Assembly: GCA_027082875.1 (NCBI GenBank)
Contig: JALWTK010000117.1
Coordinates: 1-52,883 of the forward strand
Direction of reading: 5' to 3'
DNA: 52,883 nucleotides
Source: Sulfurimonas sp.
Lineage (GTDB): Bacteria; Campylobacterota; Campylobacteria; Campylobacterales; Sulfurimonadaceae
Shown: positions 1 through 52,883 of the stretch, one piece after another
Layout of the letters: every line of letters begins with the position of its first letter
How positions within the stretch are numbered: the stretch's first letter is position 1
Notes under the pieces: generated by a model
What the model saw: only the letters and a program-made list of their open reading frames with translations
The model's database searches: none
Told to the model about the DNA's origin: nothing
Translations under genes and position numbers: made by a program

Positions 1-3000
1 GTACAGAGGTCTCCTCTTCACTTCCTGTAACTGATGTAACTGTTAGTGATAATGGAGTTGTTACTATATCAGGAAATACAAGTGCTAATAGTATAGATAC
101 AAATGTAACAGTTACGCAGACACCAACGGGAGAGTTAAACTCTACTGTGAGTAGTGCACAAGGTAGTACATCACTCTCAATTTCAAGTGATCTTAATGTC
201 ACAGCAACTATCGATGCAAATGGTTCTGTAACGACAGCATTTAGCAATGACACAAAAGAGAGTAGCATCACACAGACAAATGCACCTAGTGTTGCGATAG
301 AGACAAAAGTAAATGGAGCAGGAACTACTCAAATAGATGTAGATGGTAATGCAACTGTAAATGTAACAAGTTCTGGAGAGATTACAGTAGAGCAAAATGC
401 TACTACAGTAGATGGTACTTCATTTATAAAAAAGATAGTCTCAAGTGAAAATGGAGATACAAACAGTAGTGTTACAGTTGATGGTAAAACAACAACTATA
501 AGTACACCTGCAAATGAGAATAATATTACTGTGAGCAGTAGTAGTGATGGTACTTATGAAGTAAATGTTACAAAAGCAGATGGTACACAAACTCAGGTAC
601 AAACAGATAAAGATGGTGCCTTAAGTGTTGCTACAGCTTCTGCAGATGGTGAGACAACTTCAAGCAGCAGTTATCCAGCAGGCTCGAGTGTAACAACGAA
701 TGAGAACAATACTACAGTAGTGACTCAAGGACTTACAAATAAGATAGTAACTACTATAGATAATGATGGTAATATTGTTGTAACATCAACAACACCGCCA
801 TCAGCAACGACCCAAGCAACATTCCCACAAGGCAGCAGTGTAAGTGTAGATGAGAATGGCGTTATAACTGTGCATGATGCTTCTGGAAAAACAGTAGTAA
901 TCTCTGAAGATGGTGAAGTTGCTATTACAGATAATGGCGTTACAACAAGATATGATAACTATCCGACTATAGAAGCTTCAAGCGATGGTGAAATCTTAGT
1001 AGATGGAGCGATCGCAATAGAGGGATCAACAGCCACTAAGTACACAGACTTTGATGGTGATGGTATCTATGACTTCTATGATCTTGATGATGATAACGAT
1101 AACATCAGTGATATTGATGAGGGTAGCGGTGCTGTAGATACAGATGGTGATGGTGCCCCCGACTCTAAAGACTTAGATAGTGATAATGACACTATTTTAG
1201 ACATCATTGAAACCGCTATTGATACGGATGGTGATGGTGTAGCAAACTTTAGAGACTTAGATAGTGATGGAGACTCTAAACTTGATAGTGCAGAAGGTAC
1301 AGGCGATGATGATTTAGATGGCAAAGCAAACTATATAGATGCCAATGATAATGGTAGTGATGAGCCAATAGACAACGGTGATGGTACAGAGACTATTACT
1401 ATCAAAAAAGCAGAAGGTACAGGTGATGATAAAGTTACAAGTATTACAACACCAAATGGATTGCCTTATGTGAGAAGTGAGCTTAATGATAACTCTACAC
1501 TCTTTAGACTAGATACTCCAAAGGTAGATACGATTGTCAAAGCTGATGGTGGTTTGGATATTACTATGGATGAGAGTAAAGGAAAACATAACATCAGTGT
1601 TGCAAATCCTGGTAGTGATGTAAAAATAGAGGATAATGGTGATATGAGTATTACAACACCTCTCTATACAAATAGTGATCTCTCTACATGTCAGCATGAC
1701 TTGAGAATCTCATATGATGGTACAGATATGATCACCAAACATATCTTAGGACAAAGTAGTGGAGAGGATATTATCACTACTATTGTAATGAAGATACCAG
1801 ATGCAAATATCTCTATAACAAGTGAGAATAAGGTTATTAACACAGGAAGATTTGTCAATATCAATGATAAAGCAGTTGAAGTTATCGCTTCTGTAGGCTG
1901 TGATGGTTCTGTCTCTACAGCAACAACTATAGAGGATCTTAACACAACATTTGTGGCTGTCAATAAAGCAGGTAGTACTATTATAGTGGATGTGGATGGT
2001 AATGTAGATACAACAACACGATTAGAAGTGAGTGATATAGATGCAAATCTTCTTGAGGGATTAAACTTTAAGATAGATAGTCTTAGTGGTGATGTCAATG
2101 CATCAAAAATTACGAAAAATGGTACAACAAGTGAAGTAACATATACTGAAGCACAAATATACTTAGCAGGTGCAAAAATAGCTCTCAATGGTAATAAGAT
2201 CTCTGATATTAGTGTTGATCTATCTCAGACAAGATATGTCAGTGTTGATGTAACAGATGAGAATAACCAAACTGTTTCTTCAACTATGAGCATAGATAAT
2301 ACAATAGCTGATGCAAATATCTCCAGAGTCTCTAATGGAGAGACAAGTGCTGTTACAACAAAAGTAATAACAGAGGATGGTTTTATACTCCTTGATAACT
2401 TTTTAGATGGTAAAACGAAGCATTCAGTAAGTGTTGGTGGGGTGACTACACAAGCAAGTTCAAATCTTCTTGGAACAGATATAAATGTTTCTAAGGAGGG
2501 AGTGACAACAAGTTATGCAGATAGTTTTATAGCACTCTCTGTCACTGCCCTTAATGATGGTGTAGCACTCCATAAGGTAGTACTCAATGGTATTACAACG
2601 GAGGCAAGATCTGAGATTATAGGAGCATCAACACTTATTGATACTGATATAAACGGTAGTATCGCAATGACAACCAAGGTTGCAACCACTAATGCGAACA
2701 ATCAATATGTAGGTATAGAAGTGAAAGCTCTCAGTAATGGAAATGCACAACATAAGGTAGATGTAAATGGTGTTATCACTCAAGCAATAAGTGAGATAGC
2801 TGGAGCAAAAACAGTTATCCAAAGTAATGGAGATGTTAACACTACAGTAGCATTTCCAAGCAGCACCGCACTCCCATCAGCAGTGGCATTTGCAGATGGT
2901 ACAGCACTTCATAAAGTTAAGGGTAATGGTTTTGTCTCTGAAGCAGATATACTGCTTCAGGGAGCAAAAACAGTTATGCAAAATGAAGGCATCCAAACTG

Positions 3001-3260
3001 AAGTAGATACAAAGAAGAATGAGTGTGTAGTACTTGGAAAACTTGAATATAGTAAAGCAAAGATAAATACCGATACAGAAGGTAAAACAGTTACAGAATT
3101 TGTACATTATCTATGTAGGGATAATAGTGAGAGTAAAGTAGTAACAACGAGCGATGCAAGCACACCTTTTTCACCAAATAACAAAGTAACACTCAAAATA
3201 CAAAATGCTGTAATGCAGCTAATTATAATAGCACCTGTAACTGATAAAATAAGATTCTAA
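1..3260 (+). CDS. Large repetitive surface/extracellular protein, 5' end outside window
   Basis: The reading frame is open from base 3 to the TAA at 3258-3260, so the gene is cut by the left edge. The GTG at 147 is an internal valine, not a start. The visible ~1085 residues are rich in Thr, Ser, Asn, Asp and Val and almost free of Cys. Many short beta-type units of the form V-x-x-x-G-x-V-T-T fill the first third. An Asp-rich block at about 1045-1385 carries repeated DTDGDG, DLDSDND and DLDSDGD motifs, like thrombospondin type-3/EF-loop calcium-binding repeats. The last third has degenerate ~50-60-residue repeats built on H-K-V-x-x-N-G-x-x-T-E-A and I-x-G-A-x-T. This suggests a secreted, calcium-stabilised surface protein. 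The export signal and any secretion domain lie outside the window. It is followed closely by a lipoprotein and an SH3/beta-barrel protein. Function unknown. Confidence 0.8.
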
Positions 3261-3267
3261 GGAGAAT

Positions 3268-3531
3268 ATGATGAGAAGTATATATATAATAACGGTAGTA
3301 ATATTAGCACTTCTTCTGAGTGCCTGTAGTGATGGTGATGGGTATTTTGAGACGAGTACAACTTCTAAAGTAGCAATCACTGTATGCGAAATATATGTCC
3401 CTATCCAAGCAAATGATATTCTTGTAAAAGAGGACGATAATACAACTATAAAAATAGTACATGATGCGAATGGAAGTAGAAAAGTTTGCACCTTAATAGG
3501 TGCCGCACATTTAGTAAGAGAAGGGAATTAA
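3268..3531 (+). CDS. Small predicted lipoprotein
   Basis: This is an 87-residue protein with a hydrophobic signal peptide and a clear lipobox (LLLSAC, Cys about residue 20), so it should be lipid-anchored. The mature part is short, with no recognised domain and two further Cys. A GGAG ribosome site sits just before the ATG, 7 bp after the stop of the large repeat protein, and the next gene begins 1 bp after its stop. The three genes are therefore probably one transcript. It may help export or anchor the large protein, but that is inferred only from position. Confidence 0.75.
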   Translation: MMRSIYIITVVILALLLSACSDGDGYFETSTTSKVAITVCEIYVPIQANDILVKEDDNTTIKIVHDANGSRKVCTLIGAAHLVREGN

Positions 3532-3532
3532 G

Positions 3533-4537
3533 ATGACCAGAATATTAAGTATTTTATTGTTAAGTTCGACAGCTTACTCTTTGGGTGCTTCAATGATAAT
3601 GGCACAAGATAGTAAAGTGTATATTTATGAAAAACCATCAAAAAAGTCTAAATTAGTAGGATCATTGCAAAAGAGATATCTTAGGTTAAGTTTAGCGGAA
3701 GAAGAGACTTTTATAAGAGGTGATGCATACTCTTGGTATAAGGTATATGGGGGATGGGTAAATGTATCTTGGGTTATAAATGATAGAAAAAAGCCACTTC
3801 CCTATACTGCAGATCCTTTTCATAAAAAAAGTATAGAAAAAGTACATAAAATAGTAACTTTAACATCTATCAAAAGTACAACAGCTAAAACCATGGATAA
3901 AGCACTTGTACAAGACAAAGATAAGGAAGTGTTAGTCCCTAGTGAGAATAATGCAACTCTTGTAGAGGAAGATTACAATGAACAACATGATAAACCTTAT
4001 AAGCAAAAGGATAGCTACCTAAGTAGATACTTTGTAGGGATGTCTCTCAACTATAATATGTTAACTGTAGATAAAAAGGATCAAGTGGGATCCATTATTT
4101 TAAAAAATACTCCAGATGATAGTGCAACATCAATAGGACTAGAAGCTGGAACGAAAATAAGTAATTATATTGTAAGTGCTAACTATGAGATGGTAAATTT
4201 AGCTGATATGAGTATGAACAGTTTTTATCTTAGTTTAGACTACCAGTTTGAAAATATCGTGCATCCATTTATTGGAGTATCTCTTGGTATGAGTAATTTA
4301 GCATGGCAGATAGATCCTCTAGGAAATTCTAGAGTTAAAGATAGTAAACTGTCATCTCTTCTTTATGGTTTAGAGATGGGAATAGAATATAAACTGATAG
4401 ACCATTGGAGTCTAACTTCAACTCTTATATATCAAAAACTAAATTTTACAACAAAACTTGTTTCTTCTCCAGCAGAATCAGACATAGTTCATAGAGATAA
4501 AAGCTCTTTAGGTGTTGGTGTTCGATATAAATTTTAA
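3533..4537 (+). CDS. SH3-domain / outer-membrane beta-barrel-like protein
   Basis: The protein has 334 residues. A signal-like N-terminus is followed by a bacterial SH3-type segment (about residues 25-80, with the pattern VYIYEKPSKKSKLVGSL...WYKVYGGWVNVSWV). Next comes a charged low-complexity linker (about 95-160) and then a C-terminal region of alternating hydrophobic strands ending in RYKF. A terminal aromatic residue is typical of outer-membrane beta-barrels recognised by the Bam machinery. Known SH3b domains bind peptidoglycan or peptide ligands, so it could tie the outer membrane to the wall. It is the last gene of the three-gene surface cassette, and its stop abuts the stop of the convergent gene at 4538. 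Confidence 0.65.
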   Translation: MTRILSILLLSSTAYSLGASMIMAQDSKVYIYEKPSKKSKLVGSLQKRYLRLSLAEEETFIRGDAYSWYKVYGGWVNVSWVINDRKKPLPYTADPFHKKSIEKVHKIVTLTSIKSTTAKTMDKALVQDKDKEVLVPSENNATLVEEDYNEQHDKPYKQKDSYLSRYFVGMSLNYNMLTVDKKDQVGSIILKNTPDDSATSIGLEAGTKISNYIVSANYEMVNLADMSMNSFYLSLDYQFENIVHPFIGVSLGMSNLAWQIDPLGNSRVKDSKLSSLLYGLEMGIEYKLIDHWSLTSTLIYQKLNFTTKLVSSPAESDIVHRDKSSLGVGVRYKF

Positions 4538-4777
4538 TTAGTAAGCACTCTTTAGAAGTTTAAATTTCTTCTTTTGATGTGCTTTTTTTTCTATATTAAC
4601 TTCCTCTTTTTTCTCAGCTATTTGATCATGTTTTTCATAATCAAACTTTTTTTGCTCTATTCTTTCTTGATCTAAGAAAAGTGTACTCGCTATGAAAAAA
4701 AGTACCATAATAACGACAACACTCGCATAGAAAAGAATGTAGTTTTTTATCTGTCCAGATTCGAAAGGGTTTTGCAT
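4538..4777 (-). CDS. Small single-pass membrane protein, unknown function
   Basis: This 79-residue protein has one hydrophobic segment (about residues 12-35, NYILFYASVVVIMVLFFIAS) followed by a strongly charged Lys/Glu-rich tail that could form a coiled coil. It begins directly after the patatin-like gene (stop and start adjacent at 4777/4778), so it is probably translated from the same mRNA. No known family is recognised. Confidence 0.6.
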   Translation of the reverse strand: MQNPFESGQIKNYILFYASVVVIMVLFFIASTLFLDQERIEQKKFDYEKHDQIAEKKEEVNIEKKAHQKKKFKLLKSAY

Positions 4778-5650
4778 CTATACTCGCTTATGGTTTTTAA
4801 AAGTCTCAGCACATAAATTGTAGCCGTACTCTATGATTTTCTCAGATTTGTTAAAGTCAAAGGTACCGCAGATATTTCGTGGTATATCTATCTCTATATC
4901 TGGAGGGTAGCTTGCTAGTTTCATACGAGCTATAGTACTCTGCATAGCTTCAAATGATTGGTTAGCTATACCATACATACCTTTTTCTTCCGTGATGGAA
5001 GCTGGTAGGGTGACATCAGTAAGGTAGCTCTTTATTTTACTTGTAAGTGTTTTATCTTCAGATGCATGCTCTGTAAAGAGAGGTGTGTCATCTGTGGCTT
5101 CTCCACCAAGATTTACCGCTATAGTTATATCTGTGCCATCATGAAAAGTAGGGGCGATAGGGACAGGATTGAGTACACCACCATCAACAAGCATCATGCC
5201 TTTGTAGTGGTAAGGTGCAAAAAAAAGAGGGATGGATATAGATGCACGAATAGCTTGAAGAAGAGAGTCTTCATTTATCCAAATCTCTTTTTCATTTTCT
5301 ATATCTGCAGCAACTGCAGTAAAAGTTAGAGGAAGATTTTCAATATTTATATCTCCACCAAGAACTTCTTCAAGTTTTTTTATAAGCGTGTCACCTGCGA
5401 CAAAACCACCTGAACCCTTAAAGTCCAAAAGTCGTAGTAGAGTTAAGCCATCTACACTCTGGAGCCACTCGACATAAGCATCAAGCTTCCCAGCAGCAAA
5501 AAAACCACCGATAAGAGCTCCCATAGAACATCCTGAGATAGAGTGTATCTCATAGTCATGCTCTCTAAGCCATTTTATCACACCTACATGTGCTAAACCT
5601 CTAGCTCCTCCACTTCCAAGGACGAGAGAGACGGTAGTTTTTTTACTCAC
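4778..5650 (-). CDS. Patatin-like phospholipase (RssA/NTE family)
   Basis: The protein has 290 residues. The oxyanion-hole motif GSGGARG lies near residue 12. The nucleophile elbow GCSMG (about residues 38-43, fitting GxSxG) supplies the catalytic Ser. The DGG motif near residue 155 supplies the Asp of the Ser-Asp dyad. No signal peptide is evident, so it should be a cytoplasmic or membrane-associated lipid acyl hydrolase. It starts 9 bp after the groEL stop, so it is probably part of the groESL transcript, which is an unusual neighbour. Substrate unknown. Confidence 0.88.
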   Translation of the reverse strand: MSKKTTVSLVLGSGGARGLAHVGVIKWLREHDYEIHSISGCSMGALIGGFFAAGKLDAYVEWLQSVDGLTLLRLLDFKGSGGFVAGDTLIKKLEEVLGGDINIENLPLTFTAVAADIENEKEIWINEDSLLQAIRASISIPLFFAPYHYKGMMLVDGGVLNPVPIAPTFHDGTDITIAVNLGGEATDDTPLFTEHASEDKTLTSKIKSYLTDVTLPASITEEKGMYGIANQSFEAMQSTIARMKLASYPPDIEIDIPRNICGTFDFNKSEKIIEYGYNLCAETFKNHKRV

Positions 5651-5659
5651 TATGCTTAC

Positions 5660-7294
5660 TTACATACCTGGCATGCCCATTTGAGGAGGCATACCAGCAC
5701 CTGGATCCATCGCTGGAGTTTCTTCAGGTATCTCATAAATTGCTGCTTCAGTAGTAAGAAGCATAGAGGAGACTGATGTCGCGTTTGTAAGAGCTACACG
5801 AGCCACCTTAAGTGGATCGATGATACCAGCTTCAAACATATCTACATACTCACCATTTGCTGCATTGAAGCCTATAGTATCGCTATCTGCAGTCTCAACT
5901 GAGTTTACAACTACACCAGTGTCAAAGCCTGCGTTTGCTGCTATCTGCTTCATAGGTGCTTTTATAGCACGTAAAATGATTTCAGCACCGATTTTTTGGT
6001 CACCCTCTAAATCGAGGTTTACTTTTGAAGCGGCACGAACAAGAGCTGCACCACCACCGATGATGATTCCCTCTTCAACTGCTGCTTTTGTAGCAGAGAG
6101 TGCATCATCAACACGGTCTTTCTTCTCTTTCATCTCAGTCTCAGTAGCAGCTCCTACTTTTATAACAGCTACTCCACCACTAAGTTTTGCTAAACGCTCT
6201 TGGAGTTTCTCTTTATCATACTCACTTGTAGTAGCATCTATCTGTACCTTGATCTCAGCTATGCGAGCTTTAACAGCCTCATCACTACCAGCACCATCAA
6301 CTATAACAGTGTTATCTTTATCTATAACTACACGAGCAGCTTGACCAAGCATAGAGATATCAGCACCTTCAAGTGTATGACCAGTCTCTTCGCTAATAAC
6401 AGTACCATGAGTAAGAACAGCGATATCTGCAAGCATAGCCTTACGTCTGTCACCAAAACCTGGAGCTTTAACAGCAGAGATATTTAAAACACCACGAAGT
6501 TTATTTACAACAAGAGTTGAAAGTGCTTCACCCTCAACATCTTCAGCGATGATAAGAAGTGGACGAGAAGTCTTTTGAACTTGCTCTAGTACTGGGAGAA
6601 GATCTTTAAGAGAAGAGATCTTGCTATCAGCAAGTAAAATCCAAGGATTCTCAATCTCAGCAATCATCTTCTCAGGGTTTGTTATAAAGTAAGGGCTTAA
6701 GTAACCACGATCAAACTGCATACCCTCAACAACATCAAGCTCATCACTAATTCCCTTAGCCTCTTCAACAGTGATAACACCATCTTGACCAACCTTATCC
6801 ATAGCCTCAGCGATCATATCACCGATAGCAGAGTCAGAGTTTGCAGAGATAGTTGCTACTTGAGCGATATCTTGTTTACCATTTACTGCTTTTGAAGCTG
6901 CTTTTACATTCTCTAAGATAGATGCACAAGCCTTGTCCATACCGCGTTTAACTTCTACAGGATTTGCACCAGCTGTGATGTTGCGAAGACCTTCAGAGAA
7001 GATAGCATTTGCAAGAACTGTAGCAGTAGTAGTACCATCACCAGCCTCATCAGCAGTGTTAGATGCTACCTCTTTTACAAGTTGTGCACCCATATCTTCT
7101 AGTTTATCTTTGAGCTCTACTTCACGAGCAACTGAAACACCATCTTTTGTAAGAACTGGTGCACCATAGCTTTTCATGATAAGTACATTACGACCACGAG
7201 GTCCCATTGTTACTTTTACTGCATCTGTTAGTTTTTCAACACCACGAGCTAGGGCATTTCTTGCCGTATCTGAAAATATTATTTCTTTTGCCAT
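5660..7294 (-). CDS. groL: 60 kDa chaperonin GroEL
   Basis: At 544 residues this is the usual length for GroEL, the ATP-driven cytosolic folding chamber that works with GroES. Family signatures are clear: the start [21 protein letters not shown], the ATP-site [10 protein letters not shown], the [15 protein letters not shown] motif, and the [11 protein letters not shown] tail. It lies 42 bp downstream of groES in the normal groESL order. No CIRCE (HrcA) operator is seen upstream of groES. Confidence 0.99.
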
Positions 7295-7336
7295 TATTTT
7301 ATTTCCTTAATTTATTTCGTAAATAGATTTATATTA

Positions 7337-7597
7337 TTAGCCGATGATTCCAAAGATATCATCAACATTAAGTACTATGTAAACAGTACCATCAAATGAA
7401 ACTTCATTGCCAGCATACTTACCAAATAAAACTTGGTTACCGTTTGCTAATGTTTCTACTTCTTTACTTACTGCAACTACTTCTCCACGAGAAGGTTTCT
7501 CTTTTGCATTATCTGGAATGATGATCCCTGACATAGTTGTTGTAGCTTCTTCTACACGCTTGACTAAAACTCTGTTTCCAAGTGGTTGAAAATTCAT
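7337..7597 (-). CDS. groS: 10 kDa co-chaperonin GroES
   Basis: This 86-residue protein is the GroEL lid. It begins [16 protein letters not shown] and contains the mobile-loop region [16 protein letters not shown] and the typical RGEVVAV strand. It is the first gene of a groES-groEL-patatin-small membrane protein series on the minus strand. Confidence 0.99.
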
Positions 7598-7636
7598 TGA
7601 ATAACCTTTTTTGTAATATTTATTTTTATAAACGCG

Positions 7637-7642
7637 ATTCTA
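7637..7642 (-). promoter_or_regulatory. Probable groES promoter -10 (TAGAAT)
   Basis: On the minus strand the leader reads TATGCTAGAATCG about 40 nt upstream of the groES ATG. This is an extended -10 typical of epsilonproteobacterial sigma-70 promoters, with no strong -35. No inverted repeat of the CIRCE type (TTAGCACTC-N9-GAGTGCTAA) is present. Regulation of groESL must therefore use another mechanism, or HrcA acts elsewhere. Confidence 0.4.
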
Positions 7643-7676
7643 GCATAATAGGTTTAATGATTAGTATTTATATCAT

Positions 7677-8351
7677 TTAGATGAAATTTTTTAGTTTAAG
7701 AAGACACTTATTTTTGATGTCAGTGAAAAGTAAGTTTATACTATTTTTTTCACTAAGATATACTGTCTCATCATTCAAGGGTTCTTTTTTTGATTCTACA
7801 AAAGTGTAAAGTTCCTCAGCACTTTTTATATCATTTGTTTTCAGTGTAATATCTAGAATTTCTTCTAATGTTAGAACCTTATTGTCTAAAATAGCTATAA
7901 AATCAAAAAGATCTCTTGACTTATCTCTTTGCAGAAGAGCAACTATCTTGAGTTTACATATTGACTTTAAATCTAATATTTTTATTTTTGAATCTTTATA
8001 TCTAATAAATGTTGCTGTTTGAAGTATCGCTTTTTGTATAGGCCTATTTGCCTGAAAAAATTCTAGCTTTACATTATCGATTATAAACTTTAACATATAC
8101 TCATCTGGAAATAGACCTGCCATTCTGAGAGCTGTGAAATTTTCATCTTGAATCTTGGTAGCACCTAATGAACCTATCATGGGAACTATAGTTTTATAGT
8201 TGAGTGTATTTGCAGATACTATATCTATATCTTCTGATATTCTGTGGTTTATATAGTAAGCCAGAGCTGTCCCACCCACAAAATAAAGTTTATCATCAAA
8301 TAGAGTAGATTCTTTAATTTTTTCTAGAGCTTCAATTACATTAGCAGTCAT
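7677..8351 (-). CDS. AbiEii-type nucleotidyltransferase (putative toxin)
   Basis: This 224-residue protein has the hallmark of the AbiEii/AbiGii nucleotidyltransferase family. The pattern FVGGTALAYYINHRISEDIDI (about residues 25-45) combines the GG-x-AL motif with the catalytic D-x-D. A second conserved part, LDLKSICKLKIVALLQRDKSRDLFD (about 130-155), matches the family's K-x-x-A...R-x-x-D-x-D-L helix. In known type IV systems such proteins inhibit growth by modifying nucleic acid and are silenced by a repressor partner. It overlaps the upstream HTH gene by 11 bp, so translation is coupled. Phage defence or addiction is inferred from family only. Confidence 0.85.
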   Translation of the reverse strand: MTANVIEALEKIKESTLFDDKLYFVGGTALAYYINHRISEDIDIVSANTLNYKTIVPMIGSLGATKIQDENFTALRMAGLFPDEYMLKFIIDNVKLEFFQANRPIQKAILQTATFIRYKDSKIKILDLKSICKLKIVALLQRDKSRDLFDFIAILDNKVLTLEEILDITLKTNDIKSAEELYTFVESKKEPLNDETVYLSEKNSINLLFTDIKNKCLLKLKNFI

Positions 8352-8790
8352 TAATAATACCTATGAGCTGTTTATATAGCTCATTCTTATTATAAGAACC
8401 TAGTAGAGGGATATCCATCCCATTAGTAGAAATATATCCTTTAGCATACATCTTTTTATATTTATCATTAAGCACTGACTTAACCATAGTTTTACCATAT
8501 TTTAAACAGAGTGTTTTTACATCATCATAGTTCATAGAAGAGAGATAGTTTGAAATAATAGAATAAACTTTTTGACTACTTGTTTTGTTTGTTTGCCAAA
8601 ATAGATTGTAAGTGTAATCTGATGGATTAAAAGTAACTATATCGTTAACATCAGATACATTGATCTTTTCTTTTGCTTCTTGGTACTCAGTAGACTCAAG
8701 TAGTTGATAGAGCCTTGACCTATTTTTTTTCCAGTCTCGTAACGTTCTGTCAGGTACATCCAATAATTTACTCATCTGTTGCTGTGTCAT
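8341..8790 (-). CDS. Small HTH protein, putative antitoxin partner of the AbiEii-like gene
   Basis: The protein has about 149 residues from the ATG at 8790. An in-frame ATG at 8802 and a TTG at 8808 are alternatives. The predicted transcript begins only ~5 nt before 8808, so 8790 is preferred. The N-terminus (QQQMSKLLDVPDRTLRDWKK) reads as a helix-turn-helix of excisionase/MerR-like form. The rest is alpha-helical with no family recognised. It is not obviously an AbiEi protein, which is normally longer. It overlaps the AbiEii-like gene and has its own strong promoter with an internal inverted repeat, which fits a self-repressing antitoxin. Confidence 0.65.
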   Translation of the reverse strand: MTQQQMSKLLDVPDRTLRDWKKNRSRLYQLLESTEYQEAKEKINVSDVNDIVTFNPSDYTYNLFWQTNKTSSQKVYSIISNYLSSMNYDDVKTLCLKYGKTMVKSVLNDKYKKMYAKGYISTNGMDIPLLGSYNKNELYKQLIGIINDC

Positions 8791-8819
8791 AATAATTCTC
8801 ATCTTCAACTGTTTTCTAT

Positions 8820-8848
8820 ATTATAGGTGAATACCGCCTATTTGTCAA
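8820..8848 (-). promoter_or_regulatory. Consensus sigma-70 promoter with an inverted repeat, for the HTH/AbiEii pair
   Basis: Read on the minus strand this is TTGACA (8848-8843), a 17-bp spacer, then TATAAT (8825-8820), both perfect consensus. An inverted repeat ATAGG-N9-CCTAT (8823-8841) fills the spacer and touches the -10. A repressor bound there would block RNA polymerase. The obvious candidate is the HTH product of the first gene. Confidence 0.8.
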
Positions 8849-8903
8849 TTGAATATTTAAAAATATTTTTATTATTGAATACTGTAGAGTATGAGCTAGT
8901 ATT

Positions 8904-9056
8904 TCACAATGTTTTCGTACTGTTAGAAAGGAAATCAGCAATATTAAAAATATTGAATACTACTTTACTGTTAGATGCTGTTCCTAATTTTTTATAGTTG
9001 GGGACACCATAGCCTCTTGCTAAAGATTTAGCGATATATGAAGTGGATACACCCAT
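8904..9056 (-). pseudogene. 5'-truncated remnant of a small HTH (excisionase-like) gene
   Basis: The minus frame reads MGVSTSYIAKSLARGYGVPN then YKKLGTASNSKVVFNIF and ends FLSNSTKTL-stop, 50 residues. It looks like the helix-turn-helix core and tail of a small DNA-binding protein. Such proteins usually have ~10 residues of first helix before the G-V-S turn, and these are missing. The ATG at 9056 falls in the middle of the expected HTH, and no ribosome site is evident. It is probably a decapitated gene. A short functional protein is possible but less likely. Confidence 0.6.
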
Positions 9057-9059
9057 TAG

Positions 9060-9305
9060 GATGACTACAATATATTTTATGACTATAAGCTTTATGGTTA
9101 TGAAAATCTCAATAAACTCAACAAATTGGCAGAAAGAATTGAGGCAAGCTGTTCAGACCAACATTCACTGAAAATTCTACACTCGGCATCAGAAGCATAC
9201 ACTGACATAGAGGAAGTACTTGAAATGCTTGAAGTGGACGAGTTGGAACTCTATGCATCTCGTGAAGCTAATATTGCTATTGGAAAACTTACTCACGACA
9301 GCTAA
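9060..9305 (+). pseudogene. Start-less ORF remnant (~81 codons)
   Basis: The frame is open from just after a TAG at 9057-9059 to the TAA at 9303-9305. It reads DDYNIFYDYKLYGYENLNKL, continues through LAERIEASCSDQHSL, and ends in a helical Glu/Leu-rich part. The composition is that of a real acidic helical protein, yet there is no ATG in frame before the Met near residue 53. The only earlier possible start is a TTG at 9126. The 5' end was probably lost in the same event that cut the opposite-strand HTH gene. Family not recognised. Confidence 0.5.
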
Positions 9306-9319
9306 TAAATACCAAAAGA

Positions 9320-9348
9320 TTGACTAGACACACATTGTGTGTTATAAT
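9320..9348 (+). promoter_or_regulatory. Sigma-70 promoter with embedded 7-1-7 palindrome, for dinJ/yafQ
   Basis: TTGACT (9320-9325), a 17-bp spacer and TATAAT (9343-9348) make a near-consensus promoter. The spacer holds a perfect palindrome ACACACA-T-TGTGTGT (9328-9342) that abuts the -10. It is followed by AAAGGAG (9361-9367) and the ATG at 9375. This fits autorepression by the RelB/DinJ-type antitoxin, whose family uses ribbon-helix-helix DNA binding. Confidence 0.85.
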
Positions 9349-9374
9349 ACCTTATAATTTAAAGGAGCTAAAAG

Positions 9375-9650
9375 ATGACTGCAACACATAAAGTAAGAAC
9401 AAATGTCTATCTAGATGCAGATATTAAAGCAAAAGCACAAGCAATATTTAAACAGTATGGAATTGGTTTAAGTGATGCGTTTAACATGTTTTTGTCTCAA
9501 TCTGTCTTAGAAAAAGGTATTCCATTTGAGATTAAGATACCAAATCAAGAGACTATAGAAGCTATAGAAGATGCACGATATAATCGTAATATGGAAGCTA
9601 TATCATTTAAGAAGATGCAAGAAGATATGAAAAAATGTATTACAGACTAG
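9375..9650 (+). CDS. RelB/DinJ-family antitoxin
   Basis: The protein has 91 residues. The N-terminus KVRTNVYLDADIKAKAQAIF followed by GLSDAFNMFL is the ribbon-helix-helix DNA-binding fold of RelB/DinJ antitoxins. The acidic C-terminus would wrap the toxin. It has a strong ribosome site and a promoter with a palindromic operator. The toxin gene overlaps its end by 16 bp, in the usual antitoxin-first order. Confidence 0.92.
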   Translation: MTATHKVRTNVYLDADIKAKAQAIFKQYGIGLSDAFNMFLSQSVLEKGIPFEIKIPNQETIEAIEDARYNRNMEAISFKKMQEDMKKCITD

Positions 9651-9907
9651 AAGTTACTAAAACTTTTAAAAAAGATATATCTAAGCTTAAGTACTCAAAT
9701 GAGCATTATAGTAAGTACATAGTCTATCTAGCTTCACTACTAGAAAATAAACCCTTACCTCCAGAGTCTTTGAACCACAAGCTAAAAGGTAAATGGAGTG
9801 ATTTTATGGAGTTTCACGTCAGTGGAGACTTACTTGTGATTTATAGAATTGAGGAAGATACTCTTCAGCTAGTTAGAATAGGATCACATTCACAGCTTTT
9901 TGACTGA
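9635..9907 (+). CDS. YafQ-family mRNA interferase toxin (RelE superfamily)
   Basis: The protein has 90 residues. It shows the YafQ pattern: an N-terminal strand YRLEVTKTFKKDI, then HKLKGKW, MEFHVSGDLLVIYRI, and the C-terminal RIGSHSQLFD. In E. coli YafQ, His and Asp residues in the corresponding core and the C-terminal GSHSELF motif are needed for ribosome-dependent mRNA cleavage. Equivalent residues are present here, so it is probably active. It overlaps and follows the DinJ-like antitoxin. Confidence 0.92.
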   Translation: MYYRLEVTKTFKKDISKLKYSNEHYSKYIVYLASLLENKPLPPESLNHKLKGKWSDFMEFHVSGDLLVIYRIEEDTLQLVRIGSHSQLFD

Positions 9908-10097
9908 GCAATAGTAAAGTAGCTATGATAGTAGTTTAAGACGCAAATGTATGATGGGTGCTGTTTGGGTGTTTAAAAGTCCCGGAATATAGCCGGAATA
10001 AGGTTTAAAACAGTGATTTCTGAAAGTGTATAAAAAGGCTTAAAATCACCTAGTTTACGATGTTCTGAGAGTTTTAAAATTTATTATTTTTGAAGTG

Positions 10098-10172
<75 letters not shown>

Positions 10173-10199
10173 ACATTTGAAAGTTACTCTTAAAAAAAG

Positions 10200-10276
10200 T
10201 GGTGTCAAGAGGGGGACTTGAACCCCCGACCCCCGGCTTATGAGACCAGTGCTCTAACCAGCTGAGCTACCGTGAC
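10200..10276 (-). tRNA. tRNA-Met (CAT), elongator type
   Basis: The anticodon loop CTCATAA lies between CTGGT and GCCGG, the T arm is GGGGGTTCAAGTCCCCC, and the CCA is encoded. The anticodon CAT could also belong to the minor tRNA-Ile (lysidine-modified). The D-arm region (TAGCTCAGCTGGTTAGAGC) resembles elongator Met. It lacks the initiator's run of three G:C pairs in the anticodon stem. One acceptor pair (C5 against T68) is mismatched. Confidence 0.88.
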
Positions 10277-10421
10277 ATCTTTTAAGAGGGTGGAATTATA
10301 ACCATGCAAAGCTTTAACTTTGTTTAATTATGAAAAGATATTTTTATTTGTAGCTATATATGAGTCAAAAGTTGAACATTTTATTTTAAATATGGTTTAT
10401 GATTGTTTATGAAGATATAAG

Positions 10422-10496
10422 TGGTGACCCCGAGGAGAATTGAACTCCTGTAACATGGATGAAAACCATGGATCCTAACCGCTAGACGACGGGGCC
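10422..10496 (-). tRNA. tRNA-Glu (TTC)
   Basis: The acceptor stem GGCCCCG pairs with CGGGGTC (one G-T pair). The D arm has the Glu-typical GTCTAGCGGTTAGGA form. The anticodon loop TTTTCAT gives TTC, and the T arm is AGGAGTTCAATTCTCCT. The CCA is encoded. Confidence 0.96.
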
Positions 10497-10510
10497 ACTA
10501 AGTATTGTTA

Positions 10511-10586
10511 TGGTGTCCTGTGATGGATTCGAACCATCGGCCACATCATTAAAAGTGACGTGCTCTACCAGCTGAGCTAACAAGAC
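10511..10586 (-). tRNA. tRNA-Lys (TTT)
   Basis: The acceptor stem GTCTTGT pairs with ACAGGAC, the anticodon loop CTTTTAA gives TTT, the T arm is GATGGTTCGAATCCATC, and the CCA is encoded. It is the first gene of the tRNA cluster and lies directly after a consensus promoter. Confidence 0.96.
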
Positions 10587-10616
10587 ATTTTATCTCTTAT
10601 TTGTTAAGAGGTCGAA

Positions 10617-10645
10617 ATTATAGACAAAAATGATTTGGATGTCAA
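10617..10645 (-). promoter_or_regulatory. Consensus promoter of the tRNA cluster
   Basis: On the minus strand TTGACA (10645-10640), a 17-bp spacer and TATAAT (10622-10617) lie about 30 bp upstream of tRNA-Lys. Both hexamers match the sigma-70 consensus perfectly, as expected for a stable RNA promoter. A second TATAAT (10300-10295) may give tRNA-Met and tRNA-Asn an additional start. Confidence 0.85.
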
Positions 10646-10813
10646 GAAAAAGAGAGATGAATTGTAAAATTTATATTTATAGGTCTATTTCTATGCATAT
10701 GTAGAGTGCATAGAATATTGTTTTGTGTAATAAATACTGTTTTGTATAAAATTAATAGACCATTCAATCGTATTAAACTATAATTGTTCTACTATAATTA
10801 CAAAGGGATGAAA

Positions 10814-11821
10814 ATGAAACAAAAAAACATTTATTTACTACTTATAAGTTTAGGCTTGATTTTTATAAATGGTTGTGCACAAAAAGTAGGGATGAAAGCA
10901 CTCGAACCAGCACAAGTTGATAGAGTTTCAAATACGAAAAAGATTACTGTCACAAACTTCAAGAATGATAGCATAGGCCTCTCAAACAAGATAGAAGCAG
11001 ATCTTGCAGGGTTTAGCATAGAAGGTAAAAACTACTTTACAATAATAGGTAGAAATGATTTTAATAAAATACTAACAGAGCAAAAACTCCAAAATAGTGG
11101 TTTAGTTGATCCAAAAACTGCGACGGAAGTTGGGCAACTTATAGGTGCAGAGGCTATTATAAGTGGAAATGTAGGCCGTGCTACAGCAGAGGATACATAT
11201 TTTTACGAAAAGAGATCCCGCTGTGCAGATAAAAAATGTACAAAACTTGTATACTATAATGTTCGATGTAAAAAAAGAATAGTAGGGCTTTCAGCGGAGA
11301 TAAGAATAGTAGATGTAGAGAAAGGAGATATAATTTTTGCAGATACACTTGATGATAGTAATGTTTATAAACACTGCTCTGATGATCAAAGAATTATTCC
11401 CTCAACTGAGATTGTTGCTCAAAAACTAGCACGTGACATAGCGAGTAAGTTTACATATAAGCTAACTCCTCACTATAGACATTTTGATGTTTCACTTCTT
11501 GAAGATCCCGATATTGACTATACTGACAAGCAAGAAGAATTACTCAAAGTCTCTTTGGAATATATAGAAAAAGGACGTTATGAGAAAGCTGAGGTCCTCT
11601 TAAAAAGATTAGTAGATGCAACTGCCTCACAAAGTTATGTACCATTTTACAATCTTGGTGTTATAAGTGAGGCTCGAGGAAAGTATAATGAAGCAAAAGA
11701 GTACTATACCTATGCAGATAATCTGATGGTTGAACCAGTTGATGAGATAAATGATGCAGTAGTGAGAATAGATAAACTTATAAAAAGGCGAGATAAAACT
11801 CGTCAGCAGATAAGTAGATAG
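10814..11821 (+). CDS. CsgG-like lipoprotein with C-terminal TPR
   Basis: The ATG at 10814 is chosen because AAAGGG (10802-10807) lies 6 nt before it. Upstream ATGs give an unlikely signal peptide. The 335-residue product has a signal ending in the lipobox FINGC. The next ~200 residues match the CsgG/LpoB-type domain: KKITVTNFKND, FTIIGRNDFNKIL and VGQLIGAEAIISGNV. A tail contains one or two tetratricopeptide units (about 240-310). CsgG-family lipoproteins form outer-membrane export pores or periplasmic scaffolds. In Campylobacterota they often pair with LPP20-type lipoproteins, as here. Exact role unknown. Confidence 0.8.
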   Translation: MKQKNIYLLLISLGLIFINGCAQKVGMKALEPAQVDRVSNTKKITVTNFKNDSIGLSNKIEADLAGFSIEGKNYFTIIGRNDFNKILTEQKLQNSGLVDPKTATEVGQLIGAEAIISGNVGRATAEDTYFYEKRSRCADKKCTKLVYYNVRCKKRIVGLSAEIRIVDVEKGDIIFADTLDDSNVYKHCSDDQRIIPSTEIVAQKLARDIASKFTYKLTPHYRHFDVSLLEDPDIDYTDKQEELLKVSLEYIEKGRYEKAEVLLKRLVDATASQSYVPFYNLGVISEARGKYNEAKEYYTYADNLMVEPVDEINDAVVRIDKLIKRRDKTRQQISR

Positions 11822-11829
11822 GAGTATTT

Positions 11830-12828
11830 ATGCAGTATGTTATTTCTCTTATCCTAGCACTTTTTGTATTGAGCGGATGTGGTGCGACTAAGCAAGTAAA
11901 TGTAAGACCTCAAACACTTCCTTCTTGGTACACACATCCTCCGTCTTCTACAGCTACTACACTTTATGCCTTAGGAGAAGGTGAGACAAAGAAAGAAGCT
12001 ATAGCCGAAGCTCTCTCATTTATGGCATCTACACTGAGTGTAAAAATAAGCTCTTCATATAATGCTAAAACAGTTGTTAAAGAGGGAACTACTCATAACT
12101 CTTCAGATGGAACTTATAAGAGTGAGATTCAGAGTGATGTTGCTGAGATTCGCATCAGTAACTACGAAGTTCTAGAGTCTAGGTCTTTAGGCTTTAAACA
12201 CTATGCTGTAGTAGTGAAATCTGATAAACAGAAACTTTTTAAGAGTATGAAGCAGGAGTTAGATCAGAGATTTTTGATGATAGATAAGGATGAAGCATCT
12301 TTAATACATGCTGGTGCTATTAAGCAGTTGGTTTTTTATCGCAAGACTAAAAATTCGCTGAAGTCTCTACCAAATACTCTGATTGTGATGAATGTTTTAA
12401 ACCCTCGTTTTGAAGGTTATGGGTATATCCGTAGTTCACAACTACTTAGCTCAAAGTACCAAGATATAGTGCAAAACATTAGCTTTAGTGTACGAGCAAA
12501 TGGTGAAGCTCAAAATTTAAAAGCAGTCGTAAGTTCTGCACTCAGTGAAAAAAGATTAAGAATAAAAGAGTCAAAGAGTGTTATGCACTACACTATATCT
12601 ATAAATGCGAAGATAGTAAAAACAGAAGCTTATGGTTTTACTCTTGCTAGAAGTGAAGTAACTTTTACTACGAAAAACAGTAAAGGAGTAGTTGTTGGTA
12701 CACATAAAGTAAATATTACAGGACAATCTTCACAAGGCTATAGTATAGCAAAGCAGAACCTCTCCATAAAACTGACACAACTTATACAAAAAGAGAGTAT
12801 AGCTAAGGTTTTAGGCTTAGATATTTAA
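11830..12828 (+). CDS. LPP20-family lipoprotein
   Basis: The protein has 332 residues, with a short signal peptide and the lipobox VLSGC (Cys near residue 17). The mature start LPSWYTHPP followed by LYALGEGETKKEAIAEAL is the signature of the LPP20 lipoprotein family known from Helicobacter. It begins 8 bp after the CsgG-like gene with GGAG before the ATG, so the two are probably one operon and may act together at the outer membrane. The C-terminal half has no clear match. Confidence 0.8.
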   Translation: MQYVISLILALFVLSGCGATKQVNVRPQTLPSWYTHPPSSTATTLYALGEGETKKEAIAEALSFMASTLSVKISSSYNAKTVVKEGTTHNSSDGTYKSEIQSDVAEIRISNYEVLESRSLGFKHYAVVVKSDKQKLFKSMKQELDQRFLMIDKDEASLIHAGAIKQLVFYRKTKNSLKSLPNTLIVMNVLNPRFEGYGYIRSSQLLSSKYQDIVQNISFSVRANGEAQNLKAVVSSALSEKRLRIKESKSVMHYTISINAKIVKTEAYGFTLARSEVTFTTKNSKGVVVGTHKVNITGQSSQGYSIAKQNLSIKLTQLIQKESIAKVLGLDI

Positions 12829-12890
12829 TAATTATTAACCTCAAAGTCATATACTTACGGAACTTAAAATCATACAAGGTTGTGTAAGTC

Positions 12891-13838
12891 ATGATAAATA
12901 AAATTCAAGAAGTCAAAAAAGAAGTAGCTAAGGTAGTTGTTGGTCAAGAGCAGATGATAGATTCTCTACTTATCGCACTTATGTGTGAGGGCCATATTCT
13001 CATAGAAGGTGTACCAGGGTTAGCAAAAACTACTACTGTAAATGCCCTTGCTAAGGCTCTTGGTTTAAACTTCAAGCGTGCTCAGTTTACTCCTGATCTT
13101 CTCCCTTCAGATATTCTAGGTGCAGAGATTTATGATCCTCAGAACAATCAGTTTAAGATAAAAAAAGGTCCTATTTTTACAAATCTTTTACTTGCAGATG
13201 AGATCAACCGTGCTCCAGCAAAAGTTCAATCTGCACTTTTAGAAGTGATGCAAGAGAAGCAGGTGACACTTGGTGATACTACTTTTAAACTAGATCCTCC
13301 ATTCTTCGTAATGGCGACACAAAACCCAGTAGAGCAAGAAGGTGTTTATCAGCTCCCTGAAGCACAGCTTGACCGTTTTATGCTCAAACTTGTTGTCGAT
13401 TACAACACGAAAAAAGAAGAGTTAGAGATAGCTCGCCGTATATCTAGTGGCAAGTTTGAAGAGATAAATGCAGTACTTAGTGAGAAAGATATCTTAGATC
13501 TTAAGGCAAATATCGCCTCTATTCATGTAGATGCTGAAGTTGAAGAGTATATGATAGAGCTTGTAAACGCGACAAGAAATCCTAGTGAATATGGATTGAG
13601 TGCAATAGAAGAGTTCATTCAATTTGGAGCGAGTCCTCGTGTGAGCATAGATATGTTTAAAGCTGTAAAAGCGATGGCATTTATGCGTGGGAAAGATTTT
13701 GTTACACCTATAGATGTTGCTTACATTGCTAAAGAGTTGATGCGACATCGTATCGTGCTTACTTATGAAGCAGAAGCAGAAGGTGTTACAACGGATGAGA
13801 TCATCCAAAAAGTACTTGAAGCTGTAGCGATACCTTAA
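12891..13838 (+). CDS. MoxR-family AAA+ ATPase
   Basis: The protein has 315 residues, typical MoxR length. The Walker A is GVPGLAKTT, Walker B LLADEINRAPAKVQSALLE, sensor 1 MATQNPVEQEG, and the arginine-finger region LPEAQLDRF. MoxR ATPases act as chaperones that mature metal-dependent or membrane complexes, usually with DUF58 and von Willebrand A partners encoded next door. Here the next gene is ung, so it is an orphan in this window. The ribosome site is weak. Confidence 0.93.
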   Translation: MINKIQEVKKEVAKVVVGQEQMIDSLLIALMCEGHILIEGVPGLAKTTTVNALAKALGLNFKRAQFTPDLLPSDILGAEIYDPQNNQFKIKKGPIFTNLLLADEINRAPAKVQSALLEVMQEKQVTLGDTTFKLDPPFFVMATQNPVEQEGVYQLPEAQLDRFMLKLVVDYNTKKEELEIARRISSGKFEEINAVLSEKDILDLKANIASIHVDAEVEEYMIELVNATRNPSEYGLSAIEEFIQFGASPRVSIDMFKAVKAMAFMRGKDFVTPIDVAYIAKELMRHRIVLTYEAEAEGVTTDEIIQKVLEAVAIP

Positions 13839-13842
13839 GTCT

Positions 13843-14529
13843 TTGCTTTGTCTCCCTTCTTCATGGGCTTCTCTCTTAGCGGAGGAGACTCAAAAAGAGT
13901 ACTTCTTAGAATTAGATAAGTTTGTCACTAATGAGTATAAGACACAAATAGTATTTCCCCCAGAAGAGAAACTTTTTTTTGCCTTTGAACTTGTAGCTCC
14001 AGAGGATGTAAAAGTAGTCATACTTGGACAAGATCCTTATCATGCAAAGGGTCAAGGGCATGGTCTTGCTTTTTCTGTATCTATAACAACAAAAATTCCC
14101 CCATCCCTTAAAAATATCTATAAAGAGTTAGTCAAAGACATGAATTGCCCAGAACCTAGAGATGGAAACCTAGAAAAGTGGGCGAAAGAAGGTGTTTTGC
14201 TTATAAATAGTGTGTTAAGTGTAAGAGAAGCAAAGCCAAACTCTCATAAGGGCAGAGGTTGGGAGATTTTTAGTGATAGTGTGATTCAAAAACTCTCAGA
14301 GAAGTTTGAAAATATTGTTTTTATTCTCTGGGGAGCACCTTCTCAGAAAAAAGAGGAACTGATAGATGAGACAAAGCATCTCATTCTTAAAGCACCACAT
14401 CCCTCACCACTCTCCTCATATAGAGGTTTTTTCGGCTCAAAGCCTTTTTCTCAGGCAAATGTTTATCTTGCTAAACATAAACGCCAAGAGATAAAATGGT
14501 GCCTTAGTGGACAACAAACTCTGCTATAA
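13843..14529 (+). CDS. ung: Uracil-DNA glycosylase, family 1
   Basis: The 228-residue protein removes uracil from DNA. The catalytic water-activating motif GQDPYHAKGQGHGLAFSV and the DNA-intercalation/His motif HPSPLSSYRGFFGSKPFSQAN are intact. The proposed start is a TTG at 13843 giving MLCLPSSWASLL, which matches the usual UNG N-terminus (LPxSW). No clear ribosome site is seen, so coupling to the moxR stop 5 bp upstream is likely. Its end overlaps the convergent gene by 26 bp. Confidence 0.96.
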   Translation: MLCLPSSWASLLAEETQKEYFLELDKFVTNEYKTQIVFPPEEKLFFAFELVAPEDVKVVILGQDPYHAKGQGHGLAFSVSITTKIPPSLKNIYKELVKDMNCPEPRDGNLEKWAKEGVLLINSVLSVREAKPNSHKGRGWEIFSDSVIQKLSEKFENIVFILWGAPSQKKEELIDETKHLILKAPHPSPLSSYRGFFGSKPFSQANVYLAKHKRQEIKWCLSGQQTLL

Positions 14530-15505
14530 CAGCTAAGTGATCTGAGTATCCTTTGCCTTTATGAACACGAGGTTTACGACTCATCTGCCATCTGTAGATA
14601 TTTTTTCCCTTAAAAAGATAAGCGGGTCTATAAGACTCTATTGAGTGGAGTTTATAATGCATTCCATTTTTATTAAGTAGTGAAGGGGAGACTATGATAC
14701 TGTCCATCGCCTCTTTTTTCCCTCTAAAGATGTAGGAGTAGCGTTTACCCTCAGTTGTATCGTACCAAAGATTATAAAACTCACCATAAGGGACACAGAC
14801 CTTAGTAGCACTTTCTTTGTGCTCTAAAGTACCAAGTATATGGTTTATACCAGTAACTCCATTTGTATCATTAAGCTTGCGTTTGCGTTTAAAGAGGATA
14901 TTCTCTTCATAGTGAGAGTTAAAGTCTCCAAGAAGAATGATGTTCTTTTTTTCACCTAGCTCTTCAACTCTTTTCATTACTTTTTTTGCAGAAACTATCC
15001 TCATACTCTCGGGTCCAGACTTCGCTTTCCAGTGATTAACTAGTAGAAAAAACTCTTCACCTTTGACACGAAACTTTGCCTCTAAAATATTTCTATATCG
15101 ATAAGAAGATTGCACCGCTATCTCATGAGTATAGACAAAAGGAATTTTACTGAGGATGGCTACTTTTACACTTGTATCTTTGTAATTTGCTATCTTGAAG
15201 TACTGGTAATAAATGCCATCGCGTTTAAGTTGCATACGAAGATCTTTGAGAGCTTGGAGAGACTCTATCTCCTCTAGTCCTATGATGTCCGCGTTTATCC
15301 CTTTGATGACACGAGAGATATTTTTGAGTTTTATTCTATAGTTTTTGAGGTTCCATTTTGAGCGGGTATTTGGGATGAACTCTTTGTACTCATGCCCACT
15401 TCTTTGCAGGTCAAAAAGATTTTCGACATTATAAGTAGCTATTTTCAAGGTAGTTTCTCCAAAGAGTGTAGATAAAAAAAGGGTAAGTAGGAGAAAAACT
15501 CTCAC
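14504..15505 (-). CDS. Secreted endonuclease/exonuclease/phosphatase-fold protein
   Basis: The protein has 333 residues with a signal peptide (MRVFLLLTLFLSTLFGE). The fold motifs of the EEP superfamily are present: KIATYNVENLFD (metal Asn), IIGLEEIE (metal Glu), NHWKAKSG (catalytic His), ILLGDFNSHYE (catalytic D-x-N) and YSDHLAV (the SDH motif). It is therefore probably an active metal-dependent phosphodiesterase or nuclease exported to the periplasm or outside. It is the last gene of the minus-strand series from 21577 and overlaps the M3 peptidase gene by one base. Substrate unknown. Confidence 0.85.
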   Translation of the reverse strand: MRVFLLLTLFLSTLFGETTLKIATYNVENLFDLQRSGHEYKEFIPNTRSKWNLKNYRIKLKNISRVIKGINADIIGLEEIESLQALKDLRMQLKRDGIYYQYFKIANYKDTSVKVAILSKIPFVYTHEIAVQSSYRYRNILEAKFRVKGEEFFLLVNHWKAKSGPESMRIVSAKKVMKRVEELGEKKNIILLGDFNSHYEENILFKRKRKLNDTNGVTGINHILGTLEHKESATKVCVPYGEFYNLWYDTTEGKRYSYIFRGKKEAMDSIIVSPSLLNKNGMHYKLHSIESYRPAYLFKGKNIYRWQMSRKPRVHKGKGYSDHLAVIAEFVVH

Positions 15506-17454
15506 TACTTGATGCCATTTAAACGCAGAAGCTGGTCTGTATTTGGCTCTCTACCCATAAGTTCTTTAAAGAGGACAGACATACTTTTTGCTCCACCACC
15601 ATTAAGGATGACTTCGAGATATTTTTTGGCAGTTTTTGATTCAAAGATACCCTCATCTATCACGGCATAAAATGCATCAGCACTTAGAACTTCTGCCCAT
15701 TTATAGCTATAGTATCCAGCCGCATACCCACCAGCAAAGATATGTGCAAACCCATTTTGGAACTTGTTATACTCTGGTGTTTTGATAAGTGCAGTCTCTT
15801 CTCTAATGGCATTTAAAATATCTTGTACCTCCCCACTTGAGTGGACTCCACTATGTACTTTGAGGTCAAATATAGAGAACTCTAACTGTCTTAACATTCC
15901 CATAGCTGAGAGGAAGTTTTTACTCTTGACCAGTTTTTCTATCATCTCATCAGGGATTATTTCGCTTGTCTCATGATGCTTAGCAAACATCTTAAGCACC
16001 TGTGGCTCATAAGCAAAGTTCTCTAAAAACTGTGAAGGAAACTCTACAGCATCCCACTCAACACCATTAACTCCACTCACTTCGTTTTCATTTACCTTAG
16101 ATAGGATATGGTGGATGGTATGTCCCATCTCATGAAAGAGTGTAACTACATCATCGTGGCGAAGTAGAGAGGCTTGAGTATCGCTTGATGCTGGGAAATT
16201 ACACACTACAAACGCAGAGGCAAGTTGTTCTGCACCTGCTTCATCAAGACAGTGTGTCTGGTAGTTGTGCATCCAAGCACCACCGCGTTTAGGCTCTCTA
16301 GCTTCTAGGTCGAGATAGATTCTCGCACGAAGAGTATCTGCCACATAGACATCATAAGAGAATGCTTTGTCATGCCAAAGTTTTTCTTCTACTTTCTCAA
16401 ATCTCATACCAAAGAGTTTACCTAAAAAGTCAAACATACCGTTCACAACAGATCTCTGCTCAAAGTAAGGGCGATACTCCTCTTCATCTATCTCATACTG
16501 AGCTTTTTTAAGTATCTCACCATAAAAGGCAGTGTCAAAACTCTCTAGTGGCATCGGTGCGATAGCTTGAAGCTCTTTGAGCTCTGCTTGAGCCTGCGTC
16601 TTTGAGTTTTGTAAGAGATTGTCTAAAAAGCCTAAAACAGTTGCTCCATCCTTTGCCATCTTACTCTCAAGTGAGTACTCCACATAGTCACTAAAGCCAA
16701 GTAGTTTGCTCATTTCATCTTTGAGTACAAGTATCTCTTCGATGATTTTGGCATTTTCAGGAGCACGAGAGACATAGGCCTTGTAGAGCTCTTGGCGAAT
16801 CTCTCTGTTCTTTCCGTAGGTCATATAGGCGATGTAAGAGGGCATCTGTAGAGTAAACTTGTACTTTATAACGCCATCTTCTTCAAACTTTGCAGACTCT
16901 ATCTCACTACTTGGTAAACCCTCTATATCAGCCTCATCGGTGATGATATACTCATAAGCATTGGTCGCATCAAGAAGATTTTGCGAAAAGTTATTTGAGA
17001 GTTCACTCTTTCGGATATTTATCTCTTCAAGTCTCTTTTTTGTTACATCGTCTAAGTGTGCACCACTCTGCTCAAAGTGTTTTATGTTAAGCTCTAAAAC
17101 ACGAAGTTGCTCGTAGTTTAAACTCTTCTTTTCTGCTTCTTCTATGGCCTTGTAAGCCTTATAAATATCGATATTTTGAGAGAGTTTCGTAGAATACTCT
17201 GTGATGATAGGTAGACTCTGTGTGTAGACCTCTTGCGTTTGCTCAGAGTTGTTCACTGCGTTTAAGTGCGAAAGTGGAGTAAAAAAGTGTTCTAGTTCTT
17301 CCTCCATCATCTGCATGGGTTTGACAAAGTTGGTATAAGTCTTAGGCTCAAGTTTGAGAAGCTCTTCTACTTTTTGTGTATTTGCTGAGAGTATAGACTC
17401 AAGTTCTTTTATAAAATTTTCTAAATCGCATCTAAATGGTAAAAATTTTGACAT
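15505..17454 (-). CDS. M3-family oligopeptidase (oligopeptidase A-like)
   Basis: The protein has 649 residues, in the range of PrlC/oligopeptidase A enzymes. The zinc site is FHEMGHTIHHIL (HExxH), with the third ligand Glu in the VEFPSQFLENF segment downstream. The C-terminal substrate-binding Tyr motif GGYAAGYYSYKW is intact. No signal peptide is seen, so it should degrade short peptides in the cytoplasm. It follows the trypsin-like gene by 18 bp. Confidence 0.93.
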   Translation of the reverse strand: MSKFLPFRCDLENFIKELESILSANTQKVEELLKLEPKTYTNFVKPMQMMEEELEHFFTPLSHLNAVNNSEQTQEVYTQSLPIITEYSTKLSQNIDIYKAYKAIEEAEKKSLNYEQLRVLELNIKHFEQSGAHLDDVTKKRLEEINIRKSELSNNFSQNLLDATNAYEYIITDEADIEGLPSSEIESAKFEEDGVIKYKFTLQMPSYIAYMTYGKNREIRQELYKAYVSRAPENAKIIEEILVLKDEMSKLLGFSDYVEYSLESKMAKDGATVLGFLDNLLQNSKTQAQAELKELQAIAPMPLESFDTAFYGEILKKAQYEIDEEEYRPYFEQRSVVNGMFDFLGKLFGMRFEKVEEKLWHDKAFSYDVYVADTLRARIYLDLEAREPKRGGAWMHNYQTHCLDEAGAEQLASAFVVCNFPASSDTQASLLRHDDVVTLFHEMGHTIHHILSKVNENEVSGVNGVEWDAVEFPSQFLENFAYEPQVLKMFAKHHETSEIIPDEMIEKLVKSKNFLSAMGMLRQLEFSIFDLKVHSGVHSSGEVQDILNAIREETALIKTPEYNKFQNGFAHIFAGGYAAGYYSYKWAEVLSADAFYAVIDEGIFESKTAKKYLEVILNGGGAKSMSVLFKELMGREPNTDQLLRLNGIK

Positions 17455-17472
17455 AGTTGTTATTTCCTTTTT

Positions 17473-18561
17473 TTAATCTTCTTCATCGCGTTTTTGTTCA
17501 ATAGCACCATACTCTTTTATAAGAATATCATCATACTTGTTTGCATTTTTGATAAGTCTCTCAATGGCAGTTTTCCCTTCCTCAAAAGCTAGTGAAGAAT
17601 CAACTATGAGGTAAGAGAGATAGATACTGTTCTCATTTATAGAGAATTGCAAGTAAGAGAGTTTTTCATTTTCTCTGAGCACATAGTCATAAATGGCATC
17701 AATATTTTCACCAGGAATCCCGCAGAGTTTTGCATCACCTATGATGATACCATTGTCATAGTAGTTGATGTCTATTCTCGCACTTCCTTCATCTATGAGC
17801 CAAGTCGCTTGTGAACGGCGAGCGAGGGTGACATCTACTTCTAGTGCAGTGAGTATATCTTCGAGTATTTTTGTTGGTCCTGTAGGTGTATAGCCTTTTT
17901 TACGTTGTCTTGCTACCTCAAGTTTGACACCACATTCTGGGCAGTAGTTCTCTTGTATGTTCTCTTCTACGATAAGGTTTTTACAAGAGGGACAGCGTAT
18001 GATAGACTCACTACTCTGTGCTTTGTAGGCATCAAGAGCATCTTTGAGATAAAAAAATGGCAAGGCAAAGCCAAGATTATTTGCATTTTGAATAATGAAG
18101 GTATTTACTCCTACGACTTCACCATCTATGTTAAGTAGAGGTCCACCACTATTTCCAGGATTGATCGCTGCATCCATCTGAATGTACTCTAGGTCATCTT
18201 GTAAACGCGAAGCACGAGAGACTATTCCCTCTGTTGCTGTGTAGTTGAGACCGTAAGGATGCCCCACTGCAATTATAGTGTCTCCATCATCTACATGTTT
18301 TGTAGCAAGTAGTAGAGCTGTTTTTGGGGATTTTAACTCACACTTTATAAATGCAAGGTCAAGATAAGGGTCATCATAAACAACTTTTGCGATGGTTCGT
18401 TTAAGCTCTTTAGCACTTACAACAACTTCTTTGAGTCCACCCACAACATGCGAGTTTGTGACTATCAAATCATCGATAACAAAGCCTGTTCCACTTCCAT
18501 AAGGTGTCATGATCTGCATGATAGACTCTACATAAGTTTCAAGTATCTCTTGTGTATTCAT
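17473..18561 (-). CDS. Cytoplasmic trypsin-like serine protease with zinc ribbon and YbjN-like tail
   Basis: The protein has 362 residues with no signal peptide or membrane segment. Residues ~15-175 are a chymotrypsin-fold (DegP-like) protease with the full triad: His38 (TNSHVVGG), Asp68 (DPYLDLAFIK) and Ser138 (NPGNSGGPLL). A zinc ribbon follows with Cys190, 193, 207 and 210. In place of a PDZ domain, residues ~235-350 look like the YbjN/class I secretion-chaperone fold, an inferred match from pattern only. It lies 2 bp after the HExxH gene, so it is in one operon with that and the kinase/phosphatase. Confidence 0.8.
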   Translation of the reverse strand: MNTQEILETYVESIMQIMTPYGSGTGFVIDDLIVTNSHVVGGLKEVVVSAKELKRTIAKVVYDDPYLDLAFIKCELKSPKTALLLATKHVDDGDTIIAVGHPYGLNYTATEGIVSRASRLQDDLEYIQMDAAINPGNSGGPLLNIDGEVVGVNTFIIQNANNLGFALPFFYLKDALDAYKAQSSESIIRCPSCKNLIVEENIQENYCPECGVKLEVARQRKKGYTPTGPTKILEDILTALEVDVTLARRSQATWLIDEGSARIDINYYDNGIIIGDAKLCGIPGENIDAIYDYVLRENEKLSYLQFSINENSIYLSYLIVDSSLAFEEGKTAIERLIKNANKYDDILIKEYGAIEQKRDEED

Positions 18562-18563
18562 CT

Positions 18564-19898
18564 TTATACCTCCTCAAAGTCTAGGTTTTTAAGCATTGCA
18601 TAGTACGAAGCACAAAACTCATTCATCGAGTTAAAGTTAAGTTCTTCAGGCAAAAGCATGAGGTTTTTATACTTTTGTGCATGCTCCTCTGCTAGTTTTT
18701 TAATACGGTTTGTAATATTTTTTTTCATAAAGTTTTGTGTCTTCTCATCATAAAGCGACTCACACCCCATCTCTGCAAAAAATGAACTATTTTGCACTTT
18801 TGTAAGGATATGAAATAGCTCGTGAAGGAGAGGATTCATTCCATAGTTGTAGAGAGAATAAAATGCGATGTAGTTATAGATAGTTGGGATTATCTGAATA
18901 TAGCGATTGTTTTTGTACCACTTTATCTTTTTTTGTGACTCAGCTATAAAAACTACTACATCATCATAAGAGGACTTTTCTATAGGGTTAAAAGTGTACT
19001 TAGCGGAGTAGAAGTTCTCTTTAAAATCATCAAACTTCATCTCTTTAAGAGTGAGGAGATAGCGTTTCATCTCTTCATTTTTAGCTTCTATTGTTCCGTT
19101 TTCATCAGTAAAGTACTCCCCAACTTTTTTTGAAAGTTCTTGATAGAAGGCAAATTTTGGTGAGAGAAGATAGTCTATCTTAAAGAGTATGTTGAGGTAG
19201 AGAAAAGACTGCATTCCTGAGTTGTCATTTGATGGAAGAGTGAGGACTTTTTCTTCTAACTCTTCTATCCATTTCATCATGTAGTCATATTTTATTTTGA
19301 CTTCTTTAGCATTTGTAAAATCAGGTGAGTCTACTTGGCTAATATGCTCAAGGTCTTCAAGTATAACATCCTTAAACTCACTTTTTATATGTTCTTTATC
19401 AAAGTCTGCATTTAAGGCAAGCTCTCTAAGAGGAAAAAAGATTTTCTGTGGGCTGAGGATGATGTTATCTTGATGCAGTTTGAGTTTTATAAACTCCCCA
19501 TCACTGAAGTAGTTTGAGTAAGTAAACTGATAGTTTCTCTCTAAAATATAGCGTTTAAGTGCTACTGTAGCACTACTGCTCTTCACGATATTTGCCTCAG
19601 CATAGAGAGATTTTTCAGTGATAGTCCCAGTGACTCTTGCAGTTCCTTGGAGTATTGTAAAGTGCAGGGTATCTCTATCTCTACTGAATGTGATATTCTC
19701 ATTACTCACATCTTCTGTGAAGTTTATGAGTGAGCGAAAAAAGTACTCATACCCATCGAGTGTATTCCTTTTCTCAAATGCCTCATAAGAGCTGTAAAAA
19801 AGCTCCTCTTCATTAGGAGATATATCTGCATTTATTCCACGACCAAAACTAACATTACAAGAGGATTCTCTTGATGAAAAAAAATCTAACCAGCTCAT
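18564..19898 (-). CDS. Unknown protein with HExxH zincin-like motif and YbjN-like N-terminal domain
   Basis: The protein has 444 residues with no signal peptide. The first ~175 residues resemble the YbjN/type III chaperone-like fold, with a recognisable stretch IFFPLRELALNAD near residue 155 that parallels the neighbouring protease's tail. The middle is helical. At residues 359-363 the motif HELFH, inside NPLLHELFHIL, fits the zinc metallopeptidase HExxH consensus. A downstream Glu (AEMGCE) could be the third ligand. No described family is recognised. It lies between the phosphatase-kinase (41 bp upstream) and the trypsin-like gene (2 bp downstream). Confidence 0.65.
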   Translation of the reverse strand: MSWLDFFSSRESSCNVSFGRGINADISPNEEELFYSSYEAFEKRNTLDGYEYFFRSLINFTEDVSNENITFSRDRDTLHFTILQGTARVTGTITEKSLYAEANIVKSSSATVALKRYILERNYQFTYSNYFSDGEFIKLKLHQDNIILSPQKIFFPLRELALNADFDKEHIKSEFKDVILEDLEHISQVDSPDFTNAKEVKIKYDYMMKWIEELEEKVLTLPSNDNSGMQSFLYLNILFKIDYLLSPKFAFYQELSKKVGEYFTDENGTIEAKNEEMKRYLLTLKEMKFDDFKENFYSAKYTFNPIEKSSYDDVVVFIAESQKKIKWYKNNRYIQIIPTIYNYIAFYSLYNYGMNPLLHELFHILTKVQNSSFFAEMGCESLYDEKTQNFMKKNITNRIKKLAEEHAQKYKNLMLLPEELNFNSMNEFCASYYAMLKNLDFEEV

Positions 19899-19939
19899 TG
19901 ACTCTCTTTATTTTTTAATAAAAGTATTATAGTCAAAGA

Positions 19940-21577
19940 CTATTTAAAAGCGATATAAATCAAGATAAAGTTCACAATTGTACTCATAATAAAGGCACGT
20001 CTGTAAAAAAGTAGTGGTGAACGCTCTATAAGTGGGGCACTTTTCACAAAGTAAGGTTTTATTTTTGCTGGATTATTGAGTTCGTAAGACATCTCTGAGT
20101 AGTGTGCATAACGCTCCTCTTTATCTATGGCAATGGCACGAAGTATGACACTATCTAGCCAGTCTGGAATATTTTTATTGTAAAAGCTTGGTGCTTTAGC
20201 CTCTTTGAATGTTGGTGTTTGAAAGGGCTCTATCTCACCATAAGGGTACTTGCCGGTAAGAGAGAGGTAGAGTGTGATACCTATGGAAAATATCTCACTT
20301 GATTCACTTATAGCCTCATTTAAAAAACGCTCAGGGGAGAGAAAACTTGGTGTTCCTGCTTGTGAGTCAGAAGAAAATATTTCAGTTATACTTCCAAAAT
20401 CGATGATTTTGAAGTCGATGTTCTCTTCTTCATCTTTGGCAATCATAATATTCGGTGGTTTTATATCTCCATGAACAAGGTCAAACTTTAGAAGATACTG
20501 TGCCATTTTAAGGAGTGTCGATGCGAGTGCAACTCCATCATCTATGGTAATATGTTTGTGAGATAAGAAACTATCAAGGTCTTCACCCTCAAAGAGTTGC
20601 ATTACATAGTAACGAGCTGTTCTATTTTTTGGTATCACGGCCTTAGGAAAAAAGTTTGCCTTGAGCCGTTTGGCATTCCAAGCTTCTTTGACAAAAAGAT
20701 CGAGAGTTATTTCATCCTCTATAGCTTCAGTAGGGGCAAACTTTAAGACATAATCTTTCGTTTTTTTATGTACAAGCCACGTTCTATCGTTTTGGATGAG
20801 TGACTTGGTCAGAGTATAACCATCTATAACATTACCCTCTTGTAAGCTATGAGGAATAACAAGGTTTTGCATCTTAAGTAGTGCTACTTCATCTGCTTTT
20901 ACTATGTCTAAAACTACTGCAGTTGTGTCATCTGGAAGGTTGTCCTCTTCTATCTTTGAAGCTTTTTTGACTAAAGAGTGGGCTCCTAGTTGTATGCCTT
21001 TTTCAAGTGCTTCTTTGTCTAAAACATTATAAAGCCCATCACTACAGAGTAAAATCTTATCATCTTTTTGTATGCTATTTTCAAAGTAGTAAGGCTCGAC
21101 ATCTTTAGCTATTCCTATGGCTTGTGTGAGGACATTTTCATAACCTTTCTCATCCATGGCATGGTCAGTTGAGAGTTGGTTAAGCACTCCAGAGCGGTGG
21201 AGGTAAACGCGACTATCTCCTACATTTGCTCCGTAGAGTCGGTTCCCCTCTATAATCACTATAGTAAGAGTTGTGACAAGTTCACTGCTTTCGTAATTTA
21301 TCTGTGACTCTTCATATAAAATATCGTTAATAGACTTGATAAAAGAGATGATAGCTTTCTCAATACTCCACATTTTTGGGCGAATCTTAAGGTTATTTAA
21401 AAGATAGTTTGTTGTTCTTTGGGCTGCTTGTGCACCCTCTGTAGCACTACCTACACCATCACAAACGATGGCGACCGTCATATTGCCTATAGTCTTGACA
21501 TCATAAAAGTCATCACCGGTAAGTTCTTTACGTTTAGCGAGGGAAAAGCCGGAAGTTTTTATTTTGTTTGATGCCAT
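19940..21577 (-). CDS. Bifunctional PP2C phosphatase / Ser-Thr protein kinase, membrane-tethered
   Basis: The protein has 545 residues. Residues ~1-230 are a PP2C phosphatase with metal-site motifs VCDGVGS, GDSRVYLHRSG, LLCSDGLYNVL and DDTTAVV. Residues ~250-510 are a protein kinase with VLKFAP (Lys), a catalytic loop HGDIKPPNIM, IIDFGS (DFG) and GTPSFLSPE (APE-like). The catalytic loop has HGD rather than HRD, as in atypical bacterial kinases. A single C-terminal membrane segment (FIMSTIVNFILIYIAF) would anchor it with both domains in the cytoplasm. It is the first gene of the minus-strand operon that continues with two protease-like proteins. Confidence 0.92.
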   Translation of the reverse strand: MASNKIKTSGFSLAKRKELTGDDFYDVKTIGNMTVAIVCDGVGSATEGAQAAQRTTNYLLNNLKIRPKMWSIEKAIISFIKSINDILYEESQINYESSELVTTLTIVIIEGNRLYGANVGDSRVYLHRSGVLNQLSTDHAMDEKGYENVLTQAIGIAKDVEPYYFENSIQKDDKILLCSDGLYNVLDKEALEKGIQLGAHSLVKKASKIEEDNLPDDTTAVVLDIVKADEVALLKMQNLVIPHSLQEGNVIDGYTLTKSLIQNDRTWLVHKKTKDYVLKFAPTEAIEDEITLDLFVKEAWNAKRLKANFFPKAVIPKNRTARYYVMQLFEGEDLDSFLSHKHITIDDGVALASTLLKMAQYLLKFDLVHGDIKPPNIMIAKDEEENIDFKIIDFGSITEIFSSDSQAGTPSFLSPERFLNEAISESSEIFSIGITLYLSLTGKYPYGEIEPFQTPTFKEAKAPSFYNKNIPDWLDSVILRAIAIDKEERYAHYSEMSYELNNPAKIKPYFVKSAPLIERSPLLFYRRAFIMSTIVNFILIYIAFK

Positions 21578-21657
21578 GAGAATGCCTTTAGGAGTTAATA
21601 ATATATTTTATCTTAAAAGTAGGGTTTTCTGGGAAAAAAGTGGATGAATTTTACTCA

Positions 21658-21682
21658 TAGTTAGAGAAAAATTCTCTAACTA
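21658..21682 (-). terminator. Hairpin downstream of the porin gene
   Basis: A perfect 11-bp stem, TAGTTAGAGAA with TTCTCTAACTA around a 3-nt loop, lies 41 nt after the porin stop. On the minus strand it is not followed by a strong T run, so it may act as a weak terminator or protect the mRNA 3' end. Confidence 0.55.
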
Positions 21683-21723
21683 GAGGAGAGTTGTGAAAAT
21701 TATATAAACTAAACGAATATTGT

Positions 21724-23004
21724 CTAGAATTTATAGTCTAGTTGTACCCATCCTACAGTTTTGTCACTTTGAGATGCTGCATAACCATTTGTTGCATTAC
21801 CTTTCGAGAATGAAGCAAGTTTGAGAAGACCTTTTAGGTTGTTGACGCCTGGAATTTTGTTAACATAAACTGCATCTATTTCAGAACCTAAGTCATCAGA
21901 GGCTGTTCCAGTAGTCGTTTGAGCTGTAAATGAGTGATACACTGCTAAAAATTTACCAAAACCTTTTGCCTTATAGCCTAAGCGAGCATTAGCATCTTGT
22001 AAACCCATTGTTGGAACATTTGCAACATAAAATACATCTGCCCAGCCATTAAACTTATGGTTTGTACCTAGTTTAGGATTAAAAGCTGTATTACCATCTG
22101 TTCCATTAGTACCACTCAGTACCTCATAGTTCACACCAGCTAACACACCAGAGATGTTTGCACCTAAATCTAAGTTGTAGTAAGTTGCATCTGCTTTTGT
22201 ATCTATGTCATGATATTTCATAGTCGCATCTTTTTGTATAGCATATTCTGCACGGTAAGTAAGTTTTGCACCAGCATCTATTTTACCAGTTAATGCAAGA
22301 CCTATAGTGTCACTATCTATGCCTTGTGCACCTACTGCAAGCATATAATCATAAGCAGTGATTGTTAAAGCATCTGCAACTTTATACTTAGCATGAAGTA
22401 AGATCGATTTAGTATCAATTGTTGTAACTGAGCCAACACCTGCAAATCCATAAACATAGGCGGCTAACAGATTAAGATTTTTAACACTATTGTTAGCAAC
22501 ATAAACAGTATCGTAAGAACGCTCTAGTTGTCTCCAACCAACTGTACCTATAAAACGCTGGTTATCTAGATTTATTTGTGAACGTCCAGTATGTAGAGCT
22601 GTTTTTCCTATTTTGTAGTCAAGTGTTGCTTCACTTAGCATTGCTGCGTTTGGATCGTTAATCACATCATAAGTAAGACCAGAACTGTTAGCATTTGTGC
22701 CATGAGGTAAATTATAGTCATTCCAACCAAAGTTATTCACAGTTTGAACACCTAAAGTAGTAGTTAAACCATCAACACCTAAAAGTCCAGCGGTTGCTGC
22801 AAGGTGAAGTCTGTTTGTAAAGGCATTTGCAGAAGTTGTAGAACTTTTATCTACATCAGCATACTCATAACGAGGACGAATTTCACCCTTAAGCTTGATG
22901 TCATTTAAAATATTAATACCACTCTGTGCATCTGCGGCACTTAAAGAACTCATTGAACCTAATATAGCTGTTAAAGCAACAGCTGACATTGTAATCTTTT
23001 TCAT
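21724..23004 (-). CDS. Outer-membrane porin
   Basis: The protein has 426 residues with a classical signal peptide (MKKITMSAVALTAILGSMSSLSA). A repetitive pattern of amphipathic strands follows, including LKGEIRPRYEYADVD, TNRLHLAATAGL, LHTGRSQINLDNQRFIGTVGW, and the C-terminal VGWVQLDYKF with terminal Phe. This is the Campylobacterota Opr-type/alginate-export-like porin form. It should allow diffusion of small solutes across the outer membrane. The ribosome site AAGGAAAG precedes the ATG. A long stem-loop occupies the leader just upstream. Confidence 0.85.
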   Translation of the reverse strand: MKKITMSAVALTAILGSMSSLSAADAQSGINILNDIKLKGEIRPRYEYADVDKSSTTSANAFTNRLHLAATAGLLGVDGLTTTLGVQTVNNFGWNDYNLPHGTNANSSGLTYDVINDPNAAMLSEATLDYKIGKTALHTGRSQINLDNQRFIGTVGWRQLERSYDTVYVANNSVKNLNLLAAYVYGFAGVGSVTTIDTKSILLHAKYKVADALTITAYDYMLAVGAQGIDSDTIGLALTGKIDAGAKLTYRAEYAIQKDATMKYHDIDTKADATYYNLDLGANISGVLAGVNYEVLSGTNGTDGNTAFNPKLGTNHKFNGWADVFYVANVPTMGLQDANARLGYKAKGFGKFLAVYHSFTAQTTTGTASDDLGSEIDAVYVNKIPGVNNLKGLLKLASFSKGNATNGYAASQSDKTVGWVQLDYKF

Positions 23005-23031
23005 TTTTTCTTTCCTTAAATTTAGTGTTGA

Positions 23032-23086
23032 GATAAACTATCTCGGTAAAGCTTAGTATCTCTAAGCTTTATCAAAATAGTTTATC
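23032..23086 (-). promoter_or_regulatory. Nested stem-loop between the nap operon and the porin
   Basis: The outer stem pairs GATAAACTAT (23032-23041) with ATAGTTTATC (23077-23086). The inner perfect 10-bp stem pairs TAAAGCTTAG (23047-23056) with CTAAGCTTTA (23062-23071). It starts 13 nt after the stop of the last nap-cluster gene and ends 27 nt before the porin ATG. It could be the operon terminator or a porin leader element. No T run follows it on the minus strand. Confidence 0.6.
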
Positions 23087-23099
23087 AAAGAGATAGATA

Positions 23100-23399
23100 T
23101 TACTCTTTCTCGGCCATTGGTGTGATCGGGGCACCACGTTCTGCTTCGATCTTCTCTCTATGCTCTGCCATCTTTAGACGAACATCATCCATCATGATTT
23201 CAGAGACACTATCCTCTTTAATCCAGTTGACTTCATCTATATGCCCACCATATTCATCACCAAGAGCTTCGATGTTTGTGTCTAACTCTTCAAGCGAATT
23301 ACAAAGCATTATCTTACCATCTACTGTGTCTTTTAGTTCAAGAAACCAAGTCTCTAGATCATCATTTGCACAAATTTTTACTTCAAAAACTACAGCCAT
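23100..23399 (-). CDS. Small acidic protein at the end of the nap operon, unknown function
   Basis: The 99-residue soluble protein begins MAVVFEVKICANDDLETWFL and has no signal, membrane segment or known motif. Its start overlaps the napD stop by one base, so it is translationally coupled to napD. This suggests a cytoplasmic part in nitrate reductase maturation, by context only. Confidence 0.65.
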   Translation of the reverse strand: MAVVFEVKICANDDLETWFLELKDTVDGKIMLCNSLEELDTNIEALGDEYGGHIDEVNWIKEDSVSEIMMDDVRLKMAEHREKIEAERGAPITPMAEKE

Positions 23400-23800
23400 T
23401 ATGAATCCTCTCTTAGTTTTGCTGAGTCAAACTCATTTGCAAACGCCACCATATCATCGCGTTTCTTCATATCGCCGTTATAGACTACACGGTCAATATC
23501 TACATCTGCTTCATTTAAAATCTTCGGCACAGCATCACGGTTATCAATAAAATCTATCTGCTCATCAAGCTCATCTTCACTATATGCCATCTGCATATCA
23601 GCAGCATAGACAAAAGGAATAGCTTCAATTACACGGAGTTTTTCAAGCTCTTCTGAAACACCTTTACCCTCTATGGTAATGATGACACGACCCTTCTCAT
23701 CATGCATATGATAATCACACACTTCACAAGCTTTCAGGTCTGCAACAACACTCTCTAAATGCTCTGGAACGGTTTGAACTACTATACTTGATACATTCAT
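23399..23800 (-). CDS. napD: NapD-like chaperone for NapA
   Basis: The 133-residue protein begins NVSSIVVQTVPEHLESVVADL and contains GRVIITIEGKGVSEELEKL and IPFVYAADMQMAYSEDE. This is the ferredoxin-like NapD fold that binds the Tat signal of NapA and supports its cofactor loading. It is longer than many NapD proteins because of an acidic C-terminal extension. It lies near the end of the nap operon, as in other epsilonproteobacteria. Confidence 0.88.
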   Translation of the reverse strand: MNVSSIVVQTVPEHLESVVADLKACEVCDYHMHDEKGRVIITIEGKGVSEELEKLRVIEAIPFVYAADMQMAYSEDELDEQIDFIDNRDAVPKILNEADVDIDRVVYNGDMKKRDDMVAFANEFDSAKLREDS

Positions 23801-23812
23801 TTTAAAATCCTT

Positions 23813-24259
23813 TTATTCGTATATGACTCTACGTTTTGCTTCTTTGTTATCTTCTCTCATTCTATCATATAAGATTTGATATTCCAATTTATTAGTGTAA
23901 CTTATAGGATATCTGAGTGATTTGTACTCAATTAACACACCATTTTTGTACACACCTGAGATAATAGCCTCAACCCAGTAAAATCCCTTGTCTTTACGAA
24001 GGTTTTTTACAAAACCTTTCCACTGTTTTTTCTCACCTAGAGTAGACCATAAATTAGCAAAAATAGAAGAAGGCATATCAGGGTGACGTACTAGTGAGTG
24101 CTTTTTTCCTAAAAGTTCTTCGAGTGTGTAGCCACTTATTTCGCAAAATGTTTCATTTGCATAAGTTATCTTTCCTTGTAGATCTGTACGGGAGATGATA
24201 AGCTCATCTTGTGGGACTTGTGTCTCTACTAAAAACTGGCTTTCATTAAACTCTTGCAT
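23813..24259 (-). CDS. Stand-alone PAS-domain protein (Aer-like)
   Basis: The protein has 148 residues, almost all one PAS domain. It shows the Aer-type pattern TDLQGKITYANETFCEISGY, then RHPDMPSSIFANLW, WKGFVKNLRKDKGFYWVEA and VYKNGVLIEYKSLR. In Aer, this PAS type binds FAD and senses redox or electron-transport state. There is no output domain and no membrane segment. It overlaps the start of napL's stop by one base and lies between napL and napD, so it is made with the nitrate reductase. Confidence 0.88.
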   Translation of the reverse strand: MQEFNESQFLVETQVPQDELIISRTDLQGKITYANETFCEISGYTLEELLGKKHSLVRHPDMPSSIFANLWSTLGEKKQWKGFVKNLRKDKGFYWVEAIISGVYKNGVLIEYKSLRYPISYTNKLEYQILYDRMREDNKEAKRRVIYE

Positions 24260-25221
24260 TATTTCACTCCTCCTTCTATCTTATAAAAGTTGATAATTTT
24301 AGCATTTGAAGCGACATAAAATTCATCTTCAGTGGTAAAGATAATCTCTGAAACAGTCATACTATTGCCTCCAAAAGTGGCGATGTCTTTTTTTGTTTTT
24401 GTTTCAAAAAGAGTGATGTGATTTTGCTCATCACTTGTGTAGGCTGCCAGCTTTGCACTTGGTGAAAGACCAACTCCATAGATAAAAAAGTGTGACTCTT
24501 TATAGTAGCTGCTTTGTGAACTAAGATCATAGATAACACAGCGTCTGTCTTTTCCAGCAGTTGCGATGATGCCATTCTCAAACGCCACATCAAAAACATT
24601 GTCTAAGTTCTCTCCCTTGAGTGACTTAAGAAGTGAAGCATCCTTAGTGGCATAAAGGTGGAGTTCACCAGATTCATCTGCTACAATTAACTTTGACTTG
24701 TCTTCGTTGAGTGCGAAGTTAGAAAAGGCTGAAAGAGAGGCTTGTGTTCTCCAGTTTTGTTTATGTTTGCTTATATCAAAAGAGATAATGTCATTGCCCA
24801 AAAGTGCTAAAACGAGAGTGTTTTTATCTATAAACTTTGCTTTAGCAATGGAGAGTCTCTCTGTTGCTGAGATAATTTTAGTGAGAATACCATTTTCATA
24901 AAGATAAACCTCTCTGTAACCTCTACTTGCTTGTGCTAAGATAAGCAGTCTTCCATCTATATAATCTATTGAAAATATTTTTACAGTAGAACTCTCGCCT
25001 AAAAAGTTTTTCATCTTTTTAAGCGTGATTCTTTTGATAATCTCTTTGCTTTTAAGAGAAAAAATATCTACAACACCTACAGAAGTAGCTGCATAGAGCT
25101 TGTCTGAAGTAAGTAGTATATCAGTTACTCCTCCATCAGCTTTATAGAAAGCTGATGGCATCTGCAACTTAGAGGCATAAAGGGAAGAGAGTAAAAGTAG
25201 TATTGTCAGTAACGTTTTCAT
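24259..25221 (-). CDS. napL: NapL, periplasmic beta-propeller protein
   Basis: The 320-residue protein has a signal peptide (MKTLLTILLLLSSLYASKL) and repeated WD40-like propeller blades, for example KLYAATSVGVVDIFSLKSK, NTLVLALLGNDIISFDISK, and IIATAGKDRRCVIYDLS. The position after napF and before napD is that of NapL in epsilonproteobacterial nap operons. The role of NapL in nitrate reductase assembly is poorly defined. It overlaps napF by 4 bp. Confidence 0.85.
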   Translation of the reverse strand: MKTLLTILLLLSSLYASKLQMPSAFYKADGGVTDILLTSDKLYAATSVGVVDIFSLKSKEIIKRITLKKMKNFLGESSTVKIFSIDYIDGRLLILAQASRGYREVYLYENGILTKIISATERLSIAKAKFIDKNTLVLALLGNDIISFDISKHKQNWRTQASLSAFSNFALNEDKSKLIVADESGELHLYATKDASLLKSLKGENLDNVFDVAFENGIIATAGKDRRCVIYDLSSQSSYYKESHFFIYGVGLSPSAKLAAYTSDEQNHITLFETKTKKDIATFGGNSMTVSEIIFTTEDEFYVASNAKIINFYKIEGGVK

Positions 25222-25739
25222 GCACTCTCCTTAATCTCTATGGCAAATGAAGGACAACGGCTTATACAAAAACCACAAGCTGTACATTTGTCCGCATTTA
25301 TAGTTGGTTTGAAAATACCTTGAAAATCAATAGCATCTTCTAAACAGGGGTCTTTACAAGAGAAGCACATCACCCCTTGCCAACTCATACAGCTTTTTTG
25401 TGAGATGATTACATCTATGTCTATCATCGCTTTATGTTCTAGTGTGAGAACATTTGGTTCACAAGCGATAGCACACTCATCGCAGTATGTACAGCCTGAT
25501 TTTGAAAAATCAAGATGAGGTGTTTTATCTTCACCAATGATGATAATTTGCTCTTGACATGAAGTGGCACACAAACCTTCACAGTTTTGACACTCAATGT
25601 CAAAAGCATTTTCATCCCCAAAGTATGGAGGTCGTATTAAGAGCTCTTTTTCTTCTGTTTTTGTCTCTTTTACAATATCTTTGAGTGATGAAGAAAGGGA
25701 GCTAAAAAGCTCTCTTCTCCCTTTATTTGCTGGAATCAT
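25218..25739 (-). CDS. napF: NapF, cytoplasmic 4Fe-4S ferredoxin
   Basis: The 173-residue protein has no signal peptide. Cys clusters are CQNCEGLCATSC, CTYCDECAIAC, CFSCKDPC, and CTACGFCISRC, enough for several 4Fe-4S centres. NapF proteins interact with NapA before export and may help its iron-sulfur assembly. It overlaps napB by 17 bp and napL by 4 bp. Confidence 0.9.
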   Translation of the reverse strand: MIPANKGRRELFSSLSSSLKDIVKETKTEEKELLIRPPYFGDENAFDIECQNCEGLCATSCQEQIIIIGEDKTPHLDFSKSGCTYCDECAIACEPNVLTLEHKAMIDIDVIISQKSCMSWQGVMCFSCKDPCLEDAIDFQGIFKPTINADKCTACGFCISRCPSFAIEIKESA

Positions 25740-26388
25740 AAGTATCTATACCCTGCATAAGTCTATCACCATTCCATCTTGATTTACTTTTTCCATCAGG
25801 ATCAGCATAGACAGGTATAAAATTATTTGGTACTGCTAAAGTACCTGTATCATCTTGAGGAGCATGACACTGTGTACAGTTATATCTTCCTCCATAGAGT
25901 TTTCCATGTGTTGACTTGATAGAGACATTTTTAAGTGTTTCACTTGAAGTATTCTTTATCTTGTGTCCATCTTTTTCAACTTCACCATCAGCAGCAATCG
26001 TAGTTACTGGTCTAAAGTCCATAAAGTGTGAAGGAGGAATAGGTGTTGCACCCATACTCGCAGCTACTTCTGGCATATGACAGTTTAGACACTGGTTATC
26101 TCCTATCTTAATAGGGATAAGCCCTGTAACATCATGAGGAATCATAGGTGGAGCATCTTGAAATGCACGCTCAAATTTATGACCACTTCCTGCATAGCTC
26201 TTAGAATATTCTGTTTTATGAGGTTTAACATTTTCGTTAAAAAGTGTCTCTTTTCTCAAACTTAATGAATCCTCGCTAATATTGGGTTTAACCACCTCTT
26301 GTTTTGTCGGTTTTGCATCTTGATTACAGCCTACAAACAGTAGTGTCGCCGTAACTAGACCAAGTGTTATTGTATTTATAACTTTCAT
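25723..26388 (-). CDS. napB: NapB, di-haem cytochrome c subunit of periplasmic nitrate reductase
   Basis: The ATG at 26388 is chosen because GGGAGAG lies 5 nt before it and a signal peptide follows directly. The longer frame to 26418 would extend into napH. The 221-residue product has two haem-binding motifs, CLNCH and CTQCH, with conserved nearby His ligands. It passes electrons to NapA. The signal ends in LLFVGC, a lipobox-like site, so the mature protein may be membrane-anchored rather than soluble. Confidence 0.94.
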   Translation of the reverse strand: MKVINTITLGLVTATLLFVGCNQDAKPTKQEVVKPNISEDSLSLRKETLFNENVKPHKTEYSKSYAGSGHKFERAFQDAPPMIPHDVTGLIPIKIGDNQCLNCHMPEVAASMGATPIPPSHFMDFRPVTTIAADGEVEKDGHKIKNTSSETLKNVSIKSTHGKLYGGRYNCTQCHAPQDDTGTLAVPNNFIPVYADPDGKSKSRWNGDRLMQGIDTYDSSK

Positions 26389-26389
26389 A

Positions 26390-27220
26390 TTACTCTCCCG
26401 TTTTTTTGTTTTGTGCAAAACTCTTGAGTGAAAACTCTAAAGCTTCATCGTCGCACACTTCTATACATCTTGCACAGTTTGTACACTCTCCAGACAGCAC
26501 AGGTAAAGACTCTTTACCTATCATGTGAAGAACCTGATTTTCAGGACAAACAACCTTGCATTTCATACATAGAGTACAGTTCTCTTCGATATGATGTACT
26601 CGAATAAGACTAAATTTACCAAGGAGTGAATAAAACCCACCTAAAGGGCAGATATGTCCACACCATCCATTTTTTAAAACAAATAGATCAAAAAGAAAAA
26701 TGATAAGCGCTCCAGCCCATCCAAAACCTATACCAAAGACAATACCTCTATGAAGCATCGAAATTGGTGAGACAAACTCAAATGCCGTCACACCCATGAT
26801 GGCAGAGATTACAAGGCTTAAGCCAAGAACCCAGTAGCGTAACTTACGTGAAGCTGGTTGCTTCACACCAGTAAGCTGGTTCATACCTATAAGTTCACGA
26901 CAAAATGCCGCAAAGTCTGTGACCATATTGATAGGACAGACCCATGAACAGAAGGCTCTTCCACCTATAAGAAAGTAGAAAAGTGTAACCACTCCAACAC
27001 CTATAAGTAGGTTCGTAGAGAGTAGGGCACCTGCAGCTAACATCTGAAGAGCTGCATAAGGATCACTCATAGGAACAGTTCCTAAAATAAGTGAACTACT
27101 TAAGTTCCCTTGCAACATCTTCCAACCCCAAGCATTAGCACCAAAGTATAAAACTAAGATACCAATTTGAGTGACTCTCCTAAGTATGAGGTATCTATAA
27201 TTATTGTATAGCTTTTTCAT
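26390..27220 (-). CDS. napH: NapH, membrane iron-sulfur quinol dehydrogenase subunit
   Basis: The 276-residue protein has about four membrane helices. The CxxxCP motifs CSWVCPINM and CGHICPLGG face the cytoplasm in the family. Two C-terminal 4Fe-4S sites, CTLCMKCKVVC and CTNCARCIEVC, follow. With NapG it takes electrons from menaquinol toward NapB/NapA, replacing NapC. It overlaps napG by one base and ends next to the napB start. Confidence 0.96.
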   Translation of the reverse strand: MKKLYNNYRYLILRRVTQIGILVLYFGANAWGWKMLQGNLSSSLILGTVPMSDPYAALQMLAAGALLSTNLLIGVGVVTLFYFLIGGRAFCSWVCPINMVTDFAAFCRELIGMNQLTGVKQPASRKLRYWVLGLSLVISAIMGVTAFEFVSPISMLHRGIVFGIGFGWAGALIIFLFDLFVLKNGWCGHICPLGGFYSLLGKFSLIRVHHIEENCTLCMKCKVVCPENQVLHMIGKESLPVLSGECTNCARCIEVCDDEALEFSLKSFAQNKKTGE

Positions 27221-28008
27221 TAGTAGAGATCCTCAAGTCCAGAATTAAGTGAATTAATCGCAGACTTTTTACTTAGTCGTGTTGTCGTTTTTATCTCTTT
27301 TGCATCCTTGAGTCGTGCTTCATCTTTTTTGTCCCAACCTTTTATGTAGTGTGTATCAACAGCTCCTTGTGCTACCTCATTTGGTAGTACAAAAATAGCT
27401 GGTTTTTTTGTGACACAGGCATGCTCACACATCCCACAGCCAGTACATGCATCTGCATGTACTACTGGTTTCATAAAGGCATGTTTTCCAGTTCTTTCGT
27501 TCTTGGAGTACTCGATAGTGATTGCTTTACCTAAAATAGGGCAAGCTCTATAACAAGCATCACACTGAATACCCCAAAAGGCAATACAGCTTCCCTCATC
27601 GACAACCGCTAGACCCATTTGGGCTGTATCTATATCTAAAACATCTTTCGTTGTGACACTAGATTCATCAAGTGCTCCAGTAGGACATACAGGAACACAT
27701 GGAATATCTGGACACATATAACAAGGTATATCTCTAGGCACAAAAAAAGGTGTCCCTAAAGGTTTGTTGTCGCCAGGTTTTGCTAGCATCAGAGTATCGT
27801 ATGGACATGCTTCAACACAGAGTCCACACTTGATACAAGTCTCTAAAAAATCACTTTCACTGAGCGCACCAGGTGGGCGAAGTAGCAGAGGAGCAGCTAT
27901 CGCTTCATCTAGGTAGGCACTCCATACGAGACCACCTATAGAAGCTAGACCAACACCTCTTGCCATTGTTAATAAAAACTTTCTTCTCTCACTAAGTTTT
28001 TTGCTCAT
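27220..28008 (-). CDS. napG: NapG, periplasmic four-cluster ferredoxin
   Basis: The 262-residue protein has a Tat-type signal (SERRKFLLTMARGVGLASIGG). Four Cys clusters follow: CIKCGLCVEAC, CYMCPDIPCVPVC, CDACYRAC and CTGCGMCEHAC. NapG is the electron-transfer partner of NapH in quinol oxidation. It is the second gene after napA (23-bp gap), the normal epsilonproteobacterial order. Confidence 0.96.
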   Translation of the reverse strand: MSKKLSERRKFLLTMARGVGLASIGGLVWSAYLDEAIAAPLLLRPPGALSESDFLETCIKCGLCVEACPYDTLMLAKPGDNKPLGTPFFVPRDIPCYMCPDIPCVPVCPTGALDESSVTTKDVLDIDTAQMGLAVVDEGSCIAFWGIQCDACYRACPILGKAITIEYSKNERTGKHAFMKPVVHADACTGCGMCEHACVTKKPAIFVLPNEVAQGAVDTHYIKGWDKKDEARLKDAKEIKTTTRLSKKSAINSLNSGLEDLY

Positions 28009-28031
28009 ACTCTTTTTTCTCTTTTACTTTA

Positions 28032-30869
28032 TTATGCTTTGTAAATTTTTACAGCACACTTTTTGTAGTCTGTTTGCTTTGACTGAGGACAAGTCGCATC
28101 AAGACATACTTTGTTGATAAATACTTTCTCATCAAACCAAGGCACAAAGACAAGTCCACGAGGTGGTCTATTTCTACCACGAGTTTCAACATGAGCTTTT
28201 ACACGACCACGACGAGATTCAACCCAACATAGTTCACCCTGTTTTAAGCCTTTTTCTTCAGCAGTTTTAGGGTTCATATAACAAAGAGCCTCTGGAACTG
28301 CACGGAAAAGTTCAGGTACACGCATAGTCATAGTTCCTGAGTGCCAGTGCTCAAGCACACGACCAGTTGCTAGCCATGTATCGTACTCTTTATCTGGTAC
28401 TTCAGGAGGATCCATGTACGGACGAGCAAAGATTTTCGCCTTATCTGGTAGAGGTTTTTTCTTTGTATCTGTAATACCAAGAAGATTCCCTTGTTTAAGT
28501 GATTTAGCAAGTGGACCGTAGAAAGCATGTGTAGATTTACTACCTGATTTTGCTACTGCTGCTGCTGCATATGGATCATATTTAACATTGAAACGCCAAG
28601 GTGTTTCTTTACCATTTACAACTGGCCATTTAAGTCCACGAACTTTATGGTAAGTAACGAAGTCAGCTAAGTCATGACCATGACCACGACCAAATGAAGC
28701 ATACTCTTCCCAAAGGTATTGATGGACCATAAAGCCACAACCTTTAGCAACTTTACCATCACCACCAATTACATTTCTCTTATCGCCATTACAATCAGAG
28801 TTATCATACCCTTTTTGTGGGAATTTATCTAAGGTGATCGGGTAGTTCTTCTTCGCACGTTCATTAGCATAAAGAATTTCATACATTGTTGTATCACCTT
28901 TATAGCCCATCTCGTAAGCAGCTTTTCTAACATCAGAAAGTTTTTTACCACCAACAAGAGTGTATGGACCCCAAAGATCATCAACTGTGAAGCGTTTTGA
29001 AAGTTCCATCCATTGCCATGTATCACTCATCGCATCACCTACAGGAATAACTTGTTGTCTCCAGTGTTGTGAACGACGTTCAGCATTTCCATAAGCTCCC
29101 CACTTCTCATAAATCATTGCAGATGGAAGAACCATATCTGAAACCATGGCAGAGATACCAGGGTAACCATCTGAGGTTACGATGAAGTTATCAAGCTCAC
29201 GAGCCGCTTTAATCCAGTGTTTTGCAGAAGCAGAATCTTGGTAAGCATTACATACATTTACCCATGCAAATTTCACAAGACCATCTTCGATATCACGGTG
29301 GATTTTCATAATGTGTTGGTTACCAACTGGATTTAGTGTTCCCTCTGGAATGTGCCAACCATTTTCTGTTCTCTTTCTATGGTGTGGATTTTTCACCATC
29401 ATATCAGCCGGTAAACGGTGACAGAAAGTACCAACTTCACGAGCAGTACCACAAGCTGAAGGCTGTCCAGTGAGTGAGAATGCACCAGAACCTGGAAGTG
29501 CTTGTTTATTTAGCATAAAGTGAACATTGTAAGAGAGTGTATTTACCCATGTTCCACGTGTATGTTGGTTCATACCCATAGTCCAGAAAGATACTATCTT
29601 ACGACCTTTCTCTATATATAAGTCAGCTAAAGTTTGAAGTTTTTTCTTAAATGACTCGATGTCCTCATCAGGGTCACCCTTAGAAATTTTTGCTACATAA
29701 TCAAGTGTATATGGTGCAAGGAATTTTTTGTACTCTTCAAAAGAGATTTCCCAGTGCTTTAAGCCAGCTGGCTTGTTCTTCATCTCATCACCCTCTTTAT
29801 AACCATATGGTTTTAAGGCTGGTGCTTCCGCTGCAGATACTTTATGTACCATTTCATGGTTTATAGTTTCCATCTCTTTTGCTGAGTACTTACCAGCTGA
29901 TCCATCTTCTCTTACAGGAGAGAGTGATTTCTCACCAGCTCTTCTCATACCGTAACCCATATTGACAGGACTAGCAGCAAAAACAATATTTGTTTTTAAG
30001 AAGTCCCAGTCGATTGCATCTGGATTGTTGTATACGATTTCTCTTGCGATGTAGTTCCACATTGCAAGGTCAGTATTTGGTGTGAAAATTATTTCAATAT
30101 CAGCTAAATCAGAAGTTCTATGTCTATATGTAGACATATTAATAACTCTAACACGATCAGGATCAGAGAGTTTTCTATCTGTTACACGTGACCAGAGAAT
30201 AGGGTGCATCTCTGCCATGTTTGATCCCCAAGAGACTACAGTATCTGTAAGCTCGATATCATCATAACAACCACTTGGCTCATCAATACCAAAAGTTTGA
30301 TAAAAACCAACAACAGCCGAAGCCATACAGTGACGAGCATTTGGATCGATAGCGTTTGATCTAAATCCTCCCTTCATCATCTTCTGAGCTGCATACCCTT
30401 CCATAATAGTATATTGACCAGATGCAAATACAGCTACACCCTCAGGTCCACTCTCTTTAAGTGCTTTACGGATGTTTTTTTCCATCTCATCAAAAGCTCT
30501 CTGCCAAGTGATTTCCCCAAACTCACCATGTTTGTCAAATTCTCCCTTATCATTCATGCGAAGTAGAGGCTTAGTTAATCTATCTGCACCATACATAATC
30601 TTCGCATTAAAGTAACCCTTAATACAGTTTAGACCACGGTTAACTGGTGCTGCTGGATCCCCTTTTACTGCAACGATTTTTCCATTTTTCGTTGCCATCA
30701 TGATTCCACAACCAGTACCACAGAAACGACAAGCTGCCTTGTCCCATCTCCAACCACTCTCAGCTGTATCTGCACTTGCTTGTAGCTCGGCTGGTACACT
30801 CATACCAATAGCCGCTGCCGCAGATGCTGCTGCTGAACTTTTCAGAAAATTTCTTCTTGAAAGTGACAT
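28032..30869 (-). CDS. napA: NapA, molybdenum catalytic subunit of periplasmic nitrate reductase
   Basis: The protein has 945 residues, the long epsilonproteobacterial form. It carries a Tat signal ([17 protein letters not shown]) and a 4Fe-4S site with Cys47, 50, 54 and 82. The molybdenum-ligand Cys lies in [10 protein letters not shown] near residue 180. Bis-MGD-binding motifs and the C-terminal molydopterin-binding segment are present. It reduces nitrate to nitrite in the periplasm. It heads the nap operon behind an FNR-type site. Confidence 0.98.
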
Positions 30870-30925
30870 ATTCTCTCCTGTTAGATAGTTTTTTTGTTAA
30901 TCTATGTGTCCATTAACATGTTCAA

Positions 30926-30967
30926 AGTATATCACTGTGTCTATTTGAGAAAATTGATGTAGGTCAA
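30926..30967 (-). promoter_or_regulatory. napA promoter with FNR/CRP-type box
   Basis: The box TTGACCTACATCAA (minus strand, 30967-30954) is a TTGA(T/C)-N4-ATCAA dyad. A -10 hexamer TATACT lies at 30931-30926. The box centre would be at about -41.5 from a start near 30919, the class II position for FNR/CRP-family activators. The predicted leader is about 50 nt. Confidence 0.75.
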
Positions 30968-30973
30968 GAAGTT

Positions 30974-31014
30974 AAAAAAAATGTAAGAATAAGAGAGACT
31001 CTTATATCCTTACA
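30974..31014 (-). terminator. Intrinsic terminator after the Cache-domain gene
   Basis: On the minus strand TGTAAG...ATAAGAG-TCT-CTCTTAT-T-CTTACA forms a two-part stem that overlaps the stop codon. It is followed by eight Ts. It should separate the narK/Cache transcript from the nap operon. Confidence 0.8.
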
Positions 31015-32900
31015 AAGGTGAGGCAGAGGATGTCGTTATTATAGTTATCTCTTGTCTTATACTCTCTATATCCTTGTGAAACAACCGATGCAAGGATATA
31101 TTCCTCTTCTTGAAATAGTATAAAATCACTTATAGAGTGTTTGCCCTGCAGTTGAAAAAAACGATCTTCGAGCTCAAGAATTGAGGAGACAGCAATCTCT
31201 GAATTGTTCGAAGATATCACTTTTTTATCTCTATCACAAAAAAGCATAAAACCTTTTTGAGAAGAGGGAAAACTATCATTGAGCATCGCCTCAAACTCTA
31301 TAGTGGCATCAAATACAACACCAATGCCACCAATAGTCTTTCCATTTTCTACTATAGAAGCAGCATAAATATAGGTAGCTTCGTTTTTGTAAAATGAACT
31401 CTCTTCAAAAGGAGAAACAAAATACTTTTGAGAATCTTTATTACTCAAGGTTTTTTTGATATATTCATCCTCTAATATCGTCCCAACTATAGATGTGTCA
31501 TGTGATGCTGTGATTATTTTACCATGAGTATCAAAGAGAAATAGGTTTGTATAAACTGTGTAGAGTTCATTTATATAAAGTAGTGTCTTATGAAGCACTT
31601 GAATGTCTAGTTCTGCTTTTGAGAGTTCAGTTTTAAAAAGTGGTGTGAGTGCCCACCATCTACTATCATTTGCACGCTCATAAAGATTTCTATCCATGAT
31701 GTCTATAGCGAGATGTGAAGCCATTTTTACATCATGAACTAGACCTTCTTTTACTACATCCTCTAAATTTTTTATAGATCTTTTGATAGAGAGTAAAAGC
31801 TCGGTACTAATGTTTCTGAGATTATCTAAAATAGGAGTAAGTACATAGACTTTCTGCTTAGAAGCTATAAGCTCTCCATTTATAATAACATCTGCAATAT
31901 CTTCAATAATGTCATTGGCTTTTTGAATGATTTGATTCAACTCATCATTGAGTAGTTTAAGATTAGGTTCTTCTGCTTGGACTTCATCTTCATCTACTTG
32001 TTCAGTTGTCTGTATAGGAGTTGTGTCTGCCTTATGCATAGCAGTAGCAAACCATCCATCAACTCCTTGATACCCTTGATAAGCTGAAGCTTTTTGAGTT
32101 ACTACTACAAAGCCCTGTTTATTAATTTGATAAGGTTTATCTGAGTATTTTAAGGGCTTTTTTAAACCATTAGAGGCGAGGACGCTTGTCTTATCTAAAA
32201 GTGCTATTTTCTCTTTATTTGTTGCTAGGTTTTTAAAGATACTATGCATCTCATCATCAAGTTTAAAACAGAGACACAGCACTCCAATATTTTGTTTATT
32301 GTGCATAATCTTCTGTGCATAGAGAAGAGTTCTTTCCTGAGTTTTAAATATATCTGTGTGAATATACTTCTCTACATATGTATCAGATTTAAGTGCTTCT
32401 TGAATAATAGAATCTTTGCTCGATACAAGAATATTTTCACTATTGAGATTTATTCTAGCATTTGCATTAGTATCAAAAATGACTATTTCATTGTAAACAC
32501 TATATTTACTTGCATACTCTTTGAGATGATTGTGCATCTGCTCTTTTGTAATAGCATCAGTAGAGAGGAAGTCTGTGATGACACTATCTGTAGAGAAGAA
32601 CCCCACATCTGCAGTACGTTCAAAAAGATTTCTTGTGAGAATATCTATGGCAGTTTTAGCCTTAAAGTTTAACTCATTTGTGACTTTATTAATATTCTCT
32701 TTGAGGAGTGCATTAATAAGCTCAACTTTGAGTTCATCAAAAACTATAGCTGTTTTATCGGTAAATTCAAAAAGATTAGCAGCTACATGGAGGGCATTAA
32801 TTTTACCTGTGAGGGTGACTTTGTTGAGAAATTTATTCTGCTTCTCAAGGTCTATCATTGTCTGTTTTATAAAGGGAAAGATATCGAGCAGTTCACTCAT
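31002..32900 (-). CDS. Soluble tandem Cache-like sensor protein between narK and napA
   Basis: The protein has 632 residues and no signal peptide or membrane helix. It holds two similar sensory units, about residues 70-285 and 385-632. Each has a long helix with a matching motif (NLFERTADVGFF at 91-102; NLYERANDSRWW at 405-416), then Cache-like strands such as YNEIVIFDTNANARI and YTNLFLFDTHGKII, with YAQKI and YAASI further on. A Glu-rich hinge (about 300-320) joins them. Cache domains usually sense small ligands outside the cell, so a cytoplasmic pair with no kinase, HAMP or methyl-accepting output is odd. The AGGAGT ribosome site is clear. Role in nitrate sensing is inferred from neighbours. 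Confidence 0.7.
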   Translation of the reverse strand: MSELLDIFPFIKQTMIDLEKQNKFLNKVTLTGKINALHVAANLFEFTDKTAIVFDELKVELINALLKENINKVTNELNFKAKTAIDILTRNLFERTADVGFFSTDSVITDFLSTDAITKEQMHNHLKEYASKYSVYNEIVIFDTNANARINLNSENILVSSKDSIIQEALKSDTYVEKYIHTDIFKTQERTLLYAQKIMHNKQNIGVLCLCFKLDDEMHSIFKNLATNKEKIALLDKTSVLASNGLKKPLKYSDKPYQINKQGFVVVTQKASAYQGYQGVDGWFATAMHKADTTPIQTTEQVDEDEVQAEEPNLKLLNDELNQIIQKANDIIEDIADVIINGELIASKQKVYVLTPILDNLRNISTELLLSIKRSIKNLEDVVKEGLVHDVKMASHLAIDIMDRNLYERANDSRWWALTPLFKTELSKAELDIQVLHKTLLYINELYTVYTNLFLFDTHGKIITASHDTSIVGTILEDEYIKKTLSNKDSQKYFVSPFEESSFYKNEATYIYAASIVENGKTIGGIGVVFDATIEFEAMLNDSFPSSQKGFMLFCDRDKKVISSNNSEIAVSSILELEDRFFQLQGKHSISDFILFQEEEYILASVVSQGYREYKTRDNYNNDILCLTFVRI

Positions 32901-32918
32901 TTGTACTCCTATTAAAGA

Positions 32919-32943
32919 GTAAGTACCTAAAGTAGGTACTTAC
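32919..32943 (-). terminator. Hairpin between narK and the Cache-domain gene
   Basis: A perfect 10-bp stem GTAAGTACCT/AGGTACTTAC with a 5-nt loop lies in the 67-bp gap after narK. Only a weak T-rich stretch (TCTTT) follows on the minus strand before the ribosome site of the next gene. It may be a partial terminator or an mRNA-processing element. Confidence 0.55.
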
Positions 32944-32967
32944 ATAAAAGAAATTTAAAAAATCTGT

Positions 32968-34248
32968 TTAGATTCTACCGCCGGCTTGAACACCCCAAGT
33001 AGTTCTCCATCTTGTTTTTACAAGAGAGAGACCTACGATTGCTACAAGAACAACTGCTGCGAAGATTAAGAAACCTTCTGTGTAGCCACCAAATGTACCT
33101 TTTGACCATCCAAGCGTTTTAATAAGTGCAGTACCACCAAGACCACCAGCACAACCAACAAGTCCAGTCATGATACCGATATCTTTACCAAAACGTTGTG
33201 GTACGAGTTGGAAGACTGCACCATTAGCCATACCAAGGTTAGCCATGATGAGAAAAAGAACAAAAATTGCTGCATAAAAGGGTAAATCAACAAGAGCTGT
33301 GATAGCTACAAGAGCTGCAACTAGACCATAGAAAAAGTAGAGTGATTTTACTCCACCAACTTTATCTGCAGTGCTACCACCTACTGGGCGAAGAATAGCA
33401 CCAGCGAAGATACAAAGTGCACCGAAGTATCCAGCAATAACTTTTACATTACTTTCATCAAGCATATCAAGACCAAATGCAGACATATCTGCTTGGTATG
33501 TGTTCATAAGATAAACTTTCATATATCCAGCAAAACCAACGAAACCACCAAAACTGATAGCATAGAAGAGTGAAAACCACCATGTGTCTTTGTCTCCAAG
33601 AAGTTTGATGTAATCTTTTATCTTTTTAGGGCGAGATGTATAGATGTCAGAAGGAGCATCTTTTGCTAAAAAAGCATAGGCAATAAATACGATGATAGCC
33701 ATAGCTGCACCAACACCAAAGACAGAGTACCAACCGAAATGCTCTGCAATCTTTGGAGCGAGTAAAAAGTCAAGTACAACACCTATGTTACCAGCTCCAG
33801 CGATACCTAAAACAACCCCTTGAAGTTTAGGTGGATACCACTGACCAGCTTGAGGAAGAGCAACTGCAAAGGCAGCACCAGCAAATCCAAGACCAAGAGC
33901 AACGATAAGAAGAACCTCGTAAGTAATAGTGTCACCCATGATAAAGGCAGTAATAAGAGAAAGAATAACTACCATTTGTGAGATAAGTGCTGTCATTTTA
34001 GCACCAAGTTTATCTACTCCAAAACCGAGTACGATTCTAAGAATGGCCCCTGAAAGAATAGGAAGTGAAACAAGTGTTGCAATCTCACCCTGTGTTAAAA
34101 TACGACCACCAAGTGCTAGTGCTTCAGCTATCTCTGAGGCGAGTGGCCCAAGCATAGTCCACACCATAAAACTCATGTCGAAGTACAAAAAAGCCATGAA
34201 CAATGTTGGTGCGTGTCCTTGCCCTTTTAAGTCTTTAAATCCTGCCAT
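32968..34248 (-). CDS. narK: NarK-type nitrate/nitrite transporter (MFS)
   Basis: The 426-residue protein has 12 predicted membrane helices. It carries the start pattern FMAFLYFDMSFMVWTMLGPL, and the nitrate-signature-like glycine-rich runs GLGFAGAAFAVALPQAGQWY and GLVGCAGGLGGT typical of NarK/NRT transporters. It should move nitrate or nitrite across the inner membrane. It lies upstream of the Cache protein and nap. A TATAAT (34291-34286) and two similar dyads precede it. Confidence 0.92.
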   Translation of the reverse strand: MAGFKDLKGQGHAPTLFMAFLYFDMSFMVWTMLGPLASEIAEALALGGRILTQGEIATLVSLPILSGAILRIVLGFGVDKLGAKMTALISQMVVILSLITAFIMGDTITYEVLLIVALGLGFAGAAFAVALPQAGQWYPPKLQGVVLGIAGAGNIGVVLDFLLAPKIAEHFGWYSVFGVGAAMAIIVFIAYAFLAKDAPSDIYTSRPKKIKDYIKLLGDKDTWWFSLFYAISFGGFVGFAGYMKVYLMNTYQADMSAFGLDMLDESNVKVIAGYFGALCIFAGAILRPVGGSTADKVGGVKSLYFFYGLVAALVAITALVDLPFYAAIFVLFLIMANLGMANGAVFQLVPQRFGKDIGIMTGLVGCAGGLGGTALIKTLGWSKGTFGGYTEGFLIFAAVVLVAIVGLSLVKTRWRTTWGVQAGGRI

Positions 34249-34285
34249 AAAATTTCTCCTGTAAAAAATCTAAATTGATGGTGTG

Positions 34286-34373
34286 ATTATAATAAAAATA
34301 AGGGAGATATGAGGAGTAATTTTGGTTAAAATTTAATCATGCTATTTTTTATGAAGTGATTAAAAATTAATCA
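34286..34373 (-). promoter_or_regulatory. narK promoter region with two matching 17-bp dyads
   Basis: On the minus strand TATAAT lies at 34291-34286 with no good -35. Upstream are two related 7-3-7 dyads, TGGTTAA-AAT-TTAATCA at 34323-34339 and TGATTAA-AAA-TTAATCA at 34357-34373 (the second perfect). Their centres are 34 bp apart and lie at about -52 and -86. They differ from the FNR-type boxes of the other operons. Confidence 0.6.
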
Positions 34374-34526
34374 TATATGAGTTCCTACTGGTGTAATAGT
34401 AACATTTGTATCTTGAAGCATTTCATCACCAAAACTTTTGACAGCAAGAGTGCTGCCAAGCATCAATAAAATAACAAAAGAGAGAGCGAGTAGGGCTATC
34501 CAGTAGCGTTTAAGTACTTCTATCAC
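34371..34526 (-). CDS. Short single-pass membrane protein, GTG start
   Basis: A 51-residue ORF starts at GTG 34526, three bases after the stop of the upstream gene, and ends at the TGA at 34373-34371. It reads MIEVLKRYWIALLALSFVIL then LMLGSTLAVKSFGDEM. There is one hydrophobic helix (about residues 7-30) and a short C-terminal tail. The tight coupling and clear membrane pattern support a real gene. Its stop overlaps the upstream narK dyad. Family not recognised. Confidence 0.6.
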   Translation of the reverse strand: MIEVLKRYWIALLALSFVILLMLGSTLAVKSFGDEMLQDTNVTITPVGTHI

Positions 34527-34529
34527 TCG

Positions 34530-34925
34530 CTACTTCTCTGCTTTTTTTGGAGCGATAGGTGAGTAGTCAACACAGCGAGCTGTGAAAAAATCTCTTGCAA
34601 AGTTATCATTTTTAAAGTAATCACCTTCTAAACGCCAGCCTAATTTCTTTGAGAGAATTACAGACTGTGAAATCGTACGGTGCATCTTGTTCTCACAGAT
34701 AATAGTTTCACCTTGATTAAAAAGAGTAGCAACTCCTTCCATTCTTTGAGTTGTAAGCATATAGTGAACACCTATCATTAAGGCAAATATACCGCCTATA
34801 CCTAACATACCGCGTTTAAATGCAACACGAGGCATAAAATCTCTTGTTGTGACAAATGCTGTAACAGCGAGAAAAAATAGCATTATAGTTATGTAAGCTA
34901 TTTCGAGTTCAAAAAATCTTTCCAT
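34530..34925 (-). CDS. Small membrane protein of the narK neighbourhood, unknown function
   Basis: The 131-residue protein has two hydrophobic helices (about residues 9-27 and 40-58) and a polar C-terminal half with two Cys (TIICENKMHR, TARCVD). It is transcribed from the divergent promoter region that holds a perfect TTGATACATATCAA box, and is followed by the 51-residue membrane ORF. The regulation suggests an anaerobic nitrogen-oxide role. No family is recognised. Confidence 0.65.
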   Translation of the reverse strand: MERFFELEIAYITIMLFFLAVTAFVTTRDFMPRVAFKRGMLGIGGIFALMIGVHYMLTTQRMEGVATLFNQGETIICENKMHRTISQSVILSKKLGWRLEGDYFKNDNFARDFFTARCVDYSPIAPKKAEK

Positions 34926-34956
34926 GTGAAAATCCTAAGTCTTTAAGTATAAGTTA

Positions 34957-35027
34957 ATTGTATCATTCCATAGGTTAATAGAGTTTGATACATATCAATT
35001 TGAATGTATGCTAGTATGTGCTATCAT
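34957..35027. promoter_or_regulatory. Divergent promoter pair sharing one FNR/CRP-type box
   Basis: The perfect dyad TTGATACATATCAA (34985-34998) lies between two divergent genes. On the minus strand a TACAAT hexamer is at 34962-34957, and on the plus strand TATCAT is at 35022-35027. Both give starts about 41-42 bp from the dyad centre. One bound activator could therefore drive both directions. Confidence 0.7.
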
Positions 35028-35056
35028 TAGTTACTTTAGAAATTAGGATATATAGT

Positions 35057-35434
35057 ATGAATATGAAACAGGGAATGTTTATTGGGGTAATAGCTGCATT
35101 TTTGATACTTGGATTTGTTTCCATGAAAAGAGCGATGCCAGATGCTAAATCGGATAGGATTTATAAAGCAATACACGTCTACTCTCCTTACAAGTTTGAA
35201 AAGCGTATGGGTGGACTCACTATAGTAGACTCCCGAAATGGAAGAAAAGAGAAACCAAGTGCTGCTGATGTACTCTTGCGTTTAGATGAACTAGATGAAG
35301 CGTGGGGTAAGAAACACTTAAAGATAGAAGAAAATGCAGTTGTAGTTTTTGGGGATAATAACCAAAGTATTGTAAAGATTCATATACAAACACCACAAGA
35401 GAGAGCTTGGGTGAAAAAGTTTTACGGTATCTAA
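35057..35434 (+). CDS. Membrane-anchored small protein upstream of cytochrome c peroxidase
   Basis: The ATG at 35057 is preferred because TAGGAT lies 7 nt before it. The longer frame from 35018 would begin before the predicted transcript start. The 125-residue product has one N-terminal helix (GMFIGVIAAFLILGF) and a mature part with LTIVDSRNGRKEK and AVVVFGDNNQSIVKIHIQ. It is probably periplasmic and tethered. It lies 3 bp before the peroxidase gene under the shared FNR-type box. Function unknown. Confidence 0.65.
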   Translation: MNMKQGMFIGVIAAFLILGFVSMKRAMPDAKSDRIYKAIHVYSPYKFEKRMGGLTIVDSRNGRKEKPSAADVLLRLDELDEAWGKKHLKIEENAVVVFGDNNQSIVKIHIQTPQERAWVKKFYGI

Positions 35435-35437
35435 ATA

Positions 35438-36517
35438 GTGAAAACTTTTGTAGTCGGTCTACTCTCTCTTCTTACTTTGCTACAAGCTGAGTCACTTAGA
35501 GAGTATGCCCACTCAAAAGGTTTACGGAGTATTCCAAAAGATTTTGCTCAGCTTAAACACGAGGTAGAAGAGCCAGACAATAAGATGAGCAGAGATAAAA
35601 TCATCTTAGGTAAAAAGCTTTTTTTTGATAAAAATCTCTCTTATGACAGAACTATCGCTTGTGCAAAATGCCATAAGCTTGAAAAAGGTGGTGTTGATGG
35701 AAAGCCAACAGCTATAGGGTATAAAGATCAAGAGAACCCTGCACATCTCAACTCCCCCACTGTATTAAACACGGCTTACTCTAAACATCTCTTTTGGGAT
35801 GGACGAGCAAAGAGTTTAAGTGAGCAGGCAGGTGGACCAATACAGGCTCTTTTTGAGATGGCTTCCACTCCTGCACTTGTAGTCGCGAGAGTAAAAGAAA
35901 ACCTTGAGTATGAGGAGCTTTTCAGACAAGCTTATGATAAAAATGAGAGCATAAACTTTGAAAATATAACAAAGGCGATAGCTGTTTATGAAAAAACTTT
36001 AGTGACTCGGGGAGCTTATGATGAGTACTTAGATGGTGATGATAATGCTTTGAGTTCCTCTGCAAAAGATGGTCTGAAACTTTTTATAAACTTAGGCTGT
36101 AAAGCTTGTCATTTTGGTCCAGCAGTAGGCGGTCGGATGATACAGAAGTTTCCTCTTCGTGAGTATAACAGTATCTTAAGTATTACTTCTAGGTTTGACG
36201 AGGCGAAAAACAGTCGTAGTGTGGATGAGGTGGCATTTAACACTGCAATGCAACATGAGTTTCCATTTTCTAATACAGGTGGATTTATGGGAAAAGATGG
36301 TGCAAAAAAGTTTCGTGTTCCCATACTACGAAATATCTCAAAAACTGCTCCATACTTTCATAATGGTATGGTGAAAACTTTGAGAGAGGCCATAAAAATA
36401 ATGGCAAAGTATCAAGTCGGTGTAAATCTTACACCTAACCAGTTAGATAATTTAGAAGCATTTCTCAAGTCACTTGATGGTAAACTTGTAGAGTATAAAA
36501 TTAGGGATGAAAAATAA
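35438..36517 (+). CDS. Di-haem cytochrome c peroxidase
   Basis: The 359-residue protein starts at GTG with a signal peptide (KTFVVGLLSLLTLLQAE). Two haem motifs, CAKCH (after SYDRTIA) and CKACH (in LFINLGCKACHFGP), match the bacterial CcpA/MauG family. The peroxidase signatures LGKKLFFDKNLS, LNSPTVLNTAY, LFWDGRAKSL and VPILRNISKTAPYFHNG are intact. It reduces hydrogen peroxide in the periplasm with cytochrome c electrons. It overlaps the next gene by one base. Confidence 0.93.
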   Translation: MKTFVVGLLSLLTLLQAESLREYAHSKGLRSIPKDFAQLKHEVEEPDNKMSRDKIILGKKLFFDKNLSYDRTIACAKCHKLEKGGVDGKPTAIGYKDQENPAHLNSPTVLNTAYSKHLFWDGRAKSLSEQAGGPIQALFEMASTPALVVARVKENLEYEELFRQAYDKNESINFENITKAIAVYEKTLVTRGAYDEYLDGDDNALSSSAKDGLKLFINLGCKACHFGPAVGGRMIQKFPLREYNSILSITSRFDEAKNSRSVDEVAFNTAMQHEFPFSNTGGFMGKDGAKKFRVPILRNISKTAPYFHNGMVKTLREAIKIMAKYQVGVNLTPNQLDNLEAFLKSLDGKLVEYKIRDEK

Positions 36518-36711
36518 TGGCAGTAAATGATATAGTGATAATACTAGTGATGACATTTCCGATGTACCTCTTTAGTATATTTCCAGGGATTAAGGCGAGT
36601 GAATACTTAGAAAAAAAGTACGGGATAAGTGAAGGTAAAAAGAGAGCAGTTATGGTAGGAGGCACATTTTTATTTGCCCTGATTCTCTCTTCACTTTTAT
36701 ACTATGTGTAA
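36517..36711 (+). CDS. Small two-helix membrane protein
   Basis: The 64-residue protein has two hydrophobic segments (about residues 4-24 and 46-63) joined by a charged loop ASEYLEKKYGISEGKKR. Its start overlaps the peroxidase stop (TAATG). No family recognised. It is likely to be co-translated with its neighbours. Confidence 0.6.
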   Translation: MAVNDIVIILVMTFPMYLFSIFPGIKASEYLEKKYGISEGKKRAVMVGGTFLFALILSSLLYYV

Positions 36712-36715
36712 CAGT

Positions 36716-37282
36716 ATGAGTTATTTTCCTGCATTTATAAAACTGGACAATAAACAGATACTTTTAGTAGGGGCTGGTAATATTGCTCTTGAAAAACTAG
36801 AAAAACTTCTGGTCTTTACAAAAGATATAGTAGTTGTCGCGTTAGAATTTTCTCCTGATATGTTGGCACTGCTAAAACAAGAACAGATTCACTATGAAAA
36901 AAGAGCTTATAAAAAGGGTGATATTAAAGATATGAGTATGGTTATTATTGCGGTAGATGATATTGGTCTACAAAAAATAATCTATGATGAATCTCAGGAT
37001 TATAAGTGCTTATGTAATAGTGTTGACTCTGTAGAGTATTGTGATTTTATTTTCCCATCTTTTATAAAAAATGATGATTTAACTATTGCCGTATCTACTT
37101 CTGGAAGTTCTCCTGCGTTTGCGAAACATTTTCGTATCTATTTAGAGGGTCTTATTCCTGAAGGGATTAGTTCATTTTTACAAGAGATGAAAGAGTTACG
37201 GTCTTCTCTGCCAAAAGGTAAAGAGCGAATGAAGATGTTAGATACTAAGGCTAAAGAGTATATTCGAGGGTGGAGTGGATAA
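36716..37282 (+). CDS. Siroheme synthase N-domain protein (precorrin-2 dehydrogenase/ferrochelatase, Met8-like)
   Basis: The ATG at 36716 gives MSYFPAFIKLDNKQILLVGAG, the usual family start. An ATG at 36704 is also possible. The 188-residue product has the NAD-binding motif GAGNIALEKLEKL and the family segments NSVDSVEYCDFIFPSF and LTIAVSTSGSSPAFAKHFR. It should turn precorrin-2 into siroheme, the precursor of haem d1 used by NirS. It supplies the step missing from the nir operon on the opposite strand, where the methyltransferase is separate. Confidence 0.9.
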   Translation: MSYFPAFIKLDNKQILLVGAGNIALEKLEKLLVFTKDIVVVALEFSPDMLALLKQEQIHYEKRAYKKGDIKDMSMVIIAVDDIGLQKIIYDESQDYKCLCNSVDSVEYCDFIFPSFIKNDDLTIAVSTSGSSPAFAKHFRIYLEGLIPEGISSFLQEMKELRSSLPKGKERMKMLDTKAKEYIRGWSG

Positions 37283-37904
37283 GCTATTCATTATCTTTAT
37301 AGGAATAGTTTTCAGTCTGTTTCTACTCAGTTCAATCCTCCTCTATACACAATGGTTTGATAGTTATTTCTCACCCTACACACAAGAGTTAGAATTTAAA
37401 TATATGATTGGTCATATAAAATTTTATACTTCCTTGGTATTAATCTTTTTCTTAATAGCACAGGCGAACTATATGATAAAACTCAATCGTAATGTTAAGA
37501 AAAAAGAGTTACAGCGAAATCTTGGAATTGTCTTTGGGTTTTTATTGATTATTAAAATCTTAGTGTTTTATTATAGCTCTATTCCTATAATAGAATTTAA
37601 TAATAGGGTTTCTTCTTATCATTTGGGCACAAATGCTCAAAAGAATAAAATGGATGCTTATATGACATATATGGACTATGGTGTTCTTACCGACTATTAT
37701 GATATAAACGATACTAAACAGTGCTACCAGCCATCTTTAGAAGATATACACTCCAGAAAAGATGAAGTAAGTTTAAAAAAAGAGCAGAAAATATTTATGA
37801 AGCTTTTTCACGAAGCCCCGCTCAATATTGTTATAGTTTTTTTAACACTCATTAGTGCTTTTTATTTTAGTTCTCAATTAGCAAGGAAAAAAAATGTTAC
37901 CTAA
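37275..37904 (+). CDS. Multi-pass membrane protein, unknown function
   Basis: The 209-residue protein starts at GTG and overlaps the previous gene by 8 bp. It has about four helices (residues ~4-25, 46-65, 82-103, 183-202) with a periplasmic-type loop between the last two that contains YMDYGVLTDYYDIND. No family recognised. It overlaps the next membrane gene by 11 bp. Confidence 0.6.
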   Translation: MDKLFIIFIGIVFSLFLLSSILLYTQWFDSYFSPYTQELEFKYMIGHIKFYTSLVLIFFLIAQANYMIKLNRNVKKKELQRNLGIVFGFLLIIKILVFYYSSIPIIEFNNRVSSYHLGTNAQKNKMDAYMTYMDYGVLTDYYDINDTKQCYQPSLEDIHSRKDEVSLKKEQKIFMKLFHEAPLNIVIVFLTLISAFYFSSQLARKKNVT

Positions 37905-38337
37905 ATTCACTCAAAAATATAAAGCTGTTGAACCTTTTGTTCTTGGAGCAGATAAGGATATAACGACACAAAAACAAGCTCTTGAAGTTATAAGTAAAAA
38001 CTTATATTACATGTATGTACTCTCTGGTCTATTTCTTATATTATTTGTAATTTCACTTTATCTAGCTTATACTGATGGTGGCTATCCTAATCCTATAGGT
38101 TTAGTTATTGGGGGATCATTTTTATCTCTGAGTCTTATTATAAAAAAGTACATGAGTAAAGTAGCATCTTATGCTTTACTCATACTTAGTATATTAATAA
38201 TGCTCTATGTCATATATTTATACACATTATCTCAATCATTTGGTTTACAGTTTTTATTTGCCACGATACTAGTTGCTTCTTCTTTGAGAATAAAAAAAGC
38301 TATTGAGGCTTATAAAAGTATAACGAATCAAATATGA
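37894..38337 (+). CDS. Small multi-pass membrane protein, unknown function
   Basis: The 147-residue protein has a polar N-terminus (about 40 residues) followed by four closely spaced hydrophobic segments, including YMYVLSGLFLILFVISLYLA and ALLILSILIMLYVIYLYTL. It overlaps both neighbours, so it belongs to the same transcript as the peroxidase and siroheme genes. No family recognised. Confidence 0.6.
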   Translation: MLPKFTQKYKAVEPFVLGADKDITTQKQALEVISKNLYYMYVLSGLFLILFVISLYLAYTDGGYPNPIGLVIGGSFLSLSLIIKKYMSKVASYALLILSILIMLYVIYLYTLSQSFGLQFLFATILVASSLRIKKAIEAYKSITNQI

Positions 38338-39983
38338 AAAAATTAATTATATTACTATTATGTACACTATCGCTTATCGCGAGTGTGTATGAAGATGCCA
38401 AAAAGAGTGCTAAAGTAGGTAAATATGAAGAGGCTATAAAGCTCTATAAGTTAGCAGCAAAAGAGGGGGATAAAGAAGCTCAATATATTTTGGGAAGTGC
38501 ATATTTTACAGGTGATGGGCTAGAAAAAGATATAAATAAATCTCTTTATTGGTTAGAAAAATCAGCGAAGCAAGGTCTTTCACGGGCCCAAGCATTCCTT
38601 GGTTTTATATATGAAAATGGACAAGGAGTAGAAAAAAATATACAAAAGGCACTTATCTTCAATGAAAAGGCTGCCAAACAGGGGAATGCTAATGCTCAAA
38701 ATAATCTTGCAAGTATGTACTATAGTTATGAAGAGATACCCATAGACATTAAAAAGGCTAAATACTGGTACACAAAAGCAGTTAAGCAAGACTTACTCCA
38801 TGCTAAATGTAACTTTGCAGGTTTTTTAAATGACTTTTGGGTGGATGAGTATCTTTCAACTTACTGGTATATACAGGCATACAGAGGAGGTGCAAGCTGT
38901 GCTACAAAGGGTTTAAAAAGGAACTGTAAAGGAGTCGAACTTAAAGAGTGTGCTTTTTGGATAGATGATTTACCTCCTATCAAGACTGTATCGTCTAAGA
39001 AAATAAAGATAAAAAAGAAGCTAGTACAGAGTAAGACAGCTGTAGTTACTAAAACATTTCATACACCAAAAACACATGCTATAGCACTTGCTGATAATGC
39101 ATCTTCTATAGCTTTTGTTGGAAGAGAGAGTATATTTGTGTATGATTTTAATGAGATGTTTTATAAAATACCTTTAGGAAATGCATCTTTCCTTACTTAT
39201 ATAAAAAATGATGAAGAACTTTTAGCAGTTATTTCAAATAAATTAAAAATAGTTAATCTCAAAACAGAGGAAGAGAGAGATATTTTCTTTAGAAGTTATA
39301 TACGAGATAGCACCCTATCCCCAGATAAAAGTACTTTAGCACTAGTAAATACTCATCAAGAGTTAATAGTTCTGAACATAGAAGATCTGTCTCAAGAAAA
39401 ATACACCCTTCCCTTTATGCCAAATAGTGTTGCTTACTCTCCTGATGCAAAGAGTATCGCTGTAGCTGGAAAATCTAACACTCTTCGTATCTATAAAACA
39501 GAGGGTGATTACTTTGATTTGATTATAAAAGAAAAAACAAAAGCTTTGGGTCTTGATAATAATATCACTTCTGATGATTTTTCTAAGTTGATGAATGCCT
39601 TGGATAAAGAGGGTGCAAAAAGTTTAAAAAAAGTCCCTAAACGAAAGATAAATACACTGCTTTTTCTTGATAATGAAAATGTACTGATTGGAGGAGAAAA
39701 CCTTTTTTTAAAGTACAATATTAATACTCTTCAAAAGACTTTCTATTCACTTGCAGAAGAAAAAACATATCTCAATATAGAGACAATAACTCTCTATCCT
39801 GATGGTCATACTCTCATGTTGACAGGCTCTCAAAATATAGTATTTGACTTAAACACAGAGAAAGTAGTTGACAACATGGCAGGTGTATACAAGATCCTAT
39901 TTCTCTCTGATGATGAATTTGTAAGTGTCAGTAAAAGTTACAATGATAGTATAAACTTTTGGAAATTAAAAAAAGAACATTAG
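38334..39983 (+). CDS. Sel1-repeat / beta-propeller protein, periplasmic
   Basis: The 549-residue protein has a short signal peptide (MKKLIILLLCTLSLIAS). Residues ~20-190 contain about four Sel1-like repeats (AAKEGDKEAQYILGSAYFTG, SAKQGLSRAQAFLGFIYENG, AAKQGNANAQNNLASMYYS). After a Lys-rich linker, residues ~245-549 form WD40-like blades (NSVAYSPDAKSIAVAGKSN). Such mixed proteins act as scaffolds. It overlaps the preceding gene by 4 bp and ends the plus-strand series that starts with the peroxidase region. Confidence 0.75.
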   Translation: MKKLIILLLCTLSLIASVYEDAKKSAKVGKYEEAIKLYKLAAKEGDKEAQYILGSAYFTGDGLEKDINKSLYWLEKSAKQGLSRAQAFLGFIYENGQGVEKNIQKALIFNEKAAKQGNANAQNNLASMYYSYEEIPIDIKKAKYWYTKAVKQDLLHAKCNFAGFLNDFWVDEYLSTYWYIQAYRGGASCATKGLKRNCKGVELKECAFWIDDLPPIKTVSSKKIKIKKKLVQSKTAVVTKTFHTPKTHAIALADNASSIAFVGRESIFVYDFNEMFYKIPLGNASFLTYIKNDEELLAVISNKLKIVNLKTEEERDIFFRSYIRDSTLSPDKSTLALVNTHQELIVLNIEDLSQEKYTLPFMPNSVAYSPDAKSIAVAGKSNTLRIYKTEGDYFDLIIKEKTKALGLDNNITSDDFSKLMNALDKEGAKSLKKVPKRKINTLLFLDNENVLIGGENLFLKYNINTLQKTFYSLAEEKTYLNIETITLYPDGHTLMLTGSQNIVFDLNTEKVVDNMAGVYKILFLSDDEFVSVSKSYNDSINFWKLKKEH

Positions 39984-40038
39984 AGCTAATGAAATAAAAC
40001 AACTACAGAACTTCATATATCAAGCCAGTTTTATGCCA

Positions 40039-40067
40039 CGAAGTGAATTAGCAGTTTAATTCCTTCG
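40039..40067. terminator. Bidirectional hairpin between convergent genes
   Basis: CGAAGTGAATTA pairs with TAATTCCTTCG (one bulged base) around GCAGTT. A T-rich stretch follows on the plus strand (CTTTATTTATA). It lies between the convergent Sel1/propeller gene and the nirD-L fusion. Confidence 0.6.
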
Positions 40068-40069
40068 CT

Positions 40070-41065
40070 TTATTTATACTGCTTTTCCCATTCCTCTGAA
40101 GCTGGAGTAAAGTACTCTATACGCACTTTTTTAAACTCTCTTGAGGAGTAGAGGGGCATATAGGATTTGTTGGGAATCTCTTTTGCCATCTCTTCTATGA
40201 TTTGGCTTGACTCTTCTGTTGTTTTTGCGTGTACCATTGTAAAAAGATTATATGGCCAGTTAGGATATTTTGGTCGGAGGTAGCAGTGGCTTACTACACT
40301 AAACGCAGCTGCATCAGCACCTATCTCTTCTCCTTTTTCTTCATCAATATCCCATACCACCATAGCATTGGCATTGAAACCTGCTTTTCTATGGTTAAGA
40401 ATGGACGCAAATCTTCTCATAATTCCAGCCTCTTGTAGCTCCTGTAAAATGCTAAAAAATGTTTCATAGTCTGTACCAACTTCTTCTACTATCTTAGCAA
40501 AAGGCTCACTCACCATGTCGATATCATACTGTGCTAAACGGATGATGTCCCTATGAAGTTGTGTGAGTTCTATCTCTTTATGGACAACTTTTTTTACCTT
40601 CTCTTTTTTCTCATCTTTTCCAGTAGTGTTAAGTTTGACATTTATCTTAAAAAGTTTGAGTGTGGGGAGCATTATGTACTCCTGTGCATGTGTGAGTTTT
40701 GCAATGAGAGCTACTGTTTTGTCTAGTCCTAGTTCGCTTGTTGGAGGCACACCAAGTGTAAACCAGATGTTAAACTCATGGTTGCGTTCATAGTTATGTG
40801 AGATACCAGGATGAGAGTTTATGATCTCTACTGCACTATCTATGAGTTCTGGCGCCATCTTCAGTGCGACAAGAGAAGAGCTGTAGCCTAGGCGTTTGGT
40901 ATCAAAGATAGCAGAAGTTTGCCTGATGATGCCATCACTTTTTTCTTTTTGGAGGATAGATAAAACTTCCTCTTCACTCATATCTAACTCTTGAGCGATT
41001 GCCTCAAAAGGTTTAGCAACTAGTGGAAATTTTTTCTGTATTCTTGATAATATTTCATTTTTCAT
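40070..41065 (-). CDS. Fused siroheme decarboxylase (NirD-NirL type)
   Basis: The 331-residue protein has two homologous AsnC/Lrp-like halves. The first (about 1-150) includes the HTH-like SEEEVLSILQKEKSDGIIRQ and ISHNYERNHEFNIWFTL. The second (about 170-325) includes FSILQELQEAGIMRRFASI and SHCYLRPKYPNWPYNLFTMVH. These His/Tyr/Arg-rich patches match Nir D/L/G/H and AhbA/B, which decarboxylate siroheme to didecarbosiroheme for haem d1. A single fused gene replaces several separate subunits. It has its own FNR-type promoter. Confidence 0.9.
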   Translation of the reverse strand: MKNEILSRIQKKFPLVAKPFEAIAQELDMSEEEVLSILQKEKSDGIIRQTSAIFDTKRLGYSSSLVALKMAPELIDSAVEIINSHPGISHNYERNHEFNIWFTLGVPPTSELGLDKTVALIAKLTHAQEYIMLPTLKLFKINVKLNTTGKDEKKEKVKKVVHKEIELTQLHRDIIRLAQYDIDMVSEPFAKIVEEVGTDYETFFSILQELQEAGIMRRFASILNHRKAGFNANAMVVWDIDEEKGEEIGADAAAFSVVSHCYLRPKYPNWPYNLFTMVHAKTTEESSQIIEEMAKEIPNKSYMPLYSSREFKKVRIEYFTPASEEWEKQYK

Positions 41066-41091
41066 TTTATAATTTTCCTTTATTTAGAACT

Positions 41092-41133
41092 ATTGTATTG
41101 TATATTTCATTAACCGTGTTTGATATATATCAC
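41092..41133 (-). promoter_or_regulatory. FNR/CRP-type promoter of the siroheme decarboxylase gene
   Basis: TTGATATATATCAC (plus, 41120-41133) differs from a perfect dyad at one end base. A TACAAT hexamer on the minus strand at 41097-41092 gives a start near 41085 with the dyad centred at about -41.5. It starts 2 bp before the stop end of the upstream MFS gene. Confidence 0.7.
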
Positions 41134-41135
41134 TT

Positions 41136-42356
41136 TTAGAGTTCTTTGAGCTTTGTGGAAAAGTAAAGAGAGATAAAGAGCATAACAAGTGTAATAGTAT
41201 AGAGAACATTGTAGTTAAAAAAGTGTAATAAAAACCCACCAAGGAGAGAGAAAAAGAGACCAAAAGAAATGATGTTTATCTGTAGGGCAATGTAGACAGG
41301 TCTTTTTTCTTGTGGGGCAAGGGCTAATATAAGATTGCCAGAGGCTATACGGTTGCCATCTATAGCTCCACCTATGATAAAGAAGATAAACATATACTCT
41401 TGGAGTGTGGATGCTATAAACGCAGTAGCTATCGCCACTATGTAGAGGCTTATTGAGATATTGGCCGTGAGTTTGTTGTAGCCTCTACCACTAAGTCTTC
41501 CCCATAAAAAGTTACTCAGCATCGCCCCTACCATCTGTGTAGTGATAAGAGAACCAATGGCAATACCATCTAAATCGATTTTTGTTTTTGCATCAAGGAT
41601 GATGAAGGGTAGGGATATAAGATAAGCATAAGCGAGCAGAAAGGTAGTGAGCTGTATCTGTAACTCTCTGTCAGACTTTAAGAGGGCAAAGGAGTTATGT
41701 AAAAACTCTTTAAAAGTGTTCTCTTTTTTCATGGTTTGGGTTTTTGCAGGTTCATCAACAGTGGCAAATGCGAGATACCCAAATGCCATAATAAAAGAAC
41801 TAACTATAAAAAGATAGCCATAACTTTGTGGTGCAGGAAAGGACTCTAGTATAAACGCAGCCAAAGCCCCACTCATAAGTCCACCAAGAGCACTAAAAAA
41901 CTGTCTATAGGCCATAGTCTTACCCCGAAACTTAGGAGAGAAAATTTTAGCGATGATGTCCTTGAAGTAGATAGCCCCAAATCCTGCACTAAAAGAGAAG
42001 ATAAAGAGACCAAGACCTATACAAAAAAGTGTAAGGTTTGGAGACTCTTTACCAAAGAGAATAATGCTTACTCCTATAAAGAACCAAGCCAAAAACCGTA
42101 TGAAAAATACACGGCGAATATAGGGAAGCATATAGGTGTAGGTTTGTGCTTGAAAAGCGGCGAAGAGTTGGACTAGTATCGCTCCACCACGAAGAAGTGC
42201 TGCGAAGAAACCAATTAGAAGAGAGCTTCCGCCAAAGTAGTTAACTATAAGAGGTAAGATGGTAGAAGGTTCAGCGATAGTTGTCCCAATAGTAAGAAAA
42301 AAACCATGTAAAATATTTCTGACATGGTTAGAAAACTTATCCATTGAGTTGTTCAT
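41136..42356 (-). CDS. MFS transporter in the nir operon
   Basis: The protein has about 406 residues and 12 hydrophobic segments, with the loop motif FRGKTMAYRQFFSALGGLMSGALAA typical of major-facilitator proteins. The start is uncertain. ATG at 42356 has GAGG near it; TTG at 42368, ATG at 42365 and ATG at 42344 are alternatives. It overlaps the preceding gene. The substrate is unknown; position in the haem d1 operon suggests nitrite, a tetrapyrrole or a metal, by inference only. Confidence 0.82.
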   Translation of the reverse strand: MNNSMDKFSNHVRNILHGFFLTIGTTIAEPSTILPLIVNYFGGSSLLIGFFAALLRGGAILVQLFAAFQAQTYTYMLPYIRRVFFIRFLAWFFIGVSIILFGKESPNLTLFCIGLGLFIFSFSAGFGAIYFKDIIAKIFSPKFRGKTMAYRQFFSALGGLMSGALAAFILESFPAPQSYGYLFIVSSFIMAFGYLAFATVDEPAKTQTMKKENTFKEFLHNSFALLKSDRELQIQLTTFLLAYAYLISLPFIILDAKTKIDLDGIAIGSLITTQMVGAMLSNFLWGRLSGRGYNKLTANISISLYIVAIATAFIASTLQEYMFIFFIIGGAIDGNRIASGNLILALAPQEKRPVYIALQINIISFGLFFSLLGGFLLHFFNYNVLYTITLVMLFISLYFSTKLKEL

Positions 42357-43233
42357 ATGCCTCATCAATAGAGCTTGCTTTTTGTGTTACAAAAAGAAAA
42401 ATAGCTGCATTTAATCGTGCAAGTTTCATATACTCATCAGAAGGATTTTGGAGTTGATCAAGTGACTCTGCTATGGTGATTTTTTCCCATGACTTTTTGT
42501 AGTGAATCCCATAATGTTCAGGATCAATGATAAACTCTTCAAGTCCATCCTTCTGGGCAATCCATAAACGCCCCTTACTAAAGAGTTCAGGTGTTCCTTC
42601 ATTTCCTTGTATCAGTGCAAATCGCTTGTAACGCTCGGCAAATATAGCTACATACTTTTTTACATAGGGTTTATGAAAAACACCAGTGATACCGTAGTCG
42701 CTATTCGTGATATGAGGAAGTTTTTCTATGGTGTTAAAAGCACTGCGAAGACCAACTCTGTTACGAATCTCTGTAAGATCATGAAGCTCTTTAAAGTAGT
42801 CTGCTCTATCAAAATAGTGAACATTAGAAGGGAAATTTTCATTCTGGGCAATCTCTTTTATGGTAATACCACCCTTTGCAGGTTGCATATCATCACCCAT
42901 TACGACTAAGCTTAAATCACTCTCTTTGAGTACCTTTGCTACAAGTGGAAAGATATAAGGGTTTTTTGCTTTACCATCAAAAGGATAGCCTAGTTCTATG
43001 GAGTTAGTAAGCTCCTCTGTTTTGATTAGTGCATCACATGAAGCTAATGCTCCACGAAACTCTTCAATTGTCTCAGGCTTGAGTCTCCAACCAAGTAAAA
43101 AGGCGGCTATCTCTTCGTTAGAGACATCTCTGTTTAAGATTTGAGCCATCATATCTTGACTCTCTTCATAACTTAAATCTCTGTTCCCCTTTGGTCCTGT
43201 GCCTACTGCATGTATATATTTTCTGAAGTTCAT
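42337..43233 (-). CDS. TrpD2/YbiB-like glycosyltransferase-fold protein
   Basis: The 298-residue protein resembles the anthranilate phosphoribosyltransferase family. The N-terminal helical domain has DLSYEESQDMMAQIL, EIAAFLLGWRLKPETIEE and FRGALASC. Later parts include VVMGDDMQPAKGGITIKE, RNRVGLRSAFNTIEKL, and HKPYVKKYVAIF. The TrpD2 subgroup (E. coli YbiB) binds DNA and is not proven to act in tryptophan synthesis. Its place in a haem d1 operon is unexplained. Confidence 0.78.
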   Translation of the reverse strand: MNFRKYIHAVGTGPKGNRDLSYEESQDMMAQILNRDVSNEEIAAFLLGWRLKPETIEEFRGALASCDALIKTEELTNSIELGYPFDGKAKNPYIFPLVAKVLKESDLSLVVMGDDMQPAKGGITIKEIAQNENFPSNVHYFDRADYFKELHDLTEIRNRVGLRSAFNTIEKLPHITNSDYGITGVFHKPYVKKYVAIFAERYKRFALIQGNEGTPELFSKGRLWIAQKDGLEEFIIDPEHYGIHYKKSWEKITIAESLDQLQNPSDEYMKLARLNAAIFLFVTQKASSIDEAYEQLNG

Positions 43234-43237
43234 TGTC

Positions 43238-43561
43238 TTAGTTAAGTGCTTCGCTTAAGATCTCTTGCAGGTCACTATTTGCTGGAGAGAGCTCAAAAGA
43301 GTCTGTACTAAAGGTAATTGTAACTGCTTGTGTAGAAGCATCTCCAACTTTTTCTGCAATAAGTGCATTGTACTGAAAGGGAGTAACTCTCCATCCATTT
43401 TCTTCAGCAGCCTCTGTAATAAGTGTTGCTACCTTTTTTTGAGTAAGGTTCTCTTTTGTTATATTTGTATGATCTTCTGGAGATGTTCCTGTCATAGAAC
43501 AAGCACTTAGCATAAATATTGTACTAAGTGATATTAAAACTTTTGAAGTAAGAGTTTTCAT
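43238..43561 (-). CDS. Small lipoprotein in the nir operon
   Basis: The 107-residue protein has a signal peptide ending in the lipobox MLSAC (Cys near residue 21). The mature part is small and mixed alpha/beta (ENGWRVTPFQYNALIAEKV, AVTITFSTDSFEL). It lies 4 bp before the TrpD2-like gene and 17 bp after nirE. Function unknown. Confidence 0.7.
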   Translation of the reverse strand: MKTLTSKVLISLSTIFMLSACSMTGTSPEDHTNITKENLTQKKVATLITEAAEENGWRVTPFQYNALIAEKVGDASTQAVTITFSTDSFELSPANSDLQEILSEALN

Positions 43562-43578
43562 TTTCTATCCTTTTTTGT

Positions 43579-44319
43579 TTAGAGTTTGTTTTCAAACCAT
43601 TGAAGCTGGTCTCTAAGTGAGACGACTTTACCAACAACTATAAGTGCTGGAGTTGGAATACCTTCTGCTTTTTGTACAATGTTTTCAAGTGTACCAACAA
43701 CAACTTTTTGCTCTTTTGTTGTCCCTCGGGAGATAACAGCACAAGGATAATCACTAGGCTTTCCTATCTCCATAAGTTTTGTAGAGATTTTTGGAAGATT
43801 ATGTAGACCCATCAAGAAGATGATAGTATCATCAGTTTTGAAGTTTTCCCATGGAATTTGAGACTCTTTTTTGTTTGGTGATTCATGTCCAGTTACCACG
43901 CGAAAGCTTACAGCTACACCACGATGTGTCACTGGAATACCGGCATAAGCAGGTACACTTATAGCAGATGTAATCCCAGGAATAATTTCATAGTTTACAC
44001 CATGCTCATGCAGATAAGCTCCCTCTTCACCACCACGACCAAAGACAAAGGGATCTCCACCTTTTAAACGCACAACCACTTTATACTTAAGAGCATTTTG
44101 ATAAATGACTTCATTTATCTCATCTTGTGGAAGAGTATGTCTCCCATCTTCTTTACCCACATAAACAAACTCACAGCCATCTTTTGCCATACCAAGGATC
44201 TCCGGATTAGCTAAACGATCATAAATGATTACATCGGCTTCAGTGATAACGCGGTGTGCTTTCATCGTAAGAAGCTCTATATCACCAGGTCCAGCACCTG
44301 TTAGGTAGACTCTACTCAC
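43579..44319 (-). CDS. nirE: Uroporphyrinogen-III C-methyltransferase (NirE/CobA type)
   Basis: The 246-residue SAM-dependent enzyme has the motifs VYLTGAGPGDIELLTMKA, DVIIYDRLA, VVRLKGGDPFVFGRGGEE, and PGITSAISVPAYAGIPVTHRG, all standard for SUMT. It makes precorrin-2, the first committed step to siroheme and haem d1. It overlaps nirF by one base. The symbol nirE is used because of the operon; cobA is the general name. Confidence 0.95.
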   Translation of the reverse strand: MSRVYLTGAGPGDIELLTMKAHRVITEADVIIYDRLANPEILGMAKDGCEFVYVGKEDGRHTLPQDEINEVIYQNALKYKVVVRLKGGDPFVFGRGGEEGAYLHEHGVNYEIIPGITSAISVPAYAGIPVTHRGVAVSFRVVTGHESPNKKESQIPWENFKTDDTIIFLMGLHNLPKISTKLMEIGKPSDYPCAVISRGTTKEQKVVVGTLENIVQKAEGIPTPALIVVGKVVSLRDQLQWFENKL

Positions 44320-45419
44320 TACTTGTCCTCTTTATAGATAAAGATACCAGAAGGTTTTTTAATAGTAAAAATCTCGCGTTTTAACCACCATCCTTTAGTA
44401 TTTATAATGACTACTTTGTTAGCATCATTTACCGAGATGTATAAACTCGGTTTCTCTGTAGACCAACGAAGATGCAATACCTTTCCATTAAACTCAAATC
44501 TTTTGATAACTTTGAGTGTTTTAGTATCTATTATCTGGATTACTGGAAATTTCTTTCCACTAAAGGTAACTGCGAGATACTTTTTATCTGGAGAAAGTGA
44601 TGTGAAAACTGGAAGACCCTCTGTCTTAATAGCTTTTATAAACTTAAAGTCAGGAGTATAGACAAGTACTTTGTTGTCTCCAACAGCAGGAATGAATATT
44701 TGAGAGTTACTTATACTCCAAAAACCAAAGTGAGGTACTTTAAGTACAGGTTTTCTATCATCAAGCATGATTTGTATTTTTTTATACTTGAGTGTGTCTA
44801 AATCTACAACACCAAACCATGGACTCTTAAAGAAACCAACTATGAGTTTATCTCCTTTAATCATCGCATCAAAAGGCATAATCCCAACATCTTTAAACTC
44901 TTTTTGCAGTACAAATTTTGGTTTTTTTGTTCCTGGGTGGATGTTCTTATAAACAGCTATGGCATCATTATCCATCTCTGCAAAAACTAGATAATCTTTA
45001 TAAATCTTGATACCGACATTACGAGAGCCTGTTTTTATCTTCTCTATAGGTTTTAAATCTCTTGAGAGAATATCTACACTTTTATCATCATAGTTAGCAA
45101 CTGCCACATAATTTTTATTGATGACAAAACCAATAGCACTTTTTGAAGTTTTATACTCTGCAAGTTTTTTTTCACTTCTTGGGTCAAACTTGACTACATA
45201 GCCATCTCTACTGATTAGATAGCCATCTTTGCCATAAAATTTGATAACACCGTGGTTCATATTGTGCATATTTAGCATATGATTTCTAGGTAAGTCATTT
45301 TCTATGACTGCTACAGAACTACTTTCTCGCTCAACTACAAAGATTTTCTCTTTTGCTGGCAATGTTGTATAAAGTGTAGAAGCTACAAAGAGCCCTAAAA
45401 ATAGTTTTTGAATTTTCAT
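44319..45419 (-). CDS. nirF: NirF, haem d1 biosynthesis propeller protein
   Basis: The ATG at 45419 follows the nirJ stop with a TAATG overlap and opens with a signal peptide (MKIQKLFLGLFVASTLYTTLPA). The longer frame to 45473 is not supported. The 366-residue product has the NirF pattern: IFVVERESSSVAVIEND, an H-rich NMHNMNHGVIKF (family His), NIHPG, VPHFGFWSISN and LRWSTEKPSLYISVNDANKV. It forms an eight-bladed d1-type propeller lacking the cytochrome c domain. NirF acts in the periplasm in a late step of haem d1 assembly. Confidence 0.93.
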   Translation of the reverse strand: MKIQKLFLGLFVASTLYTTLPAKEKIFVVERESSSVAVIENDLPRNHMLNMHNMNHGVIKFYGKDGYLISRDGYVVKFDPRSEKKLAEYKTSKSAIGFVINKNYVAVANYDDKSVDILSRDLKPIEKIKTGSRNVGIKIYKDYLVFAEMDNDAIAVYKNIHPGTKKPKFVLQKEFKDVGIMPFDAMIKGDKLIVGFFKSPWFGVVDLDTLKYKKIQIMLDDRKPVLKVPHFGFWSISNSQIFIPAVGDNKVLVYTPDFKFIKAIKTEGLPVFTSLSPDKKYLAVTFSGKKFPVIQIIDTKTLKVIKRFEFNGKVLHLRWSTEKPSLYISVNDANKVVIINTKGWWLKREIFTIKKPSGIFIYKEDK

Positions 45420-46540
45420 TATAATGTCTCTCTTTCTTGTTTTGTTAGGTAACATGATGGGTCTTCTGCCCATATATCACCGCTAATTGCATAAGCACGA
45501 GCACGGCTTCCGCCATTGCAAATATCTAATTGTTTACATCCACTGCAGATACCATCTATCTGTGTTCTTGGATGTACTCGAAGTTTATCTAAAAGTTCCC
45601 CACTTTGCCAAATATCTCCAAAATCTTGGTTCATTATATTGCCAACTATAAGAGGAAAAAATGGATCTGGTCGTACATCGCCTTCACTGTTGATGTTGAG
45701 AAGTTTACGTCCTGCTGAATTACCACCCCATCTGACAAGTCTTTCTCTCATCTTCTCTTGGAGTTGTGGATACTTAGAGATAAACTTCTTGTAAAACATA
45801 ACAGCGTCCATCTCCATATTTCCAGTAACTATCTCGATATCTCGCCCCGTCTCATAGTATTCAAAGGCTTTGTTTAGGATGAACTCTACAGCCTCTCGTC
45901 TTTGCTCTTTTGTTAAGTCCATTTTAAGATTATCTAAACCACGTCCTGAGTAGACAAGGTGTGAGATATATATCTTGGGGATATTTTCTTTTTCGGCAAG
46001 CTCAAAGATATACTTTAACGAGTTAATAGTATCTTTTGTCATCGTAAAGCGAATACCTACCTTTGCCCCTGTGGCGTTTGCAAGTTTTACAGCTTTAAGT
46101 GTCTCTTTAAAAGCACCTTTAAGTCCACGGAAGTAGTCATGCGTTGGCTCGTCTCCATCTATACTTATACCGACATAGTTAAAAGTGTCTACGATTCTTT
46201 GTACATTGCCTTTTGTAAAGTAGAGTCCATTACTTGAAAGATAGGTGATGATGCCATTTTCTTTACAAAAATCAGCGATCTCAAAAAGATCTTTTCTAGT
46301 AAGTGGTTCCCCTCCTGAAAAGATAATAAACTTCACTCCATTAGCTTTCATCTCTAAGATGGTTTTTTTTATCTGCTCTGTTGTGAGTGTATCTACTTCA
46401 TCAAGAGTTGATTTTGAGTAACAGTGTAGGCATGAGAGGTTACATCTGTTGGTAAAGTTCCAGATAGCAATGCTGCCATCTAAAACTCTCTCTTTTTTAT
46501 CTTCAACGACCGAAGCGATAAGGTTTGAAAGTCTAAACAT
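45419..46540 (-). CDS. nirJ: NirJ, radical SAM enzyme of haem d1 biosynthesis
   Basis: The 373-residue protein has the radical SAM cluster Cys33, 37 and 40 (NRCNLSCLHCYSKS) and the C-terminal SPASM-like Cys set CSGCKQLDICNGG...C. GGEPLTRKDLFE and SSNGLYF are typical SAM-binding motifs. NirJ replaces propionate side chains of didecarbosiroheme with oxo groups. It overlaps nirC and nirF by one base each. Confidence 0.96.
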   Translation of the reverse strand: MFRLSNLIASVVEDKKERVLDGSIAIWNFTNRCNLSCLHCYSKSTLDEVDTLTTEQIKKTILEMKANGVKFIIFSGGEPLTRKDLFEIADFCKENGIITYLSSNGLYFTKGNVQRIVDTFNYVGISIDGDEPTHDYFRGLKGAFKETLKAVKLANATGAKVGIRFTMTKDTINSLKYIFELAEKENIPKIYISHLVYSGRGLDNLKMDLTKEQRREAVEFILNKAFEYYETGRDIEIVTGNMEMDAVMFYKKFISKYPQLQEKMRERLVRWGGNSAGRKLLNINSEGDVRPDPFFPLIVGNIMNQDFGDIWQSGELLDKLRVHPRTQIDGICSGCKQLDICNGGSRARAYAISGDIWAEDPSCYLTKQERETL

Positions 46541-46848
46541 TATTTTTTCCCTTTGAATGAAAGAATATAGTCACTAATAGTGTCTAATTCTTCGTTAGAG
46601 AGGTGAAACTGTGTCATCACACTACGTTTATAGCCAAACTGTTTATACATAGATTTTGGAGAGGTAATATAAGCTATTATCTCTCCTTTAGTTCTTTTTT
46701 CAGCAATTTGATTAAAAGGAGGTCCAAATGCCATAGCTGTCTGATGATGACAACCCCAACAGTATGTTTCAAAGACTTTCTTACCATCTAATTTTTCTGC
46801 TTGAAGTAGGGAGGATAAGAGTAGTGTAAATAAAAAAAAGTGTTTCAT
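46540..46848 (-). CDS. nirC: NirC-like mono-haem cytochrome c
   Basis: The 102-residue protein has a signal peptide and one haem motif CWGCH (residues 30-34), with a distal Met in SVMTQFHLS. NirC proteins can feed electrons to NirS or help haem d1 insertion. It is the first gene of the haem d1 operon behind its own FNR-type promoter. Confidence 0.88.
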   Translation of the reverse strand: MKHFFLFTLLLSSLLQAEKLDGKKVFETYCWGCHHQTAMAFGPPFNQIAEKRTKGEIIAYITSPKSMYKQFGYKRSVMTQFHLSNEELDTISDYILSFKGKK

Positions 46849-46885
46849 CGTAAGTCTCTTTTTGAGTAAAATTTCTTATGAGTTC

Positions 46886-46927
46886 ATTATAAGAAGTATT
46901 AATGAAAAAGAGCTTGATTTATGTCAA
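46886..46927 (-). promoter_or_regulatory. FNR/CRP-type promoter of the nirC-J-F-E operon
   Basis: The dyad TTGATTTATGTCAA (46914-46927) is followed on the minus strand by a perfect TATAAT (46891-46886). The start would be near 46879, with the dyad centred at about -41.5. Confidence 0.8.
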
Positions 46928-46937
46928 TTTGAGAGGG

Positions 46938-46967
46938 AAAAAAGAATTTCTCTCCAAAAGGAGAGAA
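46938..46967 (-). terminator. Intrinsic terminator of nirS
   Basis: TTCTCTCC-TTTT-GGAGAGAA on the minus strand forms an 8-bp stem with a 4-nt loop (46948-46967). It is followed by a T-rich run (ATTCTTTTTT). It lies 12 nt after the nirS stop and just before the FNR-type box of the next operon. Confidence 0.85.
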
Positions 46968-46979
46968 GATAGAAAGGAT

Positions 46980-48617
46980 TTAAGCACCTGGAATTGATTG
47001 GCGATGCTCAATAGAGTAAGTGAAAGTTGGTGTTACTAAACCTTTGATATATTTAACAAATTTACCAGTTTTCGCTTCATAGATACCGATACGACCAGCA
47101 TTCCACTCAGAAACCATTACCCATTTACCATGGTTAGCAGGCTCTGCATGTAAAATACGAGGAATAATAACTTTTCCTTTTTTATCTTTCACAGTTGGAA
47201 CTTTCCAGCTATAAAGAACTTTATGAGTTACAGGATCAGTTATAGTACCTCTTTTCGTACCAACAGTCAGAATTCTATCAATTTTAAGAGATTGTTTACC
47301 AATCAAAGAGATCGTATTCCAATTGTCTTTACCACCTATTACATTGTCAGACCAAATGTATGGAGTGTCTTCACTTGTTCCAACAAAAAGACCACCACCA
47401 GCAGTTCTTACATGTGCAACAACATCCCAGTTTGAATCCCAGATTGCAACATCACCAACATTCATACTATTTGTAGCAAAAAGTTGACCATATCTATCGT
47501 TGTACCAAGATGAACCTTGACCTGGGTGCGGCTTGCTTCCTGGACCAGTATAAACTTTAGCAACTAAAGACTTAGTTTTAAAGTCAACAACACCCATTAC
47601 ATCACTACCTTGTGATGCTTGCATGAGGTAACGACCAATCTCTTTACCTTCATTCTCAAAACCATCATGTAATATTTTACCGATGTTTGGAATATCACCA
47701 ACAATAGGATAATCTGGTTTTGAATAATCTACGATATATACATGCCCAGCATCTTTAAGAGCAAAAGCGATATATGGACCATATGGAGTGTCATAAACAC
47801 CAGCTACACGAGAAGAGCCTATATTTCCATCCATGTCAATAACACTTGAAGTAGGATATACCTTGAGTGGTTCAAGTGTCATAGCATCCATAAGAATTGC
47901 TCCACCTGGTACATAGTTTCCTGCCATTAGGTATTTACCATCAGGAGATACTGCAAGTCCACGAGAGCTAGTTCCGACTTGAACTTGTGCAATTTTTTGC
48001 TGACCTGGTGTGTTTAAGTCAAACATAGTAACTAAACCTGAACGAGAGATAGAGTAAGCATATCGTGGTAGTCTTTTGTTAGTTACTGTAACATGCACTG
48101 CAAAACCAGCAGGGTGTTTTGAAAGAATGGTACCTTTTGTGCCATCAAGAAAGTCAACTCTAGCTGCATCTCTTTCTGTTGCAAAACAGATATCAGTTAC
48201 TTTTTTAACATCTACAGGATGAGGATATTTTTTTAAAAATTTCTCTCTATCATTTATCTTTAACCACCCTTTTTTTACTGCGTCTAAAGTAAGAACTTTA
48301 ATCTTCTCACCTTTAAAATGCTGTAAATAATCCACCATTTTTTGAGCATCAGCTTTATTCATTTTTTCTGCAAATGAAGGCATGGCTGTACCAGGACGAC
48401 CATTTAAGATTGTACTGACGAGTTTATAAGTATTGATTTTAGCGAGCTTATTTGGGCGTAAATCAGCACCAACACCACCTTCATGATTTGGTCCATGACA
48501 TCCTTGACACTCTTGAACAAACATTTTTTTAACATCCATTTTAGATGTTCCAGCAAATAGACCTGTAGAAACAACTGCTAATACTGCAACTGATGTTACT
48601 ATTTTATTTAATTTCAT
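46980..48617 (-). CDS. nirS: Cytochrome cd1 nitrite reductase NirS
   Basis: The 545-residue protein has a signal peptide and a cytochrome c domain with haem motif Cys37-x-x-Cys40-His41 (CQGCH). This is followed by the large d1-haem propeller with family segments CFATERDAARVDFLDG, GLAVSPDGKYLMAGNY, and SDNVIGGKDNW. It reduces nitrite to nitric oxide in the periplasm. No promoter room exists between the upstream hairpin (48649-48673) and its ATG, so it is probably expressed from the nor transcript. Confidence 0.97.
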   Translation of the reverse strand: MKLNKIVTSVAVLAVVSTGLFAGTSKMDVKKMFVQECQGCHGPNHEGGVGADLRPNKLAKINTYKLVSTILNGRPGTAMPSFAEKMNKADAQKMVDYLQHFKGEKIKVLTLDAVKKGWLKINDREKFLKKYPHPVDVKKVTDICFATERDAARVDFLDGTKGTILSKHPAGFAVHVTVTNKRLPRYAYSISRSGLVTMFDLNTPGQQKIAQVQVGTSSRGLAVSPDGKYLMAGNYVPGGAILMDAMTLEPLKVYPTSSVIDMDGNIGSSRVAGVYDTPYGPYIAFALKDAGHVYIVDYSKPDYPIVGDIPNIGKILHDGFENEGKEIGRYLMQASQGSDVMGVVDFKTKSLVAKVYTGPGSKPHPGQGSSWYNDRYGQLFATNSMNVGDVAIWDSNWDVVAHVRTAGGGLFVGTSEDTPYIWSDNVIGGKDNWNTISLIGKQSLKIDRILTVGTKRGTITDPVTHKVLYSWKVPTVKDKKGKVIIPRILHAEPANHGKWVMVSEWNAGRIGIYEAKTGKFVKYIKGLVTPTFTYSIEHRQSIPGA

Positions 48618-48648
48618 TTTATACCCTTTATTCTACAAAAGATAAAAT

Positions 48649-48673
48649 AAGTTCCTCTTTTTACAGAGGACTT
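48649..48673 (-). terminator. Hairpin between the nor operon and nirS
   Basis: AAGTTCCTCT pairs with AGAGGACTT (one bulged base) around a 6-nt loop. It is followed on the minus strand by TTATTTTATCTTTT. It ends 31 nt before the nirS ATG, so it acts as a partial terminator or a processing site rather than a full stop if nirS has no promoter of its own. Confidence 0.65.
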
Positions 48674-48682
48674 ATCAACACT

Positions 48683-48835
48683 TTATTTTTCATTTTCCAA
48701 ACGTTTTTTCTCTTGGAAGTAGATAAATATCATCGGTAAAATGATTACCGTATGAAGAAAAATCGTTAAGGTTAAAGGACCTTGGTTGAGCCAGCCAAAA
48801 AAGCTAGGTACAACATCTGTAAATTGTTCAAACAT
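48683..48835 (-). CDS. Small single-pass membrane protein downstream of norB
   Basis: A 50-residue ORF begins at the ATG 48835, 9 bp after the norB stop, with GGAGA before it. It reads MFEQFTDVVPSFFGWLNQGP then LTLTIFLHTVIILPMIFIYF and ends in a basic tail QEKKRLENEK. There is one membrane helix (about residues 20-39). The strong ribosome site and close spacing support a real gene, perhaps a small accessory subunit of the NO reductase. Confidence 0.7.
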   Translation of the reverse strand: MFEQFTDVVPSFFGWLNQGPLTLTIFLHTVIILPMIFIYFQEKKRLENEK

Positions 48836-48844
48836 CTTCTCTCC

Positions 48845-50284
48845 TTATCTTTCGTGAACGGGATTTTTACCCGTTGTAAGTAAATCTTTTGCAAGTAAAA
48901 CAAAGCCTAAGAATGTGATAACACCCATAATGAGTCTCCAGTCCATAGCTTGTGTAAACCATGCACCACCTTGACCATCAAAGTATGCAGCCCATGTTGC
49001 TCCCATTTGTGCACGAGATACGATAACTTGTACATATCCAGCGATAGTTAAGGCAACTGTCATTCCCATAACACCACCTGTAATCATACTTACTGCCCAG
49101 ATAGAAGCTTTTGTGTTTTTCATAACTTTGATACCATTTTTACCTTGAACAGCGAGGTACATCATACCAACAAGAATAGTTGCATAAGCACCAAAGAATG
49201 CTAAGTGACCATGTGCTGAAGTAAACTGTGTACCGTGTGTATAAAGGTTTATCTGTGGTAGTGTATGGAAAAATCCCCAAACACCAGCACCTAAGAAGTT
49301 ACCAAAAGCATTGAGTACAAACCATGTAAATGCAGGTTTATTTTTAATAACTGATTTAACATGCCCTTCATCTGTATGCTCAGAATTCATTTCTGCACCC
49401 TGAGTTTTACCCCAGTCATAAAGTACATGCACGAACATTGCTACGAGTGGTAGTGGTTCTAGTGCTGAGAACAGTGCCCCGATTTCCCACCAGTACTCAG
49501 GAGTACCGATCCAGAAGTAGTGGTGACCCATACCTAAGATACCTGAACCAAAAAGCATAGCAACTTCGATCCATAACCACATCTCAACAACTTTACGGTG
49601 AGCACCAATCATAGTGATAAGACCATAAGCTGCAATTGCACCAACAAAAACTTCCCAAGTTGCTTCAACCCAAAGGTGAATTACCCACCACCACCAGTAC
49701 TGATCTACTGAGATGTTATCTGTAAAGAACATACCTGCTAGATATAAACCAGCAAAGGCAATCATATCTGCCATAAGAACTGTAACGATACCTGTTTGCT
49801 TACCTTTCATTCCTGTTAAGAAAAGATTCCCAACAAATGTAAGTGCAACAACAACAATACCAAAATCAGCCCAACGTGGTGCTTCTATATATTCACGACC
49901 CTCTGTGATAAACCAAATAGTTGTATCGGATGCAGGACCAACTTGAATAAGAAGGAATACTAAAACAACTACAACAATAGCAGCTACAAAAATCCAGTAT
50001 ACAAGTTTTCCTGCTTTAATACCAATAGTTTCGATACCTGTTTCGTCTGGAAGTAACCAGTAAACAGAACCAAACATAGCAAAAACCATCCATACAACAA
50101 GTGCATTAATGTGGAGTATTCTTGCAATTGAAAAGTCAAGAATACCGTATAAAAAACCAGGCATTACATACTGAATAGCTGCAATAAGACCAAAAAGTAA
50201 TTGAGCACCAAACAAGATAGCTGCAAAAGTTAAGTACCAAGTTGCTAACTGTTTTGACTCTGAAGTTAAATGATTATTTGCCAT
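48845..50284 (-). CDS. norB: NorB, nitric oxide reductase catalytic subunit (cNOR)
   Basis: The 479-residue protein has about 12 helices of the haem-copper oxidase fold. The low-spin haem His lies in RILHINALVVWMVFAMFGS. The active-site segment is WWWWVIHLWVEATWEVFVG, with Glu residues typical of NOR. The downstream pair lies in TSAHGHLAFFGAYATI. It reduces two NO to N2O with electrons from NorC. It overlaps norC by 11 bp. Confidence 0.95.
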   Translation of the reverse strand: MANNHLTSESKQLATWYLTFAAILFGAQLLFGLIAAIQYVMPGFLYGILDFSIARILHINALVVWMVFAMFGSVYWLLPDETGIETIGIKAGKLVYWIFVAAIVVVVLVFLLIQVGPASDTTIWFITEGREYIEAPRWADFGIVVVALTFVGNLFLTGMKGKQTGIVTVLMADMIAFAGLYLAGMFFTDNISVDQYWWWWVIHLWVEATWEVFVGAIAAYGLITMIGAHRKVVEMWLWIEVAMLFGSGILGMGHHYFWIGTPEYWWEIGALFSALEPLPLVAMFVHVLYDWGKTQGAEMNSEHTDEGHVKSVIKNKPAFTWFVLNAFGNFLGAGVWGFFHTLPQINLYTHGTQFTSAHGHLAFFGAYATILVGMMYLAVQGKNGIKVMKNTKASIWAVSMITGGVMGMTVALTIAGYVQVIVSRAQMGATWAAYFDGQGGAWFTQAMDWRLIMGVITFLGFVLLAKDLLTTGKNPVHER

Positions 50285-50960
50285 TGATTGCTCCTTTCAT
50301 TTTCCCAAAGTTTCTTGGAAAACCATTTGTATCTATAGAAGACATATGCTTTAAAAATGCTACAAGACCGATAGCCTCTTCCTTTGTAATACCAAGGTTT
50401 GGCATCATACGTGCATGTGTTGCATAAAGTTCAGGATGTTGTAAAAACTCTGCCATCGCTTCTTCTTTAGTAGGTTTATTTGTAATCGCTTGCATAGTTC
50501 CATTTGGACCCCATGCTGGATCTAACCAAGCCTTTGTTAAGTCAGGTGCATAGTAAGCACCATTTCCAAGTAATGTATGACAATCCATACAGTTTTTCGC
50601 TTGTGAACCAAGTTTTCCAAGGTGAAGCATCTCTCTTGCTTCTTTCTCACTCCAATCATCACGACCAAAAAATTTCTCTTTTTCTTGAAACAATGAATTA
50701 CCTTTTCCATCGTTTCCACCAATCACAGGAACCTCATGACCGCGTTTAGCACTCATTTCATATGTTATCTTGTAGTTGATAACTGTCGGTCCTGGAACTC
50801 TTTTTGTAACCCCATTTTGTAAATCTTCATTAGTCCCCATCGAAATCTGTGCCGATGTATCAAATGTAAGCCAAATAAGCAATATAGATGCAAATCCCGT
50901 GACCCATGTTGCTGAACGTCGCCAGAAACGGTTGTCATTCCAAACAGATTTATTTGCCAT
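50274..50960 (-). CDS. norC: NorC, cytochrome c subunit of nitric oxide reductase
   Basis: The ATG at 50960 has an excellent AAGGAG site 6 nt upstream. The longer frame to 51026 is not supported. The 228-residue protein has one N-terminal helix (WVTGFASILLIWLTF) and haem motif Cys124-x-x-Cys127-His128 (CMDCH). A distal Met lies in ARMMPNLGIT. It carries electrons to NorB. It overlaps both the upstream membrane gene and norB by 11 bp. Confidence 0.95.
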   Translation of the reverse strand: MANKSVWNDNRFWRRSATWVTGFASILLIWLTFDTSAQISMGTNEDLQNGVTKRVPGPTVINYKITYEMSAKRGHEVPVIGGNDGKGNSLFQEKEKFFGRDDWSEKEAREMLHLGKLGSQAKNCMDCHTLLGNGAYYAPDLTKAWLDPAWGPNGTMQAITNKPTKEEAMAEFLQHPELYATHARMMPNLGITKEEAIGLVAFLKHMSSIDTNGFPRNFGKMKGAINGK

Positions 50961-51303
50961 TCTCTTCTCCTTGTGTCTCATGTTCGTTACTTTTGTGAAC
51001 ATTGTCTTCCATATAGTAAACAGCAAAAGGAAGTATAAAAAGTCCTATCGCTGCTACTACTAAAGCCTTCGCAGTAAACGAGCCTACATGCATCAAGCTC
51101 CCCATGACATAAAGACAGTAAGCTGTCAAAGTCCAAAAACCATAAGCTATAATGATAGCCCATGGCTTTAGAAATTCTACCTTCACTGCCGTATATATGC
51201 CAACATAAACCCCTCCAAAAACTAATACTAAAGCAGATGAAACAAAGATAGGAAGAAAATCATTTAATGCTATCTCTGGTCGAATCATTGCTGGATCTAT
51301 CAT
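50950..51303 (-). CDS. Three-helix membrane protein heading the nor operon
   Basis: The ATG at 51303 has AAAGG at the right distance; the longer frame from 51342 would begin before the predicted transcript start (near 51334). The 117-residue product has three helices (about 15-37, 47-68, 76-94) and a charged C-terminal tail. It is the first gene of the nor transcript under a perfect FNR-type box. Function unknown. A nor-specific accessory role is inferred from position. Confidence 0.7.
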   Translation of the reverse strand: MIDPAMIRPEIALNDFLPIFVSSALVLVFGGVYVGIYTAVKVEFLKPWAIIIAYGFWTLTAYCLYVMGSLMHVGSFTAKALVVAAIGLFILPFAVYYMEDNVHKSNEHETQGEENGK

Positions 51304-51340
51304 CTGTATACCTTTAAAATAATATTTTTGAACTGTTAAC

Positions 51341-51382
51341 ATTCTATTACCTTCTAAAAGTTAATAGATTGATATATATCAA
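51341..51382 (-). promoter_or_regulatory. FNR/CRP-type promoter of the nor operon
   Basis: The perfect dyad TTGATATATATCAA (51369-51382) is followed on the minus strand by TAGAAT (51346-51341). The start would be near 51334, giving a 31-nt leader and a dyad centred at about -41.5. Confidence 0.8.
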
Positions 51383-51499
51383 CAATTCTAATAAAAGAGA
51401 GATTTAGAAGCTTTTTTTAAAAAATGATCATTTTATAAGCAATATATTTTTACATATGATCAATTAATATACATAAATACTGTTTGTTTAATAGCTTAC

Positions 51500-51539
51500 T
51501 TGATGTATGTCAATTAATCAGTTTATAAATTTCTATAAA
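51500..51539 (+). promoter_or_regulatory. FNR/CRP-type promoter of the divergent oxidoreductase genes
   Basis: The dyad TTGATGTATGTCAA (51500-51513) is followed by TATAAA (51534-51539). The start near 51546 puts the dyad centre about 40 bp upstream. A strong AAAGGAG site precedes the ATG at 51576. Confidence 0.75.
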
Positions 51540-51575
51540 ATATTTTTTAGTTTAAAAATAAAAGGAGACAAATAA

Positions 51576-52190
51576 ATGACATTTACGAGCTCAATCGAGT
51601 TATTGTCTTTTCACTGGGTCGCTTATAGCATATACTCAGCAATGATACTTTCAGTTATTGCTTGGTTTGGATATAACCTCACACGTGAAAAAGCAAAATC
51701 AGTTTTTCGCATACCATTCTATTGGTATATGGCATTTTTAGTTGCAGGTGGTGTGGGACATCACATCTTTACATACAACACTATTCCATGGGTGTCACAG
51801 GATATTGATAGACACAATATTACACCTGATGCAAAATATGAGTTTAAGATAAAAGAGCATAAGTGGATAGGTTTACCAAAGCAAGTTCTTATTCAGTGTG
51901 GTCAGACAATAGAGTTTGACGTACATAGTGAAGATCTGGTTTATGGTTTTGGACTTTTCCGTCAAGATGGTTCATTAGTAATGCAGATGCAGGTTAATCC
52001 TGGAACGGATGTCAATGGAATACTTGATTCTAATGAGATTCTTTGGACATTTAATCATAATGGTGTTTTTAACTTAACTTCTACAGAATACTCTGGACCA
52101 GCTGAATATACAGAAGATGGAAAAGATTTAATGCTTGTAAAAAACTTTGTAAAAGTTGAAGGGTGTAAAGATAATGGAGAAAAACAATGA
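51576..52190 (+). CDS. Subunit II-like cupredoxin of a haem-copper-type oxidoreductase, lacking CuA ligands
   Basis: The 204-residue protein has two N-terminal helices (about 13-33, 47-66) and a C-terminal cupredoxin-like domain (about 85-195), as in cytochrome oxidase subunit II. In true CuA subunits a CxExCGxxH motif binds copper. The matching segment here is STEYSGPAEY (169-178), so both Cys are Ser (169, 173) and the His is Glu177. The first His (His117, in FDVHSED) remains. This fits a NO reductase or quinol-linked enzyme rather than a cytochrome c oxidase. It overlaps the next gene (ATGA). Confidence 0.8.
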   Translation: MTFTSSIELLSFHWVAYSIYSAMILSVIAWFGYNLTREKAKSVFRIPFYWYMAFLVAGGVGHHIFTYNTIPWVSQDIDRHNITPDAKYEFKIKEHKWIGLPKQVLIQCGQTIEFDVHSEDLVYGFGLFRQDGSLVMQMQVNPGTDVNGILDSNEILWTFNHNGVFNLTSTEYSGPAEYTEDGKDLMLVKNFVKVEGCKDNGEKQ

Positions 52191-52883
52191 GTTTTGCTAA
52201 AAATTTAGTAAATGGTACAAACTTTGACCATACGAGTTTAAATGCTTTACAAAAGGTAACACTTCGTGCTGTTGTTATGGCATTTTTATTTTATGGTTTA
52301 GTGGCGATTGAGGGAATGATTATGAGAATGGTAGAAGTAGGACATGTTCCTGGTAATCCACTTCCTGATCAGTTTTTTCATCCTGAACACTTTTTCTCTA
52401 TTATGACTGTGCATCCAATTGTTGGTATTTTTGGTTCAACCTATCAGCTTGTTTTTGGTGCTTTTACATTCTTGGTACCGTATCTTACAAAGAAACCACT
52501 CTTTAGTGTGAAAATTGCTAATGCAAGTTGGTTACTTATTACTATAGGTACTGCTCTTGCTTGGATAGCTGCGTTTGTGTGGAGTTATGCACCGCTTTAT
52601 ACTCTATACTGGCCACTTCCTGCTGATACACATCAGTTTCATGTACTTGGTGGTATCGTATTTATTACTGGTGTGGCACTTATTATGGTGGGTACACTTC
52701 TATTTATCTACAACATCTATGCAACTATTTTTGCTCGAGTAGGTGTACATAAAAATAAAACAACAAAAGAACTACTTATTTCCGGTTTTGGTATTGATGG
52801 ATTTTTAAATCTTATCAATAAGCTTCGTGGAAAGCAGCCTTACTCAAAAGAGCCTGCACTTGCTCTTCCTGTTGTTGCGATTT
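52187..52883 (+). CDS. Subunit I-like haem-copper oxidoreductase, 3' end outside window
   Basis: The first ~232 residues are visible. After an N-terminal helix, the segment FSIMTVHPIVGIFGSTYQLVF holds the His expected to bind low-spin haem. Further helices include WLLITIGTALAWIAAFVW, a conserved WSYAPLYTLYWPLP, and FHVLGGIVFITGVALIMVGT. This is the haem-copper oxidase/NO reductase fold but distinct from NorB in this window. With a CuA-less subunit II and an FNR-type promoter opposite norCB, a second, non-canonical NO reductase is likely. The active-site residues lie beyond the window. Confidence 0.78.
   Translation, partial: MSFAKNLVNGTNFDHTSLNALQKVTLRAVVMAFLFYGLVAIEGMIMRMVEVGHVPGNPLPDQFFHPEHFFSIMTVHPIVGIFGSTYQLVFGAFTFLVPYLTKKPLFSVKIANASWLLITIGTALAWIAAFVWSYAPLYTLYWPLPADTHQFHVLGGIVFITGVALIMVGTLLFIYNIYATIFARVGVHKNKTTKELLISGFGIDGFLNLINKLRGKQPYSKEPALALPVVAI

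Follow-up and report, generated by a model that had tools for sequence, protein, structure and literature searches.

A gene pair at the contig end and its surroundings

The final 1.3 kb of the window, as we call the whole analysed stretch of 52,883 nucleotides from Sulfurimonas sp. (the entire contig G000:C117), hold two genes, the putative subunits II and I of a gNOR, whose open reading frames overlap by 4 nt (Table 1). Both frames lie at the positions where an earlier note on this DNA had placed them. The pair borders a nitrate-respiration and denitrification region that comprises NapA-like, NirDL-like and nirE/nirF/nirJ-like genes, nirS and norCB. The small hydrophobic frame at the head of the norCB operon possibly encodes an additional membrane subunit of NOR. 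NosZ had no match in the window's own assembly; most of the relatives tested do match. Three proteins of the genome contain the PF00115 domain, namely a CcoN-like protein of the cbb3 type, NorB and subunit I of the pair.

Table 1. Genes and predicted regulatory sites of the window
Feature	Position	Strand	Remarks
Predicted gNOR subunit II	51576..52190	+	204 aa; two predicted N-terminal helices, then cupredoxin domain without CuA ligands
Predicted gNOR subunit I, first 232 aa only	52187..52883	+	Open; gene cut by contig end
FNR-like palindrome TTGATGTATGTCAA	51500..51513	.	First base 76 nt before subunit II start
FNR-like palindrome TTGATATATATCAA	51369..51382	.	Nor-gene side; 27 nt upstream of divergent ORF starting at 51342
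Hydrophobic ORF at head of norCB operon	50950-51342	-	130 aa; no convincing family match
NorC-like c-type cytochrome	50274..51026	-	Cytochrom_C PF00034, E 6e-6; one CxxCH
NorB of canonical cNOR	48845..50284	-	HLWVE motif, HH, third Glu at 276
NirS cytochrome cd1 nitrite reductase	46980..48617	-	PF02239, E 1.6e-60 at 47013-48194
NirDL-like protein	40070-41065		Named by inspection
NapA-like molybdoprotein	28032-30869		Named by inspection
nirE/nirF/nirJ-like genes	In window		Named by inspection

A search of the assembly did not find the remainder of the window's own subunit I elsewhere. The nearest relatives of the pair come from Sulfurimonas genomes, with 96% and 95% identity over the shared part, and the truncated protein was completed from these, using the full-length homologue at L002:1501-3186 (the 96% identical one); full-length homologues of subunit I were also gathered from genomes across the phylum. 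Among the loci examined, the divergent arrangement with norCB occurs only in the window and in its nearest relatives, L031 and L032, which cover the regions also labelled L002 and L003, and a general linkage of gNOR to norCB was accordingly rejected. In L031, subunit I is followed on its 3' side by two uncharacterised genes, an arrangement common to most homologous loci: of the 85 loci with enough downstream sequence, 82 have a match to the first (a protein of ~175 aa with a hydrophobic stretch) and 70 to the second (a weakly YcxB-like protein of ~165 aa). The two products look like operon partners of gNOR. Four genomes with a more distant Sulfurimonas group of gNOR (~67% identical) were tested, and the YcxB-like gene was not found in them.

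The two FNR-type sites upstream of the pair (Table 1) could be confirmed, and sites of this type are conserved among relatives; the earlier note had placed the pair, divergent from norCB, under FNR-type control. An FNR-like palindrome is present within 320 nt upstream of gNOR in 74 of 99 distinct homologous loci, mostly ~70 nt before the start, compared with 0.035 expected from the background rate, although the upstream regions are mutually related and the 74 loci are therefore not independent events. Within the window, such palindromes lie at 30954, 34985, 46914, 51369 and 51500, and the total with up to one mismatch allowed (8, against 5.3 expected) is not above chance.

Subunit II and the CuA site

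Pfam and NCBIfam searches gave no family name for subunit II. A profile built from 58 homologues, when compared with the PDB, matched the CuA domain of the Thermus thermophilus ba3 oxidase (1ehk_B, E 2.3e-5) as well as engineered Thermus CuA proteins (6pty, E 1.9e-8). The AlphaFold model (mean pLDDT 85) combines a beta domain with two long helices; it resembles oxidase subunits II with Z about 10, the E. coli bo3 subunit II ranking first in a tie. We read the protein as a cupredoxin anchored in the membrane and homologous to subunit II of haem-copper enzymes.

Alignment with annotated oxidase subunits II indicates that all CuA side-chain ligands tested are replaced (His by Tyr123, Cys by Ser169, Cys by Ser173 and His by Glu177) and that Glu171 is retained. 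Across 105 distinct subunit II sequences, residue 123 is always Tyr, residue 169 is Ser in 102, residue 173 is Ser in 95 and Ala in 10, residue 177 is never His, and Glu171 is invariant; none of the sequences restores a Cys or His at the listed ligand positions. As judged from these residues, CuA cannot form in subunit II. The earlier note had reached the same view from Ser169, Ser173 and Glu177, which it numbered correctly and which do align with the CuA Cys, Cys and His, and it overlooked the second lost His, at Tyr123.

Each of the 105 sequences contains exactly two Cys residues. One is Cys197 in every case, and the other is either Cys108 (83 sequences) or Cys162 (22 sequences), never both; by this pattern, the pair looks like a disulfide with a switched partner.

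The active site of subunit I and assignment to gNOR

Subunit I is a haem-copper-type protein distinct from the adjacent NorB, as had been proposed. The PF00115 match has an E-value of 9.7e-17 for the window fragment and 5e-50 for the full homologue, which it mostly covers. The single sequence found no match in the PDB, and its profile found weak cbb3 matches only; the AlphaFold model (pTM 0.83, mean pLDDT 79, below 50 in the metal-site segment at ~281-288) resembles haem-copper subunit I structures with Z about 30.

The window's own copy ends before the active site, and the ligands were read from the 96% identical homologue and from more distant ones. Both low-spin haem His residues and the proximal His are kept in the full-length homologues: H76, H425 and H427, together with H335 and H336, the last two His residues of the metal site, are present in every one of 51 homologues, whose identity ranges down to 66%. 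All 51 sequences likewise have Asp285 where the first metal-site (CuB) His would stand and Asp289 at the place of the cross-link Tyr. Helix VI reads FWWGLDLVADG, so that DLVAD takes the place of the HPxVY motif, the CuB His-Tyr pair characteristic of B-type enzymes. The register of this helix was determined by ungapped sliding against nine reference rows, comprising oxidases and cNOR; aligning D285 with the CuB His and D289 with the Tyr/Glu position gave the top score for eight of the nine, including the A-type, B-type and cNOR rows, and the ccoN row preferred the register with L284 opposite the His. The latter register, which MAFFT produced in a gapped alignment, was rejected because it requires two compensating gaps within the helix and scores worse without gaps for eight of nine references. 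In hhalign, the alignment is broken at this helix.

At the four positions that we take, by reference to ba3, to be the Tyr, Tyr, Ser and Thr of the B-type K-channel, the homologues have V/I/A296, W300, Q363 and A366. Subunit I also contains Glu359, which aligns with Glu276 of the neighbouring NorB and falls on Ile, Val or Leu-like residues in the aligned A- and B-type oxidases. Judged by its spacing to the HH pair, NorB Glu276 corresponds to Glu280 of Pseudomonas cNOR, thought to be on the route of protons to the active site (PMC6713497).

These residues bear directly on the question of whether the substrate is oxygen. A divergent B-type quinol oxidase, with the Tyr replaced and O2 still the substrate, would be in keeping with the tied first rank of the bo3 subunit II, with the loss of CuA that is known in quinol oxidases too, and with the closest plasmid-borne relatives, which are b(o/a)3-type oxidases. 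In the earlier note, the Tyr-His site and proton channels of an oxygen reductase in a complete subunit I would have counted against its reading; in the completed homologue, the Tyr is Asp289, the CuB His is Asp285 and the compared K-channel positions are not kept. The invariance of both Asp residues, the location of the pair among nitrate, nitrite and NO genes with FNR-like sites, its tracking of nirS (see below) and the CcoN-like protein of the cbb3 type that the genome has separately for oxygen combine to make an oxygen reductase very unlikely.

The residue pattern fits the published definition of gNOR, including its occurrence in Sulfurimonas, and it is on this basis that we assign the pair. 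That definition specifies the active-site residue D and no proton channel, with Sulfurimonas, Sulfurovum and Persephonella as carriers (PMC8756737 Table A4, modified from Hemp & Gennis 2008); the same table gives Gln at the Tyr position in eNOR and Asn in sNOR and CuANOR. Replacement of a metal-site His by Asp has been described for certain NOR types (PMC3475470). D289, the Asp that replaces the active-site Tyr, is present in all 51 homologues, as is D285, the Asp that replaces a metal-site His, the truncated copy of the window ending before both; the cupredoxin subunit II without CuA is present, and the absence of a conserved oxygen-reductase proton channel fits at the four K-channel positions compared. 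The tie of D285 to gNOR specifically is in part our assumption. The candidates eNOR, sNOR and bNOR were rejected on the Asp at the Tyr position in all homologues, and cNOR on Asp285 in place of His and on a cupredoxin rather than a cytochrome c subunit. In a tree that includes no named gNOR, sNOR, eNOR or nNOR references, and in which the C and cNOR branches are very long and the deeper branching unreliable, the 17 gNOR rows form one group apart from the A- and B-type rows with support of 98/99.

Taken together, the pair very probably is a gNOR, a two-subunit enzyme predicted to reduce 2 NO to N2O and H2O and most likely derived from the B-type oxygen reductases. The earlier suggestion of a non-canonical NO reductase of the gNOR group rather than an oxidase is thus borne out by Asp285, Asp289, the unkept K-channel positions and the published definition, except that gNOR was called recently proposed and dates from 2008. 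Reportedly, gNOR (norGH) occurs in Sulfurimonas, Sulfurovum, Persephonella and Ca. Methylomirabilis, in accounts attributed to Sievert 2008, Hemp & Gennis 2008 and Murali et al. The window pair adds another copy of a predicted enzyme already reported from Sulfurimonas and is no new system. In the literature, gNOR is described as quinone-oxidizing and non-electrogenic, with genes norGH (PMC8906906), and in 2024 was counted among the proposed, not characterised, enzymes (PMC11388526); we found no published assay of NO reduction by gNOR, an activity that we infer. The scores of gNOR against curated NCBIfam models all stayed well short of the cut-offs, the highest being to cytochrome c oxidase subunit I, and annotation pipelines may mistake it for an oxidase.

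Distribution, proposed role and comparison with known systems

Within a sample of 397 genomes of the phylum Campylobacterota, gNOR is present in 47. NirS or a divergent cd1-like gene was found in 43 of these and in 35 of 350 genomes without gNOR (Fisher p about 2e-31), and cNOR in 41 of 47 and 33 of 350, respectively, counts and p-value alike ignoring shared ancestry and assembly gaps. In six gNOR genomes, cNOR was not found: G259 and G464 contain NirS, and gNOR is the one NOR found there; G255, G273, G354 and G393, where gNOR is likewise the only one, had no NirS and no NirK match above the cut-off. A tandem pair of divergent cd1-like genes, ~30% identical to NirS, lies beside norB in many Campylobacterota (G328, G183, G187 and others).

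The frequent presence of cNOR raises the question of what a second enzyme would do. Scavenging of NO for detoxification only, which involves the same chemistry under another physiology and is compatible with the gNOR assignment, is possible but somewhat doubtful: the 41 genomes that already have cNOR, the published prediction of a non-electrogenic enzyme (PMC8906906) and the four genomes with no detected NO-forming nitrite reductase agree with it, and the conserved FNR-like control, which is not obviously NO-specific, the tight linkage to nirS across the phylum genomes and the two NirS genomes in which no NOR other than gNOR was found do not. A nitric oxide dismutase, or another NO conversion instead of simple reduction, is extremely unlikely. 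In putative dismutases, a metal ligand is changed too, from His to Asn (PMC3413370), but these proteins resemble qNOR, consist of a single chain and are substituted differently; gNOR has two subunits, with subunit II resembling a CuA domain, and shares most of its genomes with cNOR.

We favour a gNOR that reduces NO. Its ancestor would most likely be a B-type oxygen reductase refitted for this reaction, with electrons entering from quinol and not through CuA. A carboxylate-rich site formed by Asp285, His335 and His336, with Asp289 and Glu359 near, would hold a non-haem metal, for which iron coordinated by two His and one carboxylate is plausible; the acids Asp289 and Glu359 may relay protons, and the enzyme is predicted to be non-pumping. 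Expressed under FNR-type control together with the nitrate, nitrite and NO genes, gNOR would work next to cNOR and offer the NO from NirS a second sink, probably linked to quinol. The combined proposal that the site is a 2-His-1-carboxylate non-haem iron beside haem and that, in Campylobacterota, gNOR forms a complex or operon with the two downstream proteins is a speculation, and we consider it rather improbable; if true, such a site would depart in architecture from that of characterised NORs, which has three His residues. At vents and redoxclines, Campylobacterota are important as denitrifiers that oxidise sulfur. Whether gNOR makes N2O could be approached concretely through its wide occurrence in the phylum sample, the conserved FNR-like sites and those genomes in which no other NOR was found.

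Compared with known systems, the pair shares with gNOR the active-site Asp, two subunits, a cupredoxin subunit II without CuA, the lack of a conserved oxygen-reductase proton channel and the genus, and no tested difference emerged, the comparison outside Campylobacterota being with the published description rather than reference sequences. With the B-type (ba3) oxygen reductases, it has in common the best profile match of subunit II and, in subunit I, the haem ligands and the last two metal-site His residues; it differs in lacking CuA, the first CuB His, the cross-link Tyr and the compared K-channel positions. To the cNOR encoded by the adjacent norCB, its sequence similarity is remote only. 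The two have the aligned acidic residue four positions after the first metal ligand, the aligned Glu in helix VIII and the presumed reaction in common, but gNOR has a cupredoxin subunit II and no cytochrome c subunit, and Asp285 in a metal site that in cNOR contains three His residues.
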